A stretch of 53,176 bases of DNA from NCBI GenBank assembly GCA_947474545.1, contig CANJJI010000010.1, forward strand, positions 1 to 53,176, in the 5' to 3' direction. A model generated the notes under the pieces. That model saw only the letters and a list, made by a program, of their open reading frames with translations. It did not search any database and had not been told where the DNA came from. Shown piece after piece: positions 1 to 53,176 of this stretch (the stretch's first letter is position 1; each line of letters starts with the position of its first letter). A program made the translations under genes and the position numbers. This DNA comes from Beijerinckiaceae bacterium (lineage in GTDB: Bacteria > Pseudomonadota > Alphaproteobacteria > Rhizobiales > Beijerinckiaceae).

Positions 1-1
1 G

Positions 2-118
2 CATTTCCAAGGAAATTCGCGAAGGACCAATGCCCGCGCCCAGCAGCATGTAGAGCCGCGCGACCATGCCGAGAAGGAGCTTTTTGTTGAGAGCGATGGT
101 GGTTTGAAAATACATCAT
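2..118 (-). CDS. 5' end of an unidentified gene, cut by the window edge
   Basis: An open frame of 39 codons begins with two consecutive ATG codons (118 and 115) and runs off the window edge. The peptide starts MMYFQTTIALNKKLLLGMVA and continues with a Leu/Gly-rich stretch. I do not recognise the family. The DNA just upstream (about 120-215) is AT-rich, which suits a promoter for a leftward gene, but no clear Shine-Dalgarno precedes the ATG. It could equally be a chance frame. Confidence 0.3.
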   Translation of the reverse strand, partial: MMYFQTTIALNKKLLLGMVARLYMLLGAGIGPSRISLEM

Positions 119-222
119 GCGAATGATTGGCGGTCTGCGTGAAAACGAATGAAGCGGGAACATAAGATATAGGAAAATATTTGTCAATAGGAAATTATAC
201 AGGAAAGGGTGCCGTAGGGTGA

Positions 223-363
223 AGGATTTCCTTATCCTGAGTAGCCTCGTCGCGGCGTATCGGAGGATGGGGAAATCCTCGTGTTATGGGCCCTAACCCG
301 CTGAACTCCACTTCCACGTCCTTCGATACGCGCCCTGCGGGGGGCTAGTCAGGGTGAGGAAGA
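223..363. repeat. Intergenic palindromic repeat, two inverted arms
   Basis: The stretch 119-570 holds no convincing gene. Within it are two related GC-rich arms in inverted orientation: about 231-270 and about 317-362. The complement of the first matches the second in blocks (CGATACGC, GGCTA, TCAGG). The first arm is also framed by its own 9-bp stem, AGGATTTCC at 223-231 and GGAAATCCT at 271-279. The second arm resembles the scattered 'CCTTCGA...TCAGGGTGAGGA' palindromes common between genes in Hyphomicrobiales. That resemblance is from memory. It is probably a non-autonomous repeat that could fold as RNA or act as a transcription end. Confidence 0.6.
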
Positions 364-544
364 GAAGTCATGTCCATCCTGACAGGCGCGGCGCAGCGCC
401 TGCGCTCCAGCCGGCGCTACAATTCTGCGCCCCTTTCCGGGCGGAAAGACGGCTAGGCTATATTTAGCATATCAAAAATGTTATTAATTTTATTTTCCAT
501 TCATATATAGATAAATAGGGATCGTATGTTATATGATCTACATT

Positions 545-560
545 GTTCGTTATAACAAAC
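545..560. promoter_or_regulatory. Palindromic operator candidate upstream of the cys operon
   Basis: GTTCGTTATAACAAAC matches its own reverse complement at 14 of 16 positions, around a perfect GTTATAAC core. It lies at the downstream edge of an AT-rich block (about 460-560) that is unlike the surrounding GC-rich DNA and sits directly ahead of the 571-4133 gene group. The core also resembles the Zur-type box at 25674-25686, although nothing in these genes concerns zinc. A sulfur-responsive regulator is another possibility. The regulator is unknown. Confidence 0.35.
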
Positions 561-570
561 GATCCGCTGG

Positions 571-819
571 GTGCAAGCCGATGATGGCGGCGCTAGCGAT
601 GGCAGGTATCTCATGGCGTTTTCTCACACAATTGGCGGTTTTCTGCTCAGGCTCAGGCACGGTCTTAAACTTCAGGCGGCCTGCACGCTGATCGGGGTTG
701 ATCCGGAATGGCTGGCCGTTCGCGATTGTTATCAGAACGGGTCCGCGCAGGATGTGGAAGCTGCCAGCCTGCGCCCGGCGGATGGTGACGTCAGCCTGCA
801 ATATGTGAGGGCGCTTTAA
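571..819 (+). CDS. Small hypothetical protein preceding cysH
   Basis: An 82-codon frame with a GTG start (571) ends with TAA one base before the cysH ATG at 821, the spacing expected of a co-transcribed gene. Codon choice is GC-ending and similar to the neighbours. The protein has no signal peptide, membrane segment or motif I recognise. In related bacteria this place is often taken by DUF2849, sulfite reductase or DUF934 genes, and it does not resemble those. The opposite strand is also open here, so a chance frame is possible. Evidence for coding is position and codon use only. Confidence 0.35.
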   Translation: MQADDGGASDGRYLMAFSHTIGGFLLRLRHGLKLQAACTLIGVDPEWLAVRDCYQNGSAQDVEAASLRPADGDVSLQYVRAL

Positions 820-820
820 A

Positions 821-1603
821 ATGAGCACAGATCTACAGGCTGCAGCCGCGCGTCTTTCGGCAGAGTTTACGGGTCAGACGCCTATTGAGCGGCTGACAGC
901 GCTGCGTGCGCAGGTTCCCGGACGGCTCGTTTTCACAACGAGTCTTGGCCTTGAGGATCAGGTTATCACCCATCTGATTGCGCAGGCGCGGGTTGATATC
1001 GACATTGTCACGCTCGACACCGGGCGCATGTTTCCTGAGACCTATACGCTCTGGCGCGATACGGAAGACCGCTATGGTGTGAGCATCCGCCCCTATTACG
1101 GCAAGGGCGAAGCGCTGGAAGGGCTGGTCGCCAAACAGGGCATCGACGGTTTTTATAACTCGCTCGACGCACGTCATGCCTGTTGCGAAGTGCGCAAGGT
1201 GGAGCCGCTTGGGCGCGCGCTTGCTGGCGCATCTGCCTGGGTGACGGGGCTGCGCGCGGACGCTTCGCAAAATCGTGCCGGCATGGAAGCTGTGGCGCTC
1301 GATACTAGCCGGGGGCTCGTGAAATTCAGTCCGCTGTTCGACTTGACACGCGACGCGATTGCGGAATTTGCTGCGCGCGAAAGCGTGCCGGTCAGTCCGC
1401 TACATGGCAAGGGCTTTCTCTCTATCGGTTGCGCACCTTGCACGCGCGCTATCGCACCGGGCGAGCCCGAACGTGCGGGCCGCTGGTGGTGGGAACAGGA
1501 AGACGCCAAGGAGTGCGGACTGCATGTGGACGCCAATGGCCGTCTTATTCGCGCCAAGACCCCGGCAGCGAAGACTACAAATCGGGAAACATTGCACAAA
1601 TGA
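821..1603 (+). CDS. cysH: Assimilatory adenylyl-sulfate (APS) reductase, [4Fe-4S] type
   Basis: This 260-residue cytoplasmic enzyme reduces activated sulfate to sulfite for cysteine synthesis, with electrons from thioredoxin. The PAPS/APS reductase fold is evident: a TTSLGLEDQ loop (39-47), [10 protein letters not shown] (65-74) and a C-terminal ECGLH motif whose Cys232 is the redox-active cysteine. The pair Cys121-Cys122 and the Cys204-x2-Cys207 motif are the four cluster ligands that mark the [4Fe-4S] subgroup, which uses APS directly, as opposed to the cluster-less PAPS reductases of enterics. It is the first clear gene of the operon. Its TGA overlaps the cysD ATG as ATGA. The lack of an APS kinase domain downstream in CysN fits APS as the substrate. 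Confidence 0.95.
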
Positions 1604-2502
1604 TTCAGCTGACACATCTGCAGAAACTGGAAGCTGAAAGCATCCATATCATCCGGGAAGTTGCCGCGACCTGCGACAATCCCGTGATGCTCTATTCCAT
1701 CGGCAAGGATTCCTCGGTTTTGCTGCATCTGGCGATGAAGGCGTTTTATCCGGGCAAGCCGCCGTTTCCTTTGCTGCATGTGGATACAACGTGGAAGTTC
1801 CGCGAGATGATCACGTTTCGCGATCAGCGGGCCAAGGAACTTGGCATCAATCTTATCGTTCATATCAACGAAGATGGTGTGAAGGCCGGCGTTAATCCGT
1901 TTGATTCCGGTTCGCGGCTGCATACGGATGTGATGAAAACGGAGGGCCTGAAACAGGCGCTCGACAAATATAAATATGATGCCGCTTTCGGTGGCGCGCG
2001 CCGCGATGAGGAAAAATCCCGCGCCAAGGAGCGTGTGTTTTCCTTGCGCTCTGCCGAACATCGCTGGGACCCGAAGAACCAGCGGCCTGAGCCGTGGCAG
2101 CTCTACAATACACGCAAGCGCCCCGGCGAAAGCTTCCGCGTTTTCCCAATCTCGAACTGGACCGAAAACGACGTGTGGGATTATATCGCGCTGGAAAATA
2201 TCCCGGTTGTGCCGCTGTATTTTGCTGCAAGGCGTCCGGTTGTTGAACGCGATGGCATGCTGATCATGGTCGACGATGATCGCATGAAATTGCGCCCCGG
2301 TGAAAAAGCCGAAGAGCGCATGGTTCGCTTTCGCACGCTGGGTTGCTATCCGCTGACAGGCGCCGTGGAAAGCGATGCCGCAAACCTGCCCGAAATCATT
2401 CAGGAAATGCGGTCTTCTCGCGTGTCGGAACGGCAGGGCCGCGCCATAGATCATGATGGCTCGGGATCGATGGAACAGAAAAAACAGGAGGGGTATTTCT
2501 GA
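1600..2502 (+). CDS. cysD: Sulfate adenylyltransferase small subunit
   Basis: This 300-residue ATP-sulfurylase subunit forms APS from ATP and sulfate together with the GTPase CysN. The start is the ATG overlapping the cysH stop (1600-1603). This gives the usual family length and N-terminus ([18 protein letters not shown]), whereas the longer upstream open frame is only overlap with cysH. The PP-loop-like motif YSIGKDSS lies near residues 33-40, followed by LHVDTTWKF and the [16 protein letters not shown] segment typical of CysD. The C-terminus carries the usual [20 protein letters not shown] sequence. The stop TGA shares one base with the cysN ATG, and the AGGAGGGG ahead of cysN lies inside the end of cysD, so the subunits are translationally coupled. 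Confidence 0.96.
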
Positions 2503-4133
2503 TGAACGCTCCTGTTGATTCAGCGCTAGCCGAGGCAGCGCAACCCGCCGCTTCTGCCTCATCCGCGCCGCAGTCTCTGCTACGCTTTCTCACCTGCGGT
2601 TCGGTGGATGACGGCAAGTCGACGCTGATCGGCCGCATGCTCTACGAATGTGGCGCTGTATTCGAAGACCAGCTGGAATCGCTGGAAAAGGATTCCAAAA
2701 AATTCGGCACCGATGGCGAAAATCTCGACTTCGCCTTGCTTGTCGATGGTCTCAGCGCAGAACGCGAACAGGGCATCACCATCGATGTCGCCTATCGCTA
2801 TTTCTCGACGCCGCGACGCGCCTTCATTGTCGCGGACACACCTGGTCATGAACAATATACGCGAAATATGGCGACGGGCGCATCCACTGCGGATGTCGCC
2901 ATTCTGCTTGTCGATGCGCGCAAGGGCATTCTGCCGCAGACGCGCCGCCACGCTTTCATCAATTCCATGCTGCGCGTGCGGCACATCATTGTCGCCATCA
3001 ACAAGATGGATCTGGTTGGTTTCGACAAGGGCGTGTTTGACAAGATCGTGGCTGATTTCAAGGCCATGTCGGCCGGGCTCGATTTCCTGTCGGTCGTCTA
3101 TATTCCGTTGTCGGCGCGCGGAGGCGATAATGTCACCAGGCCTTCAACGAAAACGCCGTGGTATTCGGGGCCATCGCTGCTGTCGTATCTGGAAGAGATC
3201 GACGCCGAGAACAAGGATGTGGCGAGCAGCGATCTGCTTTTCCCGGTGCAATGGGTCAACCGGCCCGATCATACATTTCGCGGGTTTTCCGGCACAATCG
3301 CTTCAGGCTCGGTGAGGCCGGGCGATGAAATCATGGCGATGCCGGGTGAACAGACGAGCCGCATTGCGCGTATCGTCGCCGCCGATGGCGATCTCGAAGA
3401 AGCTGTCGCCGGGCAGGCCGTGACTCTGGCGCTGACCAGTGAAATCGACATTTCGCGCGGCGACATCGTCATCACACCGAAGACGATTGCAGCGGAAGCA
3501 CTGGGCCAGGTGCGTGCGCATGTGATCTGGACTTCGGCAGCATCGGCGCTGGCAGGATCGCGCTATATCATCAAACTGGCGACATCGTCTGTTCAGGCGC
3601 GGGTCGATAGGCTGCACCATCTCCTCAACATCGAGGACTTCAAGCCGCTGCCGGCTGAGATCATCCCGATGAATGGGGTCGCGCTGATAACGCTGGCGCT
3701 GGACAAGCCGCTTGTCGTCACGCGCTACAAGACCAACAAGATGCTCGGCGGATTCATTCTCATCGACCGGTTCAGCAATGAGACTGTCGCGATCGGGATG
3801 ATCGATGAAGCTGCCCCTACCCAAGGTGCGGGATTGCCGGCTGCGGCCGTTCCTGTGGGCATTTCCGCTATGCTGCGGCTTTGGGTTGATGGTTTTGTTG
3901 GCGTTTCCGGATCGAGAACGCGTCTGCGCCTGGAAGCCGAATTGGCCTGGCGGGCGTTGACCTCGGTGTGCCTGTTCCTGATCGGCTGGGTGATCAGCGG
4001 GCGAGCGGGCATCGCATTTTTCATCGCGCTGGCCGATCTGGCCGTGCGGCCGCTGCTGTTTTCCCTGCACCGCAATTACTGGAATCGAAGGTCCCGTCCG
4101 GCCGATACCAATGATCAGGGTGGTGGCATCTGA
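2502..4133 (+). CDS. cysN: Sulfate adenylyltransferase GTPase subunit fused to a DUF2061-like membrane domain
   Basis: Residues 26-435 are a typical CysN, the GTPase that drives APS synthesis. It has P-loop GSVDDGKS (33-40), DTPGH (112-116), NKMD (167-170), then two beta-barrel domains ending at about 435. A family member of this kind either stops there (about 475 residues) or continues into CysC, the APS kinase. This protein instead has a linker (436-475) and a hydrophobic module at about 476-528 with LAWRALTS, two probable membrane segments, and RPLLFSLHRNYW. I read the module as DUF2061, a small membrane domain found near sulfate assimilation genes. The fusion would tether ATP sulfurylase to the inner membrane. 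CysN identity is certain; the DUF2061 assignment is from memory of its pattern. Confidence 0.9.
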   Translation: MNAPVDSALAEAAQPAASASSAPQSLLRFLTCGSVDDGKSTLIGRMLYECGAVFEDQLESLEKDSKKFGTDGENLDFALLVDGLSAEREQGITIDVAYRYFSTPRRAFIVADTPGHEQYTRNMATGASTADVAILLVDARKGILPQTRRHAFINSMLRVRHIIVAINKMDLVGFDKGVFDKIVADFKAMSAGLDFLSVVYIPLSARGGDNVTRPSTKTPWYSGPSLLSYLEEIDAENKDVASSDLLFPVQWVNRPDHTFRGFSGTIASGSVRPGDEIMAMPGEQTSRIARIVAADGDLEEAVAGQAVTLALTSEIDISRGDIVITPKTIAAEALGQVRAHVIWTSAASALAGSRYIIKLATSSVQARVDRLHHLLNIEDFKPLPAEIIPMNGVALITLALDKPLVVTRYKTNKMLGGFILIDRFSNETVAIGMIDEAAPTQGAGLPAAAVPVGISAMLRLWVDGFVGVSGSRTRLRLEAELAWRALTSVCLFLIGWVISGRAGIAFFIALADLAVRPLLFSLHRNYWNRRSRPADTNDQGGGI

Positions 4134-4200
4134 GCTTTTGCATTGCTCTTGAGGGTTCGCCATCGCAATATCGCCGGGTGTGAATCAGCAAGAGGCAGTG

Positions 4201-5097
4201 ATGGTGGACGCAGCAACGCAAACAGCGGGTCCCAAAGTGTGGCTGGACATGGATCAGGCTGCGCTTGACGACGCCTATGATCAGGCGGTGTGGGCGCCTA
4301 ATCAGAAAGCCGTGCATGCGCGCCGCACTGCGGCTTCGGAGGAGGCCTATAGGCGGCTGAAGCCGCAGCGTCTCACCTATGGCGGCAAGGCCATCGAAGG
4401 CATCGATTATTATGCCTGCGGCGAACCGGGCGCCGGGATTGCAATCTTCGTGCATGGCGGGGCCTGGCGCAGCGGGGTGTCGCGCAATTTCGCGCATCTG
4501 GCGGACACATTCCTGAGTTTCGGTCTGAATTGCGCTGTGCTTGATTTCAACAATATTGATGAAGTCGACGGCAACCTTCTGACCATGGCCTCGCAGGTGC
4601 GCCATGGCATCGCCTGGATCGCTCGCAATGCTGGCAAACTCGACGCAAATGGGGAGCGGCTGTTTCTCGCCGGACATTCTTCGGGCGCACATCTGGCGGG
4701 CTGTGCAGTGGTGACTGACTGGGTAAAGGACTTCGGCCTGCCGGTCGACGTCATAAAAGGCGCTGCGCTGCTGTCTGGAATGTACGACATGACGCCGGTG
4801 GCGCTTTCCAAGCGTTCTGACTATGTGCGCTTCACGCCGGAAACCATCGAAAATCTCAGTGCGATCAGGCGGCTGCAACATGTTCATTGTCCGTTGGTGT
4901 TAGGCTTTGGAACGCTGGAATCGCCGGAGTTCCAGCGCCAGTCCTCAGCTTTTGCGCAGGCGCTGAAAGCAGCGGGCAAGCCCCACGAGCTGATTGTCGC
5001 GGACGGCACGAACCATTTCGAAATGTTGGAATCGCTGCACAATCCCCTTGGCCTGTTCGGCCGGGCGGCACGGCGTCTGATGTCGGCGCAGGGCTAG
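4201..5097 (+). CDS. Alpha/beta hydrolase, arylformamidase/esterase-like
   Basis: This 298-residue cytoplasmic hydrolase resembles the KynB/HSL-type esterase group. It has the oxyanion motif FVHGGAW, the nucleophile elbow GHSSGAH and a C-terminal DGTNHFE containing the likely catalytic histidine. The ATG at 4201 is preferred because AGAGG lies five bases upstream; a GTG at 4180 would add seven residues. Many such proteins are called N-formylkynurenine formamidase, but no tryptophan-catabolic genes lie nearby, so the substrate is unknown. It follows cysN by 67 bases on the same strand and may or may not share its transcript. No signal peptide is visible. Confidence 0.85.
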   Translation: MVDAATQTAGPKVWLDMDQAALDDAYDQAVWAPNQKAVHARRTAASEEAYRRLKPQRLTYGGKAIEGIDYYACGEPGAGIAIFVHGGAWRSGVSRNFAHLADTFLSFGLNCAVLDFNNIDEVDGNLLTMASQVRHGIAWIARNAGKLDANGERLFLAGHSSGAHLAGCAVVTDWVKDFGLPVDVIKGAALLSGMYDMTPVALSKRSDYVRFTPETIENLSAIRRLQHVHCPLVLGFGTLESPEFQRQSSAFAQALKAAGKPHELIVADGTNHFEMLESLHNPLGLFGRAARRLMSAQG

Positions 5098-5139
5098 TTT
5101 TGCTGATCGCACTTGGCCGCTAACAGATCGACTTCAGGC

Positions 5140-6139
5140 ATGGATCTAATCCTCACCCCAGACAATCCCGTCCCGCCCGGCGCGAATGTGGCAACCATTC
5201 GCGCGGTGGACGGCATGACGTTGCGAACGGCACGATGGCATCCCGAGGGACGCTCGCGAGGGACGGTGGTGATCGCCCAGGGGCGGGCCGAATTTATCGA
5301 GAAATATTTTGAGACCGTCGGCGATTTGCTCAAGCGCGGGCTGACGGTTGTGGCCTTCGACTGGCGGGGGCAGGGATTGTCTGGCCGCGAACTCGATAAT
5401 TCCCGTAAAGGCCATATTGACGATTTTTCCCTGTACGAGCGCGATCTCGATGCGATCCTCGATCAGGTGCTTATCCCATTTTGTCCCGAACCCTGGTTTG
5501 CCCTCGGCCATTCCATGGGGGGGGGGGGCGATCCTGATCCGGCAGGCGCGCGCCGTTCGCTCACCGTTTGAGCGGATTGTGCTGACTGCGCCGATGCTGG
5601 AGCTCTACGGGCTAAAATTTCCGGGTCTGCTGCGGGCCATTGCCAAGGTTCTCGATCTTATGGGCCTGGGTGGCGCATTTATTCCGCGGGGGGGTGAAAC
5701 GGCGATCCTGACGCGTCCGTTCAAGGACAACAAGCTCACGTCCGATCCCGAACGTTATGGCCGCAATAATAATATTGTCGCGGCGGGTCCGCATCTGGCG
5801 ATTGGCGATCCCACCATCGGCTGGATAGACGGCGCTTTTGCGATCTTCGACGAATTTGCCGATCCAGAGTATCCACGCCGCACCTTGACGCCCATTCTGA
5901 TCATTGCCGGGGCCGCCGATCGTATCGTTGATCTGCATGTGCTGGAGCGGTTTGCTTCGCGTCTGAAGGCGGGACGGATGATCATGCTCTCGCGCGGGCG
6001 GCACGAGATCCTGATGGAGAAAGACGACATCCGCGGGCAGTTCTGGGCCGCCTTCGATGCGTTCATCCCCGGGACGCGGGAGGAATATGACGCGCTGGTC
6101 GAGGCGCAAACGGTGATCGAAAGCGTCCGCCGGAGATAG
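5140..6139 (+). pseudogene. Alpha/beta hydrolase (lysophospholipase-like) frameshifted in a G12 tract
   Basis: The first half (5140-5571 frame) reads as a serine hydrolase with WRGQGLSGR and the nucleophile elbow GHSMGG. The second half, in another frame (about 5523-6139), supplies AILIRQARA, the ADRIVD acid region and the RGRHEIL histidine region. The break falls in a run of 12 G at 5517-5528, exactly in the Met-Gly-Gly codons after the nucleophile Ser. Restoring one frame needs 8 or 11 G. The joined product would be about 330 residues, as expected for PldB-like monoacylglycerol lipase or lysophospholipase. It may be a sequencing or assembly miscount, a true pseudogene, or a slippage-variable gene. 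Confidence 0.8.
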
Positions 6140-6152
6140 CTGCAGCGCCGAA

Positions 6153-6193
6153 ATAGCATTTTCGTTAACGTTGTGAAAAAGTTAAAATGCTAT
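6153..6193. promoter_or_regulatory. Perfect 10-bp inverted repeat upstream of the radical SAM operon
   Basis: ATAGCATTTT (6153-6162) and AAAATGCTAT (6184-6193) form a perfect inverted repeat separated by 21 bases, and the spacer begins with the palindrome CGTTAACG (6163-6170). It lies 14 bases after the preceding hydrolase frame ends and about 75 bases before the first likely start codon of the next operon. No T-run follows, so a terminator is less likely than an operator or promoter-region structure. The binding protein is unknown. Confidence 0.45.
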
Positions 6194-6266
6194 CTGGACT
6201 CCACTAAGCTTTGCTTGGGCCGGGCAGGATCGAAGGATAAATCAGAGGCGCCTGAGTGCAGGCATT

Positions 6267-7280
6267 TTGGCGGATCTTTCATTTCAGGACTGGCGCTGTA
6301 CCGGGTGCGGCATTCGTGTGGATGCAGCAGTCAAATTGTTCTCGTTGTTCAAATGTGGCGTGCCCGTGTCCCTACTTTTTGTGCCTGAACATACTGCCAA
6401 ACGCTATCAATCGCGAACTCCCGAGCGTGCGATCGAAGAGCTTGCAGCGGCTTACCAGCCTTCATCCGTGCGATATCGCATTGAGGACAGCCCTTTTAGA
6501 ACGCTGCTTGTCGACATTACGCATCGCTGCAATATGGCGTGCAAGAATTGCTATATCCCGGTGCGGCATCTGCCGGACATGCCAGCGGACTGGCTTTACG
6601 ATGTTTTGGCGCGTCTGCCGCGGCGGTCCCGCATCCGGCTCGTCGGTGCTGAAGCGACTGTACGGCAGGATCTGCCGGATATCATTACCCGGGTTCGTCA
6701 ACTTGGTCATATCCCCATTGTTCTCACCAATGGCCTGAAACTTGGAAATCGCACCTATGTGCGTAAATTGAAAGCTGCGGGTCTGCGGACGCTTTATTTG
6801 TCGCTTAACGGTGGCCTGCGCGATGATCTTTACCAAGCCATCGACGATCTTGCCTGTGCAGACCGCAAGCTGCAGGCGCTGGACAATATCCTGGCTGAAA
6901 AGATTCATCTGACTGTCGGTGTGATCGCCGTGCGTGGCGTGAATGACGAGCATATCGCAGAATTTCTGCCGTGGCTTGAATCGCGAGGCGTCAGGGATGT
7001 CCACGTTCGTTCAGTCGGACCTGTCGGCGAATATATGAGGGGCGCTCCCTTCAGTCTTGACGAGCTTGAAGCGATAGTACGCCGTTCATTTGCAGGCACA
7101 GCAGGCGAACTGGAGTTGGTGTCTGCTGAAGGCTCGAACAGAGATTTCCGGCTTGGACGCATGTTGATCCAGTTGACGCATTGGCCGGATCTTGGGAGCC
7201 GGGAGCGCGGCCGCATCACACCGGATGGTTTTGTCGAACCTCACTTCGAAAGCATGCTTGCCAATGAGTTCCAGTACTGA
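6267..7280 (+). CDS. Radical SAM enzyme of unknown reaction, N-terminal CxxC
   Basis: The protein of about 337 residues has the radical SAM cluster motif as Cys88-x3-Cys92-x2-Cys95 (HRCNMACKNCY), followed by a GAEAT segment (127-131) where many family members have GGEP, and TIM-barrel strands such as PIVLTNGLKL. The N-terminus has WRCTGCG (Cys11, Cys14) and Cys30, perhaps a small metal-binding knuckle. There is no Cys-rich SPASM/twitch tail. The start is uncertain: no ATG or GTG lies in frame, and TTG at 6267 is the most plausible. The 3' end overlaps the diiron-protein gene by 17 bp, so the two are coupled. The substrate cannot be predicted. Confidence 0.8.
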   Translation: MADLSFQDWRCTGCGIRVDAAVKLFSLFKCGVPVSLLFVPEHTAKRYQSRTPERAIEELAAAYQPSSVRYRIEDSPFRTLLVDITHRCNMACKNCYIPVRHLPDMPADWLYDVLARLPRRSRIRLVGAEATVRQDLPDIITRVRQLGHIPIVLTNGLKLGNRTYVRKLKAAGLRTLYLSLNGGLRDDLYQAIDDLACADRKLQALDNILAEKIHLTVGVIAVRGVNDEHIAEFLPWLESRGVRDVHVRSVGPVGEYMRGAPFSLDELEAIVRRSFAGTAGELELVSAEGSNRDFRLGRMLIQLTHWPDLGSRERGRITPDGFVEPHFESMLANEFQY

Positions 7281-7983
7281 GCTTCTTTCTCCATTGGAGC
7301 TGGAGCATGCACAACGGCAGGCAGTGCATGGGTATGCATGTGAAGACACGAGATTTTACCGTGCGCTCGTGAGCGGTAAATGTTCGCCGAAAATTCTGCA
7401 ACGATTTGCTCTGGCGCAATATCATTCAACCATTCTGTTCTGCGGATTGCTGGCTGAATTTGCCGTCAGCGCTCCCGATCCTCAGGCCCGGCTTCTGATC
7501 CTCGAGAACCTCATGGAAGAGGAAGGGATTTACCTTCACACGAGCCGGGGGCTGGTCGTGCGGCCGGAGGCGCGGCACACCGCGCTGGCATTGAAATTTC
7601 TCGAAGCTTGCGGTGGCAAGGCACGTCCGCTGAACGGGGAAACCTATACGACGGCACAAGCCAAAGCTTTTCTTGATGAGGGCCGCTGGCTGGAGGCCGT
7701 CGCATTTCTGTTGATCGGACAGGAGCTCACATTCGCTCCCCGTTCGAACAAGCTTTATACAGCGTTTCTAAAGAATGGTTTTGCTGAAGACGATATCGTT
7801 TTTTACGCTATTCATGGGCAAGCTGATCTTGAACATGGCCGGCAGGCGCTGGAAATGGTGACGGCACGCGCCGACACTGTGGAATTGCAACATGGCGTGA
7901 TTGCGGCGGCCCGGGCTGGCGCTCGCATCTGGTTTGACGTGCATGGCGGCGGTGTTGAAAAAACAATTTTGGCTGCGGCTTAA
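7264..7983 (+). CDS. Haem-oxygenase-like diiron protein (TenA/PqqC/CADD superfamily)
   Basis: This 239-residue, all-helical, soluble protein belongs to the TenA/PqqC/CADD superfamily. The likely diiron ligands of haem-oxygenase-like diiron oxidases can be placed: Glu85 and His92 (E-x6-H), Glu154 (in LIGQELTF), and His184-x3-Asp188-x2-His191. The spacing matches that known for CADD (E, H at +7, E, then HxxxDxxH). TenA thiaminases lack this set and use a Cys. Enzymes of this type activate O2 for oxidative C-N or C-C cleavage or N-oxygenation. The ATG at 7264 is chosen because it overlaps the radical SAM stop and leaves the expected N-terminus. It is the second gene of a four-gene operon. Confidence 0.8.
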   Translation: MSSSTELLSPLELEHAQRQAVHGYACEDTRFYRALVSGKCSPKILQRFALAQYHSTILFCGLLAEFAVSAPDPQARLLILENLMEEEGIYLHTSRGLVVRPEARHTALALKFLEACGGKARPLNGETYTTAQAKAFLDEGRWLEAVAFLLIGQELTFAPRSNKLYTAFLKNGFAEDDIVFYAIHGQADLEHGRQALEMVTARADTVELQHGVIAAARAGARIWFDVHGGGVEKTILAAA

Positions 7984-7994
7984 GTCGTGCAGTC

Positions 7995-9449
7995 ATGAAC
8001 TTTGCATCGTGGAGCTTCATCGGCGTTTTTCTGCCGCTTGCTTTGACTGGCTTCTTCGTTTGCCCCGTTGAAGGCAATTATCGCCGCAACTGGCTCATAC
8101 TGGTCTCCTTTCTGTTTTATGCAAACACAGGTTTGGTTAGCTCAGCGATTCTGGCTGTCTCGATCGCGATCAACTTTTCGGCAGGCCAGACGCTTTCTAC
8201 TGGTGAGTTGAGCCAAAAGGGCCGGCTCGCGACGCTCTGGCTTGCCATAGTTGCGAATGTCTTCATTCTCGCGGCTTTCAAAGTGGCGGCTTTGCAGTCT
8301 TTCAGCGGTGGTTCTTTTGTATCAAGCGAACAAGTGTTGTTGCCGCTTGGGTTGTCGTTCATAACATTTCAGCAAATTGGGTATGTCGTTTCTTGCTATC
8401 GCCGGGAATTTTCAAATGCAACGCCGGGGGATTACCTGTTCTTTGTTTTGTTTTTTCCGCAGTTGATCATGGGCCCGATCGTGCGCTTTGCTGACATGAC
8501 GCGTCAGGTTCACGCCAAGGCTTTCGCTGCAGTGAGCCTGCACAATTTTGCGGTTGGACTGGCGATCTTCATGTTCGGCCTGGCCAAAAAAGTCTTGCTG
8601 GCCGACGCATTGAACGAGCCCGTGGACCGGGTCTTTCGATTGGCCGAAACTGGATTTTCGACGCCTGACGCCTATTTCGCAGCCATCGGTTTTCAGCTGC
8701 AACTCTTTCTCGATTTCACAGCCTATGCCGAAATGTCGATAGGCTTGGCTCGTATTTTCAATATCAGTCTGCCAATTGGTTTTGATCGCCCGCTGCACGC
8801 TATCAGTAGATTAGATCTGTGGTCACGGTGGAACATCACATTCGTCATGTTCATGCGCGAACATGTTTTCCTGCCCCTGGTCAGGACTGCGGGATTGCCG
8901 ATTCCCGCTGCACTTGCGATTACTGGGATTATATCGGGCCTTTGGCATGGGCTCGGCTGGACGTTTGTGATGTGGGGTCTGGTGCAGACACTGCTGCTGC
9001 TGGCATCAAATGCGCGCAGCAAATTTGCGCGCAGGACAGGCAAGCTTTCACCGCTCACGCATATTCGCGCTATCGCAGCGACCTTCGCAGTGACGTGCCT
9101 TGTTGGCATCCTCTTTCGTGCCGGCTCATTAGAAGGGGCGGTCAAATTTTATCTGACGCTCATTCCCGATCTCCGTGCGCCGCCGGGTATCTCCCTGACG
9201 GGACCCTATGCATGGGGTGGTTTGTTGCTGTGTGCTTTCGTTGGGTGGTTCATGCCCGATGCGCGTTCGTTCTTTACAAAATATTGGACAGCCGTTGATC
9301 CCCGGCGAGGCGGCGCGGGGCGTGAGCCAGCCCGCACGCGATGGCAGTTTGATTTGAATTATGGCTGGGGCACTGCCGCTGCATTGGTGATGATCGCCGT
9401 TCTGATGCGCCTGGAGACAAGTCAGAGATTCATCTATGTCCAGTTCTGA
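7995..9449 (+). CDS. MBOAT family O-acyltransferase (AlgI/DltB-like)
   Basis: This polytopic inner-membrane protein of 484 residues moves acyl groups across the membrane onto an extracytoplasmic acceptor. Family marks are LPLGLSFITFQQ (116-126), FLDFTAYAEMSIGLAR (238-253), FDRPL and GLWHGLGWTFVMWG with the invariant His318. The usual second histidine of AlgI (in 'RRWHIS') is here Asn280 (SRWNIT), giving an Asn/His pair like that of several protein-acylating MBOATs. It begins 11 bases after the diiron gene and overlaps the next gene by 14 bp. MBOAT plus SGNH partners (AlgI/AlgX, PatA/PatB, DltB/DltD) are a known acyl-transfer arrangement. The acyl group and acceptor are unknown. Confidence 0.92.
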   Translation: MNFASWSFIGVFLPLALTGFFVCPVEGNYRRNWLILVSFLFYANTGLVSSAILAVSIAINFSAGQTLSTGELSQKGRLATLWLAIVANVFILAAFKVAALQSFSGGSFVSSEQVLLPLGLSFITFQQIGYVVSCYRREFSNATPGDYLFFVLFFPQLIMGPIVRFADMTRQVHAKAFAAVSLHNFAVGLAIFMFGLAKKVLLADALNEPVDRVFRLAETGFSTPDAYFAAIGFQLQLFLDFTAYAEMSIGLARIFNISLPIGFDRPLHAISRLDLWSRWNITFVMFMREHVFLPLVRTAGLPIPAALAITGIISGLWHGLGWTFVMWGLVQTLLLLASNARSKFARRTGKLSPLTHIRAIAATFAVTCLVGILFRAGSLEGAVKFYLTLIPDLRAPPGISLTGPYAWGGLLLCAFVGWFMPDARSFFTKYWTAVDPRRGGAGREPARTRWQFDLNYGWGTAAALVMIAVLMRLETSQRFIYVQF

Positions 9450-10473
9450 TGCTGAAGCTCCGCGCCGCTTTGTTAAAGGGCTGCTGTCCAGCGCGATGAT
9501 GGCGGCAGTCATTATCGCTGCGATAAATTTTGCCGCGGATCCCTATGAATACTGGCGGGGGGCCACAACGAAGTTCTGCGAGCCGATGGCGGGGCGCGGC
9601 GTTGAGGCGCAATTGAAGCCGTCGATCCCCGCGATCCGCGATGCAAATGTCGTCTATATTGGCTCTTCGCGTGTTCTGCATGGCTTTGATCGGGAGACGT
9701 TGCAGGAAGGCCACCGCGATATCAGGCCGGCCAATCTTGGGTCGCCCGCGCCCGATTTGCAGGCGTTTCTGACGCTGGCCTATGCGACCCTTGATGCGCC
9801 GAGTGTGGAGCGTATCGCACTGGGGCTTGATTTTGGCATGTTTTATCGCGGCGCTGGCGATGGCGGGGCGAGATCCAGTTTGAACCCGGCGTTCAAGCGA
9901 TTGAAGACTGTATTGGCGACGCTCGTATCCCTGCATGTGACAGCGGCAAGCTTGCAGATTATCCAGCATGGCTCGCGATGCTTTCCGGCCAACATGACCG
10001 CCGACGGGTTTGACTCGCCTGCTCTGCGCCAGCGCCTGGACGCAGAACCCGATTATGCGGAAAAAGACCCGCGGCGAACACTTGCATTGATTCTTCCCAA
10101 ACTCGGGAGTTCGCCGCAGGAAATTCAGGCAACGCTTCTGACGTCTGATTTTGCAGTGTTGTCCCGGTTCATGGAACGGGCCATCGCGCGCCATGTTTCG
10201 GTCGAAATATTTATAAGCCCATCGCGGCCGGACTATTTTGAAAGTCTTGAGCGGTCTAACCTCAGACATGTTTATGGGGCATGGCAAACATCATTGGCAG
10301 AATGGGCAAAGCAGGCTTCTGGAAAACCGGTGTTTGCGGATTTTACCGGGATGTATTCAAACGCAAGCACCAACGAGCTGGCTGCGGCGTTTTACGATCC
10401 AGTGCATTTCAAACCTGCGGTGGGAGCCAGGATCGTTGAACATATGGCGCGTTTGCGCGCGGTCAGACCCTGA
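9436..10473 (+). CDS. SGNH-hydrolase-like membrane-anchored partner of the MBOAT
   Basis: The 345-residue protein has an N-terminal membrane anchor (about residues 14-33) and a periplasmic domain. YIGSSRVLHGFD (74-85) fits SGNH block I with Ser77 or Ser78 as nucleophile, and YDPVHFKP supplies the block V pair Asp321/His324. Proteins of this design (AlgX/AlgJ, DltD, PatB) take the acyl group from an MBOAT and place it on a polymer. The ATG at 9436 lies within the MBOAT gene end (14-bp overlap), showing coupling. It is the last gene of the operon: a convergent NfeD gene ends 10 bp beyond it. Similarity is to the fold and partner role only. Confidence 0.75.
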   Translation: MSSSDAEAPRRFVKGLLSSAMMAAVIIAAINFAADPYEYWRGATTKFCEPMAGRGVEAQLKPSIPAIRDANVVYIGSSRVLHGFDRETLQEGHRDIRPANLGSPAPDLQAFLTLAYATLDAPSVERIALGLDFGMFYRGAGDGGARSSLNPAFKRLKTVLATLVSLHVTAASLQIIQHGSRCFPANMTADGFDSPALRQRLDAEPDYAEKDPRRTLALILPKLGSSPQEIQATLLTSDFAVLSRFMERAIARHVSVEIFISPSRPDYFESLERSNLRHVYGAWQTSLAEWAKQASGKPVFADFTGMYSNASTNELAAAFYDPVHFKPAVGARIVEHMARLRAVRP

Positions 10474-10483
10474 CAGGCTTAAT

Positions 10484-10936
10484 TTAAACCTGCTCTACCT
10501 TTAATATTGTCGCGTCTTCTATTCCTGTCACCCGCACCTTTGTGCCTGCAGGCATATCGGGACCGCGCACCTTCCAGCGGGTGTCGTTGACGCGGATGGT
10601 TCCCTCGCCGCCCTTGATTGCATCGGCGAGCGCGAACGTCTTGCCGACCAGGCCATCAGCGCGGCGGTTCAAAAAGGGTTGGTCACTGATAGTATTGCGC
10701 GAGCCGTATATCTTTTGACCGAAAAAGACAGCTGCAATTGCGAACACGCCAAACAACAGCAGCGCCCATATAAAACTTAAGGGAACGGCAATCAGCACCA
10801 AGCCTGTAGCTATGGCCGCCAATCCAATGAAGAGTAGAAACACGCCGGGCGCGAGCATTTCTCCTGCGCAGAGCAGGACGCCTGCGGCAATCCAGAGCCA
10901 GTGCGCCTGGCCACCAAACGTTTGAAAGACGGTCAT
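10484..10936 (-). CDS. NfeD-like membrane protein, short form
   Basis: This 150-residue protein has several hydrophobic segments in the first 75 residues (WLWIAAGVLLCAGEMLAPGV and following) and a C-terminal OB-fold-like domain with VGKTFALAD and GEGTIRVNDTRWKVRG. This is the short NfeD family, nearly always encoded beside a stomatin/SPFH protein and thought to help organise or maintain membrane microdomains. Here it follows the SPFH gene by 18 bp on the same strand. It lacks the N-terminal ClpP-like protease domain of long NfeD proteins. It converges on the SGNH gene with only 10 bp between the stop codons and no obvious terminator. Confidence 0.9.
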   Translation of the reverse strand: MTVFQTFGGQAHWLWIAAGVLLCAGEMLAPGVFLLFIGLAAIATGLVLIAVPLSFIWALLLFGVFAIAAVFFGQKIYGSRNTISDQPFLNRRADGLVGKTFALADAIKGGEGTIRVNDTRWKVRGPDMPAGTKVRVTGIEDATILKVEQV

Positions 10937-10954
10937 ATTCTAAGTGCCCTTTGC

Positions 10955-11950
10955 TTAAACACGACCGGCCGGTGGAACGCCGGAACCTGCAGACCTTGTC
11001 TGTTGCGAGACGCGGCTTCCGCCGCTTGCATCGCCAATCGCTCCGCGCGCGATCTCGGCTATGCCGCCCAATGTTCCGGCGAGGCCTGCCATATCCATGG
11101 GCATGATGAAGGTTTTCTGGTTTGTTGAATGGGCCATGGCGTCTATGGCCTTCACATATTTCTCGGCGATGAAATAATTGATGGCGGCCGTGTCGCCTTC
11201 AGCAATGGCGTCGCTGAGAACTTTGGTTGCCGTGGCCTCCGCTTGCGCCAGACGTTCGCGCGCTTCAGCATCTCTGAAAGCTGCTTCCTTGCGGCCTTCC
11301 GCGTCCAGCACCAGCGCCTGTTTCTTGCCTTCAGCCCGAAGGATTTCTGCTTGCCGCAGACCTTCAGCTTCAAGGATGTTGGCGCGCTTTTCGCGTTCCG
11401 CTTTCATCTGGCGGCCCATGGCTTCCACAAGATCACGCGGCGGTACGATGTCCTTGATCTCGATGCGCGTCATCTTGATGCCCCAGGGCTGGACTGCGGC
11501 GTCGACGACATTCAAAAGGCTGTTGTTGATCTGGTCGCGATGCGACAGCAATTGATCGAGATCCATGGAGCCCATGACTGTGCGGATATTGGTCATCGTG
11601 AGGTTGAGCAAAGCGTTTTGCAGGTTTGAGACTTCGTAGGACGCGCGCGCAGCATCCAGAACCTGGAAGAAGATTACGCCATCAACCGAGACGCTGGCAT
11701 TGTCCTTGGTGATGACTTCCTGGGTTGGAACATCAAGCACCTGTTCCATCATGTTCATCTTGCGACCGACACGGTCCACCCAGGGAAAGATGACGCCAAG
11801 GCCTGCTTCCAGCGTCTTGTAATATTTGCCGAAGCGCTCGACGGTATAGGCATAGCCTTGCGGCACCTGCCTTATGCCCATCAACAGGGTGAGCAAGACG
11901 AAGACGAGAAAGGCTATGGTGAAGATACCTAGACCGCTCATTGTTGACAT
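10955..11950 (-). CDS. SPFH/stomatin-like protein (QmcA/slipin type)
   Basis: This 331-residue membrane-anchored SPFH protein starts with a hydrophobic segment (about residues 5-25, GIFTIAFLVFVLLTLLMGI), then the SPFH/Band 7 domain with VPQGYAYTVERFGKY and MTRIEIKDIVPPRDL. A long Ala/Glu/Arg coiled coil follows (EKRANILEAEGLRQAEILRA and onwards), and the C-terminus is Gly-rich. Such proteins oligomerise and scaffold membrane domains, usually with NfeD as partner. The start at 11950 is preferred over the longer frame because GGGAGA lies upstream at good spacing and the hydrophobic anchor then sits at the N-terminus. It shares a divergent region (11951-12153) with the transglycosylase gene. Confidence 0.93.
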   Translation of the reverse strand: MSTMSGLGIFTIAFLVFVLLTLLMGIRQVPQGYAYTVERFGKYYKTLEAGLGVIFPWVDRVGRKMNMMEQVLDVPTQEVITKDNASVSVDGVIFFQVLDAARASYEVSNLQNALLNLTMTNIRTVMGSMDLDQLLSHRDQINNSLLNVVDAAVQPWGIKMTRIEIKDIVPPRDLVEAMGRQMKAEREKRANILEAEGLRQAEILRAEGKKQALVLDAEGRKEAAFRDAEARERLAQAEATATKVLSDAIAEGDTAAINYFIAEKYVKAIDAMAHSTNQKTFIMPMDMAGLAGTLGGIAEIARGAIGDASGGSRVSQQTRSAGSGVPPAGRV

Positions 11951-12153
11951 CACATGTCTCCCAGCCGCTTGCGGGCCCTTTTTCAGGGCAAGGCGGATCC
12001 TTATGTGAAAGGACCCGGATGCGCAGGATGTGTGGAATAGCACGGATCGGGACAAAACAATTCGGCCATGGTAAAGAATTACTCAACTTCCGCAGCTTAA
12101 ATATAGGCAATCGCCGCCGGTTCCGCCCGGTGGACATGCGTAAGGAGTTTAAA

Positions 12154-13479
12154 ATGCGGCTTTTCAGAAAGAAATTGGCCATCAGGCCGCCGGAAGCGCC
12201 GATGCGGCACGCGCGCGGCAACTTTGCCCCGGCGCAATCTTTCCGGGCCTTTGCGCTCATAGCCGCTGCTGGCGCTGTTCTTTTCATGACCGGGGTGAAA
12301 CCCTCGCAGGCCAATACTTCAACGGCCAAGCCAGCCAAACCCGCTGGCAAGACGGATGCGGGTTTCCGGGCTTATCTGGAAAGCATCTGGCCACATGCAC
12401 AAGCTGCGGGCGTCACCCGCGCGACATTCGATGCGTCGCTGGGCAATGTCGCGTTTGATAAGAGCGTGATCAAGCCGATGGCTGCGCAGGCAGAGTTCGT
12501 TAAGCCGATCTGGAGCTATATCAACGGGGCTGTCACCACGCAGCGTATTGAAAAGGGGCGCGAAATGGCGCGCGCCTATCAATCCGTCCTGGCCGATATC
12601 GAGGCTCGCTACGGCGTTGACCGTTATGCCGTGCTGGCCGTCTGGGGGATGGAAACGAGCTATGGCAGCTTTACCGGCAAGAACAGCACTTTGAAGGCGC
12701 TGGCGTCACTGGCCTATGCCGGTAATCGGGAAGAATTTTTCCGCACCGAATTGATCGGCGCGTTGATGATCATCCAACAGGGTCACGCGCGGCCGGAGAC
12801 GCTGACCGGATCCTGGGCGGGCGCGATGGGGCAGACCCAGTTCATGCCGACCAGTTTCCTGAAATATGCGGTGGATTACGATCGGGACGGGCGCAAGGAC
12901 ATCTGGAGCAATATCCCCGATGCGCTGGCCTCGACGGCCAATTATCTGGCTTCCTTCGGCTGGGTGCGCGGTCAGCCTTATGGCTTTGAAGTGATCTTGC
13001 CGGAAGGGTTCGATATTTCCGGGCATGATCCGCTGGAATTCAAGCCATTTTCTTATTGGGCTTCAAAGGGTCTGCGTCGGCCGAGTGGCGCTGCCATGCC
13101 GGGCTCGGGCACGGCCACGATCATACTGCCGGGCGGGCGTAGCGGACCTGCATTCCTGCTCACGCAAAACTTTCGGGTGATCAAGGAATATAACCGTTCC
13201 AATGCCTATGCCTTCGGCGTTGGACATCTGGGCGAGCGGATCGCAGGTGCAGGTCCCATCGCAGGGGCGTGGCCGACCTCGGAAAAGCCGCTGAGCACAG
13301 CGCAGGCCATGGAATTGCAGCGCAATCTGCAGCGGCTGGGCCATAATGTGGGCAAGATCGACGGAAAATTTGGCGACCAGGTGACGGCTGCCATCCGGGC
13401 CTATCAGAAAAAGGCTGGCCTTGTGGCGGATGGCTATCCAAATCACATGGTTCTGCAACAGGTGCGCAACGCGCGCTGA
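12154..13479 (+). CDS. Lytic murein transglycosylase, MltB type, with peptidoglycan-binding domain
   Basis: This 441-residue exported enzyme cleaves the glycan strands of peptidoglycan, forming 1,6-anhydro products. It has a long N-region with a membrane segment (about residues 31-48), the SLT_2/MltB domain (about 70-360) with catalytic Glu167 in VWGMETSYGSFTG and SWAGAMGQTQFMPTSF (220-235), and a C-terminal PG_binding_1 repeat (LQRNLQRLGHNVGKIDGKFG). The ATG at 12154 is chosen because AAGGAG (12142-12147) lies upstream at good spacing; the in-frame ATG at 12136 has none. The 203-bp divergent region before it probably carries promoters for both it and the SPFH/NfeD pair. Confidence 0.93.
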   Translation: MRLFRKKLAIRPPEAPMRHARGNFAPAQSFRAFALIAAAGAVLFMTGVKPSQANTSTAKPAKPAGKTDAGFRAYLESIWPHAQAAGVTRATFDASLGNVAFDKSVIKPMAAQAEFVKPIWSYINGAVTTQRIEKGREMARAYQSVLADIEARYGVDRYAVLAVWGMETSYGSFTGKNSTLKALASLAYAGNREEFFRTELIGALMIIQQGHARPETLTGSWAGAMGQTQFMPTSFLKYAVDYDRDGRKDIWSNIPDALASTANYLASFGWVRGQPYGFEVILPEGFDISGHDPLEFKPFSYWASKGLRRPSGAAMPGSGTATIILPGGRSGPAFLLTQNFRVIKEYNRSNAYAFGVGHLGERIAGAGPIAGAWPTSEKPLSTAQAMELQRNLQRLGHNVGKIDGKFGDQVTAAIRAYQKKAGLVADGYPNHMVLQQVRNAR

Positions 13480-13497
13480 TGCGCTATATTAAGGGTT

Positions 13498-14997
13498 ATG
13501 AACGAACAGTTTGCCCTGCCCGATTCCAAGCCCGCCCACCGGCGTTATGCCGGAGTGTTGAAACTGGCGATCGTGACCGCATTTCTTTTCGTGACCGGTG
13601 GCCCCTCTGTCATCGCTCAGTTCGATGATAATGCCGCGACCTATTGGCGGCAGGAACGCCAGCGTATGCAGGCGCGGCAGAGCCAGAACATTCGTCCGGT
13701 CGCCCGGCCGGTTCGTTCGGTCGAACAGCGTCCAACCCGGCTTATTCGAGGCGCGGCGCCAAAAAAAGGTTTCACCCGCGTTGTGCCGCAGGTTGGCCAT
13801 CCGGCGGCCCATCCGGTTGTGCCGGGCCAACCTGCCCCTGGACAACCGGCACCCGAACAATCACCCGCACCGCAGGAGGCTGTTCAGCCCCCATCAGCGC
13901 CCGCCGTGATCCCGGCGAATCCCGCGCCTGCCAGCCAGCAGGCCACTCGGCCGGCCGAAGCTGGGACGGCTGCTGCACCTGCCATTCGTATCGTTGTAAT
14001 GGGCGATAATGTCGGCCAATTGCTGGCGCGAGGGCTAGAGCAAGCCTATGTGGATAGCCCGCAGATCGCTATTTCCCGGCAGACACGGGATTCCTCAGGT
14101 CTCGCCAACAATCGCTTTTTTGACTGGGCGGATGCGTCCAAAAAACTTCTGTCCAGCGGCGAAAAAGTCGACATCGCCCTGATGATGCTGGGCTCCAATG
14201 ACGCGCAGGAAATTCAGGACGGCAAGGACCGCCTGCGGGTTCGCTCTGATCCCTGGGTGAAAGCTTACAGAAGCCGGATCGAAGCCATCGTCACGCAGTT
14301 CCGGGACAAGAAAATTCCACTGTTGTGGGTTGGCATGCCGATCATGCGCGGCGAACGGCTTTCGGCGGAAATGCTGGCTTTCAACGAGCTTTACCGCGAC
14401 ACTGTGCAAAAGGCGGGCGGCGTTTATGTGGATATCTGGGAAGCCTTTATCGATGACCGGAGCCGCTTCACTTTGTTTGGGCCGGATATCAATGGTCAAA
14501 TCGTGAAATTGCGCACGGGCGATGGGGTTCACTTCACGCCCTCCGGTTCGCGCAAACTGGCTTATTTTCTCGAGTCGCAGTTGAAGCGGCTGATTGATGA
14601 ACGGTGTCCGCGCACAGATCCTGTGATTGCCGCACTTGCGCCGGCGCCCGCCGGGCCCGCGCCAGTTGCAAAACCCGCTATTCCCGAAGCGAACGTAGCG
14701 CCAGCGGCTCCTGCAGATGCGCCAACCGCCGCGCCGGCTGCACAACCTGCCGTTGCCGCCTTGCCGCCTGTTGCGCCTGTGCCCAAACCCGTTGTTGCCC
14801 CGCCCCGTCCGGCTGCAGGGCCTGTTGTGCGGTTGACGGCTCCCGAACTGGCGCCTGATGGTTTGCTTGTAACAGGCCGCCGCAAGCCCGATACGGAGCC
14901 TGTGCAATCAGCTTTTGTCCAGCGCAGCCTTGTCGAGGGGACGCCAGTTGAGTCCCAACCCGGCCGGGCTGACGATTTCAGCTGGCCACGCAGGTAG
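13498..14997 (+). CDS. DUF459/COG2845-type SGNH-fold exported protein
   Basis: The 499-residue protein has an N-terminal signal or anchor (about 20-40), a Pro/Ala-rich linker (about 97-160), an SGNH-like domain (about 162-365) and a Pro/Ala-rich tail. Block III GSND (232-235) and block V DGVHFTPSG (342-350) are present. Block I reads MGDNVGQLLARGL (168-180), so the usual nucleophile Ser of GDS is Asn171. Either the protein is not a conventional esterase or Ser is not used in this family. Proteins of this family are common in Hyphomicrobiales and sit with peptidoglycan genes, as here, 18 bp after the transglycosylase and ahead of an L,D-transpeptidase. The function is unknown. Confidence 0.85.
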   Translation: MNEQFALPDSKPAHRRYAGVLKLAIVTAFLFVTGGPSVIAQFDDNAATYWRQERQRMQARQSQNIRPVARPVRSVEQRPTRLIRGAAPKKGFTRVVPQVGHPAAHPVVPGQPAPGQPAPEQSPAPQEAVQPPSAPAVIPANPAPASQQATRPAEAGTAAAPAIRIVVMGDNVGQLLARGLEQAYVDSPQIAISRQTRDSSGLANNRFFDWADASKKLLSSGEKVDIALMMLGSNDAQEIQDGKDRLRVRSDPWVKAYRSRIEAIVTQFRDKKIPLLWVGMPIMRGERLSAEMLAFNELYRDTVQKAGGVYVDIWEAFIDDRSRFTLFGPDINGQIVKLRTGDGVHFTPSGSRKLAYFLESQLKRLIDERCPRTDPVIAALAPAPAGPAPVAKPAIPEANVAPAAPADAPTAAPAAQPAVAALPPVAPVPKPVVAPPRPAAGPVVRLTAPELAPDGLLVTGRRKPDTEPVQSAFVQRSLVEGTPVESQPGRADDFSWPRR

Positions 14998-15021
14998 GCG
15001 CATAAAGCTTCACTCTGACGG

Positions 15022-15036
15022 TTAACGGACCGTTAC
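15022..15036. promoter_or_regulatory. CtrA-like half-conserved site
   Basis: TTAA-N7-TTAC (15022-15036) differs from the CtrA consensus TTAA-N7-TTAAC in its last A, and it is embedded in a palindrome (AACGG-A-CCGTT). It sits 110 bp before the L,D-transpeptidase start. Cell-cycle control of a cell-wall enzyme by CtrA would be sensible in this lineage, but a single imperfect site is weak evidence. Confidence 0.25.
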
Positions 15037-15069
15037 CGGATTCAATCGAATGTTGTCCCAAATTGTGTC

Positions 15070-15087
15070 ATGTGCGTTAGCGCACAT
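15070..15087. promoter_or_regulatory. Short perfect hairpin/operator before the L,D-transpeptidase gene
   Basis: ATGTGCG-TTAG-CGCACAT is a perfect 7-bp inverted repeat with a 4-base loop, placed 60 bases before the start codon. It could be an operator or a hairpin in the 5' untranslated region. No run of T follows, so termination is unlikely. Confidence 0.3.
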
Positions 15088-15146
15088 CGAAGCCCCCGCC
15101 CATTTGCGATGTTGTTGCCACTGAAGTTCAACCGCAGGGGCACACA

Positions 15147-15776
15147 ATGACAACCTTCTCACTCAAGACCTTCTCCGCTTTGACACTGGCAATCGGCATG
15201 AGCCTGGGCGCGACGGCAGCGCTGGCTTACGAGGGCAATGAGCCCGCCGGTTCCTATTTCGCCCGCGAACAGCGCACCCGCGTTGCCGCCCTCCAGGATT
15301 TCGGCCGCCCGCAGCGCGCCATCCCGCAATCAACCCGTCAGGTCGTTGCTGATCCCACTGGCACAGCCGCCGGTACGGTCACAGTCGACACCAAGAACCG
15401 CTATCTCTATCTCTCGCTCGGCAATGGTCAGGCTGTACGCTACGGCGTCGGCGTGGGCCGCGCCGGTTTTGAATGGAGCGGCACCGCGCAGGTTGGCCGC
15501 AAGGCTGAATGGCCGGCGTGGACGCCTCCTCCGGCCATGCTGAAGCGCCGCCCCGATCTTCCCAAGCACATGGAAGGCGGCATCGACAATCCGCTCGGCG
15601 CCCGCGCCATGTATCTCTACAGCGGCAAGAAGGACACGATGTTCCGCATCCATGGCACCAACGAGCCCGATACCATCGGCCAGGCAGTCTCTTCCGGCTG
15701 CATCCGCATGATGAACGAAGATGTCACCGATCTGTTCAACCGCGTAAAGGTTGGAACGACAGTGCGCGTTATCTGA
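15147..15776 (+). CDS. L,D-transpeptidase (YkuD family), exported
   Basis: This 209-residue periplasmic enzyme forms 3-3 peptidoglycan crosslinks or attaches proteins to the wall. The signal peptide (residues 1-27) ends near TAALA-YEG. The YkuD domain covers about 74-209, with the catalytic motif HGTNEP (169-174) and SSGCIRM (182-188), where Cys185 is the nucleophile. PPPAMLKRRPDLP is typical of the short alphaproteobacterial members. The gene has its own upstream region of 149 bp and is followed by a strong hairpin terminator, so it is probably a single-gene unit. Confidence 0.95.
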   Translation: MTTFSLKTFSALTLAIGMSLGATAALAYEGNEPAGSYFAREQRTRVAALQDFGRPQRAIPQSTRQVVADPTGTAAGTVTVDTKNRYLYLSLGNGQAVRYGVGVGRAGFEWSGTAQVGRKAEWPAWTPPPAMLKRRPDLPKHMEGGIDNPLGARAMYLYSGKKDTMFRIHGTNEPDTIGQAVSSGCIRMMNEDVTDLFNRVKVGTTVRVI

Positions 15777-15801
15777 GTTGCGTGACTGAGTAAAACGAAT
15801 G

Positions 15802-15835
15802 CGGCGGGCAACCTGAAATGGTTCCCGCCGTTTTT
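15802..15835 (+). terminator. Rho-independent terminator after the L,D-transpeptidase gene
   Basis: CGGCGGGCAACC and GGTTCCCGCCG pair with a single bulged base around a short loop, followed directly by TTTTT (15831-15835). It lies 25 bases after the stop codon. It may also serve the convergent cutA gene, whose stop is at 15858. Confidence 0.85.
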
Positions 15836-15857
15836 ATTCGAGAGACTTCGCCAGGGC

Positions 15858-16175
15858 TTATCTGCGCGTGACGGTTTCGATCCAGTCGAGATATTTATTT
15901 TCGCCTTCGGCGATTTCAACGCGCAGGATCTCCGGCGTCTCATAGGGGTGAACAGCGCGAATGGCGGCGGCCAGCGCCACATAATCCGCCGTCCTGATCT
16001 TTATCTGCAACGACACTTCATCGTCGCGTTGCAGTTTGTCTTTCCATACATAGTGGCTCACCACAGGAAATGCCTGCACACAGGCGGCCAATTTTGCATT
16101 CATGACCGCCGCGATAATCGTCTCAGCGCTTTCCTGCGAATTGGTCGTGGTGATGGCGATCGAAAATCCGGTCAT
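15858..16175 (-). CDS. cutA: CutA divalent-ion tolerance family protein
   Basis: This 105-residue protein is the size of the trimeric, ferredoxin-like-fold CutA family. Typical segments are visible: TTTNSQESAETI near the N-terminus, KLAACVQAFPVVSHYVWKDK, and HPYETPEILRVEI in the C-terminal half. CutA was first linked to copper tolerance in E. coli, but its biochemical role remains unclear. Its ATG overlaps the hemH stop as ATGA (16172-16175), so it is translated from the hemH message, a pairing that may reflect metal or haem handling or may be incidental. Confidence 0.93.
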   Translation of the reverse strand: MTGFSIAITTTNSQESAETIIAAVMNAKLAACVQAFPVVSHYVWKDKLQRDDEVSLQIKIRTADYVALAAAIRAVHPYETPEILRVEIAEGENKYLDWIETVTRR

Positions 16176-17236
16176 AGATCAATCCAGCCCTTCAATTCGC
16201 GATGCACAATATCGGAGATCACATCCATTCCCGCGTCGCTGTCGTTGAGGCAATCCACGCGCGCGAATTTTTCGCCGCCGTGTTCAAGAAAGATATCACG
16301 ATTCTCAATGCCGATTTCCTCTATGGTTTCGAGGCAATCGGCGGCAAAACCGGGCGTGACGACAGCGATTTTTTTAGTTCCGGCTTTTGCGAGATCGCGG
16401 ATGGTGTGATCGGTATAGGGCTTGATCCATTCGCCACGGCCGAAGCGGGATTGAAAGGTCATGATCAATTTACTTTTATCAACGCCGAGCGCCTCGCGAA
16501 GCAGCCGCGTGGTCTTGGCGCAATGGCAATAATAGGGGTCGCCCTTGTCGAAATAATCCTGGGGTATGCCGTGGAACGAGGCGAGAATGACCTCAGGTTC
16601 GAAATCCAGCGCCGCCAGTTTTTCGCGCATGGATGCTGCGAGCGCATTGATGTAGGCTGGCGTATCGAACCATGGGGCGGCGACGCGCAAGGTAGGCTGC
16701 CAGCGCATGGTTTTCAGCGCATCGAAAGCCTTGTCGCAGACCGTCGCAGATGTTGCTGCTGCATATTGGGGATAGAGCGGCACAAGCAAGATGCGCTCGC
16801 AGCCCTCTTTCTGCAGGGCTTCCATTCTTGAAGCGATGGAAGGGTGACCGTAGCGCATGGCCCAGTCGACCGAGATTTTATCGCTTTTGCCTAGACGCGC
16901 AGCCAGCTTTTCGCTCTGTGCGCGGGTGATGGTTTTCAACGGCCCTTCGTTGCGTTCCTTGTTCCAGATCGTGTCGTAATCCCTGCCCTTGCGGCCGGGG
17001 CGGAAGGTGAGGATGATGCCGTTGAGCAGCGGCCACCAAATCAACCTTGGCACTTCAATTACGCGGCGGTCGGACAGGAATTCCTTGAGATAGCGGCGCA
17101 TGGACCAATAATCGGTCGCCTCGGGTGTGCCAAGATTGACGATGAGCACGCCAATACGACCAGATTTGACGGGGGGGTGGGCTCCGGGGCGGAAATCCAC
17201 CCTTGTTTTCGCGAGACTGTCACTTGGTATCGGCAT
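16172..17236 (-). CDS. hemH: Ferrochelatase
   Basis: This 354-residue enzyme inserts Fe2+ into protoporphyrin IX, the last step of protohaem synthesis, at the cytoplasmic membrane face. Family motifs include GVLIVNLGTPEATDYWSMRR, VPLYPQYAAATSATV, the catalytic histidine in SFHGIPQDYF, the QSRFGRGEWIKPYTD segment and TPGFAADCLETIEEI. The start at 17236 is chosen because AGGAGG lies just upstream; a longer frame would add 27 residues lacking family resemblance. It is the first gene of a hemH-cutA unit and diverges from the transporter gene starting at 17382. Confidence 0.97.
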   Translation of the reverse strand: MPIPSDSLAKTRVDFRPGAHPPVKSGRIGVLIVNLGTPEATDYWSMRRYLKEFLSDRRVIEVPRLIWWPLLNGIILTFRPGRKGRDYDTIWNKERNEGPLKTITRAQSEKLAARLGKSDKISVDWAMRYGHPSIASRMEALQKEGCERILLVPLYPQYAAATSATVCDKAFDALKTMRWQPTLRVAAPWFDTPAYINALAASMREKLAALDFEPEVILASFHGIPQDYFDKGDPYYCHCAKTTRLLREALGVDKSKLIMTFQSRFGRGEWIKPYTDHTIRDLAKAGTKKIAVVTPGFAADCLETIEEIGIENRDIFLEHGGEKFARVDCLNDSDAGMDVISDIVHRELKGWIDL

Positions 17237-17381
17237 CAATCCTCCTGTCACAAGGCGATGTAGTGCGGACAGGGCTTTAAGTCGATTCCGGCGGCTGGAC
17301 AGGCACCGGGTGCTCAAGTACCAGACAGTTCAAGCTGCGCGGTCCGGCCGCGCCCGGCGGGGGTAAAGGCATGGCAAGAAC

Positions 17382-18710
17382 ATGAACAGATTCGCGCTCT
17401 ATCTTTCCAACGCCATCGATGTGAAGGCGCATGAAATCAGGGCGCTGCTCTGGGCTTTCGTTTATTTCTTCTTCTTGTTGGCGTCCTATTACATTCTGCG
17501 GCCGCTACGCGATGAGATGGGGATAGCGGCAGGCCGTGAAAATCTGCAATGGCTTTTTACCGCGACCTTTTTTGCGCTGCTCGTTGCCTCGCCCGTCTAC
17601 GCCTATGCGACCTCCAGATTACCGCGCGCGCGGCTGATCCCCTGGGTCTATCATTTCTTTGCGCTGAATCTTGTTGCGTTCTGGGCGCTGCTGTTTTTCG
17701 AGTATGAGAAAGCGGCTGTGGCAAAAGTGTTTTTCGTCTGGGTCAGCGTATTTGTCTTGTTTGCTGTTTCAGTTTTCTGGACGTTTATGGCGGACCTGTT
17801 TCAGAGTGAACAGGGCAAGCGGTTGTTCGGCTTTATCGCGGCTGGTGGCACAGCAGGGACGATGCTCGGCTCTTCGATCACCGTAGGGCTTTCAGCCATC
17901 ATCGGCGTTGCCAGCCTGTTGCTGGTTGCAGCCTTTCTCCTGGAATGTGCGATCTTTTGCGCGTGGCGGCTTGAGCGCAGTACGCGAGAGTTTTCGAGTG
18001 GCCAACCTCGCCCCGGCGCTGCTGCGGCTGTTCAATCTCCGCAGGCAAAAATTGGTGGCGGCATGTTCGATGGGCTGCTGTTGCTCTTGAAATCGCCCTA
18101 TCTCAGCGGCATTGCCATCTGGGTGGCGCTGCTGTCCCTGGCGCAGACATTTCTTTATTTCATCCAGCAGGATGTAGTGCGCAACGCCTCGACCGATCCG
18201 GCCACGCGCACGCAGATTTTTGCGGCCATGGACCTTGGCGGCAATATACTGACCTTGTTGATCCAGCTTGTCGTGACGGGCGAATTGATCAAACGCCTGG
18301 GGGCGGGCAAAGCTGCGGCTTGCCTGCCGCTGGTATTCGCCCTGGGGTTTGCGGCGGCCTGTGTCGCGCCGGTGTTAGGCGTGATCGTCGCCTTTCAGGT
18401 GCTGCAACGCGTGGCGAATTTCGGCTTTTCCAATCCGGCGCGTGAAATCATGTTCACGGTCGTTGAGCGTGAGGAAAAATACAAGGCGAAGAATATTATC
18501 GACACAGCGGTATTGCGTGGCGGCGATGTGGTCTGGAGCTGGACGTTTACAGGTTTGCGCGCGGCAGGTTTGACGGCATCGTGGATCGCCGCGCTTGCGG
18601 TGCCGGTTGCACTGGCCTGGATGGCGCTTTCGCTTTGGCTCGGGCGTTCACAGGAGGCGCGCTCAAATCAGTTGCAGGCGAACGGGACACGAGAGGGAGG
18701 AAAAGCATGA
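17382..18710 (+). CDS. NTT/TlcC-like MFS-fold transporter
   Basis: This 442-residue inner-membrane protein has about 11-12 hydrophobic segments. The opening (DVKAHEIRALLWAFVYFFFL, then YYILRPLRDEMG) and the FWTFMADLFQSEQGKRLFGF segment are characteristic of the group distantly related to ATP/ADP translocases of intracellular bacteria, which is widespread in free-living Proteobacteria. Substrates of these free-living members are not known, so nucleotide transport should not be assumed. Its end overlaps the aldo/keto reductase ATG as ATGA, which implies one operon. Confidence 0.85.
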   Translation: MNRFALYLSNAIDVKAHEIRALLWAFVYFFFLLASYYILRPLRDEMGIAAGRENLQWLFTATFFALLVASPVYAYATSRLPRARLIPWVYHFFALNLVAFWALLFFEYEKAAVAKVFFVWVSVFVLFAVSVFWTFMADLFQSEQGKRLFGFIAAGGTAGTMLGSSITVGLSAIIGVASLLLVAAFLLECAIFCAWRLERSTREFSSGQPRPGAAAAVQSPQAKIGGGMFDGLLLLLKSPYLSGIAIWVALLSLAQTFLYFIQQDVVRNASTDPATRTQIFAAMDLGGNILTLLIQLVVTGELIKRLGAGKAAACLPLVFALGFAAACVAPVLGVIVAFQVLQRVANFGFSNPAREIMFTVVEREEKYKAKNIIDTAVLRGGDVVWSWTFTGLRAAGLTASWIAALAVPVALAWMALSLWLGRSQEARSNQLQANGTREGGKA

Positions 18711-19654
18711 ATTCGAAACTGGATATATCGCGCCGCGAGGCGCTTGGGTTTGCCGCTTCTACCGCCGCCAGCGCTGTGCTGCCAGCGCTTCCGGCCTGGG
18801 CGCAGGCGGCCGCCAATGTGCTCAAGCGCCCGATCCCGGTATCTGGCGAAATGCTGCCCGTCATCGGCATCGGCACGGCGCTGATTTTTGAATTTCCCGA
18901 GGATGACAAGGCCAAGGCGACGATGGAAGAACGCGCAGGCGTGTTGCGCGCGCTTGTCGCCGGGGGCGGTTCGCTTGTTGATACAGCCTATAGTTACGGC
19001 GCGGCGGAAGAGCGGATCGGCCTGCTGCTGGAGCAGCTTGGGTTGCGGGACAAGATCTTCCTCGCGACCAAGGCGCGTGTTGATGATCGCACCGGTACAG
19101 TCGCCTCTTTCGAGCGCTCGCTGAAATTGCTGCGCACCAATCGCGTCGAGCTCATGCAATTGCATAATCCCAAGGATCCCAATCAGGATCTTGGTCCCTA
19201 TCGCGAATTCAAGCAGCAGGGCCGCGCGAAATATTTCGGGTTTTCTTCTTCATTTGATCGTGACTATGGCGCGGTGGAGGATGTGCTGAAGAAACAGAAG
19301 CCGGATTTTTTCCAGATCGACTATTCCATGGTGGATCGCAATTCCGAGGACCGGCTCATTCCCGCAGCGAAGGACATGGGCGCCGCGGTTCTCACCAACC
19401 TGCCGTTCGGCCGTGGCAAATTCTTCCAGAAAGTGCGTGGCAAGGCGCTGCCCGAATGGGCGACGAAGGAATTGGGTGTCACAAGCTGGGCGCAATATTC
19501 GCTGAAATGGGCACTCGGCAACCCCGGCGTCACAGCGGTTATTCCTGGCACGGACAAGGCCGAATTCATGGTCGACAATCTGAAAGCGGGCACAGGCGTC
19601 ATGCCGGATGCTGCCATGCGCAAGAAGATGGTGGAGCATTTCGACGCCTTGTGA
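18707..19654 (+). CDS. Aldo/keto reductase with Tat signal peptide
   Basis: This 315-residue oxidoreductase of the aldo/keto reductase family begins with a twin-arginine signal (SRREALGFAAS, residues 7-17, then a hydrophobic stretch to about residue 35). This predicts folded export with its nicotinamide cofactor, unusual for a family that normally works in the cytoplasm. The tetrad is present: Asp/Tyr in DTAYSYG, Lys in LATKA and His in LMQLHNP. The C-terminal AVIPGT segment is the usual NADP-binding part. GGGAGG precedes the ATG at 18707, which overlaps the transporter stop. The substrate is unknown. Confidence 0.88.
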   Translation: MNSKLDISRREALGFAASTAASAVLPALPAWAQAAANVLKRPIPVSGEMLPVIGIGTALIFEFPEDDKAKATMEERAGVLRALVAGGGSLVDTAYSYGAAEERIGLLLEQLGLRDKIFLATKARVDDRTGTVASFERSLKLLRTNRVELMQLHNPKDPNQDLGPYREFKQQGRAKYFGFSSSFDRDYGAVEDVLKKQKPDFFQIDYSMVDRNSEDRLIPAAKDMGAAVLTNLPFGRGKFFQKVRGKALPEWATKELGVTSWAQYSLKWALGNPGVTAVIPGTDKAEFMVDNLKAGTGVMPDAAMRKKMVEHFDAL

Positions 19655-19697
19655 AGGCTGGGGCGGCTGCGCCGCATCGGCATCAAGTTGTCGTAAA

Positions 19698-19797
19698 TGT
19701 CATCCCGGCCTCGCGAAGCGAGAGCCGGGACCGTCCAGTTACTGCACTCTACCCGTTCGCGGTCCCGCATTAATGCTTCGCAGTTTGCGGGATGACA
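19698..19797. repeat. 100-bp intergenic palindromic repeat
   Basis: Outer arms TGTCATCCCG (19698-19707) and CGGGATGACA (19788-19797) pair perfectly. Inner arms CGGGACC (19726-19732) and GGTCCCG (19761-19767) also pair, and the left half contains its own CTCGC-GAA-GCGAG hairpin. It looks like the 'GTCATCCCGG...' cruciform repeats scattered in rhizobial genomes. Lying between two converging genes, it probably also helps to end both transcripts. Confidence 0.75.
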
Positions 19798-19812
19798 CCT
19801 GTGGCCTCACCC

Positions 19813-20613
19813 CTACTTCCACCACGCATGGAAATGATGCACCGGCCCGTGGCCGTGGCCGACATCCAGCGTATCAGCAGCGGCCAGCGCCTGGGTCAGA
19901 TATTGCTTGGCCGCGCCAACGGCATCACGCAGCTCATGTCCCTTGGCCAGATAGCAAGCAATGGCGGATGATAGTGTGCAGCCCGTGCCATGGGTGTTTT
20001 CTGTATCCACGCGCGGCGCTGAATAAATCTGGGACTGACCGTCGAAGAAGAGGACATCTTCTGCATTCGCGCCGCTGTGATGGCCGCCTTTGACGAGCAC
20101 GGCGCGTGCGCCGTTTTCCACGAGGTCTTTTGCGACGCGCGCGAGGCCCGGCGTATCTGTACCCGTGCTGAAGCCTGACAGCCTCTCGGCTTCAGGAACA
20201 TTCGGCGTGATCAATGTAGCGATGGGGAAAAGATGTTTGCGCAGGGCGTCAACCACATCGGGCGCGCCGAGTGAATCGCCTGAGGTTGCGACCAAAACAG
20301 GATCAAGCACGATATTTTTTGCGCCATGCGCTTTCAGGCGATCCGCGACTGCCGCTGCGATTTCGCCTGACGCCAGCATGCCGATTTTCACGGCGTCCAC
20401 GCGGACGTCTGCAAAGATCGCATCAATCTGCGCGGCGATAAATTCGGCAGGTGGAATATGCACGCCGGTCACGCCTTGCGTGTTCTGCGCGGTCAGGGCG
20501 GTGATGACAGCCATGCCATAACAGCCAAGTGCGGAAATGGTTTTGAGATCGGCCTGAATGCCTGCGCCGCCTGAGGGATCGGAACCTGCAATGGAAAGAA
20601 CGTTTGCGATCAT
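19813..20613 (-). CDS. thiD: Hydroxymethylpyrimidine (phosphate) kinase
   Basis: This 266-residue ribokinase-family enzyme phosphorylates HMP and HMP-phosphate for thiamine synthesis in the cytoplasm. Diagnostic parts are IAGSDPSGGAGIQADLKT at the N-terminus, the LDPVLVATSGDSL segment, LVKGGHH, and the anion hole NTHGTGCTLSSA with the catalytic Asp-equivalent region. The C-terminus is His-rich (VGHGHGPVHHFHAWWK), a common end for this family. Its ATG overlaps the upstream DUF2937 stop as ATGA. No other thiamine genes are in the window. Confidence 0.95.
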   Translation of the reverse strand: MIANVLSIAGSDPSGGAGIQADLKTISALGCYGMAVITALTAQNTQGVTGVHIPPAEFIAAQIDAIFADVRVDAVKIGMLASGEIAAAVADRLKAHGAKNIVLDPVLVATSGDSLGAPDVVDALRKHLFPIATLITPNVPEAERLSGFSTGTDTPGLARVAKDLVENGARAVLVKGGHHSGANAEDVLFFDGQSQIYSAPRVDTENTHGTGCTLSSAIACYLAKGHELRDAVGAAKQYLTQALAAADTLDVGHGHGPVHHFHAWWK

Positions 20614-21134
20614 GCGGACGCGCCTCCTGATTTCATAACGGCGAGCCTTTGCCGCCTGCGTTTAAACGGCCAGCCCATCAAGTGCCAGAGTCCAAGGCCC
20701 GCAAAAAAGCCGGTGAAGGCTGATGCGATTCCCTCAAGGGTTGCGGGAACAGCGGGCCGGAAATCCTGCCAGGCTCGGGCAGCAAGGGTCCTGTCATAAT
20801 CACGCGCCATGACAAGCATGCGATTGAAAGGACCGGCGCTTGCGAAATTTTCCTGCTGCCTTGAAAGCCGGGCGGCGCGCACGTCGGTTTCGGCGATACG
20901 TTGTCCGCGTTGCTGGATGAAGGGATCCTTGTCCGTCGTCAGCTTTTCAATACCCTGTGCCCGATTCATTTTATTGGCGACAGCATCCTGATCGAATTCG
21001 ACCAGCATGCGGTTGAGTTCGTCCAGCGCTCCGCCCAGACGTTGCCGGTATTGCTGCGTAAATTCAGGCAATTGCGATGAGAAGAGCCCGCTGATCAATG
21101 CAAAGCCGATCCCCAGCCATCGCACAATGAACAT
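20610..21134 (-). CDS. DUF2937 family membrane protein
   Basis: This 174-residue protein has an N-terminal hydrophobic segment (FIVRWLGIGFALISGLFSSQ), a middle with coiled-coil character (YRQRLGGALDELNRMLVEFD), and a second hydrophobic region near residues 125-150. This layout, with the SSQLPEFTQQYRQRL sequence, is that of DUF2937, a family of unknown function. The start at 21134 is taken because GGAG lies just upstream. It overlaps thiD by four bases, suggesting co-expression only. A membrane role is inferred from the segments; no active site is recognisable. Confidence 0.8.
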   Translation of the reverse strand: MFIVRWLGIGFALISGLFSSQLPEFTQQYRQRLGGALDELNRMLVEFDQDAVANKMNRAQGIEKLTTDKDPFIQQRGQRIAETDVRAARLSRQQENFASAGPFNRMLVMARDYDRTLAARAWQDFRPAVPATLEGIASAFTGFFAGLGLWHLMGWPFKRRRQRLAVMKSGGASA

Positions 21135-21185
21135 CGCCTCGCTCCAATATGACTGCAACTCCGATGATAGCGGATTTTCGGAGCT

Positions 21186-22214
21186 TCACACCGGTAAAGT
21201 CAACAATCCAGCATCGCCATTTTCAGCGCCGAACAGCAGTCTCTTGCCTTCGCTGTCCCAGACAAGAGCCGAAACCGCAGCGCGCTTGCGGCCCGTTGTC
21301 GGTGTCCCCTCAGGGGTGCGGCGCACCAGGAGTTCTGCGCCATCGGCCAGACGGCAGAGGAGAATCCAGCCATCTTCATATCCTACCGCGAGGGCGGGAG
21401 ATTTGGGATGGAAGGCAACCTGTGTGACCTTTGGCGTGCGCACGCCGCATTCCTTGGGCGCCTTGCCCATCGGTCCGTCCTTGGACTGAAACGGCCAGAC
21501 GACGCAGGCATCCGCGCCCGAGGTCGCCAGCCACTCTCCGTCGCTCGACCAGGAGAAGGAGCGCGTCTTCGACGGATAGCCGGTCATGCGCATGTCCTTC
21601 TTGTCGGCAATGCGCCAGCCGTGCAGTGAATTCTCCTGCATGGAGGACACCGCGAACTGGCCATCGCGCGAGATGATGACATCCAGATGCGAGCCCGCCC
21701 ATTTCAAGGTTTCCGGTTCGCCTGTGATATTGGGGAACCATAGCGACAGGCCGTTGTAATGCGCCATCGCCACGCGATAGCCCTTTGGCATGAAGGCGAG
21801 GCCCCTTACGCTGGAGGGCGCTTCAAAGCTTTTCACGACGCCTTTGGCGTCGCGGGCGCGCACCTGTTTGGCGACGGACCAGGCGATTGCGCCATCGTCG
21901 CGCAGCGCCAGTGCGTCAATCCATTTGCCGCCTTCGTTGGCAAGCTCTTGCGTGGCGCCATCGGCGGTTGTCTGGACGATGCGGCCTTCATCGCCGCCGG
22001 TGATGATCCGGCGTGAATCTGCAGTTGCTACGATGATGCCGCCATCGGGATGGGCAGCGATACGGCGGCTGTTATCGCCGGGGAAAATGATTTCGCCGTT
22101 CGCCAGCACAAGGGCGGGCGCGCCGTCCAGAAAGGCGGCAGCCACAACGTGATCGCCCGCCGGGATTTCCGCGACATGGGCGGTGAGAGATTTGTCATAG
22201 TCAATATCGTTCAC
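21186..22214 (-). CDS. WD40-repeat beta-propeller protein of the CobW locus
   Basis: The 342-residue protein consists of repeated beta-propeller blades of WD40 type: VRGLAFMPKGYRVAMAHYNG, DVIISRDGQFAVSSM, SFSWSSDGEWLATSG and VTQVAFHPKSPALAVGYEDG. There is no signal peptide, so it is cytoplasmic and probably a scaffold. It overlaps the small unknown gene upstream as ATGA, which itself lies four bases after the CobW-type GTPase. That three-gene order places it in a metal-handling operon, and the neighbouring znu genes point to zinc. A direct interaction with the CobW protein is a guess. Confidence 0.85.
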   Translation of the reverse strand: MNDIDYDKSLTAHVAEIPAGDHVVAAAFLDGAPALVLANGEIIFPGDNSRRIAAHPDGGIIVATADSRRIITGGDEGRIVQTTADGATQELANEGGKWIDALALRDDGAIAWSVAKQVRARDAKGVVKSFEAPSSVRGLAFMPKGYRVAMAHYNGLSLWFPNITGEPETLKWAGSHLDVIISRDGQFAVSSMQENSLHGWRIADKKDMRMTGYPSKTRSFSWSSDGEWLATSGADACVVWPFQSKDGPMGKAPKECGVRTPKVTQVAFHPKSPALAVGYEDGWILLCRLADGAELLVRRTPEGTPTTGRKRAAVSALVWDSEGKRLLFGAENGDAGLLTLPV

Positions 22215-22630
22215 AAATCATCCTCACTCATGGGCGACGCCTCTGCCCGGAAGGGATAATGCGTCACGGTCATTTCTATGCCGGCATCGCCCAGAACGCC
22301 CATGAATTCGGGCGACCAGGTGGTGACGATGCGTTCTTCGTCTGCATCAAACATCAGGCCGACTTCGAGAAAGATCCTTCGTGGCATTTCCTTGCCGTGC
22401 AGGGGAGATTTCTCGCTGTTCAGCATTCTCTCGAGCCGCGAGCCCAGCCAGAGGCCGAGACTCTGCGTGTTCATCTCATTGTCTTCGGGTGTCAGATTGT
22501 AGAAGAAGCTCAGCGACCCATCGCGGATTTCCTCGACCTTCACCGGTGGATTGGGCAGAAGCGGCGGCGCGCCGCTCCAGCCGTGGATATCCACACGCAA
22601 CACGATGCCAATGACGACAGGCTCGGCCAC
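22211..22630 (-). CDS. Uncharacterised 139-residue protein between CobW GTPase and WD40 genes
   Basis: A GTG start at 22630, four bases after the cobW-like TAA, gives a 139-residue protein beginning VAEPVVIGIVLRVDIHGWSG. A longer frame exists but would overlap the GTPase gene by over 130 bases. There is no signal peptide or membrane segment. The C-terminal half (PRRIFLEVGLMFDADEERIV, then a SPEFMGVLGDAGIEM stretch) looks like a mixed alpha/beta fold. I do not recognise the family. Its stop overlaps the WD40 ATG, so the three genes are translated together. The start has no good Shine-Dalgarno and depends on coupling. Confidence 0.7.
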   Translation of the reverse strand: MAEPVVIGIVLRVDIHGWSGAPPLLPNPPVKVEEIRDGSLSFFYNLTPEDNEMNTQSLGLWLGSRLERMLNSEKSPLHGKEMPRRIFLEVGLMFDADEERIVTTWSPEFMGVLGDAGIEMTVTHYPFRAEASPMSEDDL

Positions 22631-22634
22631 AGCT

Positions 22635-23681
22635 TTAGTGCTGCGGTTCGACGGCGCAAGCCATGAAGCCGCTGCGCAGGGATTCCTCATTGAGATTGCG
22701 GCCGATGAAAACAATCTTGCACTGGCGTTTTTCGCCCGGCTTCCAATCGCGCTGGAGGTCGCCATCAAGGATCATGTGGACACCCTGAAAGACAAAGCGC
22801 TTGGGCTCGTCTTTGAAGGATAGAATGCCCTTGGAGCGCAGAATATTCGGGCCTTCCTTCTGGGTGATCAGATTGATCCAGGGCATGAAGCGATGAGGGT
22901 CCACGTCGCCGTCAATCTGGAAGGCGACCGATTGCATTTCCTCATCGTGATAGTGCTTGAGACCATGGCCGTGGTCATGATCATGTCCGTGGCTGTGATC
23001 ATGATGATCGTGATCGTGATCATCCACTTCGAGGAAGGCCGGTTCAACTTCAAGGATGCGGTCGAGATCAAAGGCGTTGCGGCCCAGCACGGCGGAGAGC
23101 GGCACTTCGCAACGGTTTGTCTTGTGCAGGACGGCATAGGGGTTGATGGCGCGAATGCGCGCTTCCACTTCGCGCAATTCCTCCGGCGTCACCAGATCAA
23201 TCTTGTTGAGCAGGATGACGTCGGCGAAGGCGATCTGGTTCTTGGCTTCGGGGGCATCGCGCAGGCGGTCGGCAAGCCATTTGGCGTCGGCCACTGTGAC
23301 CACAGCATCGAGACGCGCCTGATCCTGCACATCCTGATCGACAAAGAATGTCTGCGCGACGGGGGCGGGATCGGCAAGGCCCGTCGTTTCGACGATGATC
23401 GCGTCGAACTTGCCCTTGCGCTTCATCAAGCCTTCCATGATGCGGATGAGATCGCCGCGCACGGTGCAGCAGATGCAACCGTTGTTCATCTCGAACACTT
23501 CTTCATCCGCGCCGACGACCAGATCATTGTCGATGCCGATCTCGCCGAACTCATTCACGATGACCGCGAATTTGTGGCCGTGGTCTTCGGAGAGAATGCG
23601 GTTGAGAAGCGTGGTCTTGCCCGCGCCGAGATAGCCAGTCAGCACGGTCACGGGAATTTTGTCGGATGTGGACTCGGTCAT
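22635..23681 (-). CDS. CobW/COG0523 GTPase, probable zinc metallochaperone
   Basis: This 348-residue G3E GTPase has Walker A GYLGAGKT (16-23), the metal-binding GCICC motif (Cys69, Cys71, Cys72), NKID (159-162) and a His/Asp-rich loop (about 220-245) before the C-terminal CobW domain. The CxCC motif and His loop are typical of COG0523 proteins that deliver zinc under scarcity (ZigA/YciC/ZNG1 type), though the family also serves cobalamin and nitrile hydratase. Position next to znuBC and the Zur-like boxes favours zinc. No clear Zur palindrome was found directly upstream in 23682-23857. It heads the group with the 139-residue and WD40 proteins. Confidence 0.92.
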   Translation of the reverse strand: MTESTSDKIPVTVLTGYLGAGKTTLLNRILSEDHGHKFAVIVNEFGEIGIDNDLVVGADEEVFEMNNGCICCTVRGDLIRIMEGLMKRKGKFDAIIVETTGLADPAPVAQTFFVDQDVQDQARLDAVVTVADAKWLADRLRDAPEAKNQIAFADVILLNKIDLVTPEELREVEARIRAINPYAVLHKTNRCEVPLSAVLGRNAFDLDRILEVEPAFLEVDDHDHDHHDHSHGHDHDHGHGLKHYHDEEMQSVAFQIDGDVDPHRFMPWINLITQKEGPNILRSKGILSFKDEPKRFVFQGVHMILDGDLQRDWKPGEKRQCKIVFIGRNLNEESLRSGFMACAVEPQH

Positions 23682-23820
23682 TGCAAAACCTGATTGTTGT
23701 TGCGGGTGGAACGAGGGCCACCCTTTCGGGCTCCCTTATATTGGGAAGCGGGGCGAAGATGTAAGTGTTTTTTGAGGGGAAAGTTTTGGCGAAGGCAGGG
23801 GCAGTGGTTGTGAAAGCAAT

Positions 23821-23853
23821 CAGCTCGCGCTGCGGGCCCAGCCGCCCGAGCTG
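23821..23853 (-). terminator. Hairpin after znuB
   Basis: CAGCTCG (23821-23827) and CGAGCTG (23847-23853) form a perfect 7-bp stem, with further GC pairing inside, four bases after the znuB stop on the minus strand. Only a weak T-rich stretch follows, so it may stabilise the 3' end rather than terminate strictly. Confidence 0.5.
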
Positions 23854-23857
23854 CCCC

Positions 23858-24724
23858 TCACGCTTCCAGATGCCGCCTTGGCCTGAGCAAGCGCAGCAAC
23901 CCGCTGGACCGGCCAAACACGAGCGACAGCAGGTAAATTCCGCCGCAGACCAGAATGATGACGGGTCCGGAAGGCACACCGGCGCGATAGGAAATCACCA
24001 AGCCGAGATAGCTCGAAACTATCCCGATCAACATGGCGATGCCGATGGCGAGCGTGACATCGGCGACCCAGAGCCGGGCGGCGGCGGCTGGAAGCATCAT
24101 GATGCCGACGGCGAGCAGGGTTCCCAGCGCGTGAAAACCGCCGACAAGGTTCAACACAACGAGGCAGAGAAAAATCAACTGGGTCGGCGCGCCCGCACCG
24201 CTGACGGAGGCCAGAAAGCCGGGGTCCAGCGTCTCCATCACCAGTGGGCGATAGAGCAGGGCGAAAATGAACAGGGTGAGTGTGCTGATTGCCGCCAGCA
24301 GCAGCAGCGTCGCATCGTCGAGCGCCAGCACTGAGCCAAACAGCAGGTGCAGTAGATCGATGTTGGAACCGCGCAGGGACACGATGGTGACACCGAGCGC
24401 CAGCGAGATCAGATAAAAGGCCGCCAGCGTTGCATCTTCGCGCAAGGCCGTGAACCGCGCGACCGCGCCTGAGGCCAGTGCGACCAATATGCCCGCAATC
24501 AGGCCGCCTGCCGTCATGGCGCCAAGCGACAACCCGGCTATCAGATAACCAATGGCTGCGCCGGGCAGGATGGCGTGGGCCATCGCGTCGCCTGTCAGCG
24601 ACATGCGCCGGAGCATGAGGAAGATCCCCACCGGCGCACCGGCGATTGACAGCGCGATGGCGCCAACCAAAGCGCGGCGCATGAATTCGAATTCGATGAA
24701 GGGTGAGACCAGGGTTTCAAACAT
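23858..24724 (-). CDS. znuB: Zinc ABC transporter permease
   Basis: The 288-residue polytopic permease of the ABC-3 family imports zinc with ZnuA and ZnuC. It has roughly eight hydrophobic segments, an SLTGDAMAHAILPGAAIGYL region near the cytoplasmic coupling helix and HALGTLLAVGIMMLPAAAAR in the second half, both typical of Mn/Zn/Fe permeases. The ATG at 24724 lies two bases beyond the znuC stop; a longer frame starting inside znuC is not needed. Cluster 9 permeases for manganese look similar, so metal choice relies on the adjacent Zur-type operators and His-rich peptides. Confidence 0.93.
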   Translation of the reverse strand: MFETLVSPFIEFEFMRRALVGAIALSIAGAPVGIFLMLRRMSLTGDAMAHAILPGAAIGYLIAGLSLGAMTAGGLIAGILVALASGAVARFTALREDATLAAFYLISLALGVTIVSLRGSNIDLLHLLFGSVLALDDATLLLLAAISTLTLFIFALLYRPLVMETLDPGFLASVSGAGAPTQLIFLCLVVLNLVGGFHALGTLLAVGIMMLPAAAARLWVADVTLAIGIAMLIGIVSSYLGLVISYRAGVPSGPVIILVCGGIYLLSLVFGRSSGLLRLLRPRRHLEA

Positions 24725-24726
24725 GA

Positions 24727-25467
24727 TCAGGCCACCCGCTCGCATTCCAGTGCTTCGCGATCGAAGGCTTCGCAGATGCGGCGGGCTTTCAGCAGGTTTT
24801 CAGGGCTCAAAGCGTCACTGGTGCCGCACCAGGCGACCTTTTCGCGCGCCAGCAGAAGCGTTTGGGGAAAATGGCCGCGCACCATTTCGAAATCATGCAG
24901 GACGGCGATCACAGTGCGCTTCTCGTTGTGCCAGCGTTCCACGACGTTCAGAAGGTCCTGCATGGTTTTCGCATCAATGGCGGTGAAGGGTTCGTCCAGC
25001 AGGATGACTGGGGAATCCTGCAGCAGCAGCCGGGCAAATAACATGCGCTGCATCTGGCCGCCCGACAGGGTGGCGATGGTGCGGTCCTCAAATCCTGTGA
25101 GACCGACCGAGGCAATGGCGTCAAAGACTTTCTGTCTTTTGTCCCGGCCGATGCCGCCGAAAAGACCCGCCGTGCGCCAATAACCCATCGAGACCATATC
25201 GAAGACGCTGATGGGGAAGGAACGGTCGATTTCGGCGGCCTGAGGCAGATAGGCGATGTCGCGCGCCGAGAATCCCCCGCGTTCGATCTTGCCGCCGATG
25301 GGTTTCAAGACGCCGGCGATGGCCTTTAAAAGGGTCGATTTGCCGGCGCCATTGGGGCCGCAGACGGCAAGCAGCACGCCCTGCTCCACCTCGCCGTCAA
25401 GATGATGAACCGCGGGATGGCGGTCATATCCGAGGGTCAGATCTCGAAAACGAAGCGCCGTTGTCAT
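24727..25467 (-). CDS. znuC: Zinc ABC transporter ATP-binding protein
   Basis: This 246-residue cytoplasmic ATPase energises the ZnuB permease. Walker A GPNGAGKST (37-45), the ABC signature LSGGQMQR and Walker B VILLDEPF are all intact, followed by the H-loop histidine in AVLHDFEMV. The start at 25467 is an ATG overlapping the stop of the His-rich peptide gene (ATGA), which makes the peptide, znuC and znuB one coupled unit. Family length is normal. The C-terminus (ICEAFDREALECERVA) is short and has no extra regulatory domain. Confidence 0.94.
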   Translation of the reverse strand: MTTALRFRDLTLGYDRHPAVHHLDGEVEQGVLLAVCGPNGAGKSTLLKAIAGVLKPIGGKIERGGFSARDIAYLPQAAEIDRSFPISVFDMVSMGYWRTAGLFGGIGRDKRQKVFDAIASVGLTGFEDRTIATLSGGQMQRMLFARLLLQDSPVILLDEPFTAIDAKTMQDLLNVVERWHNEKRTVIAVLHDFEMVRGHFPQTLLLAREKVAWCGTSDALSPENLLKARRICEAFDREALECERVA

Positions 25468-25670
25468 GACATGGCCCACCAGACTGCCAGCCACAGGCCA
25501 GCACTCAACGCTGCCGCCCCGGCGAGACGCTCCCAGACAGAAAGTCTCAGAAGGGAAAACGCTGGATCGGCCGGACGTGCGGCGACCAGCGCCGGATGAG
25601 CGTGGTGGTGCTCATGATCGTGATCGTGGGTATCGTGACTATGCGCGTGGCCTGGATGCAGACTGGACAT
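25464..25670 (-). CDS. Small His-rich single-pass membrane peptide, first gene of the znuCB operon
   Basis: The 68-residue product has a histidine/aspartate cluster at residues 5-26 (HPGHAHSHDTHDHDHEHHHA) followed by a hydrophobic C-terminal segment (about 46-66). It could hold zinc at the membrane and feed or sense the transporter, but this is inference. It overlaps znuC as ATGA. The ATG at 25670 has no Shine-Dalgarno: bases upstream are the Zur-like palindrome and a TATATT -10 element, so the message may be leaderless. The sequence of the window gives no other in-frame start. Such His-rich peptides are often missed by annotation. Confidence 0.8.
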   Translation of the reverse strand: MSSLHPGHAHSHDTHDHDHEHHHAHPALVAARPADPAFSLLRLSVWERLAGAAALSAGLWLAVWWAMS

Positions 25671-25673
25671 TTT

Positions 25674-25706
25674 GTTATAATATAACGTGACAGAATAAAT
25701 TGCCAG
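25674..25706 (-). promoter_or_regulatory. Zur-like operator over the promoter of the His-rich peptide-znuCB operon
   Basis: GTTATAATATAAC (25674-25686) is a perfect 13-bp palindrome of the kind bound by alphaproteobacterial Zur repressors. It covers a -10 element TATATT (25684-25679 on the minus strand) that lies 16 bases from a -35-like CTGGCA (25706-25701). Predicted transcription starts within about three bases of the ATG at 25670. Repression when zinc is sufficient is the expected effect. Confidence 0.7.
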
Positions 25707-25721
25707 CTGATGGATGCATTG

Positions 25722-25758
25722 TTGACATGGTCATTTTTGATATGTTATAAAGTTACAT
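25722..25758 (+). promoter_or_regulatory. Promoter with Zur-like operator for the secreted peptide-znuA unit
   Basis: A consensus -35 TTGACA (25722-25727) is followed after 18 bases by TATAAA (25746-25751). The imperfect palindrome ATGTTATAAAGTTACAT (25742-25758) overlaps the -10 and matches the neighbouring box at 10 of 13 core positions. GGGGAG precedes the first gene at 25775. Together with the facing promoter this forms a 104-bp divergent, probably zinc-repressed control region. Confidence 0.7.
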
Positions 25759-25774
25759 TATTTGGGGAGTCCGC

Positions 25775-26026
25775 ATGTATCTGACCTTTCTTTCCCGAAG
25801 CCGTCTAGTTGCAACGCCGGTTCTGGCTTCGGCGGTGTTTTCTGGATGGCTCGCCATGCCAATCACGCAGGCATCTGCTCAGACCATGCCTGTTGGCCGG
25901 GAAAAAGTGGAAACCCGCGAATTCCGCAACAAGGACGTGGAAAGAGCTTTCAACACACCAGTGAAGGCAGATCGTGGTCGCGCTCACAGGCATGGCAAGA
26001 AGGGTCACAAGGGCCATAAGCACTGA
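25775..26026 (+). CDS. Small secreted protein with His/Lys-rich tail
   Basis: The 83-residue product starts with a signal peptide (about 1-35, ending near QASAQ-TMPVG), has a short charged middle (VETREFRNKDVERAF) and ends in a His/Lys/Arg tail (RAHRHGKKGHKGHKH). GGGGAG lies at good spacing before the ATG. Located under the Zur-like promoter and 52 bp ahead of znuA, it may gather periplasmic zinc for ZnuA, whose own sequence lacks the His-rich loop many ZnuA proteins use. I do not know a named family. The role is inferred from tail and position. Confidence 0.75.
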   Translation: MYLTFLSRSRLVATPVLASAVFSGWLAMPITQASAQTMPVGREKVETREFRNKDVERAFNTPVKADRGRAHRHGKKGHKGHKH

Positions 26027-26078
26027 ACGTGCTTTCGCCAAACCCTTTCCTCGGCTGCAAATCCAGAATGGAACGTCC

Positions 26079-26951
26079 ATGTTCAAACAATTGCTGACTA
26101 GTCTCGCTTTGGGCGCTTGTTTGCTGGCGTCCGCATCACACGCGCAGACAGCAAGCGGCAAGATTGATGTGATCGCCAGCTTTTCAATTCTCGCCGATCT
26201 CGTGAAACAGGTCGGCGGTGACCGGATTGAAGTGACGGCGCTTGTGGGGGAAAACAGCGACGCCCATGTCTATCAGCCCACGCCGGCAGATGTCGCGCGC
26301 ATCGGCAAGGCGCGGTTGATTGTCATCAACGGGCTTGGCTTTGAAGGCTGGGCGGATCGTCTCGTAAAGTCATCGAAATTTCAGGGTGAGCGCCTCGTTG
26401 CCTCACGCGGCGTCAAAGCCCTGAAAGTGCGCAATGCCATCGATCCCCATGCCTGGCAGGACCCGGACAATATCAAGATTTATGTCGATAACATCCGGCA
26501 GGCACTGATCGCGGTCGATCCTGCGGGATCTGCCGATTACAATGCTCAAAGTGTTGCCTTTCTGGCCGAAGTCGAAAAAACCACCCGTGAAGTCAAGGCC
26601 GCCTGGGAACCGATTCTGCGCGAAAAACGCAAGATCATTACCTCGCATGATGCGTTCGCTTATTACGCGGACGCGTTCAACGTGATCTTCACCTCGCCGC
26701 AGGGTGTGAGTACGGAAAGCGAGCCAAGCGCTCGGGATGTCGCGGTCTTGATCCGTCAAATCAAGCAGGAAAATGCCAAGGCGATTTTCATTGAGAACAT
26801 GTCCAATCGCCGCCTCATAGACAGTATTGTCGCGGAAACAGGCGCAAAAGTTGGCGGTACGCTTTATTCTGATGCGCTTGGCGGCGAGGTCAAAACCTGG
26901 GCCGAAATGATGCGGCACAATACAAGGCTGCTGACGGAGGCGCTGAAGTAG
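26079..26951 (+). CDS. znuA: Zinc ABC transporter periplasmic binding protein
   Basis: This 290-residue cluster A-I binding protein delivers metal to ZnuBC. A signal peptide covers about residues 1-22 (ASASHAQ). Likely metal ligands are His63 (DAHVYQPTP), His124 (DPHAWQDP), His190 (TSHDAF) and Asp265 (YSDALGG), the usual three-His plus acid site. The charged His-rich loop of many zinc-specific homologues is absent, so by sequence alone manganese would be possible; the Zur-like boxes argue for zinc. The ATG at 26079 is chosen because it starts the signal peptide; the open frame extends upstream into the preceding gene. Confidence 0.93.
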   Translation: MFKQLLTSLALGACLLASASHAQTASGKIDVIASFSILADLVKQVGGDRIEVTALVGENSDAHVYQPTPADVARIGKARLIVINGLGFEGWADRLVKSSKFQGERLVASRGVKALKVRNAIDPHAWQDPDNIKIYVDNIRQALIAVDPAGSADYNAQSVAFLAEVEKTTREVKAAWEPILREKRKIITSHDAFAYYADAFNVIFTSPQGVSTESEPSARDVAVLIRQIKQENAKAIFIENMSNRRLIDSIVAETGAKVGGTLYSDALGGEVKTWAEMMRHNTRLLTEALK

Positions 26952-27032
26952 ATTTTGCGTTTTTTATCGTCTGCGTTAGCCTCTCCCTGACAAGCGCTGC
27001 CTGATAAGAGCGCGAAGGCGGGAGTGTTCAGG

Positions 27033-29231
27033 GTGAATATTTTTATAGCGGGCCAAAACCCGGCATCACTGTATGCGTCCATCCTGCTGCGCAAGGCGCG
27101 TCCCGATTGGCAGGTCGTGGTATCAGAGCAGGACACCAGGGCTGCTCTTCCTGCCGATATTCTCACCAATCCAGTCAAGCCGCAGATGCGATTGCGCGAC
27201 GTTGATGTGGCCGCTGCAATTGCAGCTATCACGGTTGATATTCACCGCGTCGATGTTTCGCGTTCTTCGTCCGCGGGTCATGACATCAGGCAGATCGAAG
27301 GGCTGGCGTATCGGACAATTTCTGCTTCAGAGCTGCACAACGCCTTAAGGCAAGAAGCGCTCAGGGCGGGCTGTGTATTTGCAAGCGCTGCACCCGAAAA
27401 TCCTGATCTTGTGCTGGTTGGCGATTGCAACAAGCTTGGTGGCCTGGGCGCTGATGCGGCAAGCCTGCTTATGCCCTTGCCTGCGGGTTCAAGGGCGCAT
27501 GTGCAATTTCGCGTCAACGCGAATGCTGGCGCTCTGGCGTTTGGCTTTCATGACACCGGACGTGGCGTCATCTCTGCTGTTCTGATTCCGGACTCAGCCT
27601 GTTCAAGCTCGCTGATTCTGGAAGGTACTCCCGAAGCAATCACCGCAACCGGACCTGATGTTCATGCCTTCTGCAAGACAGCCTTTGCCGATCTGATTGG
27701 TGGCGCAGAGTTTGAGATGCTTTCAAGAGAACCGCGGCCAGTGCAACTCGCGGGCAAATGGCATGCGGGACATATTGCGCTCATCGGCGCGGCGGCCTCG
27801 CAGCCGCATTATTCCATCGGGCTAGCTGCTCGTTCCGGCTTTGAGGACGCCGAAGCGCTGGTTGACGCGTTGCTTGATCATTCAAGTGTGCCGGAAGCAC
27901 TGGCTGCCTGGCAGGCGCTAAGATTTCCGAAGGCGGAGAGCCTGCATCGTGCCGCCGATTCCAGCGCCAATTGGCTGGCCCATGTGCATCAGGTCTATGA
28001 CATGCCCATGAGCCGCTTTGCTTTCGCCTGCATCACCCGCAGCCTGCGGCTCACCTATACCCATGTGAAACATGCTGCGCCCGCATTCACGCGCGAAGTC
28101 GACGCCATAGTGGCCGGCCCGGCCACTGGAAGTGCGAATGTTCCGCCACCGCCGATGTTTACGCCCTATTCCATGCGCGGGTTGACCATACCCAACCGCA
28201 TGTCATTCTCGCCGATGTGTATGTATTCCGCGCATGAAGGCGCGGTCAGCGACTTCCAGCTTGTGCATCTGGGCGCGCGCGCTGTCGGTGGGTTTGGTCT
28301 CGTGTTTGCTGAGATGACAAATGTGACAGCGCAGGGGCGCATGACCCATCATTGCGCGGGCATGTACTCTCCGGAACATGTCCCGGCATTCAAGCGCATC
28401 ACTGATTATGTACATGAACATACAGAGGCCAAGATTGCGATCCAGCTTGCCCATGCGGGACGCAAGGGCTCGATCAGCCGCTCATGGGAGAAGGATGTTC
28501 CCCTTGCGCCCGAGGACGAATGGGAAACGATTGCACCTTCACCGATCGCCTACCAGCAGGGCCGTCCCTTGCCGCGCGAGATGACGCTGAAAGACATCCA
28601 GGACGTTACGGATGCTTTCGCCAAGGCCGCGCGCATGTCTGAAGAAGCTGGGTTTGACATGATCGAAATTCATGCCGCGCACGGCTATCTTCTCTCATCG
28701 TTCATTTCGCCGCTGTCCAACCGGCGCACGGATGCTTACGGTGGCTCGTTGCAGAACCGCATGCGTTTCCCGCTTGAAGTCTTTGAAGCCATCCGCGCGA
28801 ATTTTCCGGCGGAAAAGCCGATCAGTGTGCGCATATCTGCCAGCGACTGGCGCTCTGATGGCATCCAGCCGCGCGATGCGATAGAATTTTCGAAGATGTT
28901 TCATGAACGCGGTGCAGATATCATCGCTGTATCGAGTTCCGGCGTCACTCCGGAGCGCCGCCCGGCTGTCGTGGAGCGGCTCTACCAGCTTGCGTTCAGC
29001 GACGCCATTCACAACGAAGGCAAGGTGCCGACGATGACCGTCGGCGGCGTGCTCAGTCATGGCGATTGCAACACTATCATCGCCTCGGGACGGGCCGACA
29101 TCTGCCTGATGGCGCGCGGGGCACTGAATGATCCCTATTTCCCGCAACATGCGGCGCGTGAGCAGGGCCATCGCATACCCTGGACATTTCCCTATGCGCG
29201 GGCGGCGGAAACGCCAGTGCGGGCGGGGTAG
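27033..29231 (+). CDS. Fused FAD-monooxygenase-like/old yellow enzyme protein (salicylyl-CoA 5-hydroxylase type)
   Basis: The 732-residue protein has two parts. Residues 1 to about 365 follow the aromatic hydroxylase pattern, but the N-terminal dinucleotide motif, normally GxGPAG, reads AGQNPASLY (6-14), with two of the key glycines missing. Residues from about 370 are a complete NADH:flavin oxidoreductase of the old yellow enzyme family (FTPYSMRGLTIPNRM, AIQLAHAGRKGS, IHAAHGYLLSSFISPLSNRR). The architecture equals 'bifunctional salicylyl-CoA 5-hydroxylase/oxidoreductase'. The first half may no longer bind FAD in the usual way. GTG at 27033 is preferred because GGCGGGAG lies eight bases upstream. 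There are no aromatic acid-CoA genes adjacent. Confidence 0.85.
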   Translation: MNIFIAGQNPASLYASILLRKARPDWQVVVSEQDTRAALPADILTNPVKPQMRLRDVDVAAAIAAITVDIHRVDVSRSSSAGHDIRQIEGLAYRTISASELHNALRQEALRAGCVFASAAPENPDLVLVGDCNKLGGLGADAASLLMPLPAGSRAHVQFRVNANAGALAFGFHDTGRGVISAVLIPDSACSSSLILEGTPEAITATGPDVHAFCKTAFADLIGGAEFEMLSREPRPVQLAGKWHAGHIALIGAAASQPHYSIGLAARSGFEDAEALVDALLDHSSVPEALAAWQALRFPKAESLHRAADSSANWLAHVHQVYDMPMSRFAFACITRSLRLTYTHVKHAAPAFTREVDAIVAGPATGSANVPPPPMFTPYSMRGLTIPNRMSFSPMCMYSAHEGAVSDFQLVHLGARAVGGFGLVFAEMTNVTAQGRMTHHCAGMYSPEHVPAFKRITDYVHEHTEAKIAIQLAHAGRKGSISRSWEKDVPLAPEDEWETIAPSPIAYQQGRPLPREMTLKDIQDVTDAFAKAARMSEEAGFDMIEIHAAHGYLLSSFISPLSNRRTDAYGGSLQNRMRFPLEVFEAIRANFPAEKPISVRISASDWRSDGIQPRDAIEFSKMFHERGADIIAVSSSGVTPERRPAVVERLYQLAFSDAIHNEGKVPTMTVGGVLSHGDCNTIIASGRADICLMARGALNDPYFPQHAAREQGHRIPWTFPYARAAETPVRAG

Positions 29232-29265
29232 CCCCTTTACGCCAGCGCGCCTTCGGGCAATATGC

Positions 29266-29286
29266 GCTCCGATTTCAAACCGGAGC
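29266..29286. promoter_or_regulatory. Small hairpin ahead of the alcohol dehydrogenase gene
   Basis: GCTCCG-ATTTCAAAC-CGGAGC forms a perfect 6-bp stem that ends nine bases before the ATG at 29296. It could be a weak attenuator or mask the ribosome binding region. No T-run follows. The gap between the two genes is only 64 bases, so read-through is likely. Confidence 0.3.
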
Positions 29287-29295
29287 CCGCCTATC

Positions 29296-30405
<1,110 letters not shown>

Positions 30406-30413
30406 ACGCCATA

Positions 30414-32111
30414 ATGTTGAAACTGAAAGCATGGTTGCGCGGATTCAAGCTTCCGGTCTTCGTAACCCTGCTTTTGTGCCTGCCGATATTGGCCGGACTT
30501 GGCTGGTATTTTTTTGAGACCGAGGGATATCTCTCCAACGCCATCCACATGATGGCGTTGGGGGCGGCGATGATTTCCGCGCTCGTGTTTCTGACGCGGC
30601 GTCCATTTGCGTCGGCTGTGTTTTTCGCATCGCTGGTGGCTGTCATCGCGATCACGGCCTATGTCAAATTTGAGGCGCTGACATTCACCCTGCATATGTG
30701 GGACTTTGTTTATTATGCGCGCGACTGGATGCCGGTTTTTGGCTGGTGGTTCGGACGGCCTGCGGCCATGCTGGCTATCATCGGGGCGCTGGCTTCGCTA
30801 ATCGTGGGTACCTGGCTCGCCTGGCGGCTGGAAAAGCCTTCCATCGGCCGCCGCTGGGCTTTTCTTTCGATGCTGCTGATGGCTGCGTTATCCTACACGG
30901 CTGTCAGCATTCGCGGTCATCGCCCACATGTGCTGTTCAATTTTCCTGACTGGCATGTGTCGTCGTTCTTTGCGTCGTCGATTGAAACGGCTGAGGCGCT
31001 GAGACGCGGGGGAATGATCGAAACCGCGCAGCGAAGCAATGCAAAGCCATTTGAATCCAGTTGGACATGCAAGCCAGAGAAGAAGCCACCGCATATCATC
31101 CTGATCCATCAGGAATCGGTGGGGCCGCCGATGTTTTTTCCGCAAGTGACTTACGACCCCATGATCCTGCCGTTGTTCAATTCCTTCGACGGCAAGCTAC
31201 ACAAGCTGAATGTAGAAACCTACGGCGGAGCGTCGTGGATTTCGGAATCGGCTGTCATGCTGGGCCTTTCCAGCCGTTACTTTGGCAGCATGAAGGATTT
31301 CATCCAGTTTTTCATGGCGGGCCGCGTGAAAGACTCCATGCCGCAAATTCTAGAGAAGTGCGGCTACCGGAACATCATGTTCTATCCCTATATATTTGGC
31401 ACGTTCGGTAACAAGAGCTTCTTCGAGACGATCGGCGTCCGCGAAGTCTTTGATCGCAAGTCGCAGGGCGCGAAGCTGGACTGGGATACGGATCGCTTTT
31501 ATTATGACAACATGCTCAAGGAAATCGGCAAGCATGTGGCTGGTTCGCAAAAGCCGCTGTTCACTTTTCTTGAGACCATGTCGGCGCACTGGCCTTACAA
31601 TTATGAATTCGAGCCGCAGATCAAAGTGCCGTCAGGCGGACCAAATAACCATCCTGAGATGAATGAATATCTACGCCGCCTCGCCATGGCGCGCATCGAT
31701 CTTGATTATCTCAAGGAGCAATTGCGCACGCGTTTTCCCGATGAATCTTTTCTGCTGGTGCAATATGGCGATCACCACGCCATACCCACCGCCTATCTTT
31801 ACGGCTATGATACCGAAGATGGCGTTCAGGATATGAAGCTGCCGGAAGGCTATCCGCTCTACACGACCTATTATTCGGTTGATGGCGTCAATTACACACC
31901 GCCGCCATTGCCCAATCTCGATAGCGTGGATATCGCCTTTGCCGGTGCGATCTTTCTTGATGCGGCGCGGTTGCCACTGCCCGAGAGCTGGCGGGAGCGC
32001 TTGCGTCTCATGCAAGTGTGTGCGGGACTGGCGTGGAACTGCAAGCAACGCGACGAGATGCTTAAATTTCATCGCCGGCTGATTGAATCAGGCTTGATGC
32101 AGAACCAGTAA
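30414..32111 (+). CDS. Inner-membrane sulfatase/LTA-synthase-fold protein
   Basis: The 565-residue protein has about five N-terminal membrane segments (to about residue 165) and a periplasmic alkaline-phosphatase-fold sulfatase domain. HIILIHQESVGPP carries the metal-binding Glu, YGGASWISESAVMLGL the likely Ser/Thr nucleophile region, and LVQYGDHHAIP the Asp/His ligands. This resembles OpgB or LtaS phosphoglycerol transferases and related phosphoethanolamine transferases, so addition of a phospho-group to an envelope glycan is likely. With OpgG elsewhere in the window, periplasmic glucan is a candidate acceptor, but not adjacent. The ATG at 30414 is nine bases after the frmA stop; a TTG at 30402 is an alternative. 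No clear Shine-Dalgarno is visible. Confidence 0.8.
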   Translation: MLKLKAWLRGFKLPVFVTLLLCLPILAGLGWYFFETEGYLSNAIHMMALGAAMISALVFLTRRPFASAVFFASLVAVIAITAYVKFEALTFTLHMWDFVYYARDWMPVFGWWFGRPAAMLAIIGALASLIVGTWLAWRLEKPSIGRRWAFLSMLLMAALSYTAVSIRGHRPHVLFNFPDWHVSSFFASSIETAEALRRGGMIETAQRSNAKPFESSWTCKPEKKPPHIILIHQESVGPPMFFPQVTYDPMILPLFNSFDGKLHKLNVETYGGASWISESAVMLGLSSRYFGSMKDFIQFFMAGRVKDSMPQILEKCGYRNIMFYPYIFGTFGNKSFFETIGVREVFDRKSQGAKLDWDTDRFYYDNMLKEIGKHVAGSQKPLFTFLETMSAHWPYNYEFEPQIKVPSGGPNNHPEMNEYLRRLAMARIDLDYLKEQLRTRFPDESFLLVQYGDHHAIPTAYLYGYDTEDGVQDMKLPEGYPLYTTYYSVDGVNYTPPPLPNLDSVDIAFAGAIFLDAARLPLPESWRERLRLMQVCAGLAWNCKQRDEMLKFHRRLIESGLMQNQ

Positions 32112-33356
32112 TCAAGTGCGTAGAGCGGATAGGACCTCGTTCGCTGCACGAAGACCACTCTCATGGGCGCCGTGCGCGGTCGAGAAATAATGCGGCGATG
32201 TCGCTTCGCCTGCGAAGAACAGGCGATTGTTGACCGGCGAGGCGAGCACTGCGCGTTTGTCCCAATGTCCGGGCAGGGCATGTGAGTAGGAGCCGAGCGC
32301 GAAGGGATCGCTCGCCCAGGCGCTCGCCGCCAGCGGCTTTAGCCGTTTGCGCCATTCACCGCCCAGCATGTCGCAGATTTCCTCGACGGCGAAAGAGGCA
32401 AAGCCTGCCAGCCCATCTTTTTCCAGGCTGCGCGCACATTCGCCGCCGAAATATCCTTCGACGAGCGGCTTGCCGAACGGGCGAAGATGGTAAGCGCCGG
32501 TATCGGTGCGATCAGTCTTGCCGAAGATGCGGCCATTATCAGGCAGGGCCTCTGCGTCCTCCACAGCAAGATAGAGTTTGTTGGCGATGCCCAACGGCAG
32601 CATGGCAGCTGCTTCGAGTTTCGAAGGGATGGCAGGTGAAAAGCGAATGATTTCTCGTGCGAGAATGTTCGTGGGGACTGCAATCACGGCGGCGCGGGCC
32701 TGCAGCGTACCTCCTGCCGTTTCTATCGATACCCACGCGCCGGTATGATCGATGCCGCTGACGGGGCAATCATAGACAGTGGGGACATCATCTGCGAGAC
32801 GGGCGATCAGCGCGCCATAGCCCTCGGCGATGCGAAAGTTGATTTCGCTGTCGTGGTAATTGTCGAAGTCCTTTGCCGACAGGCGCGCCAATTCGCAGCC
32901 ATTTACATAGGTGCTGACCGCGTCGATCAGTGCGCTCCAGGGCGCGTCCCGGTCAAGACAATCGGATGCCGAGCGGTCAATCGGCTCTTGTGCCGCCTTT
33001 TCTAGGCGCGAATAGAATTTCGCCTGCGCCGCTCGAAAGGCCTTCTGGTCCTGCGACGCGAACGCATCCTCATACATCATCTGCTGCCAGGGCGGCGGCG
33101 TCTCATCGACAGTGAAACCGAGATCGCGGGCTATGCCGACATAGGGATTGTCATCAGCCGAATGCAGCCAGCCGCAGCCAAGATCAAGTGCATGGCCGCC
33201 GTGCATTTCCGTCGAGGCGCGGCCGCCCGGGCGGCTGCGTCCTTCCATCAGTAGAACGTCGAGTTTTGCAGCAGTTAAGGCGCGCGCCGCTGCCAGGCCA
33301 GCCGCGCCGGCGCCGATCACGGCGACGTCGCACTGGTGGCGAAAGGGTGTTTTCAT
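32112..33356 (-). CDS. Flavin-containing amine oxidase-like oxidoreductase
   Basis: The 414-residue flavoprotein has the FAD-binding motif VIGAGAAGLAAAR (14-26), GGRAST and a C-terminal FAD motif (LFFAGEATSPHYFSTAHGAH), typical of monoamine/polyamine oxidases and related desaturases. No signal peptide is visible. Substrate is unknown; polyamines are worth considering because the window also encodes homospermidine synthesis. The C-terminus converges on the sulfatase gene with no intervening base between the stop codons (32111/32112), leaving no room for a terminator. It probably forms one unit with the minus-strand genes upstream (33380-35555). Confidence 0.88.
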   Translation of the reverse strand: MKTPFRHQCDVAVIGAGAAGLAAARALTAAKLDVLLMEGRSRPGGRASTEMHGGHALDLGCGWLHSADDNPYVGIARDLGFTVDETPPPWQQMMYEDAFASQDQKAFRAAQAKFYSRLEKAAQEPIDRSASDCLDRDAPWSALIDAVSTYVNGCELARLSAKDFDNYHDSEINFRIAEGYGALIARLADDVPTVYDCPVSGIDHTGAWVSIETAGGTLQARAAVIAVPTNILAREIIRFSPAIPSKLEAAAMLPLGIANKLYLAVEDAEALPDNGRIFGKTDRTDTGAYHLRPFGKPLVEGYFGGECARSLEKDGLAGFASFAVEEICDMLGGEWRKRLKPLAASAWASDPFALGSYSHALPGHWDKRAVLASPVNNRLFFAGEATSPHYFSTAHGAHESGLRAANEVLSALRT

Positions 33357-33379
33357 GGACGGGTCCTGAGACGTCAGGA

Positions 33380-33655
33380 TTATTCGCGGATGGGCTCGGC
33401 CTTGAGTGCGGAACGGACGAAATAATAGAGGCCCACGAGGCCAAGGAGCGTTCCGGCGATTTCAAATGTTGTTGCAAACAGTGGCGGCAGCTCGAAAATA
33501 CCGCCGATGGCCCATCCGGCAGCCCAGGTCATACCAACAAGTTCGGTGCCGACGAGAACCGTCACGCTGCCGACTGTGAGCAGGTTCTGCCAGTTGATTT
33601 TCTTCGGTTCCGCCACCGGGATCTCCGTAAAGTCGATACGTGCAGGTACACCAAT
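33380..33655 (-). CDS. Small membrane protein, start codon unresolved
   Basis: The product of about 91 residues contains two hydrophobic segments separated by a short turn (LLTVGSVTVLVGTELVGMTW, and TFEIAGTLLGLVGLYYFVRS) and ends SALKAEPIRE. The pattern is familiar from small hypothetical membrane proteins of Hyphomicrobiales, without known function. No ATG or GTG lies at a suitable place in frame. An ATT at 33655 with AGGGA shortly upstream is the best candidate, otherwise a start inside the preceding exporter gene is needed. Coding is supported by the hydrophobic pattern and by position 17 bp after the exporter gene. Confidence 0.6.
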   Translation of the reverse strand: MGVPARIDFTEIPVAEPKKINWQNLLTVGSVTVLVGTELVGMTWAAGWAIGGIFELPPLFATTFEIAGTLLGLVGLYYFVRSALKAEPIRE

Positions 33656-33672
33656 GCGTCCCTGCGTGCAAC

Positions 33673-34890
33673 TTAGAGCGTATGCGCGGAGCCCAGAAAC
33701 AGAGTTGCGCCGAGTAGAAACACCGCGACGGCGGCGGCGCATTCCAGCGCCCTGATCAGAACGACGCCACGAGCGCCACCCTGGCCCGCATAGCGCAGGG
33801 CAATGTTCTTTGCGAGCACGGCGACGGCGGCGAGCGCGCCGGTCGTCAAGGCGGTCCCCAGCGCCATGGCAAAGGTTGCGGCGACGCCAGCCAGGAATAT
33901 GCCCTGCGCCACGGCGAACACGAGTACGAGAATCGCGCCCGAGCAGGGGCGGGCGCCAGCAGTGACCACAGTTGCCAAGGCTGTGCCCCAGGAAAAATTC
34001 TCGCCGAGTGTTTTCGGGTCCGGCGCATGAAAGTGGCCGCAATGTTCGTCGTGAACATGGCCGGGCTCGCCGTGGGCGTGATCGTGATGGGCGTGGTGCT
34101 CATGCCCGTGCTTGTGATCGTCATGGGCCTTTGTGAGCACGGGCGTTAGCGTTTGCACTTCGTGATTATGGTCATGCGTTGCGGCATGTGCATGGTCATG
34201 TGAATGGTGATCATGGGAGTGGTGATCATGGGAGTGGTGATCATGCCCATGATGGTCATGCTCATGAGGCGTAGCTGCCGGAGCGGAATTTTCGCTAACA
34301 CCTGCCGCTGGTTTGAGCAAAGGCAGAGCGGCGAACAGCGCACGGCCCTTCACCCAGACAAGCCAAAGTCCCAGCAGCGCTATGCCTGCAAAGCTTGCGA
34401 TTTCGACAAGATTGGCGACGGATTTCATGTGCTGGGATGTTGCATTCAGCACCCAGGCGAGAATGCCGACAATGGCGATCGCCACAAGGCCCTGCAACAT
34501 GGCGGCGAGAAAGGAGATAACGATGCCACGCTTCAGCGCCCTTTCATTGGCAAACATGTAGGAGGCAACGACCGCCTTGCCGTGGCCGGGCCCGGCAGCA
34601 TGAAAGACGCCATAGGCAAAGCTGATGCCCATCAGCGCCCAGACCGCGGAGGTGTCAGTCTTGATCGCGCGTACGCCTGACGAGAGCATACGCTCGAACG
34701 CCATCTGCTGCGCAAAAATCCAGCCGGTGATACCGCCCTGCGGAACGGCCCCGCCTTCGCTGATGCCGACGTTAAATGGGTTTTTTGCCTGTGCGAGGGC
34801 GTCGCCACCGCCGGTCAGGAGGGCCACCGCGCACGCGCCGATGATGCCGATCGCGAGCCATGTTCTGGCGCTGGAATATCTGCTGTGCAT
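33673..34890 (-). CDS. NicO/RcnA-type nickel-cobalt efflux membrane protein
   Basis: The 405-residue inner-membrane protein has an N-terminal signal or first membrane segment, the HAAGPGHGKAVVASYM motif, a long cytoplasmic His/Asp loop (about residues 215-300, many HDHH units) and the GARPCSGAILVLVFAVAQG segment, all typical of the NicO family. Family members export nickel or cobalt; some are placed in other metal regulons. It is encoded 14 bp after a DUF1007 protein, its usual partner. The ATG at 34890 is chosen because it starts the signal segment; a longer frame overlaps the DUF1007 gene. Metal specificity cannot be read from the sequence. Confidence 0.9.
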   Translation of the reverse strand: MHSRYSSARTWLAIGIIGACAVALLTGGGDALAQAKNPFNVGISEGGAVPQGGITGWIFAQQMAFERMLSSGVRAIKTDTSAVWALMGISFAYGVFHAAGPGHGKAVVASYMFANERALKRGIVISFLAAMLQGLVAIAIVGILAWVLNATSQHMKSVANLVEIASFAGIALLGLWLVWVKGRALFAALPLLKPAAGVSENSAPAATPHEHDHHGHDHHSHDHHSHDHHSHDHAHAATHDHNHEVQTLTPVLTKAHDDHKHGHEHHAHHDHAHGEPGHVHDEHCGHFHAPDPKTLGENFSWGTALATVVTAGARPCSGAILVLVFAVAQGIFLAGVAATFAMALGTALTTGALAAVAVLAKNIALRYAGQGGARGVVLIRALECAAAVAVFLLGATLFLGSAHTL

Positions 34891-34904
34891 GGTTTCTCTC
34901 GGAG

Positions 34905-35555
34905 TTACGGGCAGGCGACGGAGGCGCGTGTGGCGAGTTTGGCGCCGAAATCGGCTCCAGGTGAATCGTTGGTGCCTGCCGATTGCTGCAGCCGCCGGGT
35001 CTCTTCGTCGGTCAGAGGTCTTGGCGTCACCATGCGCAGCGAACACCCCTGCGGCGCGTTCTTCATGATCACCGGGTTCTGCTTTTCGAAATCAAATGCG
35101 ACGAAATAATCGGGGTCGAAGACCTGCAGCATGAAGGCCTTGTTTGCACTGGCAGGCACTTTAAACTCGGCTGTGAAATGCAAGGTTACGTTCTGCTTCG
35201 CATCGAGCGTTATTGTTGCGTCTGTGACGTCCTTGAATTCGGCAGATTTGCCGCCTGCCCGTGCTATGGTGAAGTAGCTGTATTCGGCGAGCTGCTTGAC
35301 ATTGGTCTTGGCGAGTTCGTTTAATTCGCTCTGATTCGTCTTGCCTTCCTTGACCATGCCTTGAACGGCAAAGGCCGAATACATTTCGTCGAAGGTCCAG
35401 CTGTGGCGTACGCCGGTAATCTTGCCGTCGGGCGCAAACACGATTTCGCTGCGGACGGCCACATAGACATGAGGGTGGGCAAGCGCGGGGCTGGCTGCGC
35501 CAATGCCAGCGGCGAGGATTGCGAGCGCAAGAAGTTTGGTCAGGTGGGTCGTCAT
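34905..35555 (-). CDS. DUF1007 periplasmic protein, partner of the NicO exporter
   Basis: This 216-residue exported protein has a signal peptide ending near SPALA-HPHVYV. The mature N-terminus HPHVYV is a potential metal-binding start, as in other DUF1007 proteins. The DUF1007 pattern includes HSWTFDEMYSAFAVQG and YFVAFDFEKQNPV. Proteins of this family are almost always found beside NicO-type exporters and probably handle the metal in the periplasm. The gene is first in its group; its upstream region (35556-35789, 234 bp, shared with the oxidoreductase gene on the other strand) holds no clear operator that I could identify. Confidence 0.88.
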   Translation of the reverse strand: MTTHLTKLLALAILAAGIGAASPALAHPHVYVAVRSEIVFAPDGKITGVRHSWTFDEMYSAFAVQGMVKEGKTNQSELNELAKTNVKQLAEYSYFTIARAGGKSAEFKDVTDATITLDAKQNVTLHFTAEFKVPASANKAFMLQVFDPDYFVAFDFEKQNPVIMKNAPQGCSLRMVTPRPLTDEETRRLQQSAGTNDSPGADFGAKLATRASVACP

Positions 35556-35789
35556 GTTGCCTCATAGACAGCCCGGCCAGCGCAGAAGGCTAACCGGTTT
35601 GAATCGCAATGTTACAAAAATGCGCGCCGCTGCGCCATTGCTTCCTTTTGCAGCCAATTGTGTCGGGCTTGAGGATTGGAGGCATCAATGTTGCTTGAAA
35701 CGGCGGCAGGCCTGACTTACTTTTTGTGCTAATTTGCCGCAATGAATCGACCCCGTCATGGTCGCGGCCAAGCAGGCAGAGGAAACGTC

Positions 35790-38700
35790 ATGGACGATAA
35801 GGTCAGCATTTCGCCAGACCGCATTTCTCCGCCAGAGAGCGCCGGCTCGCTGAGCGCCGTGACGCTCGACGATAAATACGATCTTGGCCGCAGCCGAATT
35901 TTTGTCTCGGGAAATCAAGCCATTGTACGCCTGTTATTGCTGCAGAAGGAACGTGACCGGGCCAACGGATTGAATACAGCGGCATTTGTCACGGGCTACA
36001 GAGGATCGCCGCTCGGGGGGCTCGATCAGCAATTGTTCCACGCCCAGAACCGTCTGGCGGCGGAAAATATCGTTTTCAAGCCGGGTCTGAATGAGGATCT
36101 GGCAGCGACCGCCGTTTGGGGTAGCCAGCAGGCTGAAATGCGCGGCGAAGGCAAGTTCGATGGCGTTTTTGCCCTCTGGTATGCCAAGGGGCCAGGGGTT
36201 GATCGTTCGGGCGATGTGTTCCGCCATTCTAATCTTGCCGGAACATCCAAAAATGGCGGCGTCATCGCGCTGATGGGCGACGATCATACAGCAGAATCCT
36301 CCACCACCGCGCACCAGTCCGAGTTTCATTTTCTTGACGTGATGATGCCGATCCTGCATCCGGCGGGCGTTCAGGAAATTCTCGATTATGGCCTGCTTGG
36401 CTGGGCGCTCAGCCGTTACGCTGGTGTCTGGGTGGGCATAAAACTGGTGAAAGACACGGTGGAATCCACCGCGTCCATCGACGTTTCTGGCGATCGCGTT
36501 CAGCCGGTAATCCCATCGGATTTTGCTATGCCGGACGGCGGGTTGAATATCCGCCCGAATGACCCCGTACTGACGCAGGAAGCGCGCCTTCAAGATTACA
36601 AGCGCGACGCCATTGTCGCCTGGGTGCGGGCCAACAAGCTCAATCGCATCATCACGTCAGGTGGTCCAAACGCAAAAGTTGGAGTCATCACGACGGGCAA
36701 ATCCTATCTCGATGTGCGTCAGGCGCTTGACGATCTGGGTATCGACGAGACTCGCGCCAATGATCTGGGCCTGCGGCTCTTCAAGATTGGCTGTCCCTGG
36801 CCGATGGAGCCGGAGGGGCTGAAGCAATTCGCCGAAGGGCTGGAACTCATCATCGTTGTTGAGGAAAAGCGCTCCCTGATCGAAGTGCAAGTGCGTGAAG
36901 AACTTTATGGCACGGCAAACCAGCCGATATGCGTCGGCAAGAAGGACGAGGCCGGCAATTGGCTCTTTCCGGTGAAGGGCGCGCTCGACAGTAATGATAT
37001 TGCAGTCGCCATTGGCGAGCGTCTGCTGCGGTTTCATGACGGCGACGCCAGACTTCGCCAGCATGTGGACGAAATCCGCGCCTTCCAGAAATCCCTTGCG
37101 GACACCAAAGACGCGGCGGTTCGCATTCCCTATTTCTGTTCGGGCTGTCCGCATAATTCCTCGACAAAAATTCCTGAGGGCGCGCGCGCCTATGCGGGCA
37201 TCGGCTGCCATTACATGGTGCAGTGGATGGATCGCGGCACCGAAGGTTTCACGCAGATGGGCGGCGAAGGCGCAAACTGGATCGGCGAAGCGCCCTTCTC
37301 GACGCGCAATCATGTCTTCCAGAATTTGGGCGATGGCACCTACAATCATTCCGGCATCATGGCCGTGCGCTGGGCTATCGGCACGAAAACAAACGTCACA
37401 TATAAAATTCTCTATAACGATGCCGTCGCCATGACGGGCGGGCAGAAGAACGATGGCGATCTCAGCGTGCCCAAGATCGCACGCACCATGGCTGCCGAAG
37501 GCGTTACGCGTATTGCTGTCGTCACCGATGAGCCCGACAAATATGATCCCGGCGAAGCCTGGCCTGCCGGGCTCACCATTCATCATCGCAGCGAACTCGA
37601 TGATGTGCAGCGGGAAATGGCGACGGTGTCCGGCTGTTCCGTGCTGATCTTCGATCAGACCTGCGCCTCGGAAAAGCGCCGCCGCCGCAAGCGTGGCGCG
37701 TTCCCGGATCCGGACAAGCGCGTCATCATCAACGCAGCTGTGTGCGAAGGTTGCGGCGATTGCGGGGTGAAATCCAATTGCGTGTCCGTACAGCCGCTGG
37801 AAACCGAATTCGGCCGCAAACGAACCATCGATCAATCCAGCTGCAACAAGGACTTTTCCTGCATCGAAGGATTTTGTCCTTCATTTGTGACGGTACATGG
37901 AGCGCAGATTAAAAAGAGAGTAACGCAAGCCCCTGCGCCGCGCGCCGACTTGCCTGTTGTGAAGCTTCCGGAGCCAGTTCGCCCGGTGCTCGGTCCTCAT
38001 CCCTATGGGATACTTGTGACCGGCGTTGGCGGGACGGGCGTCGTCACCATCGGCGCCATCCTTGGCATGGCCGCACATGTCGAAGGCAAAGGCTGCGGCA
38101 TGATTGATATGGCCGGGCTTGCCCAGAAGGGTGGAGCTGTTTTCAGCCATGTGAAGCTTGCTGCGCGGCCTGACGATATCCATGCGATTCGCGTAGCTGC
38201 CGGGCAGGCTGATCTCGTGCTGGGCTGCGATCTAGTCGTGTCCGGTTCAAAGAAAGTGCTCGCTGCGATCCGCAAAGGCGAGACCGGCGTCGTCGTGAAT
38301 ACGAGCGAAATCTATCCCGGCGATTTCACACGCAATGCCGATTTCTCTTTGCCGGGCGAGCGCATACGGCGGGCGATCCGCGACACCGGCAGCAAGGGAC
38401 TCGACTTCGTCGATGCGACCTCGATTGCAACGGCTTTACTGGGCAATTCGATTGCCGCCAACATGTTCATGCTGGGGCTCGCCTGGCAGCGCGGACTTGT
38501 GCCGCTAGACGCAGCTTCGATCGAGCAAGCGATTACGCTGAATGGCGAAGCTGTCAGGATGAACGTTGAAGCTTTCCGTCTGGGACGCCGCTACGCGCAC
38601 GACCCAGCCGCCATCGAAGCCCTGTTGCCACCGCGTGTGCAAAAGGCCCGTCAGAACGCTGAACCCGAAACCCTTGAAGAGATTGTTTCGCGCCGGGCCA

Positions 38701-39332
38701 GCTTTCTCACCGCCTACCAGAATGCGGCCTATGCCGAGCGATACAAGGCCGGGGTTCGCAGGATTGCGGACGCGGAGGCTGCGCGTACTCCAGGCAAGAC
38801 CGGCCTTTCGCTCGCTGTCGCGCGCTATCTGTTCAAGCTGATGGCGATCAAGGACGAATACGAGGTGGCGCGGCTTTACACAGACGGTTCTTTTGCGCGG
38901 CAATTGACGGAAACTTTCGAGGGCAATCTGCGTCTCGAATTTCATCTGGCCCCGCCGGTCTTTGGTCTGCGTGATCCTTCTACAGGCCTCGCCCGCAAAA
39001 GCAGTTTTGGTCCGTGGATGATGAAAGCTTTTGGAGTGCTGGCCGCGCTGAAAGGATTGCGCGGCGGGCTGTTCGACATCTTCGGGTACACAGCCGAACG
39101 GCGCAAAGAAAAGGCGTTGCTGGCCGATTATGAAAATCTGATGACAGAACTGGCCGATACGCTGACGCCAGAGCGCCATTCGCTTGCGGTGGCGCTGGCC
39201 TCAGTCCCGGAAAAGATTCGCGGCTACGGCCATGTCAAGGAACGTCATATGGCTGAGGCAAAACGCGAAGCCGAGGATTTACTTTCCCGTTATCGCAATC
39301 CGCCGGCGCCTTTAGGATTGGCGGCCGAATAA
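35790..39332 (+). CDS. Fused indolepyruvate ferredoxin oxidoreductase (IorAB-type)
   Basis: This 1180-residue TPP enzyme oxidatively decarboxylates aryl pyruvates to aryl-acyl-CoA with ferredoxin reduction. The N-terminal half has the POR-alpha/TPP regions (TGYRGSPLGGLDQQ, DDHTAESSTTAHQSE, FCSGCPHNSST). Near residues 651-663 is a ferredoxin-like cysteine cluster (CEGCGDCGVKSNC), and from about 733 comes the POR-gamma domain (GILVTGVGGTGVVTIGAILG). The single-chain form is typical of Proteobacteria. The start at 35790 has GAGGAAA upstream; 16 further in-frame codons precede it without family resemblance. It stands alone, with a 155-bp gap downstream. Confidence 0.93.
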   Translation: MDDKVSISPDRISPPESAGSLSAVTLDDKYDLGRSRIFVSGNQAIVRLLLLQKERDRANGLNTAAFVTGYRGSPLGGLDQQLFHAQNRLAAENIVFKPGLNEDLAATAVWGSQQAEMRGEGKFDGVFALWYAKGPGVDRSGDVFRHSNLAGTSKNGGVIALMGDDHTAESSTTAHQSEFHFLDVMMPILHPAGVQEILDYGLLGWALSRYAGVWVGIKLVKDTVESTASIDVSGDRVQPVIPSDFAMPDGGLNIRPNDPVLTQEARLQDYKRDAIVAWVRANKLNRIITSGGPNAKVGVITTGKSYLDVRQALDDLGIDETRANDLGLRLFKIGCPWPMEPEGLKQFAEGLELIIVVEEKRSLIEVQVREELYGTANQPICVGKKDEAGNWLFPVKGALDSNDIAVAIGERLLRFHDGDARLRQHVDEIRAFQKSLADTKDAAVRIPYFCSGCPHNSSTKIPEGARAYAGIGCHYMVQWMDRGTEGFTQMGGEGANWIGEAPFSTRNHVFQNLGDGTYNHSGIMAVRWAIGTKTNVTYKILYNDAVAMTGGQKNDGDLSVPKIARTMAAEGVTRIAVVTDEPDKYDPGEAWPAGLTIHHRSELDDVQREMATVSGCSVLIFDQTCASEKRRRRKRGAFPDPDKRVIINAAVCEGCGDCGVKSNCVSVQPLETEFGRKRTIDQSSCNKDFSCIEGFCPSFVTVHGAQIKKRVTQAPAPRADLPVVKLPEPVRPVLGPHPYGILVTGVGGTGVVTIGAILGMAAHVEGKGCGMIDMAGLAQKGGAVFSHVKLAARPDDIHAIRVAAGQADLVLGCDLVVSGSKKVLAAIRKGETGVVVNTSEIYPGDFTRNADFSLPGERIRRAIRDTGSKGLDFVDATSIATALLGNSIAANMFMLGLAWQRGLVPLDAASIEQAITLNGEAVRMNVEAFRLGRRYAHDPAAIEALLPPRVQKARQNAEPETLEEIVSRRASFLTAYQNAAYAERYKAGVRRIADAEAARTPGKTGLSLAVARYLFKLMAIKDEYEVARLYTDGSFARQLTETFEGNLRLEFHLAPPVFGLRDPSTGLARKSSFGPWMMKAFGVLAALKGLRGGLFDIFGYTAERRKEKALLADYENLMTELADTLTPERHSLAVALASVPEKIRGYGHVKERHMAEAKREAEDLLSRYRNPPAPLGLAAE

Positions 39333-39347
39333 GCGTCCGCGGGGGAC

Positions 39348-39370
39348 AGGTCAATCTTTGCGGTTGACCT
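39348..39370. terminator. Hairpin after the oxidoreductase gene
   Basis: AGGTCAA-TCTTTGCGG-TTGACCT is a perfect 7-bp inverted repeat 15 bases after the stop codon. There is no following T-run, so it may be a weak terminator or an operator for the corA-like gene at 39488. Confidence 0.35.
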
Positions 39371-39487
39371 TGATGGCGGATGCTGGCAGGCACGGGTGCG
39401 CGTCTGATTTCGCTGGCCGCATGCTGACGAACCGGGCGCTCAATCTCGCAAACCGGCCGCACTCGCGGCACTGACAGGACAGCTGGC

Positions 39488-40489
39488 ATGCTGCGCGTAT
39501 TCACCCGCGAGAATGATCATCTCTGCCCCAACGACCTTGAGGTTACGCGAGAACGCCAGCCTGCGATGCCGGGCGGGATGGCGCCCTGGATCGATTTACT
39601 GAATCCAACGGCCGACGAAGACAAATATGTCGAGAACGTCACTGGCGTTTCGATCCCGACCCGCGAAGAGATGCAGGAGATTGAGGTCTCCTCGCGCCTT
39701 TATAGCGAAGATGGCGCGGAATTCATGACGATGAGCGCCGTCACCAATCTCGATACAGACAAGCCGTTGCTGACGCCCATCACGTTCGTGTTGAAGGGTG
39801 CGACGCTTGTGACGGTTCGCTACATGGAGCCCAAACCCTTCTCGATCTTTATCATCAGGGCGCAGCGGGCGGGGGCGGTCGCCTGCGCCAATGGCGAACA
39901 GGTGATGATGAGCCTGCTGGAAGCGCTGATTGATCGGGTCGCAGATGCGCTGGAACGGGTCGGTATGAAAATCGACGGCCTATCGCAGGAAGTGTTCCAT
40001 AGCGCCAATCCTCAAGCTGCCGGCCGCACCAAGGATTTCCAGCGCGTCATTACGGACATTGGACGCGAAGGCGAGTTGCTCTCGATGATCCGTGAGAGCC
40101 TGCTCAGCATGAATCGCGTGCTGACTTATCATGTGGCTGTGACGGACGATGACAAGAAGGCAGCCAAGGATGCGCGCGCACGGGTTCGCACCGTGCAACG
40201 CGATGTGGCCTCGCTCACCGAACACACGGCCTATCTGGCGACCAAGGTCAACTTCCTGCTCGACGCCACGCTTGGGATGATCAATCTCGAACAGAACCAG
40301 ATCATCAAGATCTTTTCGATTGCAGCTGTGTGCCTGATGCCGCCGACGCTGGTGGCTTCGATCTACGGCATGAACTTCAAGAATTTGCCTGAACTGCAAT
40401 GGGATTTTGGCTATCCCATGGCAATTGCGCTGATGATTATCACTGCGCTGGCGCCCTTCTATTACTTCCGCAGGAAGGGCTGGCTGTAA
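39488..40489 (+). CDS. corA: CorA-family magnesium/divalent cation channel
   Basis: The 333-residue protein has the large cytoplasmic N-terminal domain, a long helix (about 150-270) and two C-terminal membrane segments. The first of these ends in the selectivity signature YGMNF, followed by the PELQWDFGYP loop. These features identify the CorA pentameric channel for Mg2+ (some members also carry Co2+ or Ni2+). The last residues FYYFRRKGWL are the usual positively charged end. No M-box-like leader is apparent in the 155 bp upstream. It converges on the next gene with two bases between stop codons. Confidence 0.94.
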   Translation: MLRVFTRENDHLCPNDLEVTRERQPAMPGGMAPWIDLLNPTADEDKYVENVTGVSIPTREEMQEIEVSSRLYSEDGAEFMTMSAVTNLDTDKPLLTPITFVLKGATLVTVRYMEPKPFSIFIIRAQRAGAVACANGEQVMMSLLEALIDRVADALERVGMKIDGLSQEVFHSANPQAAGRTKDFQRVITDIGREGELLSMIRESLLSMNRVLTYHVAVTDDDKKAAKDARARVRTVQRDVASLTEHTAYLATKVNFLLDATLGMINLEQNQIIKIFSIAAVCLMPPTLVASIYGMNFKNLPELQWDFGYPMAIALMIITALAPFYYFRRKGWL

Positions 40490-40491
40490 GC

Positions 40492-41526
40492 TCACCTGAA
40501 TAATTCATCGGCGATTTTGGCCCAGCGCGGCATGGCCTCATCAATGGCTTCTGGCGTCATGGCGACAGTGCGCAGCGTTTTGCCATCGGGTCGCAATTTC
40601 GGATCGGAGGGGGCGACGTCCGGATCGACCGGTATATAGCCGGTGTCGCGATAGATCTCCTGGCCTTCACGCGACACAAGGAAATCCACAAGCAGCTTTG
40701 CAGCATTGGGGCTGCGTGCATCTTTCGTAACCCCGGCCACAGACAATACCAGCATGGCCGGGTTCATGGGAATCCAGCCCGATGGCGCCCCTTTCTGGGC
40801 AGAGATCGTGGCGTGGTGGTTGAAAATGTGCAGCGCCAGTGGATATTCGCCTGCAATGACGCGATCGAGCACGGTGCGCGCTGTGGCTTTCACACCGATG
40901 ATGTTCTGTTTTGAGAGGTCGCGAAGATAGGCCATGCCTTTGGCTTCACCCATTTCCGTAAGGACCGTGCCGACGAAACCGGCTGAACCCGAGGCGACGG
41001 GCAAAGACGCCCAGGCGATCTTGTCTTTCCATTTGGGATCGAGCAAATCGGCGTAAGTCTTAGGCTCCATGCCGGGTTTGATCATCTCGGTATTCATGCC
41101 TGGGGTAAGGACATACAGATTTGTAGCGACCCAATAGCCCTCGGGATCGATATAGTTCTTGCCCAGTCTTGCAGCGTTATCTGGAACCCACTTCAATGCG
41201 AGGCCGGATTTCTTGATGCCGGGTGAAGTGGCCGTACCGTCATAGACGTCGCCCTGCACGCGGCCAGCTTTAGCCTCGTTCACCAGACGGATGACGATGT
41301 CAGGCGGATCGGCGCGGATGAAATTGATTTTGACGCCGTATTTTTTCTCGAATGCGTCTTTGGCCGGAGTCACGAATTGATTGACGATCTGTGTGGTGTA
41401 CCAGGTGAGTTGCCCTTCTTTTTTCGCCGCCTCGATGAGCGCCTGATCAGCGCTGCGCGCGGGTGCGCAAACCAGAATGGCCGCCGCGCAAATCGATAGG
41501 CCTAAACCACTTACACGCTTCCCCAT
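40492..41526 (-). CDS. Periplasmic solute-binding protein (iron(III)/AfuA-like), orphan
   Basis: The 344-residue protein has a signal peptide (1-26, cleaved near APARSA) and the two-lobed fold of family 1 binding proteins related to ferric iron, thiamine or phosphonate uptake (LTWYTTQIVNQFVTPAKDAF, KYGVKINFIRADP, YADLLDPKWKDKIAWA). No permease or ATPase gene is adjacent. Its nearest same-strand neighbour is homospermidine synthase, but spermidine-binding proteins of the PotD type look different and I see no reason to link them. The ligand is unknown. It resembles the second binding protein at 43748-44782, pointing to a family shared within this region. Confidence 0.85.
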   Translation of the reverse strand: MGKRVSGLGLSICAAAILVCAPARSADQALIEAAKKEGQLTWYTTQIVNQFVTPAKDAFEKKYGVKINFIRADPPDIVIRLVNEAKAGRVQGDVYDGTATSPGIKKSGLALKWVPDNAARLGKNYIDPEGYWVATNLYVLTPGMNTEMIKPGMEPKTYADLLDPKWKDKIAWASLPVASGSAGFVGTVLTEMGEAKGMAYLRDLSKQNIIGVKATARTVLDRVIAGEYPLALHIFNHHATISAQKGAPSGWIPMNPAMLVLSVAGVTKDARSPNAAKLLVDFLVSREGQEIYRDTGYIPVDPDVAPSDPKLRPDGKTLRTVAMTPEAIDEAMPRWAKIADELFR

Positions 41527-41582
41527 GATGTCCTCCGCTCTTTCGGGAGATCATGGGGCAAGAGCTGCCGCCGGTAAAGACT

Positions 41583-43016
41583 TTAGCGCACCAGTATGTT
41601 GCGGAACTGCCAGGGATCCTGCTCGTCGAGATCCTCAGGAAATAGACCGGGACGGCGATCCAGCGGCGTCCAGCTGGTGTAACGGCCAATGACGGGGCCG
41701 AGATAGGGCATCTGAATTTCAAGGCAGCGGCGATAATCGAGATCGTCGGCCTCGACGATGCCGGCATCGGGATTTTCCAGCGCCCAGACCATGCCAGCGA
41801 GTACTGCAGACGTCACCTGCAACCCCGTGGCGTTCTGATAGGGAGCAATACGGCGCGTTTCCTCGACGGACAGCTGCGAGCCAAACCAATAGGCGTTGTT
41901 ATCGTGCCCATAAAGCAGCACGCCCAACTCATCTATGCCAGTGAGGATTTCGTTCTCGTCGAGAATAAGCCAGTCCTCCTGCATTCTGCCTTCCTGTCCG
42001 AACATTTCATGCAGGGACAAAACCGCATCATTACAGGGATGATAGGCGTAGTGGCAGGTTGGACGATAGATGGCATTGCCGTTTGAATCGCGAACGGTCA
42101 GATAATCGGCAATGGATATGGATTCATTGTGAGTGACGAGAAAGCCATATTGCGCCTGCGCCGTTGGGGTCCAGGAGCGCACGCGCGTGTTTGCGCCGGG
42201 TTGCAACAAAAAGATCGCTGCGCCACAACCTGTCTCGTGGCTATGCCCGTTTTCGGGCTTCCATTTTTCGTGGGTTCCCCAGCCCAGTTCCGCCGGTTGC
42301 AAGCCTTCCGAGACAAAGCCTTCGACAGACCATGTGTTGACGAAAACCTGTTGCGGCTTGGGGAAGTTCGCCACCTGCGTATCGCGCTCGGCGATGTGGA
42401 TGCCTTTCACGCCTGCACGCTGCGCCAGTGCGGCCCATTCTTCGCGGGTTTGAGGCTCGGGCACATCAAGGCCGAGATCAGCGGCGACATTGACCAGGGC
42501 GCGCTTTGCGAACCAGGAGACCATGCCGGGATTGGCGCCACAGCAGGATACAGCTGTCTTGCCACCAGGCTTCTTGCGCCGCGCTTCGAGCACACGTTCG
42601 CGCAAGGCGTAATTCGAACGCTCGGCGGCGCCCAATGTCTTGTCGAAATAAAAGCCGATCCAGGGTTCGGCGACCGTGTCGATATAGAGCGCACCGAGTT
42701 CGCGGCACAATTCCATGATCGCAACGGAAGATGTATCGACCGAAAGATTGACACAGAAACCCTGCCCGCCGCCTTTGGTGAGTAGCGGCGTCAGCAACTG
42801 CCGGTAATTCTCCCGCGTGACGGCCTGTTGCTGAAACGCAATGCTGCGTTCGTCCAGCAAATGGCGATCCGCATCGCTGGGATCGATCACCACCATGCGC
42901 GACTTGTCGAATTCAAAATGCCGTTCGATCAATGGCAGCGTGCCGCGCCCGATCGAACCAAATCCAATCATGACAACAGGCCCATCGATGTGGCCATGCA
43001 CGGGCCAATCCGTCAT
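41583..43016 (-). CDS. hss: Homospermidine synthase
   Basis: The 477-residue NAD-dependent enzyme transfers an aminobutyl group from putrescine (or spermidine) to putrescine, giving sym-homospermidine, the main polyamine of many Hyphomicrobiales. The N-terminal nucleotide motif is GFGSIGRG, and family-typical segments such as CCGANPGMVSWF, NTWSVEGFVSEGLQPAELGWG and YRPTCHYAYHPCNDA are intact. The start at 43016 is chosen because GGAG lies six bases upstream; an ATG four codons earlier has no such site. The ornithine decarboxylase at 48449-49591 supplies putrescine, completing the route within this window. Confidence 0.97.
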   Translation of the reverse strand: MTDWPVHGHIDGPVVMIGFGSIGRGTLPLIERHFEFDKSRMVVIDPSDADRHLLDERSIAFQQQAVTRENYRQLLTPLLTKGGGQGFCVNLSVDTSSVAIMELCRELGALYIDTVAEPWIGFYFDKTLGAAERSNYALRERVLEARRKKPGGKTAVSCCGANPGMVSWFAKRALVNVAADLGLDVPEPQTREEWAALAQRAGVKGIHIAERDTQVANFPKPQQVFVNTWSVEGFVSEGLQPAELGWGTHEKWKPENGHSHETGCGAAIFLLQPGANTRVRSWTPTAQAQYGFLVTHNESISIADYLTVRDSNGNAIYRPTCHYAYHPCNDAVLSLHEMFGQEGRMQEDWLILDENEILTGIDELGVLLYGHDNNAYWFGSQLSVEETRRIAPYQNATGLQVTSAVLAGMVWALENPDAGIVEADDLDYRRCLEIQMPYLGPVIGRYTSWTPLDRRPGLFPEDLDEQDPWQFRNILVR

Positions 43017-43252
43017 GTGTGACTCCATTTGATTTCGCTGAAAGGAAGACCGGACTCTTTCCTGAGAATCCTGGCGGATTTGTTGCGCCTTGAAACCAAA
43101 CCAGAGCCGGAAGGTCAATGAAAATGTTGCATTGCGGGATTAGTCTCCCTCAATTCCCTGAGAGCGATCATCGCCAAATGCTCGCAACCTGTTGATACCG
43201 GAGCATCCGATTGCGTGTTAGTGTTTCCTCCTCAATTGAAGGGAAACTCGCC

Positions 43253-43723
43253 GTGCCTCAATTCCAGATCACCTTTACTTTCATACTGGCCATGTTTGCC
43301 GGCCCCGCTCTGGCCCAGTCCAGCAGTGGATTGAAAACACTTGAAAGCTCCGCCCCCGCCGTAGTCACAATTGAAAAACTGGAATCGATCATCAAGGCGA
43401 AGGGGATGAAGGTTTTCACCCGGATAGACCATGCTGCGGCCGCTAGGGAAGCGGGTCTCACGATGCCGGCGGCGACTGTTGTCATTTTCGGTAACCCGAA
43501 AGGTGGCACGCCCAACTTCCTGAAAGCGCCTACACTCGCGATCGATCTGCCGCTACGTGCGCTGGTCTGGCAGGATCAGGCCGGGAAGACCTTTGTGAGC
43601 TGGAATACCGGCGAGTATGTCACCGGCACCTTGTTCGCCCGCCATGGCCTCAACCCGCCAGCGCAAGCCGGGCTGGATCAGGAAAGCCTCCTGGCAGGCA
43701 TTATGGCCGAAGCTGTGAGATAG
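43253..43723 (+). CDS. Exported DUF302 protein
   Basis: A GTG start (43253) with AGGGAA seven bases upstream gives 156 residues. There is a signal peptide (about 1-22, ending GPALA-QSSS) and a DUF302 domain (KLESIIKAKGMKVFTRIDHA, VVIFGNPKGGTPNFLKAPTL, ALVWQDQAGKTFVSWNTGEY). The function of DUF302 is unknown; the fold is related to small alpha/beta proteins sometimes seen with copper or oxidative stress genes. It is a single gene between two minus-strand genes. An in-frame TTG at 43211 would lengthen it but spoil the signal peptide. Confidence 0.88.
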   Translation: MPQFQITFTFILAMFAGPALAQSSSGLKTLESSAPAVVTIEKLESIIKAKGMKVFTRIDHAAAAREAGLTMPAATVVIFGNPKGGTPNFLKAPTLAIDLPLRALVWQDQAGKTFVSWNTGEYVTGTLFARHGLNPPAQAGLDQESLLAGIMAEAVR

Positions 43724-43747
43724 GCGGCCCGTCGCGGGTTGTCTGCA

Positions 43748-44782
43748 CTAGCCGTAGATTGCCTTGGCGAGCCGCAAGGCTTCGTTCTGTCCTGCCGGAT
43801 CTGTGGTGCCCAAAAGTTTTACGTCGATGAATGGCCGCACCGCAGCTGGGGTCTTTTCGATGACAGCCTGCACGCCGACGCCAAAACCTGCATTGGCGTA
43901 TTCCTGCAAGGCCTCGTCTGATGAATTGTAGTGCGTGAACAGCATGGCTGCATTGGGATGGGGCGCATCGGCGACAATCGAGCAGCCGTAGAGGATATAG
44001 GGGCAACCCTCCACCGGCACGATCGGCTTTACGGGCAGGCCCGGGAATTGTGTGATGTCTGGCAGGGTGAATGCGACAAGCACCGGGAATTCACCTGTCA
44101 CCACCTTACGCGCGGCATCCTGTGTGCCCACAACAAAGGCGGGATTTTGCGCCGCCATGCGCTTGTGAAACTCAAGATGCTTTTCGTCGCCGAACGGCTT
44201 GGTGCCAATGAAATAGATGTGTCCCGGGCCGTTTGTGCGTGGATCGTCAATGAGAATACGGCCCTTCCATTTGGGCTCGAGCAGATCGTAAAATCCCTTC
44301 GGTTCTTCGCCGGGCTTCACCTGAGATGTATTGATCATCAATCCATAGGTGATGGTGATCTGCGGTACGAATTGCACTTTGGATTTGAGCGTTGTGCGGT
44401 CGAGATCAGCCTTCAACGGGCCGGGGACATCTGCAACGGTCTTGTCTTCATTGTAGCGGATATTGGTCAGGGCTTCGGAGCCGAAAACGACATCGACCTG
44501 CTGGCGCTTGGCGATCTGAGCCACGCGGATGCGCTCGCGCACTTCGGAGGGGCGGCCAACCAGCGCGTTGACCTGAACGCCGTATTTTTTGGTGAAGTTC
44601 TGCTGGATGGTGCGCACGACACGGCTTTCCAGACCCGTGGACAGGACGACTGAACCCTCTTTACGCGCCGCTTCAATGATCGGTTCCCAGCCGGCATCCT
44701 GCCCAAAGCTCGAGTGCGAGCCGAGCGAAACAAAGGGCGCTGCAATTGCGCCCGTCAGGACTACGCGCCGGGTGATATCCAT
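43748..44782 (-). CDS. Tat-exported periplasmic solute-binding protein, divergent from the Rieske oxygenase
   Basis: The 344-residue binding protein starts with a twin-arginine signal (DITRRVVLTGAIAAPFVS). It has the family 1 extracellular binding fold (GSVVLSTGLESRVV, KKYGVQVNALVGRPSEVRER, YDLLEPKWKGRILIDDPRTN). GGGAGGAAAAGC before the ATG at 44782 fixes the start. Export in a folded state suggests an early-bound ligand or cofactor. There is no ABC permease nearby. It is transcribed away from the Rieske oxygenase gene across 131 bp, so the shared control region may make it the uptake component for the oxygenase substrate. That is inference. Confidence 0.85.
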   Translation of the reverse strand: MDITRRVVLTGAIAAPFVSLGSHSSFGQDAGWEPIIEAARKEGSVVLSTGLESRVVRTIQQNFTKKYGVQVNALVGRPSEVRERIRVAQIAKRQQVDVVFGSEALTNIRYNEDKTVADVPGPLKADLDRTTLKSKVQFVPQITITYGLMINTSQVKPGEEPKGFYDLLEPKWKGRILIDDPRTNGPGHIYFIGTKPFGDEKHLEFHKRMAAQNPAFVVGTQDAARKVVTGEFPVLVAFTLPDITQFPGLPVKPIVPVEGCPYILYGCSIVADAPHPNAAMLFTHYNSSDEALQEYANAGFGVGVQAVIEKTPAAVRPFIDVKLLGTTDPAGQNEALRLAKAIYG

Positions 44783-44913
44783 AGCTTTTCCTCCCTCAGG
44801 CCTGCAGTCAGCCCGGGCATCCGGACCTGGAAAAGGGCAGATGCAAGGTTCGATTTTCTGAAGTATGCTCACACCACAAGAAAAATACCAGTCCAGCCTT
44901 TGAGGAGGAAACC

Positions 44914-46185
44914 ATGCTCAAGACCGAAGACAATGATCTTCTCACCCGCGTTGGTCCCGGCACGCCCATGGGCCGCATGCTCAGGGAATATTGGATGCCG
45001 GCCTGCCGTGCGGCTTCCCTTATGGCTGACGGCGCACCGCAACGTGTCCGCCTCGTTGGCGAGAATTTCGTTGCCTATCGCGTTACTGATGGCAGCGTTG
45101 GTTTCATTTACGAAGCCTGTCCGCATCGTGGCGCGTCCATGGCGCTGGCGCGCAATGAGCACAATGGTTTGCGCTGCATTTTTCACGGCTGGAAAGTGGA
45201 CACTTGCGGTAAGGTTGTCGACTGCCCTGCTGAGCCTGCCGATTCACGCGAGGCCTTTGCATCGCGTGTAAAAGTGAAGAATTTTCCCGTGCGCGAAGCG
45301 GGCGGCATGGTCTGGGTTTATCTGGGTGCGCAAGAGCAACCACCGGCTTTTCCGGATTTCGAATTCAACAATCTGCCGGATTCGCATGTCTGCGCGCAGC
45401 GCGGTCTCGTGCATTACAACTGGCTGCAGGGTCTTGAAGCACATATCGACGCCTCACATGTGGGCATTCTGCATTCGGGCTTTTTGAATTCAAAGAAACC
45501 CGTCGGTATCGCCAAGAAAGATCTCTCGCTCGCGACGGCACATGCGGCGCCGCGCACGGAAATGCATGTAACCAATTATGGTCTTCGCGAAGGGGCGCTG
45601 CGCGATCTTGGCGATGGCAATACCTATGCGCGCATCCGCGAGGTCGTGCTGCCGTTTTTCACCTTCATTCCCCACGCACCCGATGAGCCATGCTCGGGCC
45701 GGGCGACCGTGCCGATCGACGATGAATGGGATGCGGAATGGTACATCATGTATGATACGCAAAAGCCGCTGACTGAAGAAGCCATTGAACTTTTGTTTCA
45801 GGGCACAAGCGGAGATCCCGATAATTTTGCCTCCAATCTGGGCGGGCCGGAAAACCTCTGGTATCAGGATCGCGCTTCGATGATTTCGCATTTCAGCGGT
45901 TTTCCACGTTCGGTGCCGTTCGAGGATTTTATCATTCAGGAATCCATGGGCGTTCGCATGGACCGTTCCAACGAGCAGCTGGGCCGTGCCGATGTCATTC
46001 TTGTGCAGGTGCGCCGGATGTTGCTGGAAGCGGTGAAAAATTTCGAGGCCGGTAAACCCGCGCCGTGGAATCTTACAAAACAGGAATATGAATCCATCCG
46101 GGCGATCGCAGCGACGATACCTTCCACCACGCCGTGGAAGGAACTCAATGCCATCGAGACGATGCAGAAGCTGGCGGCGGAATAG
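44914..46185 (+). CDS. Rieske non-haem iron oxygenase, phthalate-dioxygenase-like
   Basis: The 423-residue oxygenase subunit has Rieske ligands Cys69, His71, Cys88 and His91 (CPHRG and CIFHGW). The mononuclear iron site is indicated by HIDASHVGILH, with Asp179 bridging and His182 and His187 as ligands. The layout and the opening LLTRVGPGTPMGRMLREYWM match the single-component-type oxygenases of the phthalate 4,5-dioxygenase group, which act on aromatic acids and ethers. Strong GGAGGAAA precedes the ATG. The flavoreductase gene follows 28 bases downstream. The substrate cannot be stated. Confidence 0.93.
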   Translation: MLKTEDNDLLTRVGPGTPMGRMLREYWMPACRAASLMADGAPQRVRLVGENFVAYRVTDGSVGFIYEACPHRGASMALARNEHNGLRCIFHGWKVDTCGKVVDCPAEPADSREAFASRVKVKNFPVREAGGMVWVYLGAQEQPPAFPDFEFNNLPDSHVCAQRGLVHYNWLQGLEAHIDASHVGILHSGFLNSKKPVGIAKKDLSLATAHAAPRTEMHVTNYGLREGALRDLGDGNTYARIREVVLPFFTFIPHAPDEPCSGRATVPIDDEWDAEWYIMYDTQKPLTEEAIELLFQGTSGDPDNFASNLGGPENLWYQDRASMISHFSGFPRSVPFEDFIIQESMGVRMDRSNEQLGRADVILVQVRRMLLEAVKNFEAGKPAPWNLTKQEYESIRAIAATIPSTTPWKELNAIETMQKLAAE

Positions 46186-46213
46186 GGACATTGAGCCCTT
46201 CAGGAGAAACAAT

Positions 46214-47011
46214 TTGTCACTCACCCAAGCATCGTCCCCGCCCGCCAGAAAACAGCGTCCACCACCACAATCCACTGTTGTGACGGCCGTTGAGCAAGTG
46301 ACGCCATTGGTTACACGCATCGCCGTCACGGGGCCGGATCTTGCGCCTTTCGCGCTGGCGAAACCGGGCGCGCATATGAAACTCTTCTTTCCCGCAGGCG
46401 AATGGCCGCCTGCGGAGGGCGTAGCGAATGCACCGCGGCCGCCTTCGCGCACCTATACCCCACGCCGTTTTGATGCGGCGAAGTCCCGGCTCGAAATCGA
46501 GTTTGTGATGCACGGAGCCGGGCTTGCTTCCGATTGGGCGGCGAAGGCGAAAGTGGGCGATCGCTTGCTGGTATCTGCGGGACCAGGTGGCGGCTACCCT
46601 GTTCCCGAAGACATTTCGAACCTTGTCATCATCGCAGATGACACTGCGCTGCCCGCAGCCGGCATGGTGATTGAGGCTTTGCCGCATATCTGCAACGTCA
46701 ATGCAATTTGCGAAATTGAAAACGCCGGGGAAGAACGTGCGTTGAGTCCGCTTGTGGCATGCAAGCCGCAATGGCTGCATCGCTCGCCGGGGACGGCCAA
46801 ACCAGGTGCAATGTTGCAAGCCGCCGTGGCTTCGTTGAGTGAACAACCCGCTGGCACATATTACTGGGTCGCCTGTGAAGCTGCGGCGATGCGGGCCATC
46901 CGCGATCTTCTTTTCGCCAGAGCGGGAATTGACCGCAAGCGCGTGCACACGCGCGGCTATTGGAAATATGGCGATACCAATTATCCAGACCATGATTACG
47001 GCGAGGATTAA
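46214..47011 (+). CDS. Siderophore-interacting-protein-type FAD reductase
   Basis: A TTG start at 46214 with AGGAGA spaced seven bases upstream gives 265 residues. The protein has an FAD-binding barrel with SRTYTPRRFD, a nucleotide-binding half (SNLVIIADDTALPAAGMV) and the C-terminal RGYWKYGDTNYP segment that identifies the SIP/ViuB family of NAD(P)H-dependent ferric-siderophore reductases. It is co-transcribed with the Rieske oxygenase and could supply its electrons, replacing the usual FMN/[2Fe-2S] reductase, since no cysteine cluster is present. Alternatively it reduces ferric chelates. The start codon is weak but no ATG lies nearby. Confidence 0.85.
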   Translation: MSLTQASSPPARKQRPPPQSTVVTAVEQVTPLVTRIAVTGPDLAPFALAKPGAHMKLFFPAGEWPPAEGVANAPRPPSRTYTPRRFDAAKSRLEIEFVMHGAGLASDWAAKAKVGDRLLVSAGPGGGYPVPEDISNLVIIADDTALPAAGMVIEALPHICNVNAICEIENAGEERALSPLVACKPQWLHRSPGTAKPGAMLQAAVASLSEQPAGTYYWVACEAAAMRAIRDLLFARAGIDRKRVHTRGYWKYGDTNYPDHDYGED

Positions 47012-47079
47012 CCTGCCGCGCGCAAAATTTCGCCAGTTGGCGCAAGCGGGCTGGCTTTTGGCTGCAACATGCCTCACAT

Positions 47080-47388
47080 ATGGGCATGGCTGCGTTTCAG
47101 CCATCGAGTGACTGGGCGGGAGTCCCCTGGGATATGTGGAATAGCGTTGTGGTCGCCTTCGCGTCAGCCGTCACTCTGGTTGGCCTGATCCTGCTGCCGC
47201 TGCCTGTGCCCATGGGTGCGCTGGTTTTTGCCATGGGGCTGACACTGCTCGTTTCGCGCAGTGATCGTGCAGCGAGCTTGATTAAACTTATTCGCGTTCG
47301 CTCGCGTTGGATGGATCGCGGCTTGCGCTTTCTGGAAGAGCGTTCGCCAAATTGGATCACGAGTATTTTGGTGCGCACGCGGCCGTAA
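47080..47388 (+). CDS. PGPGW-type small membrane protein
   Basis: The 102-residue protein has a hydrophobic region at about 22-60 (VVVAFASAVTLVGLILLPLP, then VPMGALVFAMGLTLLVSRSD) that probably makes one or two membrane spans, followed by a basic amphipathic tail (LIKLIRVRSRWMDRGLRFLE). This is the pattern of the putative transmembrane PGPGW family, of unknown function. ATG codons at 47080 and 47086 are both possible; neither has a strong ribosome site. It follows the flavoreductase by 68 bp. Confidence 0.75.
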   Translation: MGMAAFQPSSDWAGVPWDMWNSVVVAFASAVTLVGLILLPLPVPMGALVFAMGLTLLVSRSDRAASLIKLIRVRSRWMDRGLRFLEERSPNWITSILVRTRP

Positions 47389-47534
47389 GGGCTATCGTGC
47401 CCGTATCAACCAGAGCCGAAATGGCGATTTGTGCGTTGGTGAACATATTGGTGAGTTTGAACTGAACTCTCGAAACTTCCATCGCGGATGTTCGCAGTTT
47501 CTATCAATCTAACTTAACATGAAAAATTGAAGCT

Positions 47535-47567
47535 CCCATCGCGGCAGCTCCACACTACCGCGATGGG
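47535..47567. terminator. Perfect 10-bp hairpin between converging genes
   Basis: CCCATCGCGG (47535-47544) and CCGCGATGGG (47558-47567) pair perfectly around a 13-base loop, placed between the plus-strand PGPGW gene and the minus-strand acetyltransferase (stop at 47587). A further CCATCGCGG occurs about 60 bases upstream. There is no long T-run, but the position suits a bidirectional transcription end. Confidence 0.5.
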
Positions 47568-47586
47568 GTATAAGCAGCGCAATAAC

Positions 47587-48213
47587 TCACGCCGCCAGCA
47601 ATTCCCTCTCATCCTGCCGGACGCGCTGATTCAGCAACACACCCGTTGGCCTGATCATACCGCGCACATCGCACAGAGCGCTGTCTTCCAGTTCCAGCCC
47701 GAGAAAACGCGCTCGGTCCACCGGACCCGGCAGATCGAGCGTGTTCGTCAGGGCCGCCGCAAAGCCGAAACGTTGATAATAGGGCTCGTCGCCAACGAGC
47801 AGGATTGCCTTGTGTCCCCGTGCCTTCGCGCGCGCGATCGCCTCGCGCATCAACATGCCGCCAATGCCGAATGTGCGATGGCTGTCCGCCACCGCGAGCG
47901 GGCCAAGCAAAAGCAGTCCGCGTCCGCGTTCTGCTGCTACATGCCACAAGCGCACGGTTCCCACGAGCTGGTTATTGCAGGTAGCTGTCAGCGACAGGCC
48001 TCGTGCGGGCGCGCGCCCTGATCGCAGGATTTCGCTGGTCTTGGCAAAGCGCGCCGCGCCAAAAGCCTCATTGAGCAACGCCTCGCGCGCAGCGATATCG
48101 CCCGCGCGCTCTTCACGCAAAACGATCAAGCCGGCATCGCCCGAAAGGGCCTGCAGCGCAGCAATTTCCTTGCCGCCTCGCAGCAAGCGGCGGACGGATG
48201 TCATGGAGGTCAT
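47587..48213 (-). CDS. GNAT family N-acetyltransferase (YhbS-like)
   Basis: The 208-residue cytoplasmic protein carries a GNAT domain in the second half. The acetyl-CoA-binding region GPLAVADSHRTFGIGGMLMR is followed by AILLVGDEPYYQRFGF, the pattern of the YhbS group. The start at 48213 follows AAGGAA at good spacing; an ATG three codons later is possible. It lies downstream of the ornithine decarboxylase on the same strand, 235 bp away with repeats between them. This pairing recurs in related genomes as far as I recall and might point to acetylation of a polyamine, but the acceptor is unknown. Confidence 0.85.
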   Translation of the reverse strand: MTSMTSVRRLLRGGKEIAALQALSGDAGLIVLREERAGDIAAREALLNEAFGAARFAKTSEILRSGRAPARGLSLTATCNNQLVGTVRLWHVAAERGRGLLLLGPLAVADSHRTFGIGGMLMREAIARAKARGHKAILLVGDEPYYQRFGFAAALTNTLDLPGPVDRARFLGLELEDSALCDVRGMIRPTGVLLNQRVRQDERELLAA

Positions 48214-48299
48214 CCCAAATTCCTTCCGGAGTTTCAGGCGACCCTCGCACCACTCTCGAAGAGAGCGCCGTTCGGGACAAGTCATTGTGGTGGTGGAAA

Positions 48300-48417
48300 C
48301 TCCCCGCGTACGGGGAGGTATCGAGAAAAAGCGGGGGGCGGCGCGGCACAAACGCCCGCGCGTGATTATCCTGCAACCGCCCCCACGCCATGACCCTCCG
48401 GCGCTCGCGCGGGAGGG
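48300..48417. repeat. GC-rich palindromic repeats between the decarboxylase and acetyltransferase genes
   Basis: Two separate hairpins lie in this gap. CTCCCCG-CGTA-CGGGGAG (48300-48317) is perfect. CCCTCCGGCGC-TC-GCGCGGGAGGG (48394-48417) is perfect except for one central G-G mismatch. They resemble the short 'CTCCCC...GGGGAG' intergenic palindromes of rhizobia. The second lies about 30 bases after the decarboxylase stop and may end or stabilise that message. Confidence 0.6.
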
Positions 48418-48448
48418 GAATCTGTATTCCCTCAGGGGATAGACAGAT

Positions 48449-49591
48449 TCAGATCACATGCGTTTCGAGCGGCGGAAAGCCGTTGAAACCGACCGCCGAA
48501 TAAGTGGTCGTATAGGCGCCCGTGCCTTCGATCAGGACCTTCGCGCCGATCTCCAGGGAAACCGGAAGATCATACGGGGTCTTTTCGTACAGCACGTCCA
48601 CCGAATCGCAGGTCGGTCCGGCAATCACGCAAGGCTCCATCTCGTCGCCGTCAAAGGCGGTGCGGATGGGATAGCGGATCATCTCGTCCATGGTTTCAGC
48701 AAGCCCGTTGAACTTGCCGATGTCGAGATAGACCCAGCGCATCGTGTCCTGCGCGGACTTTTTCGAGATCAGAATCACTTCCGCCTCGATTGTGCCGGCA
48801 TTGCCGACCATGCCACGTCCCGGTTCGATAATTGTCTCGGGAATCTGGTTGCCGAAATGCTTGCGCAGCGATTTGAAGATCGACTGGCCATAGGCTTTCA
48901 CCGCGGGCACGTCCTTCAGATACTTTGTCGGGAAGCCGCCGCCGAGGTTCACCATCGCAAGATGGATGCCCCGTTCAGCCAGCTCACGGAAGATCGTTGC
49001 CGATGAACGCAGAGCTGCATCCCACATGCGCGGGTTGCGCTGCTGCGAGCCGACATGGAAGGATATGCCATAGGCGATCAGGCCCAGACGGTGCGCATGC
49101 TCAAGTACTGTCGTGGCCATTTCAGGCACACAGCCGAACTTGCGCGAGAGCGGCCATTCGGCGCCCGCACCGTCGCAGAGAATGCGGCAGAATACTTTCG
49201 AGCCGGGCGCAACACGCGCGATCTTCTCGACTTCCGCCTCGCAATCGACAGCGAAAAGCCGGATGCCGTATTGATAGGCGCGCGCGATATCACGTTCCTT
49301 CTTGATCGTGTTGCCGAAACTGATGCGCTCAGGCGTCGCGCCGGCGGCCAGCACCTGCTCGATCTCGACCACGGAAGCCGTATCGAAACAGGAGCCAAGG
49401 TCCGCCAGGAGCGAGAGAACGGCAGGTTCCGGATTGGCCTTCACCGCATAAAAGACACGGGTATCCGGCAACGACCGGGCGAAGGCGTTGTAATTGTCGC
49501 GAATGACATCGAGATCGACGACAAGGCACGGGCCTGTATCGCGGCCTTCGGCGCGGCGGCGGGCAAGAAATTCCTGGACACGATAGGTCAT
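48449..49591 (-). CDS. Ornithine (or lysine/ornithine) decarboxylase, group III fold
   Basis: This 380-residue PLP enzyme makes putrescine from ornithine; some members also accept lysine. PLP Lys51 is in FYAVKANPEP. His179 (FHVGSQ), the phosphate-binding GGGF (217-220), EPGRG (256-260) and the catalytic Cys328-Asp329 pair (CDSVD) match the alanine-racemase-fold decarboxylases. The ATG at 49591 follows AAGGGAA and gives the family length. An uninterrupted in-frame ATG at 49813 would add 74 residues of low similarity. It supplies putrescine to homospermidine synthase. The long upstream leader suggests post-transcriptional control. Confidence 0.95.
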   Translation of the reverse strand: MTYRVQEFLARRRAEGRDTGPCLVVDLDVIRDNYNAFARSLPDTRVFYAVKANPEPAVLSLLADLGSCFDTASVVEIEQVLAAGATPERISFGNTIKKERDIARAYQYGIRLFAVDCEAEVEKIARVAPGSKVFCRILCDGAGAEWPLSRKFGCVPEMATTVLEHAHRLGLIAYGISFHVGSQQRNPRMWDAALRSSATIFRELAERGIHLAMVNLGGGFPTKYLKDVPAVKAYGQSIFKSLRKHFGNQIPETIIEPGRGMVGNAGTIEAEVILISKKSAQDTMRWVYLDIGKFNGLAETMDEMIRYPIRTAFDGDEMEPCVIAGPTCDSVDVLYEKTPYDLPVSLEIGAKVLIEGTGAYTTTYSAVGFNGFPPLETHVI

Positions 49592-49947
49592 CGCGGCATT
49601 CCCTTCCAATGGTGCAGCTTTAGCCACACAAGAACAGACATCGGGAGAAGACGATCGCGCGCGCCCCCCTGCGGTGGAGACACAGCGTTGCGCTCGATAG
49701 CCTTCGGCGACCGTTCGCAATCTCTGCAGACGCAGGTCTGCATTGTGGCGAACAGTCAGGTTATGCGCCGTGGACACTTTTACCCCGGAAAGCGTAAGCG
49801 CAGACGCGCTCATGCGAACCAAGGTTTGGTGGCCATCGTTTGGAATGGGAAATCCCGTTCCGCACGCCCGGCAAGATAGACAAGCCTCTTCGGACGTCGG
49901 CTTTGGAAGGCCGACAGAGACGAAAAAGCCCGGTCCGTCGTTGCTTT
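49592..49947 (-). ncRNA. Long structured leader of the decarboxylase gene, speF-motif candidate
   Basis: Alphaproteobacterial ornithine decarboxylase genes are known to carry the conserved 'speF' leader RNA. Here about 350 bases precede the start codon and show structure: a perfect hairpin TGCAGAC-4-GTCTGCA (49725-49742) and a second copy of GCGTCTGC (minus strand, 49807-49800) able to pair with the same TGCAGAC arm, so the two pairings exclude each other. A 7-bp-class stem GTCGGC...GCCGAC lies near 49893-49915. A nine-codon frame (49836-49810, product MATKPWFA) ends with TGA overlapping the ATG at 49813. Assignment to the speF family is by position and needs a covariance-model test. Confidence 0.4.
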
Positions 49948-49975
49948 AAGTCGCGTCCCCCGTTTGGCGGGGTTC

Positions 49976-50003
49976 GCCGGTTCGCTCCGGCTGCCGGTTT
50001 TTT
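49976..50003 (+). terminator. Terminator-like hairpin with T-run
   Basis: GCCGG-TTCGCT-CCGGC followed by TGCCGG and TTTTTT (49998-50003) reads as a rho-independent terminator on the plus strand, preceded by another hairpin CCCCG-TTTGG-CGGGG (49958-49972). No plus-strand gene ends here, so it may stop antisense transcription or be part of the promoter region of the decarboxylase. The function is unclear. Confidence 0.3.
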
Positions 50004-50017
50004 AACAGGCGGTTAAC
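50002..50017. promoter_or_regulatory. Full CtrA-consensus site
   Basis: TTAA (50002-50005), seven bases, TTAAC (50013-50017) match the alphaproteobacterial CtrA consensus TTAA-N7-TTAAC exactly. It lies between the divergent decarboxylase and OpgG genes and could act on either. One match of nine fixed bases can occur by chance in a window of this size. Confidence 0.4.
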
Positions 50018-50084
50018 TGGCCTCTTGTCCAGATCCCCGCCAACCGACACACGACCACAGGCACGTGCGATTTGGGCAAGGGGG

Positions 50085-50147
50085 AAAATATGCGATTTTT
50101 CGCGGGATGCAAGTATTTTCTGCAGTGCGGAATAAAAAATATGCAAT
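50085..50147. repeat. Direct repeats AAAATATGC(G/A)AT upstream of OpgG
   Basis: AAAATATGCGAT (50085-50096) and AAAATATGCAAT (50136-50147) agree at 11 of 12 positions and are 51 bp apart, with a related inverted copy (GCAAGTATTTTC, 50109-50120) between them. They sit in an AT-rich patch of the 719-bp region 49592-50310. Spacing near five helical turns would suit cooperative binding of a regulator. No gene was identified in this patch. Confidence 0.35.
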
Positions 50148-50310
50148 GCTTGGCTGGCTGAGCCGCTGTGGAAGCCAAGTGTCGACTGACCGGTTCAATG
50201 GATAAGCGCCAAGTCCATTTATTTTGCAGGCTTTCGAGTCTTGTCGTCTTCACATTTCACGTTTAACTCACGCAGAGATATCCACAGCTTCGCAGCACAG
50301 CCCGGGCGCC

Positions 50311-51924
50311 ATGATGCCGTATCTCGACCGCAGACGCTTTCTCACCATGCTGGCCGCAACGGCGCTGGCGGCGGACGAGGCCGCTGCCCAGACTGGCCAG
50401 CCGCGTCCCCGGCCCACGGGTGAATCGGCGCCGCAACGCGGTACATTCGGTTATGAAGATGTCATAAAACGGGCGCGGGAATTGTCTGAATCGCCCTTTG
50501 ATGCGGTTGTGCCGCCGCTGCCGCCGCAGCTGGAGAACCAGGACTGGGACGCCTGGCGGGAGATTCGTTTCCGACAGGACAAGGCGCTGCTGACGGGTGG
50601 TCCCGGCCGTTTCCGGCTGCAATTGTTTCACCTTGGGCATCTCTTCAAGAAGCCCGTGACGATCAACACGATCCGCGACCGGATCGCGACGCCGATTCCC
50701 TATCAGGCAGCGCTGTTCGATTATGGCAAGACGAAATTCGACAAGCCGCTGCCTGTTAATCTGGGATTTGCAGGTTTCCGGATTCATTATCCGCTGAACG
50801 ACCCGCGCAATAACGACGAACTCATTTCGTTTGTCGGCTCAAGCTATTTCCGCCATCTGGGCAAAGGACAGCAATACGGCCTTTCCGCGCGCGGTCTGTC
50901 CATTAATACGGGGCTTCTCGATAATAACGAGGAATTCCCGTTCTTTCGCGAATTCTGGGTAGAGACGCCCGACAACGATTCCAAGATTACAATCTATGCG
51001 CTGCTCGACGGCCCCTCGGTTGCCGGGGCCTATCAATTCGACCTCACGCCGGGGGAAGATTCGCCGCTGGACATCAGCGTCACACTGTTCCCGCGCAAGC
51101 CGATCACGCGGCTGGGCATGGCGCCGCTGACATCAATGTTCTTCCTTGGCGAGAATGACCGGCATCTTAATGACCGTAACAAATACGACGAATTTCGTCC
51201 CGAATTACACGATTCCGATGGGTTGCTGATCCATACTGACAAGGACGAGTGGATCTGGCGGCCGATCAAGAATCCACTGATCCAGGAATTGCACACGTTT
51301 CAGGCCGAGAATGTCCGCGGCTTCGGTCTGATGCAGCGCGACCGCCGGTTCGAACATTATCAGGATCTCGAACTGGGCTACGAAGCGCGGCCCAGTTACT
51401 GGGTCGAGCCAAAAGACGATTGGGGCGATGGGTTCGTTGAGCTCGTCGAACTTGCCACGAAGGATGAGACGTTCGACAACATCATTTGCGCGTTCATTCC
51501 CAAGACGCCCATCGAACCGGGCAAGGCCTTTACGTTCGGGTACAGGATTTATTCGTTGAATGATGGACGTGACTTGCACAAACTGGGGACTACGCTGAAT
51601 ACGTTTTCCGCTCCGGCGAAGGCGCTCGGCTCCTCAGAGTCCACAGGGCAGTTGTCGCGCCGTCTGATGGTCGATTTCAATGGCGGAGACCTCGATTATT
51701 ACCTTAAGCAGCCTTCGATGGTGGAGCTCGTTCCGTCCGCCACGGCTGCAAAGGTTGTTCGATCATTCCTCGTGCCTAATCCTGCGATCAAGGGATTTCG
51801 CGCCATGATCGATGTGCAGTTCGAGGAAGATAAGATCGGCAATGTCCGCGCCTATCTGCGCGCTGGGCCGAAGTTGCTGTCGGAGACCTGGAACTACGCC
51901 TGGCGGTTCTACGATCTTAAATAA
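50311..51924 (+). CDS. Periplasmic glucan biosynthesis protein (OpgG/OpgD family), Tat-exported
   Basis: The 537-residue protein has a twin-arginine signal (DRRRFLTMLAATALAA, about 6-21) and the full MdoG domain (FGYEDVIKRARELSESPFDA, FLGENDRHLNDRNKYDEFRP, LHDSDGLLIHTDKDEWIWRP). The Tat signal is characteristic of OpgD; OpgG proteins usually use the Sec route, so OpgD may be the closer name. The family shapes osmoregulated periplasmic glucans, acting as endo-glucanase or branching factor. The glucosyltransferase opgH is not adjacent. Start ATG at 50311 or 50314; neither has a clear ribosome binding site. It has its own long upstream region. Confidence 0.92.
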   Translation: MMPYLDRRRFLTMLAATALAADEAAAQTGQPRPRPTGESAPQRGTFGYEDVIKRARELSESPFDAVVPPLPPQLENQDWDAWREIRFRQDKALLTGGPGRFRLQLFHLGHLFKKPVTINTIRDRIATPIPYQAALFDYGKTKFDKPLPVNLGFAGFRIHYPLNDPRNNDELISFVGSSYFRHLGKGQQYGLSARGLSINTGLLDNNEEFPFFREFWVETPDNDSKITIYALLDGPSVAGAYQFDLTPGEDSPLDISVTLFPRKPITRLGMAPLTSMFFLGENDRHLNDRNKYDEFRPELHDSDGLLIHTDKDEWIWRPIKNPLIQELHTFQAENVRGFGLMQRDRRFEHYQDLELGYEARPSYWVEPKDDWGDGFVELVELATKDETFDNIICAFIPKTPIEPGKAFTFGYRIYSLNDGRDLHKLGTTLNTFSAPAKALGSSESTGQLSRRLMVDFNGGDLDYYLKQPSMVELVPSATAAKVVRSFLVPNPAIKGFRAMIDVQFEEDKIGNVRAYLRAGPKLLSETWNYAWRFYDLK

Positions 51925-51934
51925 GATTCGCGCT

Positions 51935-52078
51935 TCAGGACAAAGCGCCGATCAACCATCGGGGGCTATAGTCCCGGTCCATGAGGCGGACAAGCTCAAC
52001 GCTCATTGACGTCCGCAGCTGGCCCAGGGCGGATACGTCCTTTGTCATGTCCCGCACCACAAAGTCAGTCGAGGTCAT
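51935..52078 (-). CDS. Candidate small protein of 47 residues
   Basis: In the 321-bp gap between OpgG and the permease, the minus strand holds a 48-codon frame starting at ATG 52078 with AAGGGAA about five bases upstream and ending in TGA at 51935. The product begins MTSTDFVVRDMTKDVSALGQ and ends in SPRWLIGALS. It has no signal peptide or clear membrane span. I do not recognise it. Good ribosome site and codon choice speak for it; small size speaks against certainty. The remainder of the gap (52079-52245) shows only a possible promoter region. Confidence 0.4.
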   Translation of the reverse strand: MTSTDFVVRDMTKDVSALGQLRTSMSVELVRLMDRDYSPRWLIGALS

Positions 52079-52245
52079 CGTGTTCCCTTGAACATTTTTG
52101 CGCAAATCTTACGCAGGCCTATTCATTCCAACGGCCTATTCAAGGTGATCGCGCAGACTTGACGGGCATTTGGCGGAGTATGGGCCTATCCGGGTGGTGT
52201 GGCTCCATCATCCATGCCACACATTCGCCTGGAGGCGGCTGACCG

Positions 52246-53085
52246 ATGAACGGCGGATCAATCAGAACGACCATGAATGCCGCAGACTGGCTGCTGCTGG
52301 TATTGCTGTCGCTGCTCTGGGGCGGTTCGTTCTTTTTCGTCGGTGTGGCTGTGCGCGAATGGCCGCCGCTAACAGTTGTAGTTGTGCGTGTTGCAGGGGC
52401 AGCGATCATCCTGTGGCCGCTGATCTACGCGATGGGTCTGCGGATGCCGCGCGACCCCGTCATCTGGAGTGCGTTCTTCGGGATGGGGTTATTGAACAAC
52501 GCCATTCCTTTTTGTCTCAATTTTTGGGGGCAGACTCATATCCCCTCCGGAGTTGCATCTATCCTCAATGCAACATCGCCTTTGTTCACGGTCATCGTCG
52601 CGCATTTTCTGACAGCAGATGAAAAGATGACGCCACGCCATATTGCCGGGGTCTTGTTAGGGCTGGCTGGTGTCGTCGTGATGACAGGCGAAGCTGCGCT
52701 GGGGCTGATGCAGGGCGCGGGTCTATGGAGTTTCCTTGGGCAGATGGCGATCGTGGTGGCCGCTATCTCCTATGCGTTCGCTGGGGTATTCGGCCGGCGT
52801 TTTCGCCGTCTTGGCGTTGCGCCGCTGGCGACGGCAGCCGGGCAGGTGACCGCGGCAACGATCCTGATGCTGCCCATTGCGTTGGCCGTGGACAAGCCGT
52901 GGACTTTGCATCTGCCCAGTTCAGGCGCGATAGGGGCAATGGCGGGACTGGCTGTGCTTTCGACAGCGCTGGCCTATATCATTTACTTTCGGATATTATC
53001 CTCGGCTGGCGCGACAAATATCATGCTTGTGAGCCAATTGCAAAACCGCGATTGCGCGCTGATTTTTCGCCCTGAAAGGGAATAA
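52246..53085 (+). CDS. EamA/DMT-family permease with replaced C-terminal end
   Basis: The inner-membrane protein shows two EamA repeats: WLLLVLLSLLWGGSFFFVGV at the start of the first and LWSFLGQMAIVVAAISYAFA at the start of the second, with about nine hydrophobic segments. Members usually have ten segments and about 290-305 residues. Family resemblance stops at about residue 264 (ATNIMLVSQLQ); the last 14 residues (NRDCALIFRPERE region) are not hydrophobic and replace the final segment. GGAGG precedes ATG 52246; ATG 52273 is an alternative. The gene is probably interrupted at about 53,035 by foreign DNA and non-functional or altered. Confidence 0.8.
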   Translation: MNGGSIRTTMNAADWLLLVLLSLLWGGSFFFVGVAVREWPPLTVVVVRVAGAAIILWPLIYAMGLRMPRDPVIWSAFFGMGLLNNAIPFCLNFWGQTHIPSGVASILNATSPLFTVIVAHFLTADEKMTPRHIAGVLLGLAGVVVMTGEAALGLMQGAGLWSFLGQMAIVVAAISYAFAGVFGRRFRRLGVAPLATAAGQVTAATILMLPIALAVDKPWTLHLPSSGAIGAMAGLAVLSTALAYIIYFRILSSAGATNIMLVSQLQNRDCALIFRPERE

Positions 53086-53176
53086 ATCGAGGCATCCGGG
53101 TCCGAACCTGGCATGGTGTTTCCACGACAAATCACCAACAGGCGAGTGCCTCGAAATGCCTCTGCGCGAGACGCTA
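53036..53176. mobile_element. Possible end of an insertion sequence interrupting the EamA gene
   Basis: From about 53,036 the sequence departs from the expected EamA coding pattern. It has CGAGGCA (53089-53095) and TGCCTCG (53148-53154) as an inverted pair, a further near-palindrome around CCGGGTCCGAACCTGG, and an ATG at 53156 from which a frame runs off the window. This is consistent with the left end and promoter region of an insertion sequence whose transposase lies beyond the window. I cannot name a family, and no target duplication can be checked because the other end is missing. Confidence 0.35.

Follow-up and report, generated by a model that had tools for sequence, protein, structure and literature searches.

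The four closely packed genes at this locus raise the question of whether two enzymes of radical and oxygen chemistry and two of acyl transfer serve one pathway, or whether two separate sets of functions share an operon. Within the window (the whole stretch of 53,176 nucleotides that was analysed), ORF analysis placed four genes on the plus strand between positions 6267 and 10473, in the order radical SAM protein, heme-oxygenase-like diiron oxidase (HDO), MBOAT acyltransferase and SGNH-like protein. An earlier sequence-only reading had proposed this order, with a diiron oxygenase-like second gene, and the ORFs together with three Pfam matches bore it out. The ORF coordinates also reproduced its spacing, with overlaps of 17 bp between the radical SAM and HDO genes and 14 bp between the MBOAT and SGNH-like genes, and a gap of 11 bp between HDO and MBOAT, suggesting a single transcript. 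The operon start that it had placed at 6153 was wrong: a stop codon lies in the radical SAM frame at 6183–6185 and the next ATG, GTG or TTG is the TTG at 6267, making 6153 impossible as the start of this gene.

From the predicted TTG start, the radical SAM gene (6267..7280, +) encodes 337 aa. The HDO gene (7264..7983, +) encodes 239 aa, also from a predicted start, and its reading frame stays open upstream to a TTG at 7192. The MBOAT gene (7995..9449, +) and the SGNH-like gene (9436..10473, +) encode 484 and 345 aa, respectively. As a chance control, 300 dinucleotide shuffles of positions 6153–10473 were searched; their longest ORF on the plus strand was 168 aa on average and 344 aa at most, so the length of one ORF is not decisive by itself; four tandem ORFs of the lengths found here, three of them with family matches, are decisive for real genes. 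Promoter and terminator scans gave counts near chance (2 versus 2.7 expected, sd 1.7, and 11 versus 7.4 expected, sd 2.6, respectively).

The MBOAT protein matched Pfam PF03062 (1.3e-21) and carries a WHG motif (W317-H318-G319), an RWN motif (Asn280) and the C-terminal sequence FIYVQF (residues 479–484, including Tyr481); an FxYxxF end was present in all four MBOATs compared. According to passages of PMC12148441, PatA has been shown to carry the FXYXXF acyl-shuttle motif, which is also described for DltX; PatA auto-acetylates the tyrosine of this motif with involvement of a conserved histidine, and the paper's authors extend the tyrosine-shuttle model to other MBOAT–SGNH pairs. Both PatAB-type features, a predicted catalytic-histidine domain and a C-terminal FXYXXF with its tyrosine, are found in the operon's MBOAT. 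The PatA/PatB, AlgI/AlgJ/AlgX and cellulose Wss systems likewise have the WHG histidine, the C-terminal FXYXXF and an adjoining SGNH-like gene, whereas the present operon adds a radical SAM protein and an HDO and has RWN at the first signature position. Asn is also found at this position in the S. meliloti MBOAT, while His occupies it in the MBOATs of two comparison loci, L011 and L012. Two genes on from an S. meliloti MBOAT relative lies a gene for an acyl carrier protein, so pairs of this kind may also use donors other than CoA. DltB was both the sole NCBIfam match (125 bits, cut-off 375) and the best PDB match (3.8e-19). The shuttle idea is shared with the DltB/DltD/DltX system of lipoteichoic acid D-alanylation, but in the operon the MBOAT carries the motif on its own chain, and neither a separate DltX nor a DltA/DltC-like donor gene is present among the four genes; together with the score, this led us to reject DltB membership.

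The SGNH-like protein gave no Pfam, NCBIfam or PDB match. It contains GSS at residues 76–78 and DPVH (DxxH) at 321–324, and by our own reading of the sequence it is hydrophobic near the N-terminus. It is related to the SGNH-like partner of the MBOAT in L012, from another genome of this order (phmmer, 2.4e-5; blastp, 26% over 149 aa, 2.8e-5). The SGNH-like label rests on the two motifs and this one related partner, and the fold is putative; a single-sequence structure model (pLDDT 36) was too poor for use. The acyl-export parts that the sequence-only reading had named are thus present, together with the FIYVQF tail that it did not mention, the SGNH side being recognized by motifs. In L012 the MBOAT gene directly adjoins the SGNH-like gene, and the 18-kb stretch gave no match to either a radical SAM protein or an HDO, indicating that an MBOAT/SGNH module can stand alone. 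This observation favours an explanation in which two unrelated pairs, an envelope acyltransferase and a separate oxidative pair, came to lie side by side, for example on one transferred fragment. We regard that explanation as rather unlikely, since the 11-bp spacing and the overlaps speak for one transcript and GC3 is alike in all four genes.

The radical SAM protein matched Pfam PF04055 (1.6e-15) and contains CX3CX2C at residues 88–95 and CxxC at 11–14. Its cysteines are confined to positions 11, 14, 30, 88, 92, 95 and 197, and a cysteine cluster in the C-terminal part is absent. The best NCBIfam matches were TrsS (95.5 bits, cut-off 490) and MoaA (63.3 bits, cut-off 284), and the protein fell below the cut-off in all the NCBIfam matches listed (25 of 44, including MoaA, TrsS, Tes, PqqE, NirJ and viperin). 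The best PDB match was Tes (7tol, 3.8e-16). With MoaA, TrsS and Tes it has the radical SAM core in common (residues about 75–257), but it lies below their curated cut-offs and lacks the C-terminal cysteine cluster, and none of the matches of this type listed extends into its N-terminal stretch (up to residue 60 or so). Membership of Tes or TrsS (61.3 versus 450 bits and 95.5 versus 490 bits), of PqqE (43 versus 381 bits, with the cysteines of the C-terminal cluster missing) and of the prokaryotic viperins (28.8 versus 180 bits) was rejected; a PADLOC pVip match (8.8e-11) was confined to residues 83–180.

The HDO matched Pfam PF14518 (2.4e-12). Alignment to CADD, using what we take to be the CADD ligand numbers, placed the six ligand positions at E86, H105, E154, H184, D188 and H191; these columns were invariant across an alignment of seven HDO sequences (A1), and metal binding is predicted. 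The set matches the 3H/3C ligands described in part of the review PMC13108848 and, combined with the family profile, it assigns the protein by prediction to the HDO family. The A1 profile matched CADD-type p-aminobenzoate (pABA) synthases (2.5e-30), PqqC (2.9e-24) and, lower, UndA (2.8e-6), making the CADD/NePabS and PqqC branch, with which the six ligand positions are shared, the closest in solved structures. The HDO alone matched 3bjd (0.0092), a PqqC-named chain (0.011) and CADD (0.017) in the PDB. A single-sequence structure model (pLDDT 43) was unusable.

These matches raise the possibility that the HDO is a CADD-type self-sacrificing pABA synthase supplying folate, with the radical SAM protein as bystander or helper. 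In agreement with this, Tyr32 aligns with the sacrificial Tyr27, and a canonical PabB was not found in the 96%-complete assembly, where the only TIGR00553 match was TrpE. However, Phe48 occupies the site of the second essential tyrosine (Tyr41 of NePabS; Tyr43 of CADD by offset), and the amine-donor Lys152 site is Leu164, with a lysine one residue off, so that two of the three residues whose roles are given in the sections of PMC11965152 used here are not kept. The HDO scored 32.9 bits against TIGR04305, far under the cut-off of 200, CADD ranked behind 3bjd and the PqqC-named chain, and no folate gene is among the four. Membership of the CADD type was rejected, and we consider a role in pABA synthesis very improbable, the missing PabB leaving it as a weak rival. 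The prospect that the first two enzymes belong to a known cofactor pathway elsewhere on the chromosome was checked in part, and no PqqE was found at the curated cut-off in the same assembly.

The sequence-only reading had named confinement of the neighbourhood to this genome as a result that would refute it. The samples searched gave this result, the four genes being together only in their own genome, although a distant second case may exist. Radical SAM matches numbered 1 of 51 in the genus (E 1e-20), 1 of 397 in the order (1e-25) and 1 of 398 in the phylum (1e-16), the sole match being the genome itself each time. None of the eight other HDO places in the order adjoined a radical SAM, MBOAT or SGNH match, and all 10 sister loci opened keep the flanking NfeD–SPFH genes without the four-gene set. 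The GC3 of the four genes (0.542–0.601) was the lowest of 19 measured, the other 15 window genes ranging from 0.62 to 0.738. The alike low GC3 and the absence from the sister loci fit one acquisition event. Because no second genome was found in the samples and no other HDO place in the order showed the association, only adjacency and composition join the radical SAM/HDO module to the acyl-transfer module. The single occurrence of the set, together with HDO loci opened elsewhere that lack an MBOAT or radical SAM match, is also what two unrelated pairs would give, as is one annotated HDO relative that is adjoined by 2Fe-2S protein and aldehyde dehydrogenase genes.

Among plasmid records, the radical SAM protein gave no match at 1e-20 and 112 at 1e-3, of which none was scored as spanning 80% of the query. 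Two Caballeronia cases, from the 20 of these 112 that were listed, were opened and set aside, being MoaA-like by our own reading with no HDO, MBOAT or SGNH match beside them. The HDO matched six plasmid records, and in the two opened no radical SAM or MBOAT gene was listed or matched; the SGNH-like protein had no plasmid match. A phage origin was rejected in the absence of any PHROG match. In viral contigs the HDO profile retrieved 203 candidate stretches and no relatives, and one MBOAT relative (32%) was seen. A RiPP reading was also discarded: the sole complete ORF of at least 18 aa in positions 6100–6300 is antisense, and those in 10440–10960 fall within the NfeD gene or extend across it.

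Our preferred reading, favoured tentatively, is that the operon was acquired recently and combines two modules, an acyl shuttle supported by motifs standing beside the radical SAM/HDO pair; the link between the two we infer. His318 of the MBOAT would take up an acyl group from a cytoplasmic acyl-CoA, acetyl being the simplest case, and load it onto Tyr481 of the FIYVQF tail. The tail would then pass the group to the SGNH-like protein, anchored in the membrane, at a serine that is probably Ser78, and this protein would transfer it to an acceptor beyond the cytoplasmic membrane. The substrate of the radical SAM protein and the HDO may be a small molecule or lipid in the cytoplasm, and their product would more likely be the acylated acceptor than the acyl group itself, since the four genes encode neither a CoA ligase nor a carrier protein by which a new acid could be activated. 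They also include no gene for the export of a small acceptor.

The sequence-only reading had proposed the opposite assignment: the radical SAM protein and HDO would produce or alter an unusual acyl group, and the MBOAT/SGNH pair would then export this group and fix it to a polymer of the envelope. This proposal draws on the shared operon layout, on the mainly fatty or amino acid substrates of characterised HDOs, as stated in part of PMC13108848, and on the action on lipid chains of Tes, the best PDB match to the radical SAM protein. Nevertheless, a CoA ligase, an adenylating enzyme and a carrier protein are all absent from the four genes, the NCBIfam Tes score is far under its cut-off, and no conserved neighbourhood was found in the samples searched; the proposal found no support in these comparisons and we judge it unlikely.

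In the open-access literature, covered partly as titles and abstract openings, no pathway uniting radical SAM, HDO, MBOAT and SGNH proteins was found, and of the papers sharing the terms 'heme oxygenase-like' and 'diiron', the one listed holds no MBOAT. On this evidence it is doubtful that the operon encodes a new decoration pathway, with an unusual group or acceptor made jointly by the radical SAM protein and HDO and installed or acylated by the shuttle outside the cell membrane. Known MBOAT/SGNH pairs mostly serve to O-acetylate or D-alanylate polymers, and a radical SAM protein and diiron oxidase in such an operon would point to chemistry that goes further than acetyl, or to a secreted metabolite that is acylated. 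Tyr481 offers a direct handle here, as the group transferred by the operon should sit on this residue.

All four genes lie on the plus strand and are arranged as the sequence-only reading had claimed, with a radical SAM gene (6267–7280), a heme-oxygenase-like diiron oxidase gene (HDO, 7264–7983), an MBOAT gene (7995–9449) and an SGNH-like gene (9436–10473) forming real tandem ORFs that overlap by 17 and 14 bp and are otherwise separated by a gap of 11 bp. The start first proposed, 6153, is impossible given a stop at 6183–6185 in the radical SAM frame; the earliest usual start codon beyond that stop is TTG 6267. When the stretch was shuffled 300 times, the longest ORF on the plus strand had a mean of 168 aa and a maximum of 344 aa. 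The length of any single ORF therefore does not carry the case, which stands on the tandem arrangement of four ORFs and on family matches for three of them. These Pfam matches were PF04055 for the radical SAM protein (1.6e-15), PF14518 for HDO (2.4e-12) and PF03062 for MBOAT (1.3e-21); the SGNH-like protein had no match in Pfam, nor in the PDB up to an E value of 5. None of the NCBIfam matches listed for the four proteins reached its curated cut-off, the best being TrsS for the radical SAM protein (95.5 vs 490), CADD for HDO (32.9 vs 200) and DltB for MBOAT (125 vs 375). In the PDB, the radical SAM protein matched Tes (3.8e-16) and MoaA (2.8e-12) and MBOAT matched DltB (3.8e-19), and the matches of HDO alone were weak (3bjd, 0.0092; a PqqC-named chain, 0.011; CADD, 0.017). 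PHROGs gave no match for the four proteins, and the viperin matches in PADLOC were partial, HDO having one match of 13.8 bits.

The predicted acyl shuttle formed by MBOAT and its SGNH-like partner is well supported by motifs. MBOAT carries WHG at residues 317–319 and ends in FIYVQF (residues 479–484), and a C-terminal FxYxxF was present in all four aligned MBOATs (window, loci L011 and L012, and S. meliloti), with His at the first signature position in L011 and L012 and Asn in the other two. According to the available portion of PMC12148441, the Tyr of FXYXXF in PatA is auto-acetylated from acetyl-CoA and the group is then handed to a Ser of PatB, a route that its authors propose to extend to other MBOAT–SGNH pairs. 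At L012, from another family of the same order, MBOAT is 33% identical to that of the window and the directly adjoining gene encodes a match to the SGNH-like protein (2.4e-5). Taken at their greatest ORF length these two genes overlap, though translation may actually begin further downstream. No radical SAM or HDO match was found in this 18-kb stretch, and the MBOAT/SGNH-like pair is therefore a separable unit. Around the L011 MBOAT, whose neighbours look like sugar-polymer genes, there was no match to the radical SAM, HDO or SGNH-like protein. On the S. meliloti megaplasmid (L043, 4980–8091), an MBOAT ending in FLYQGF is followed by a gene annotated as a TonB-dependent receptor and then by an acyl carrier protein gene; the middle gene sits where the SGNH partner would be and has no NCBIfam match, and its label looks doubtful.

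Regarding the other two enzymes, the predicted metal-ligand positions of HDO (E86, H105, E154, H184, D188 and H191) were invariant in a seven-sequence alignment. A profile of these sequences, whose scores characterise the group and not the window HDO by itself, matched CADD-type pABA synthases best (2.5e-30), followed by PqqC (2.9e-24) and, lower, UndA (2.8e-6). Known HDO substrates are mainly fatty or amino acids in the part of PMC13108848 available. In the radical SAM protein, CX3CX2C occupies residues 88–95 and a CxxC residues 11–14, and there is no C-terminal cysteine cluster. That HDO is a pABA synthase is improbable; it keeps one of the three pABA-synthase residues (roles after the available part of PMC11965152, with NePabS Tyr41 equated with CADD Tyr43 by offset). 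The sole own-genome match to the PabB profile at 1e-10 was TrpE (574 bits, above the cut-off of 517.7). Canonical PabB, not found with this profile in the 96%-complete assembly, may sit in an assembly gap. A known cofactor route for the radical SAM protein, that of PQQ, found no backing, as no own-genome protein attained the PqqE cut-off; the sole match at 1e-10 was the window protein itself, with 43 of the required 381 bits, and a role in PQQ synthesis was rejected at the level of family membership.

Relatives of the radical SAM protein were confined to its own genome among 51 genus (1e-20), 397 order (1e-25) and 398 phylum genomes (1e-16), samples that overlap. In a contig collection of 84,980 species, scanned with a peptide pattern sensitive to close relatives only, 33 stretches fitted and one, from an Omnitrophota MAG, encoded a relative (39% match to residues 84–157). 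HDO occupied one place in its own genome and, own genome counted, occurred in 4 of 61 relatives (1e-3) and 3 of 385 class genomes (1e-10); MBOAT likewise occurred in 3 of 150 relatives (1e-60), and the SGNH-like protein in 1 of 51 genus genomes (1e-5). PF14518 was present in 8 of 219 order genomes, own counted, and in 2 of 14 control genomes. At eight HDO places in seven other genomes, no radical SAM, MBOAT or SGNH match was found alongside (phmmer, E ≤0.05), a limited control in which the HDO query re-detected only one of the eight HDOs and the radical SAM query picked up other radical SAM proteins elsewhere (1e-9 to 1e-12); none of the ORFs listed there above 200 aa had CX3CX2C. Two class-level HDO loci matched HDO and none of the other three. 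The search for a conserved four-family neighbourhood thus returned no second genome with the set in these samples, which weakens the proposal of a pathway common to the four genes, such as one in which the radical SAM/HDO pair would make a group that MBOAT and its partner export and attach.

An SPFH gene was found in 27 of 51 genus genomes (1e-60, own counted), and loci from 10 of the other 26 were inspected. NfeD adjoined SPFH in all ten, and the fetched stretches held none of the four genes (tblastn, 1e-8). The upstream cys genes were likewise absent from them, so the upstream junction is without sister support. GC3 of the four genes was 0.542–0.601 vs 0.62–0.738 in 15 other genes hand-chosen from the window. 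A recent gain of the operon fits these data. There is a small chance that the locus is an assembly join in this 286-contig draft, but the operon extends to 10 bp from NfeD.

A serine-hydrolase-like gene (5113–6139) has a homologue beside SPFH in two sister loci (L033 and L034). Its reading frame shifts near a run of 12 G (5517–5528; expected count in the window, 0.01) at the GHSMGG nucleophile elbow, and both pieces match Hydrolase_4 (PF12146); the run may be an assembly error or a phase-variable tract. The TLC ATP/ADP transporter family is best known from intracellular bacteria and plastids; the protein at 17382–18710 matched it (PF03219, 30.7 bits, cut-off 21) and also MFS_1 (35.5, cut-off 33.4). 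Finally, a speF leader and an ar45 sRNA lie adjacent on the minus strand (49786–50077), at the 5' side of a gene that we read as ornithine-decarboxylase-like (48449–49822).
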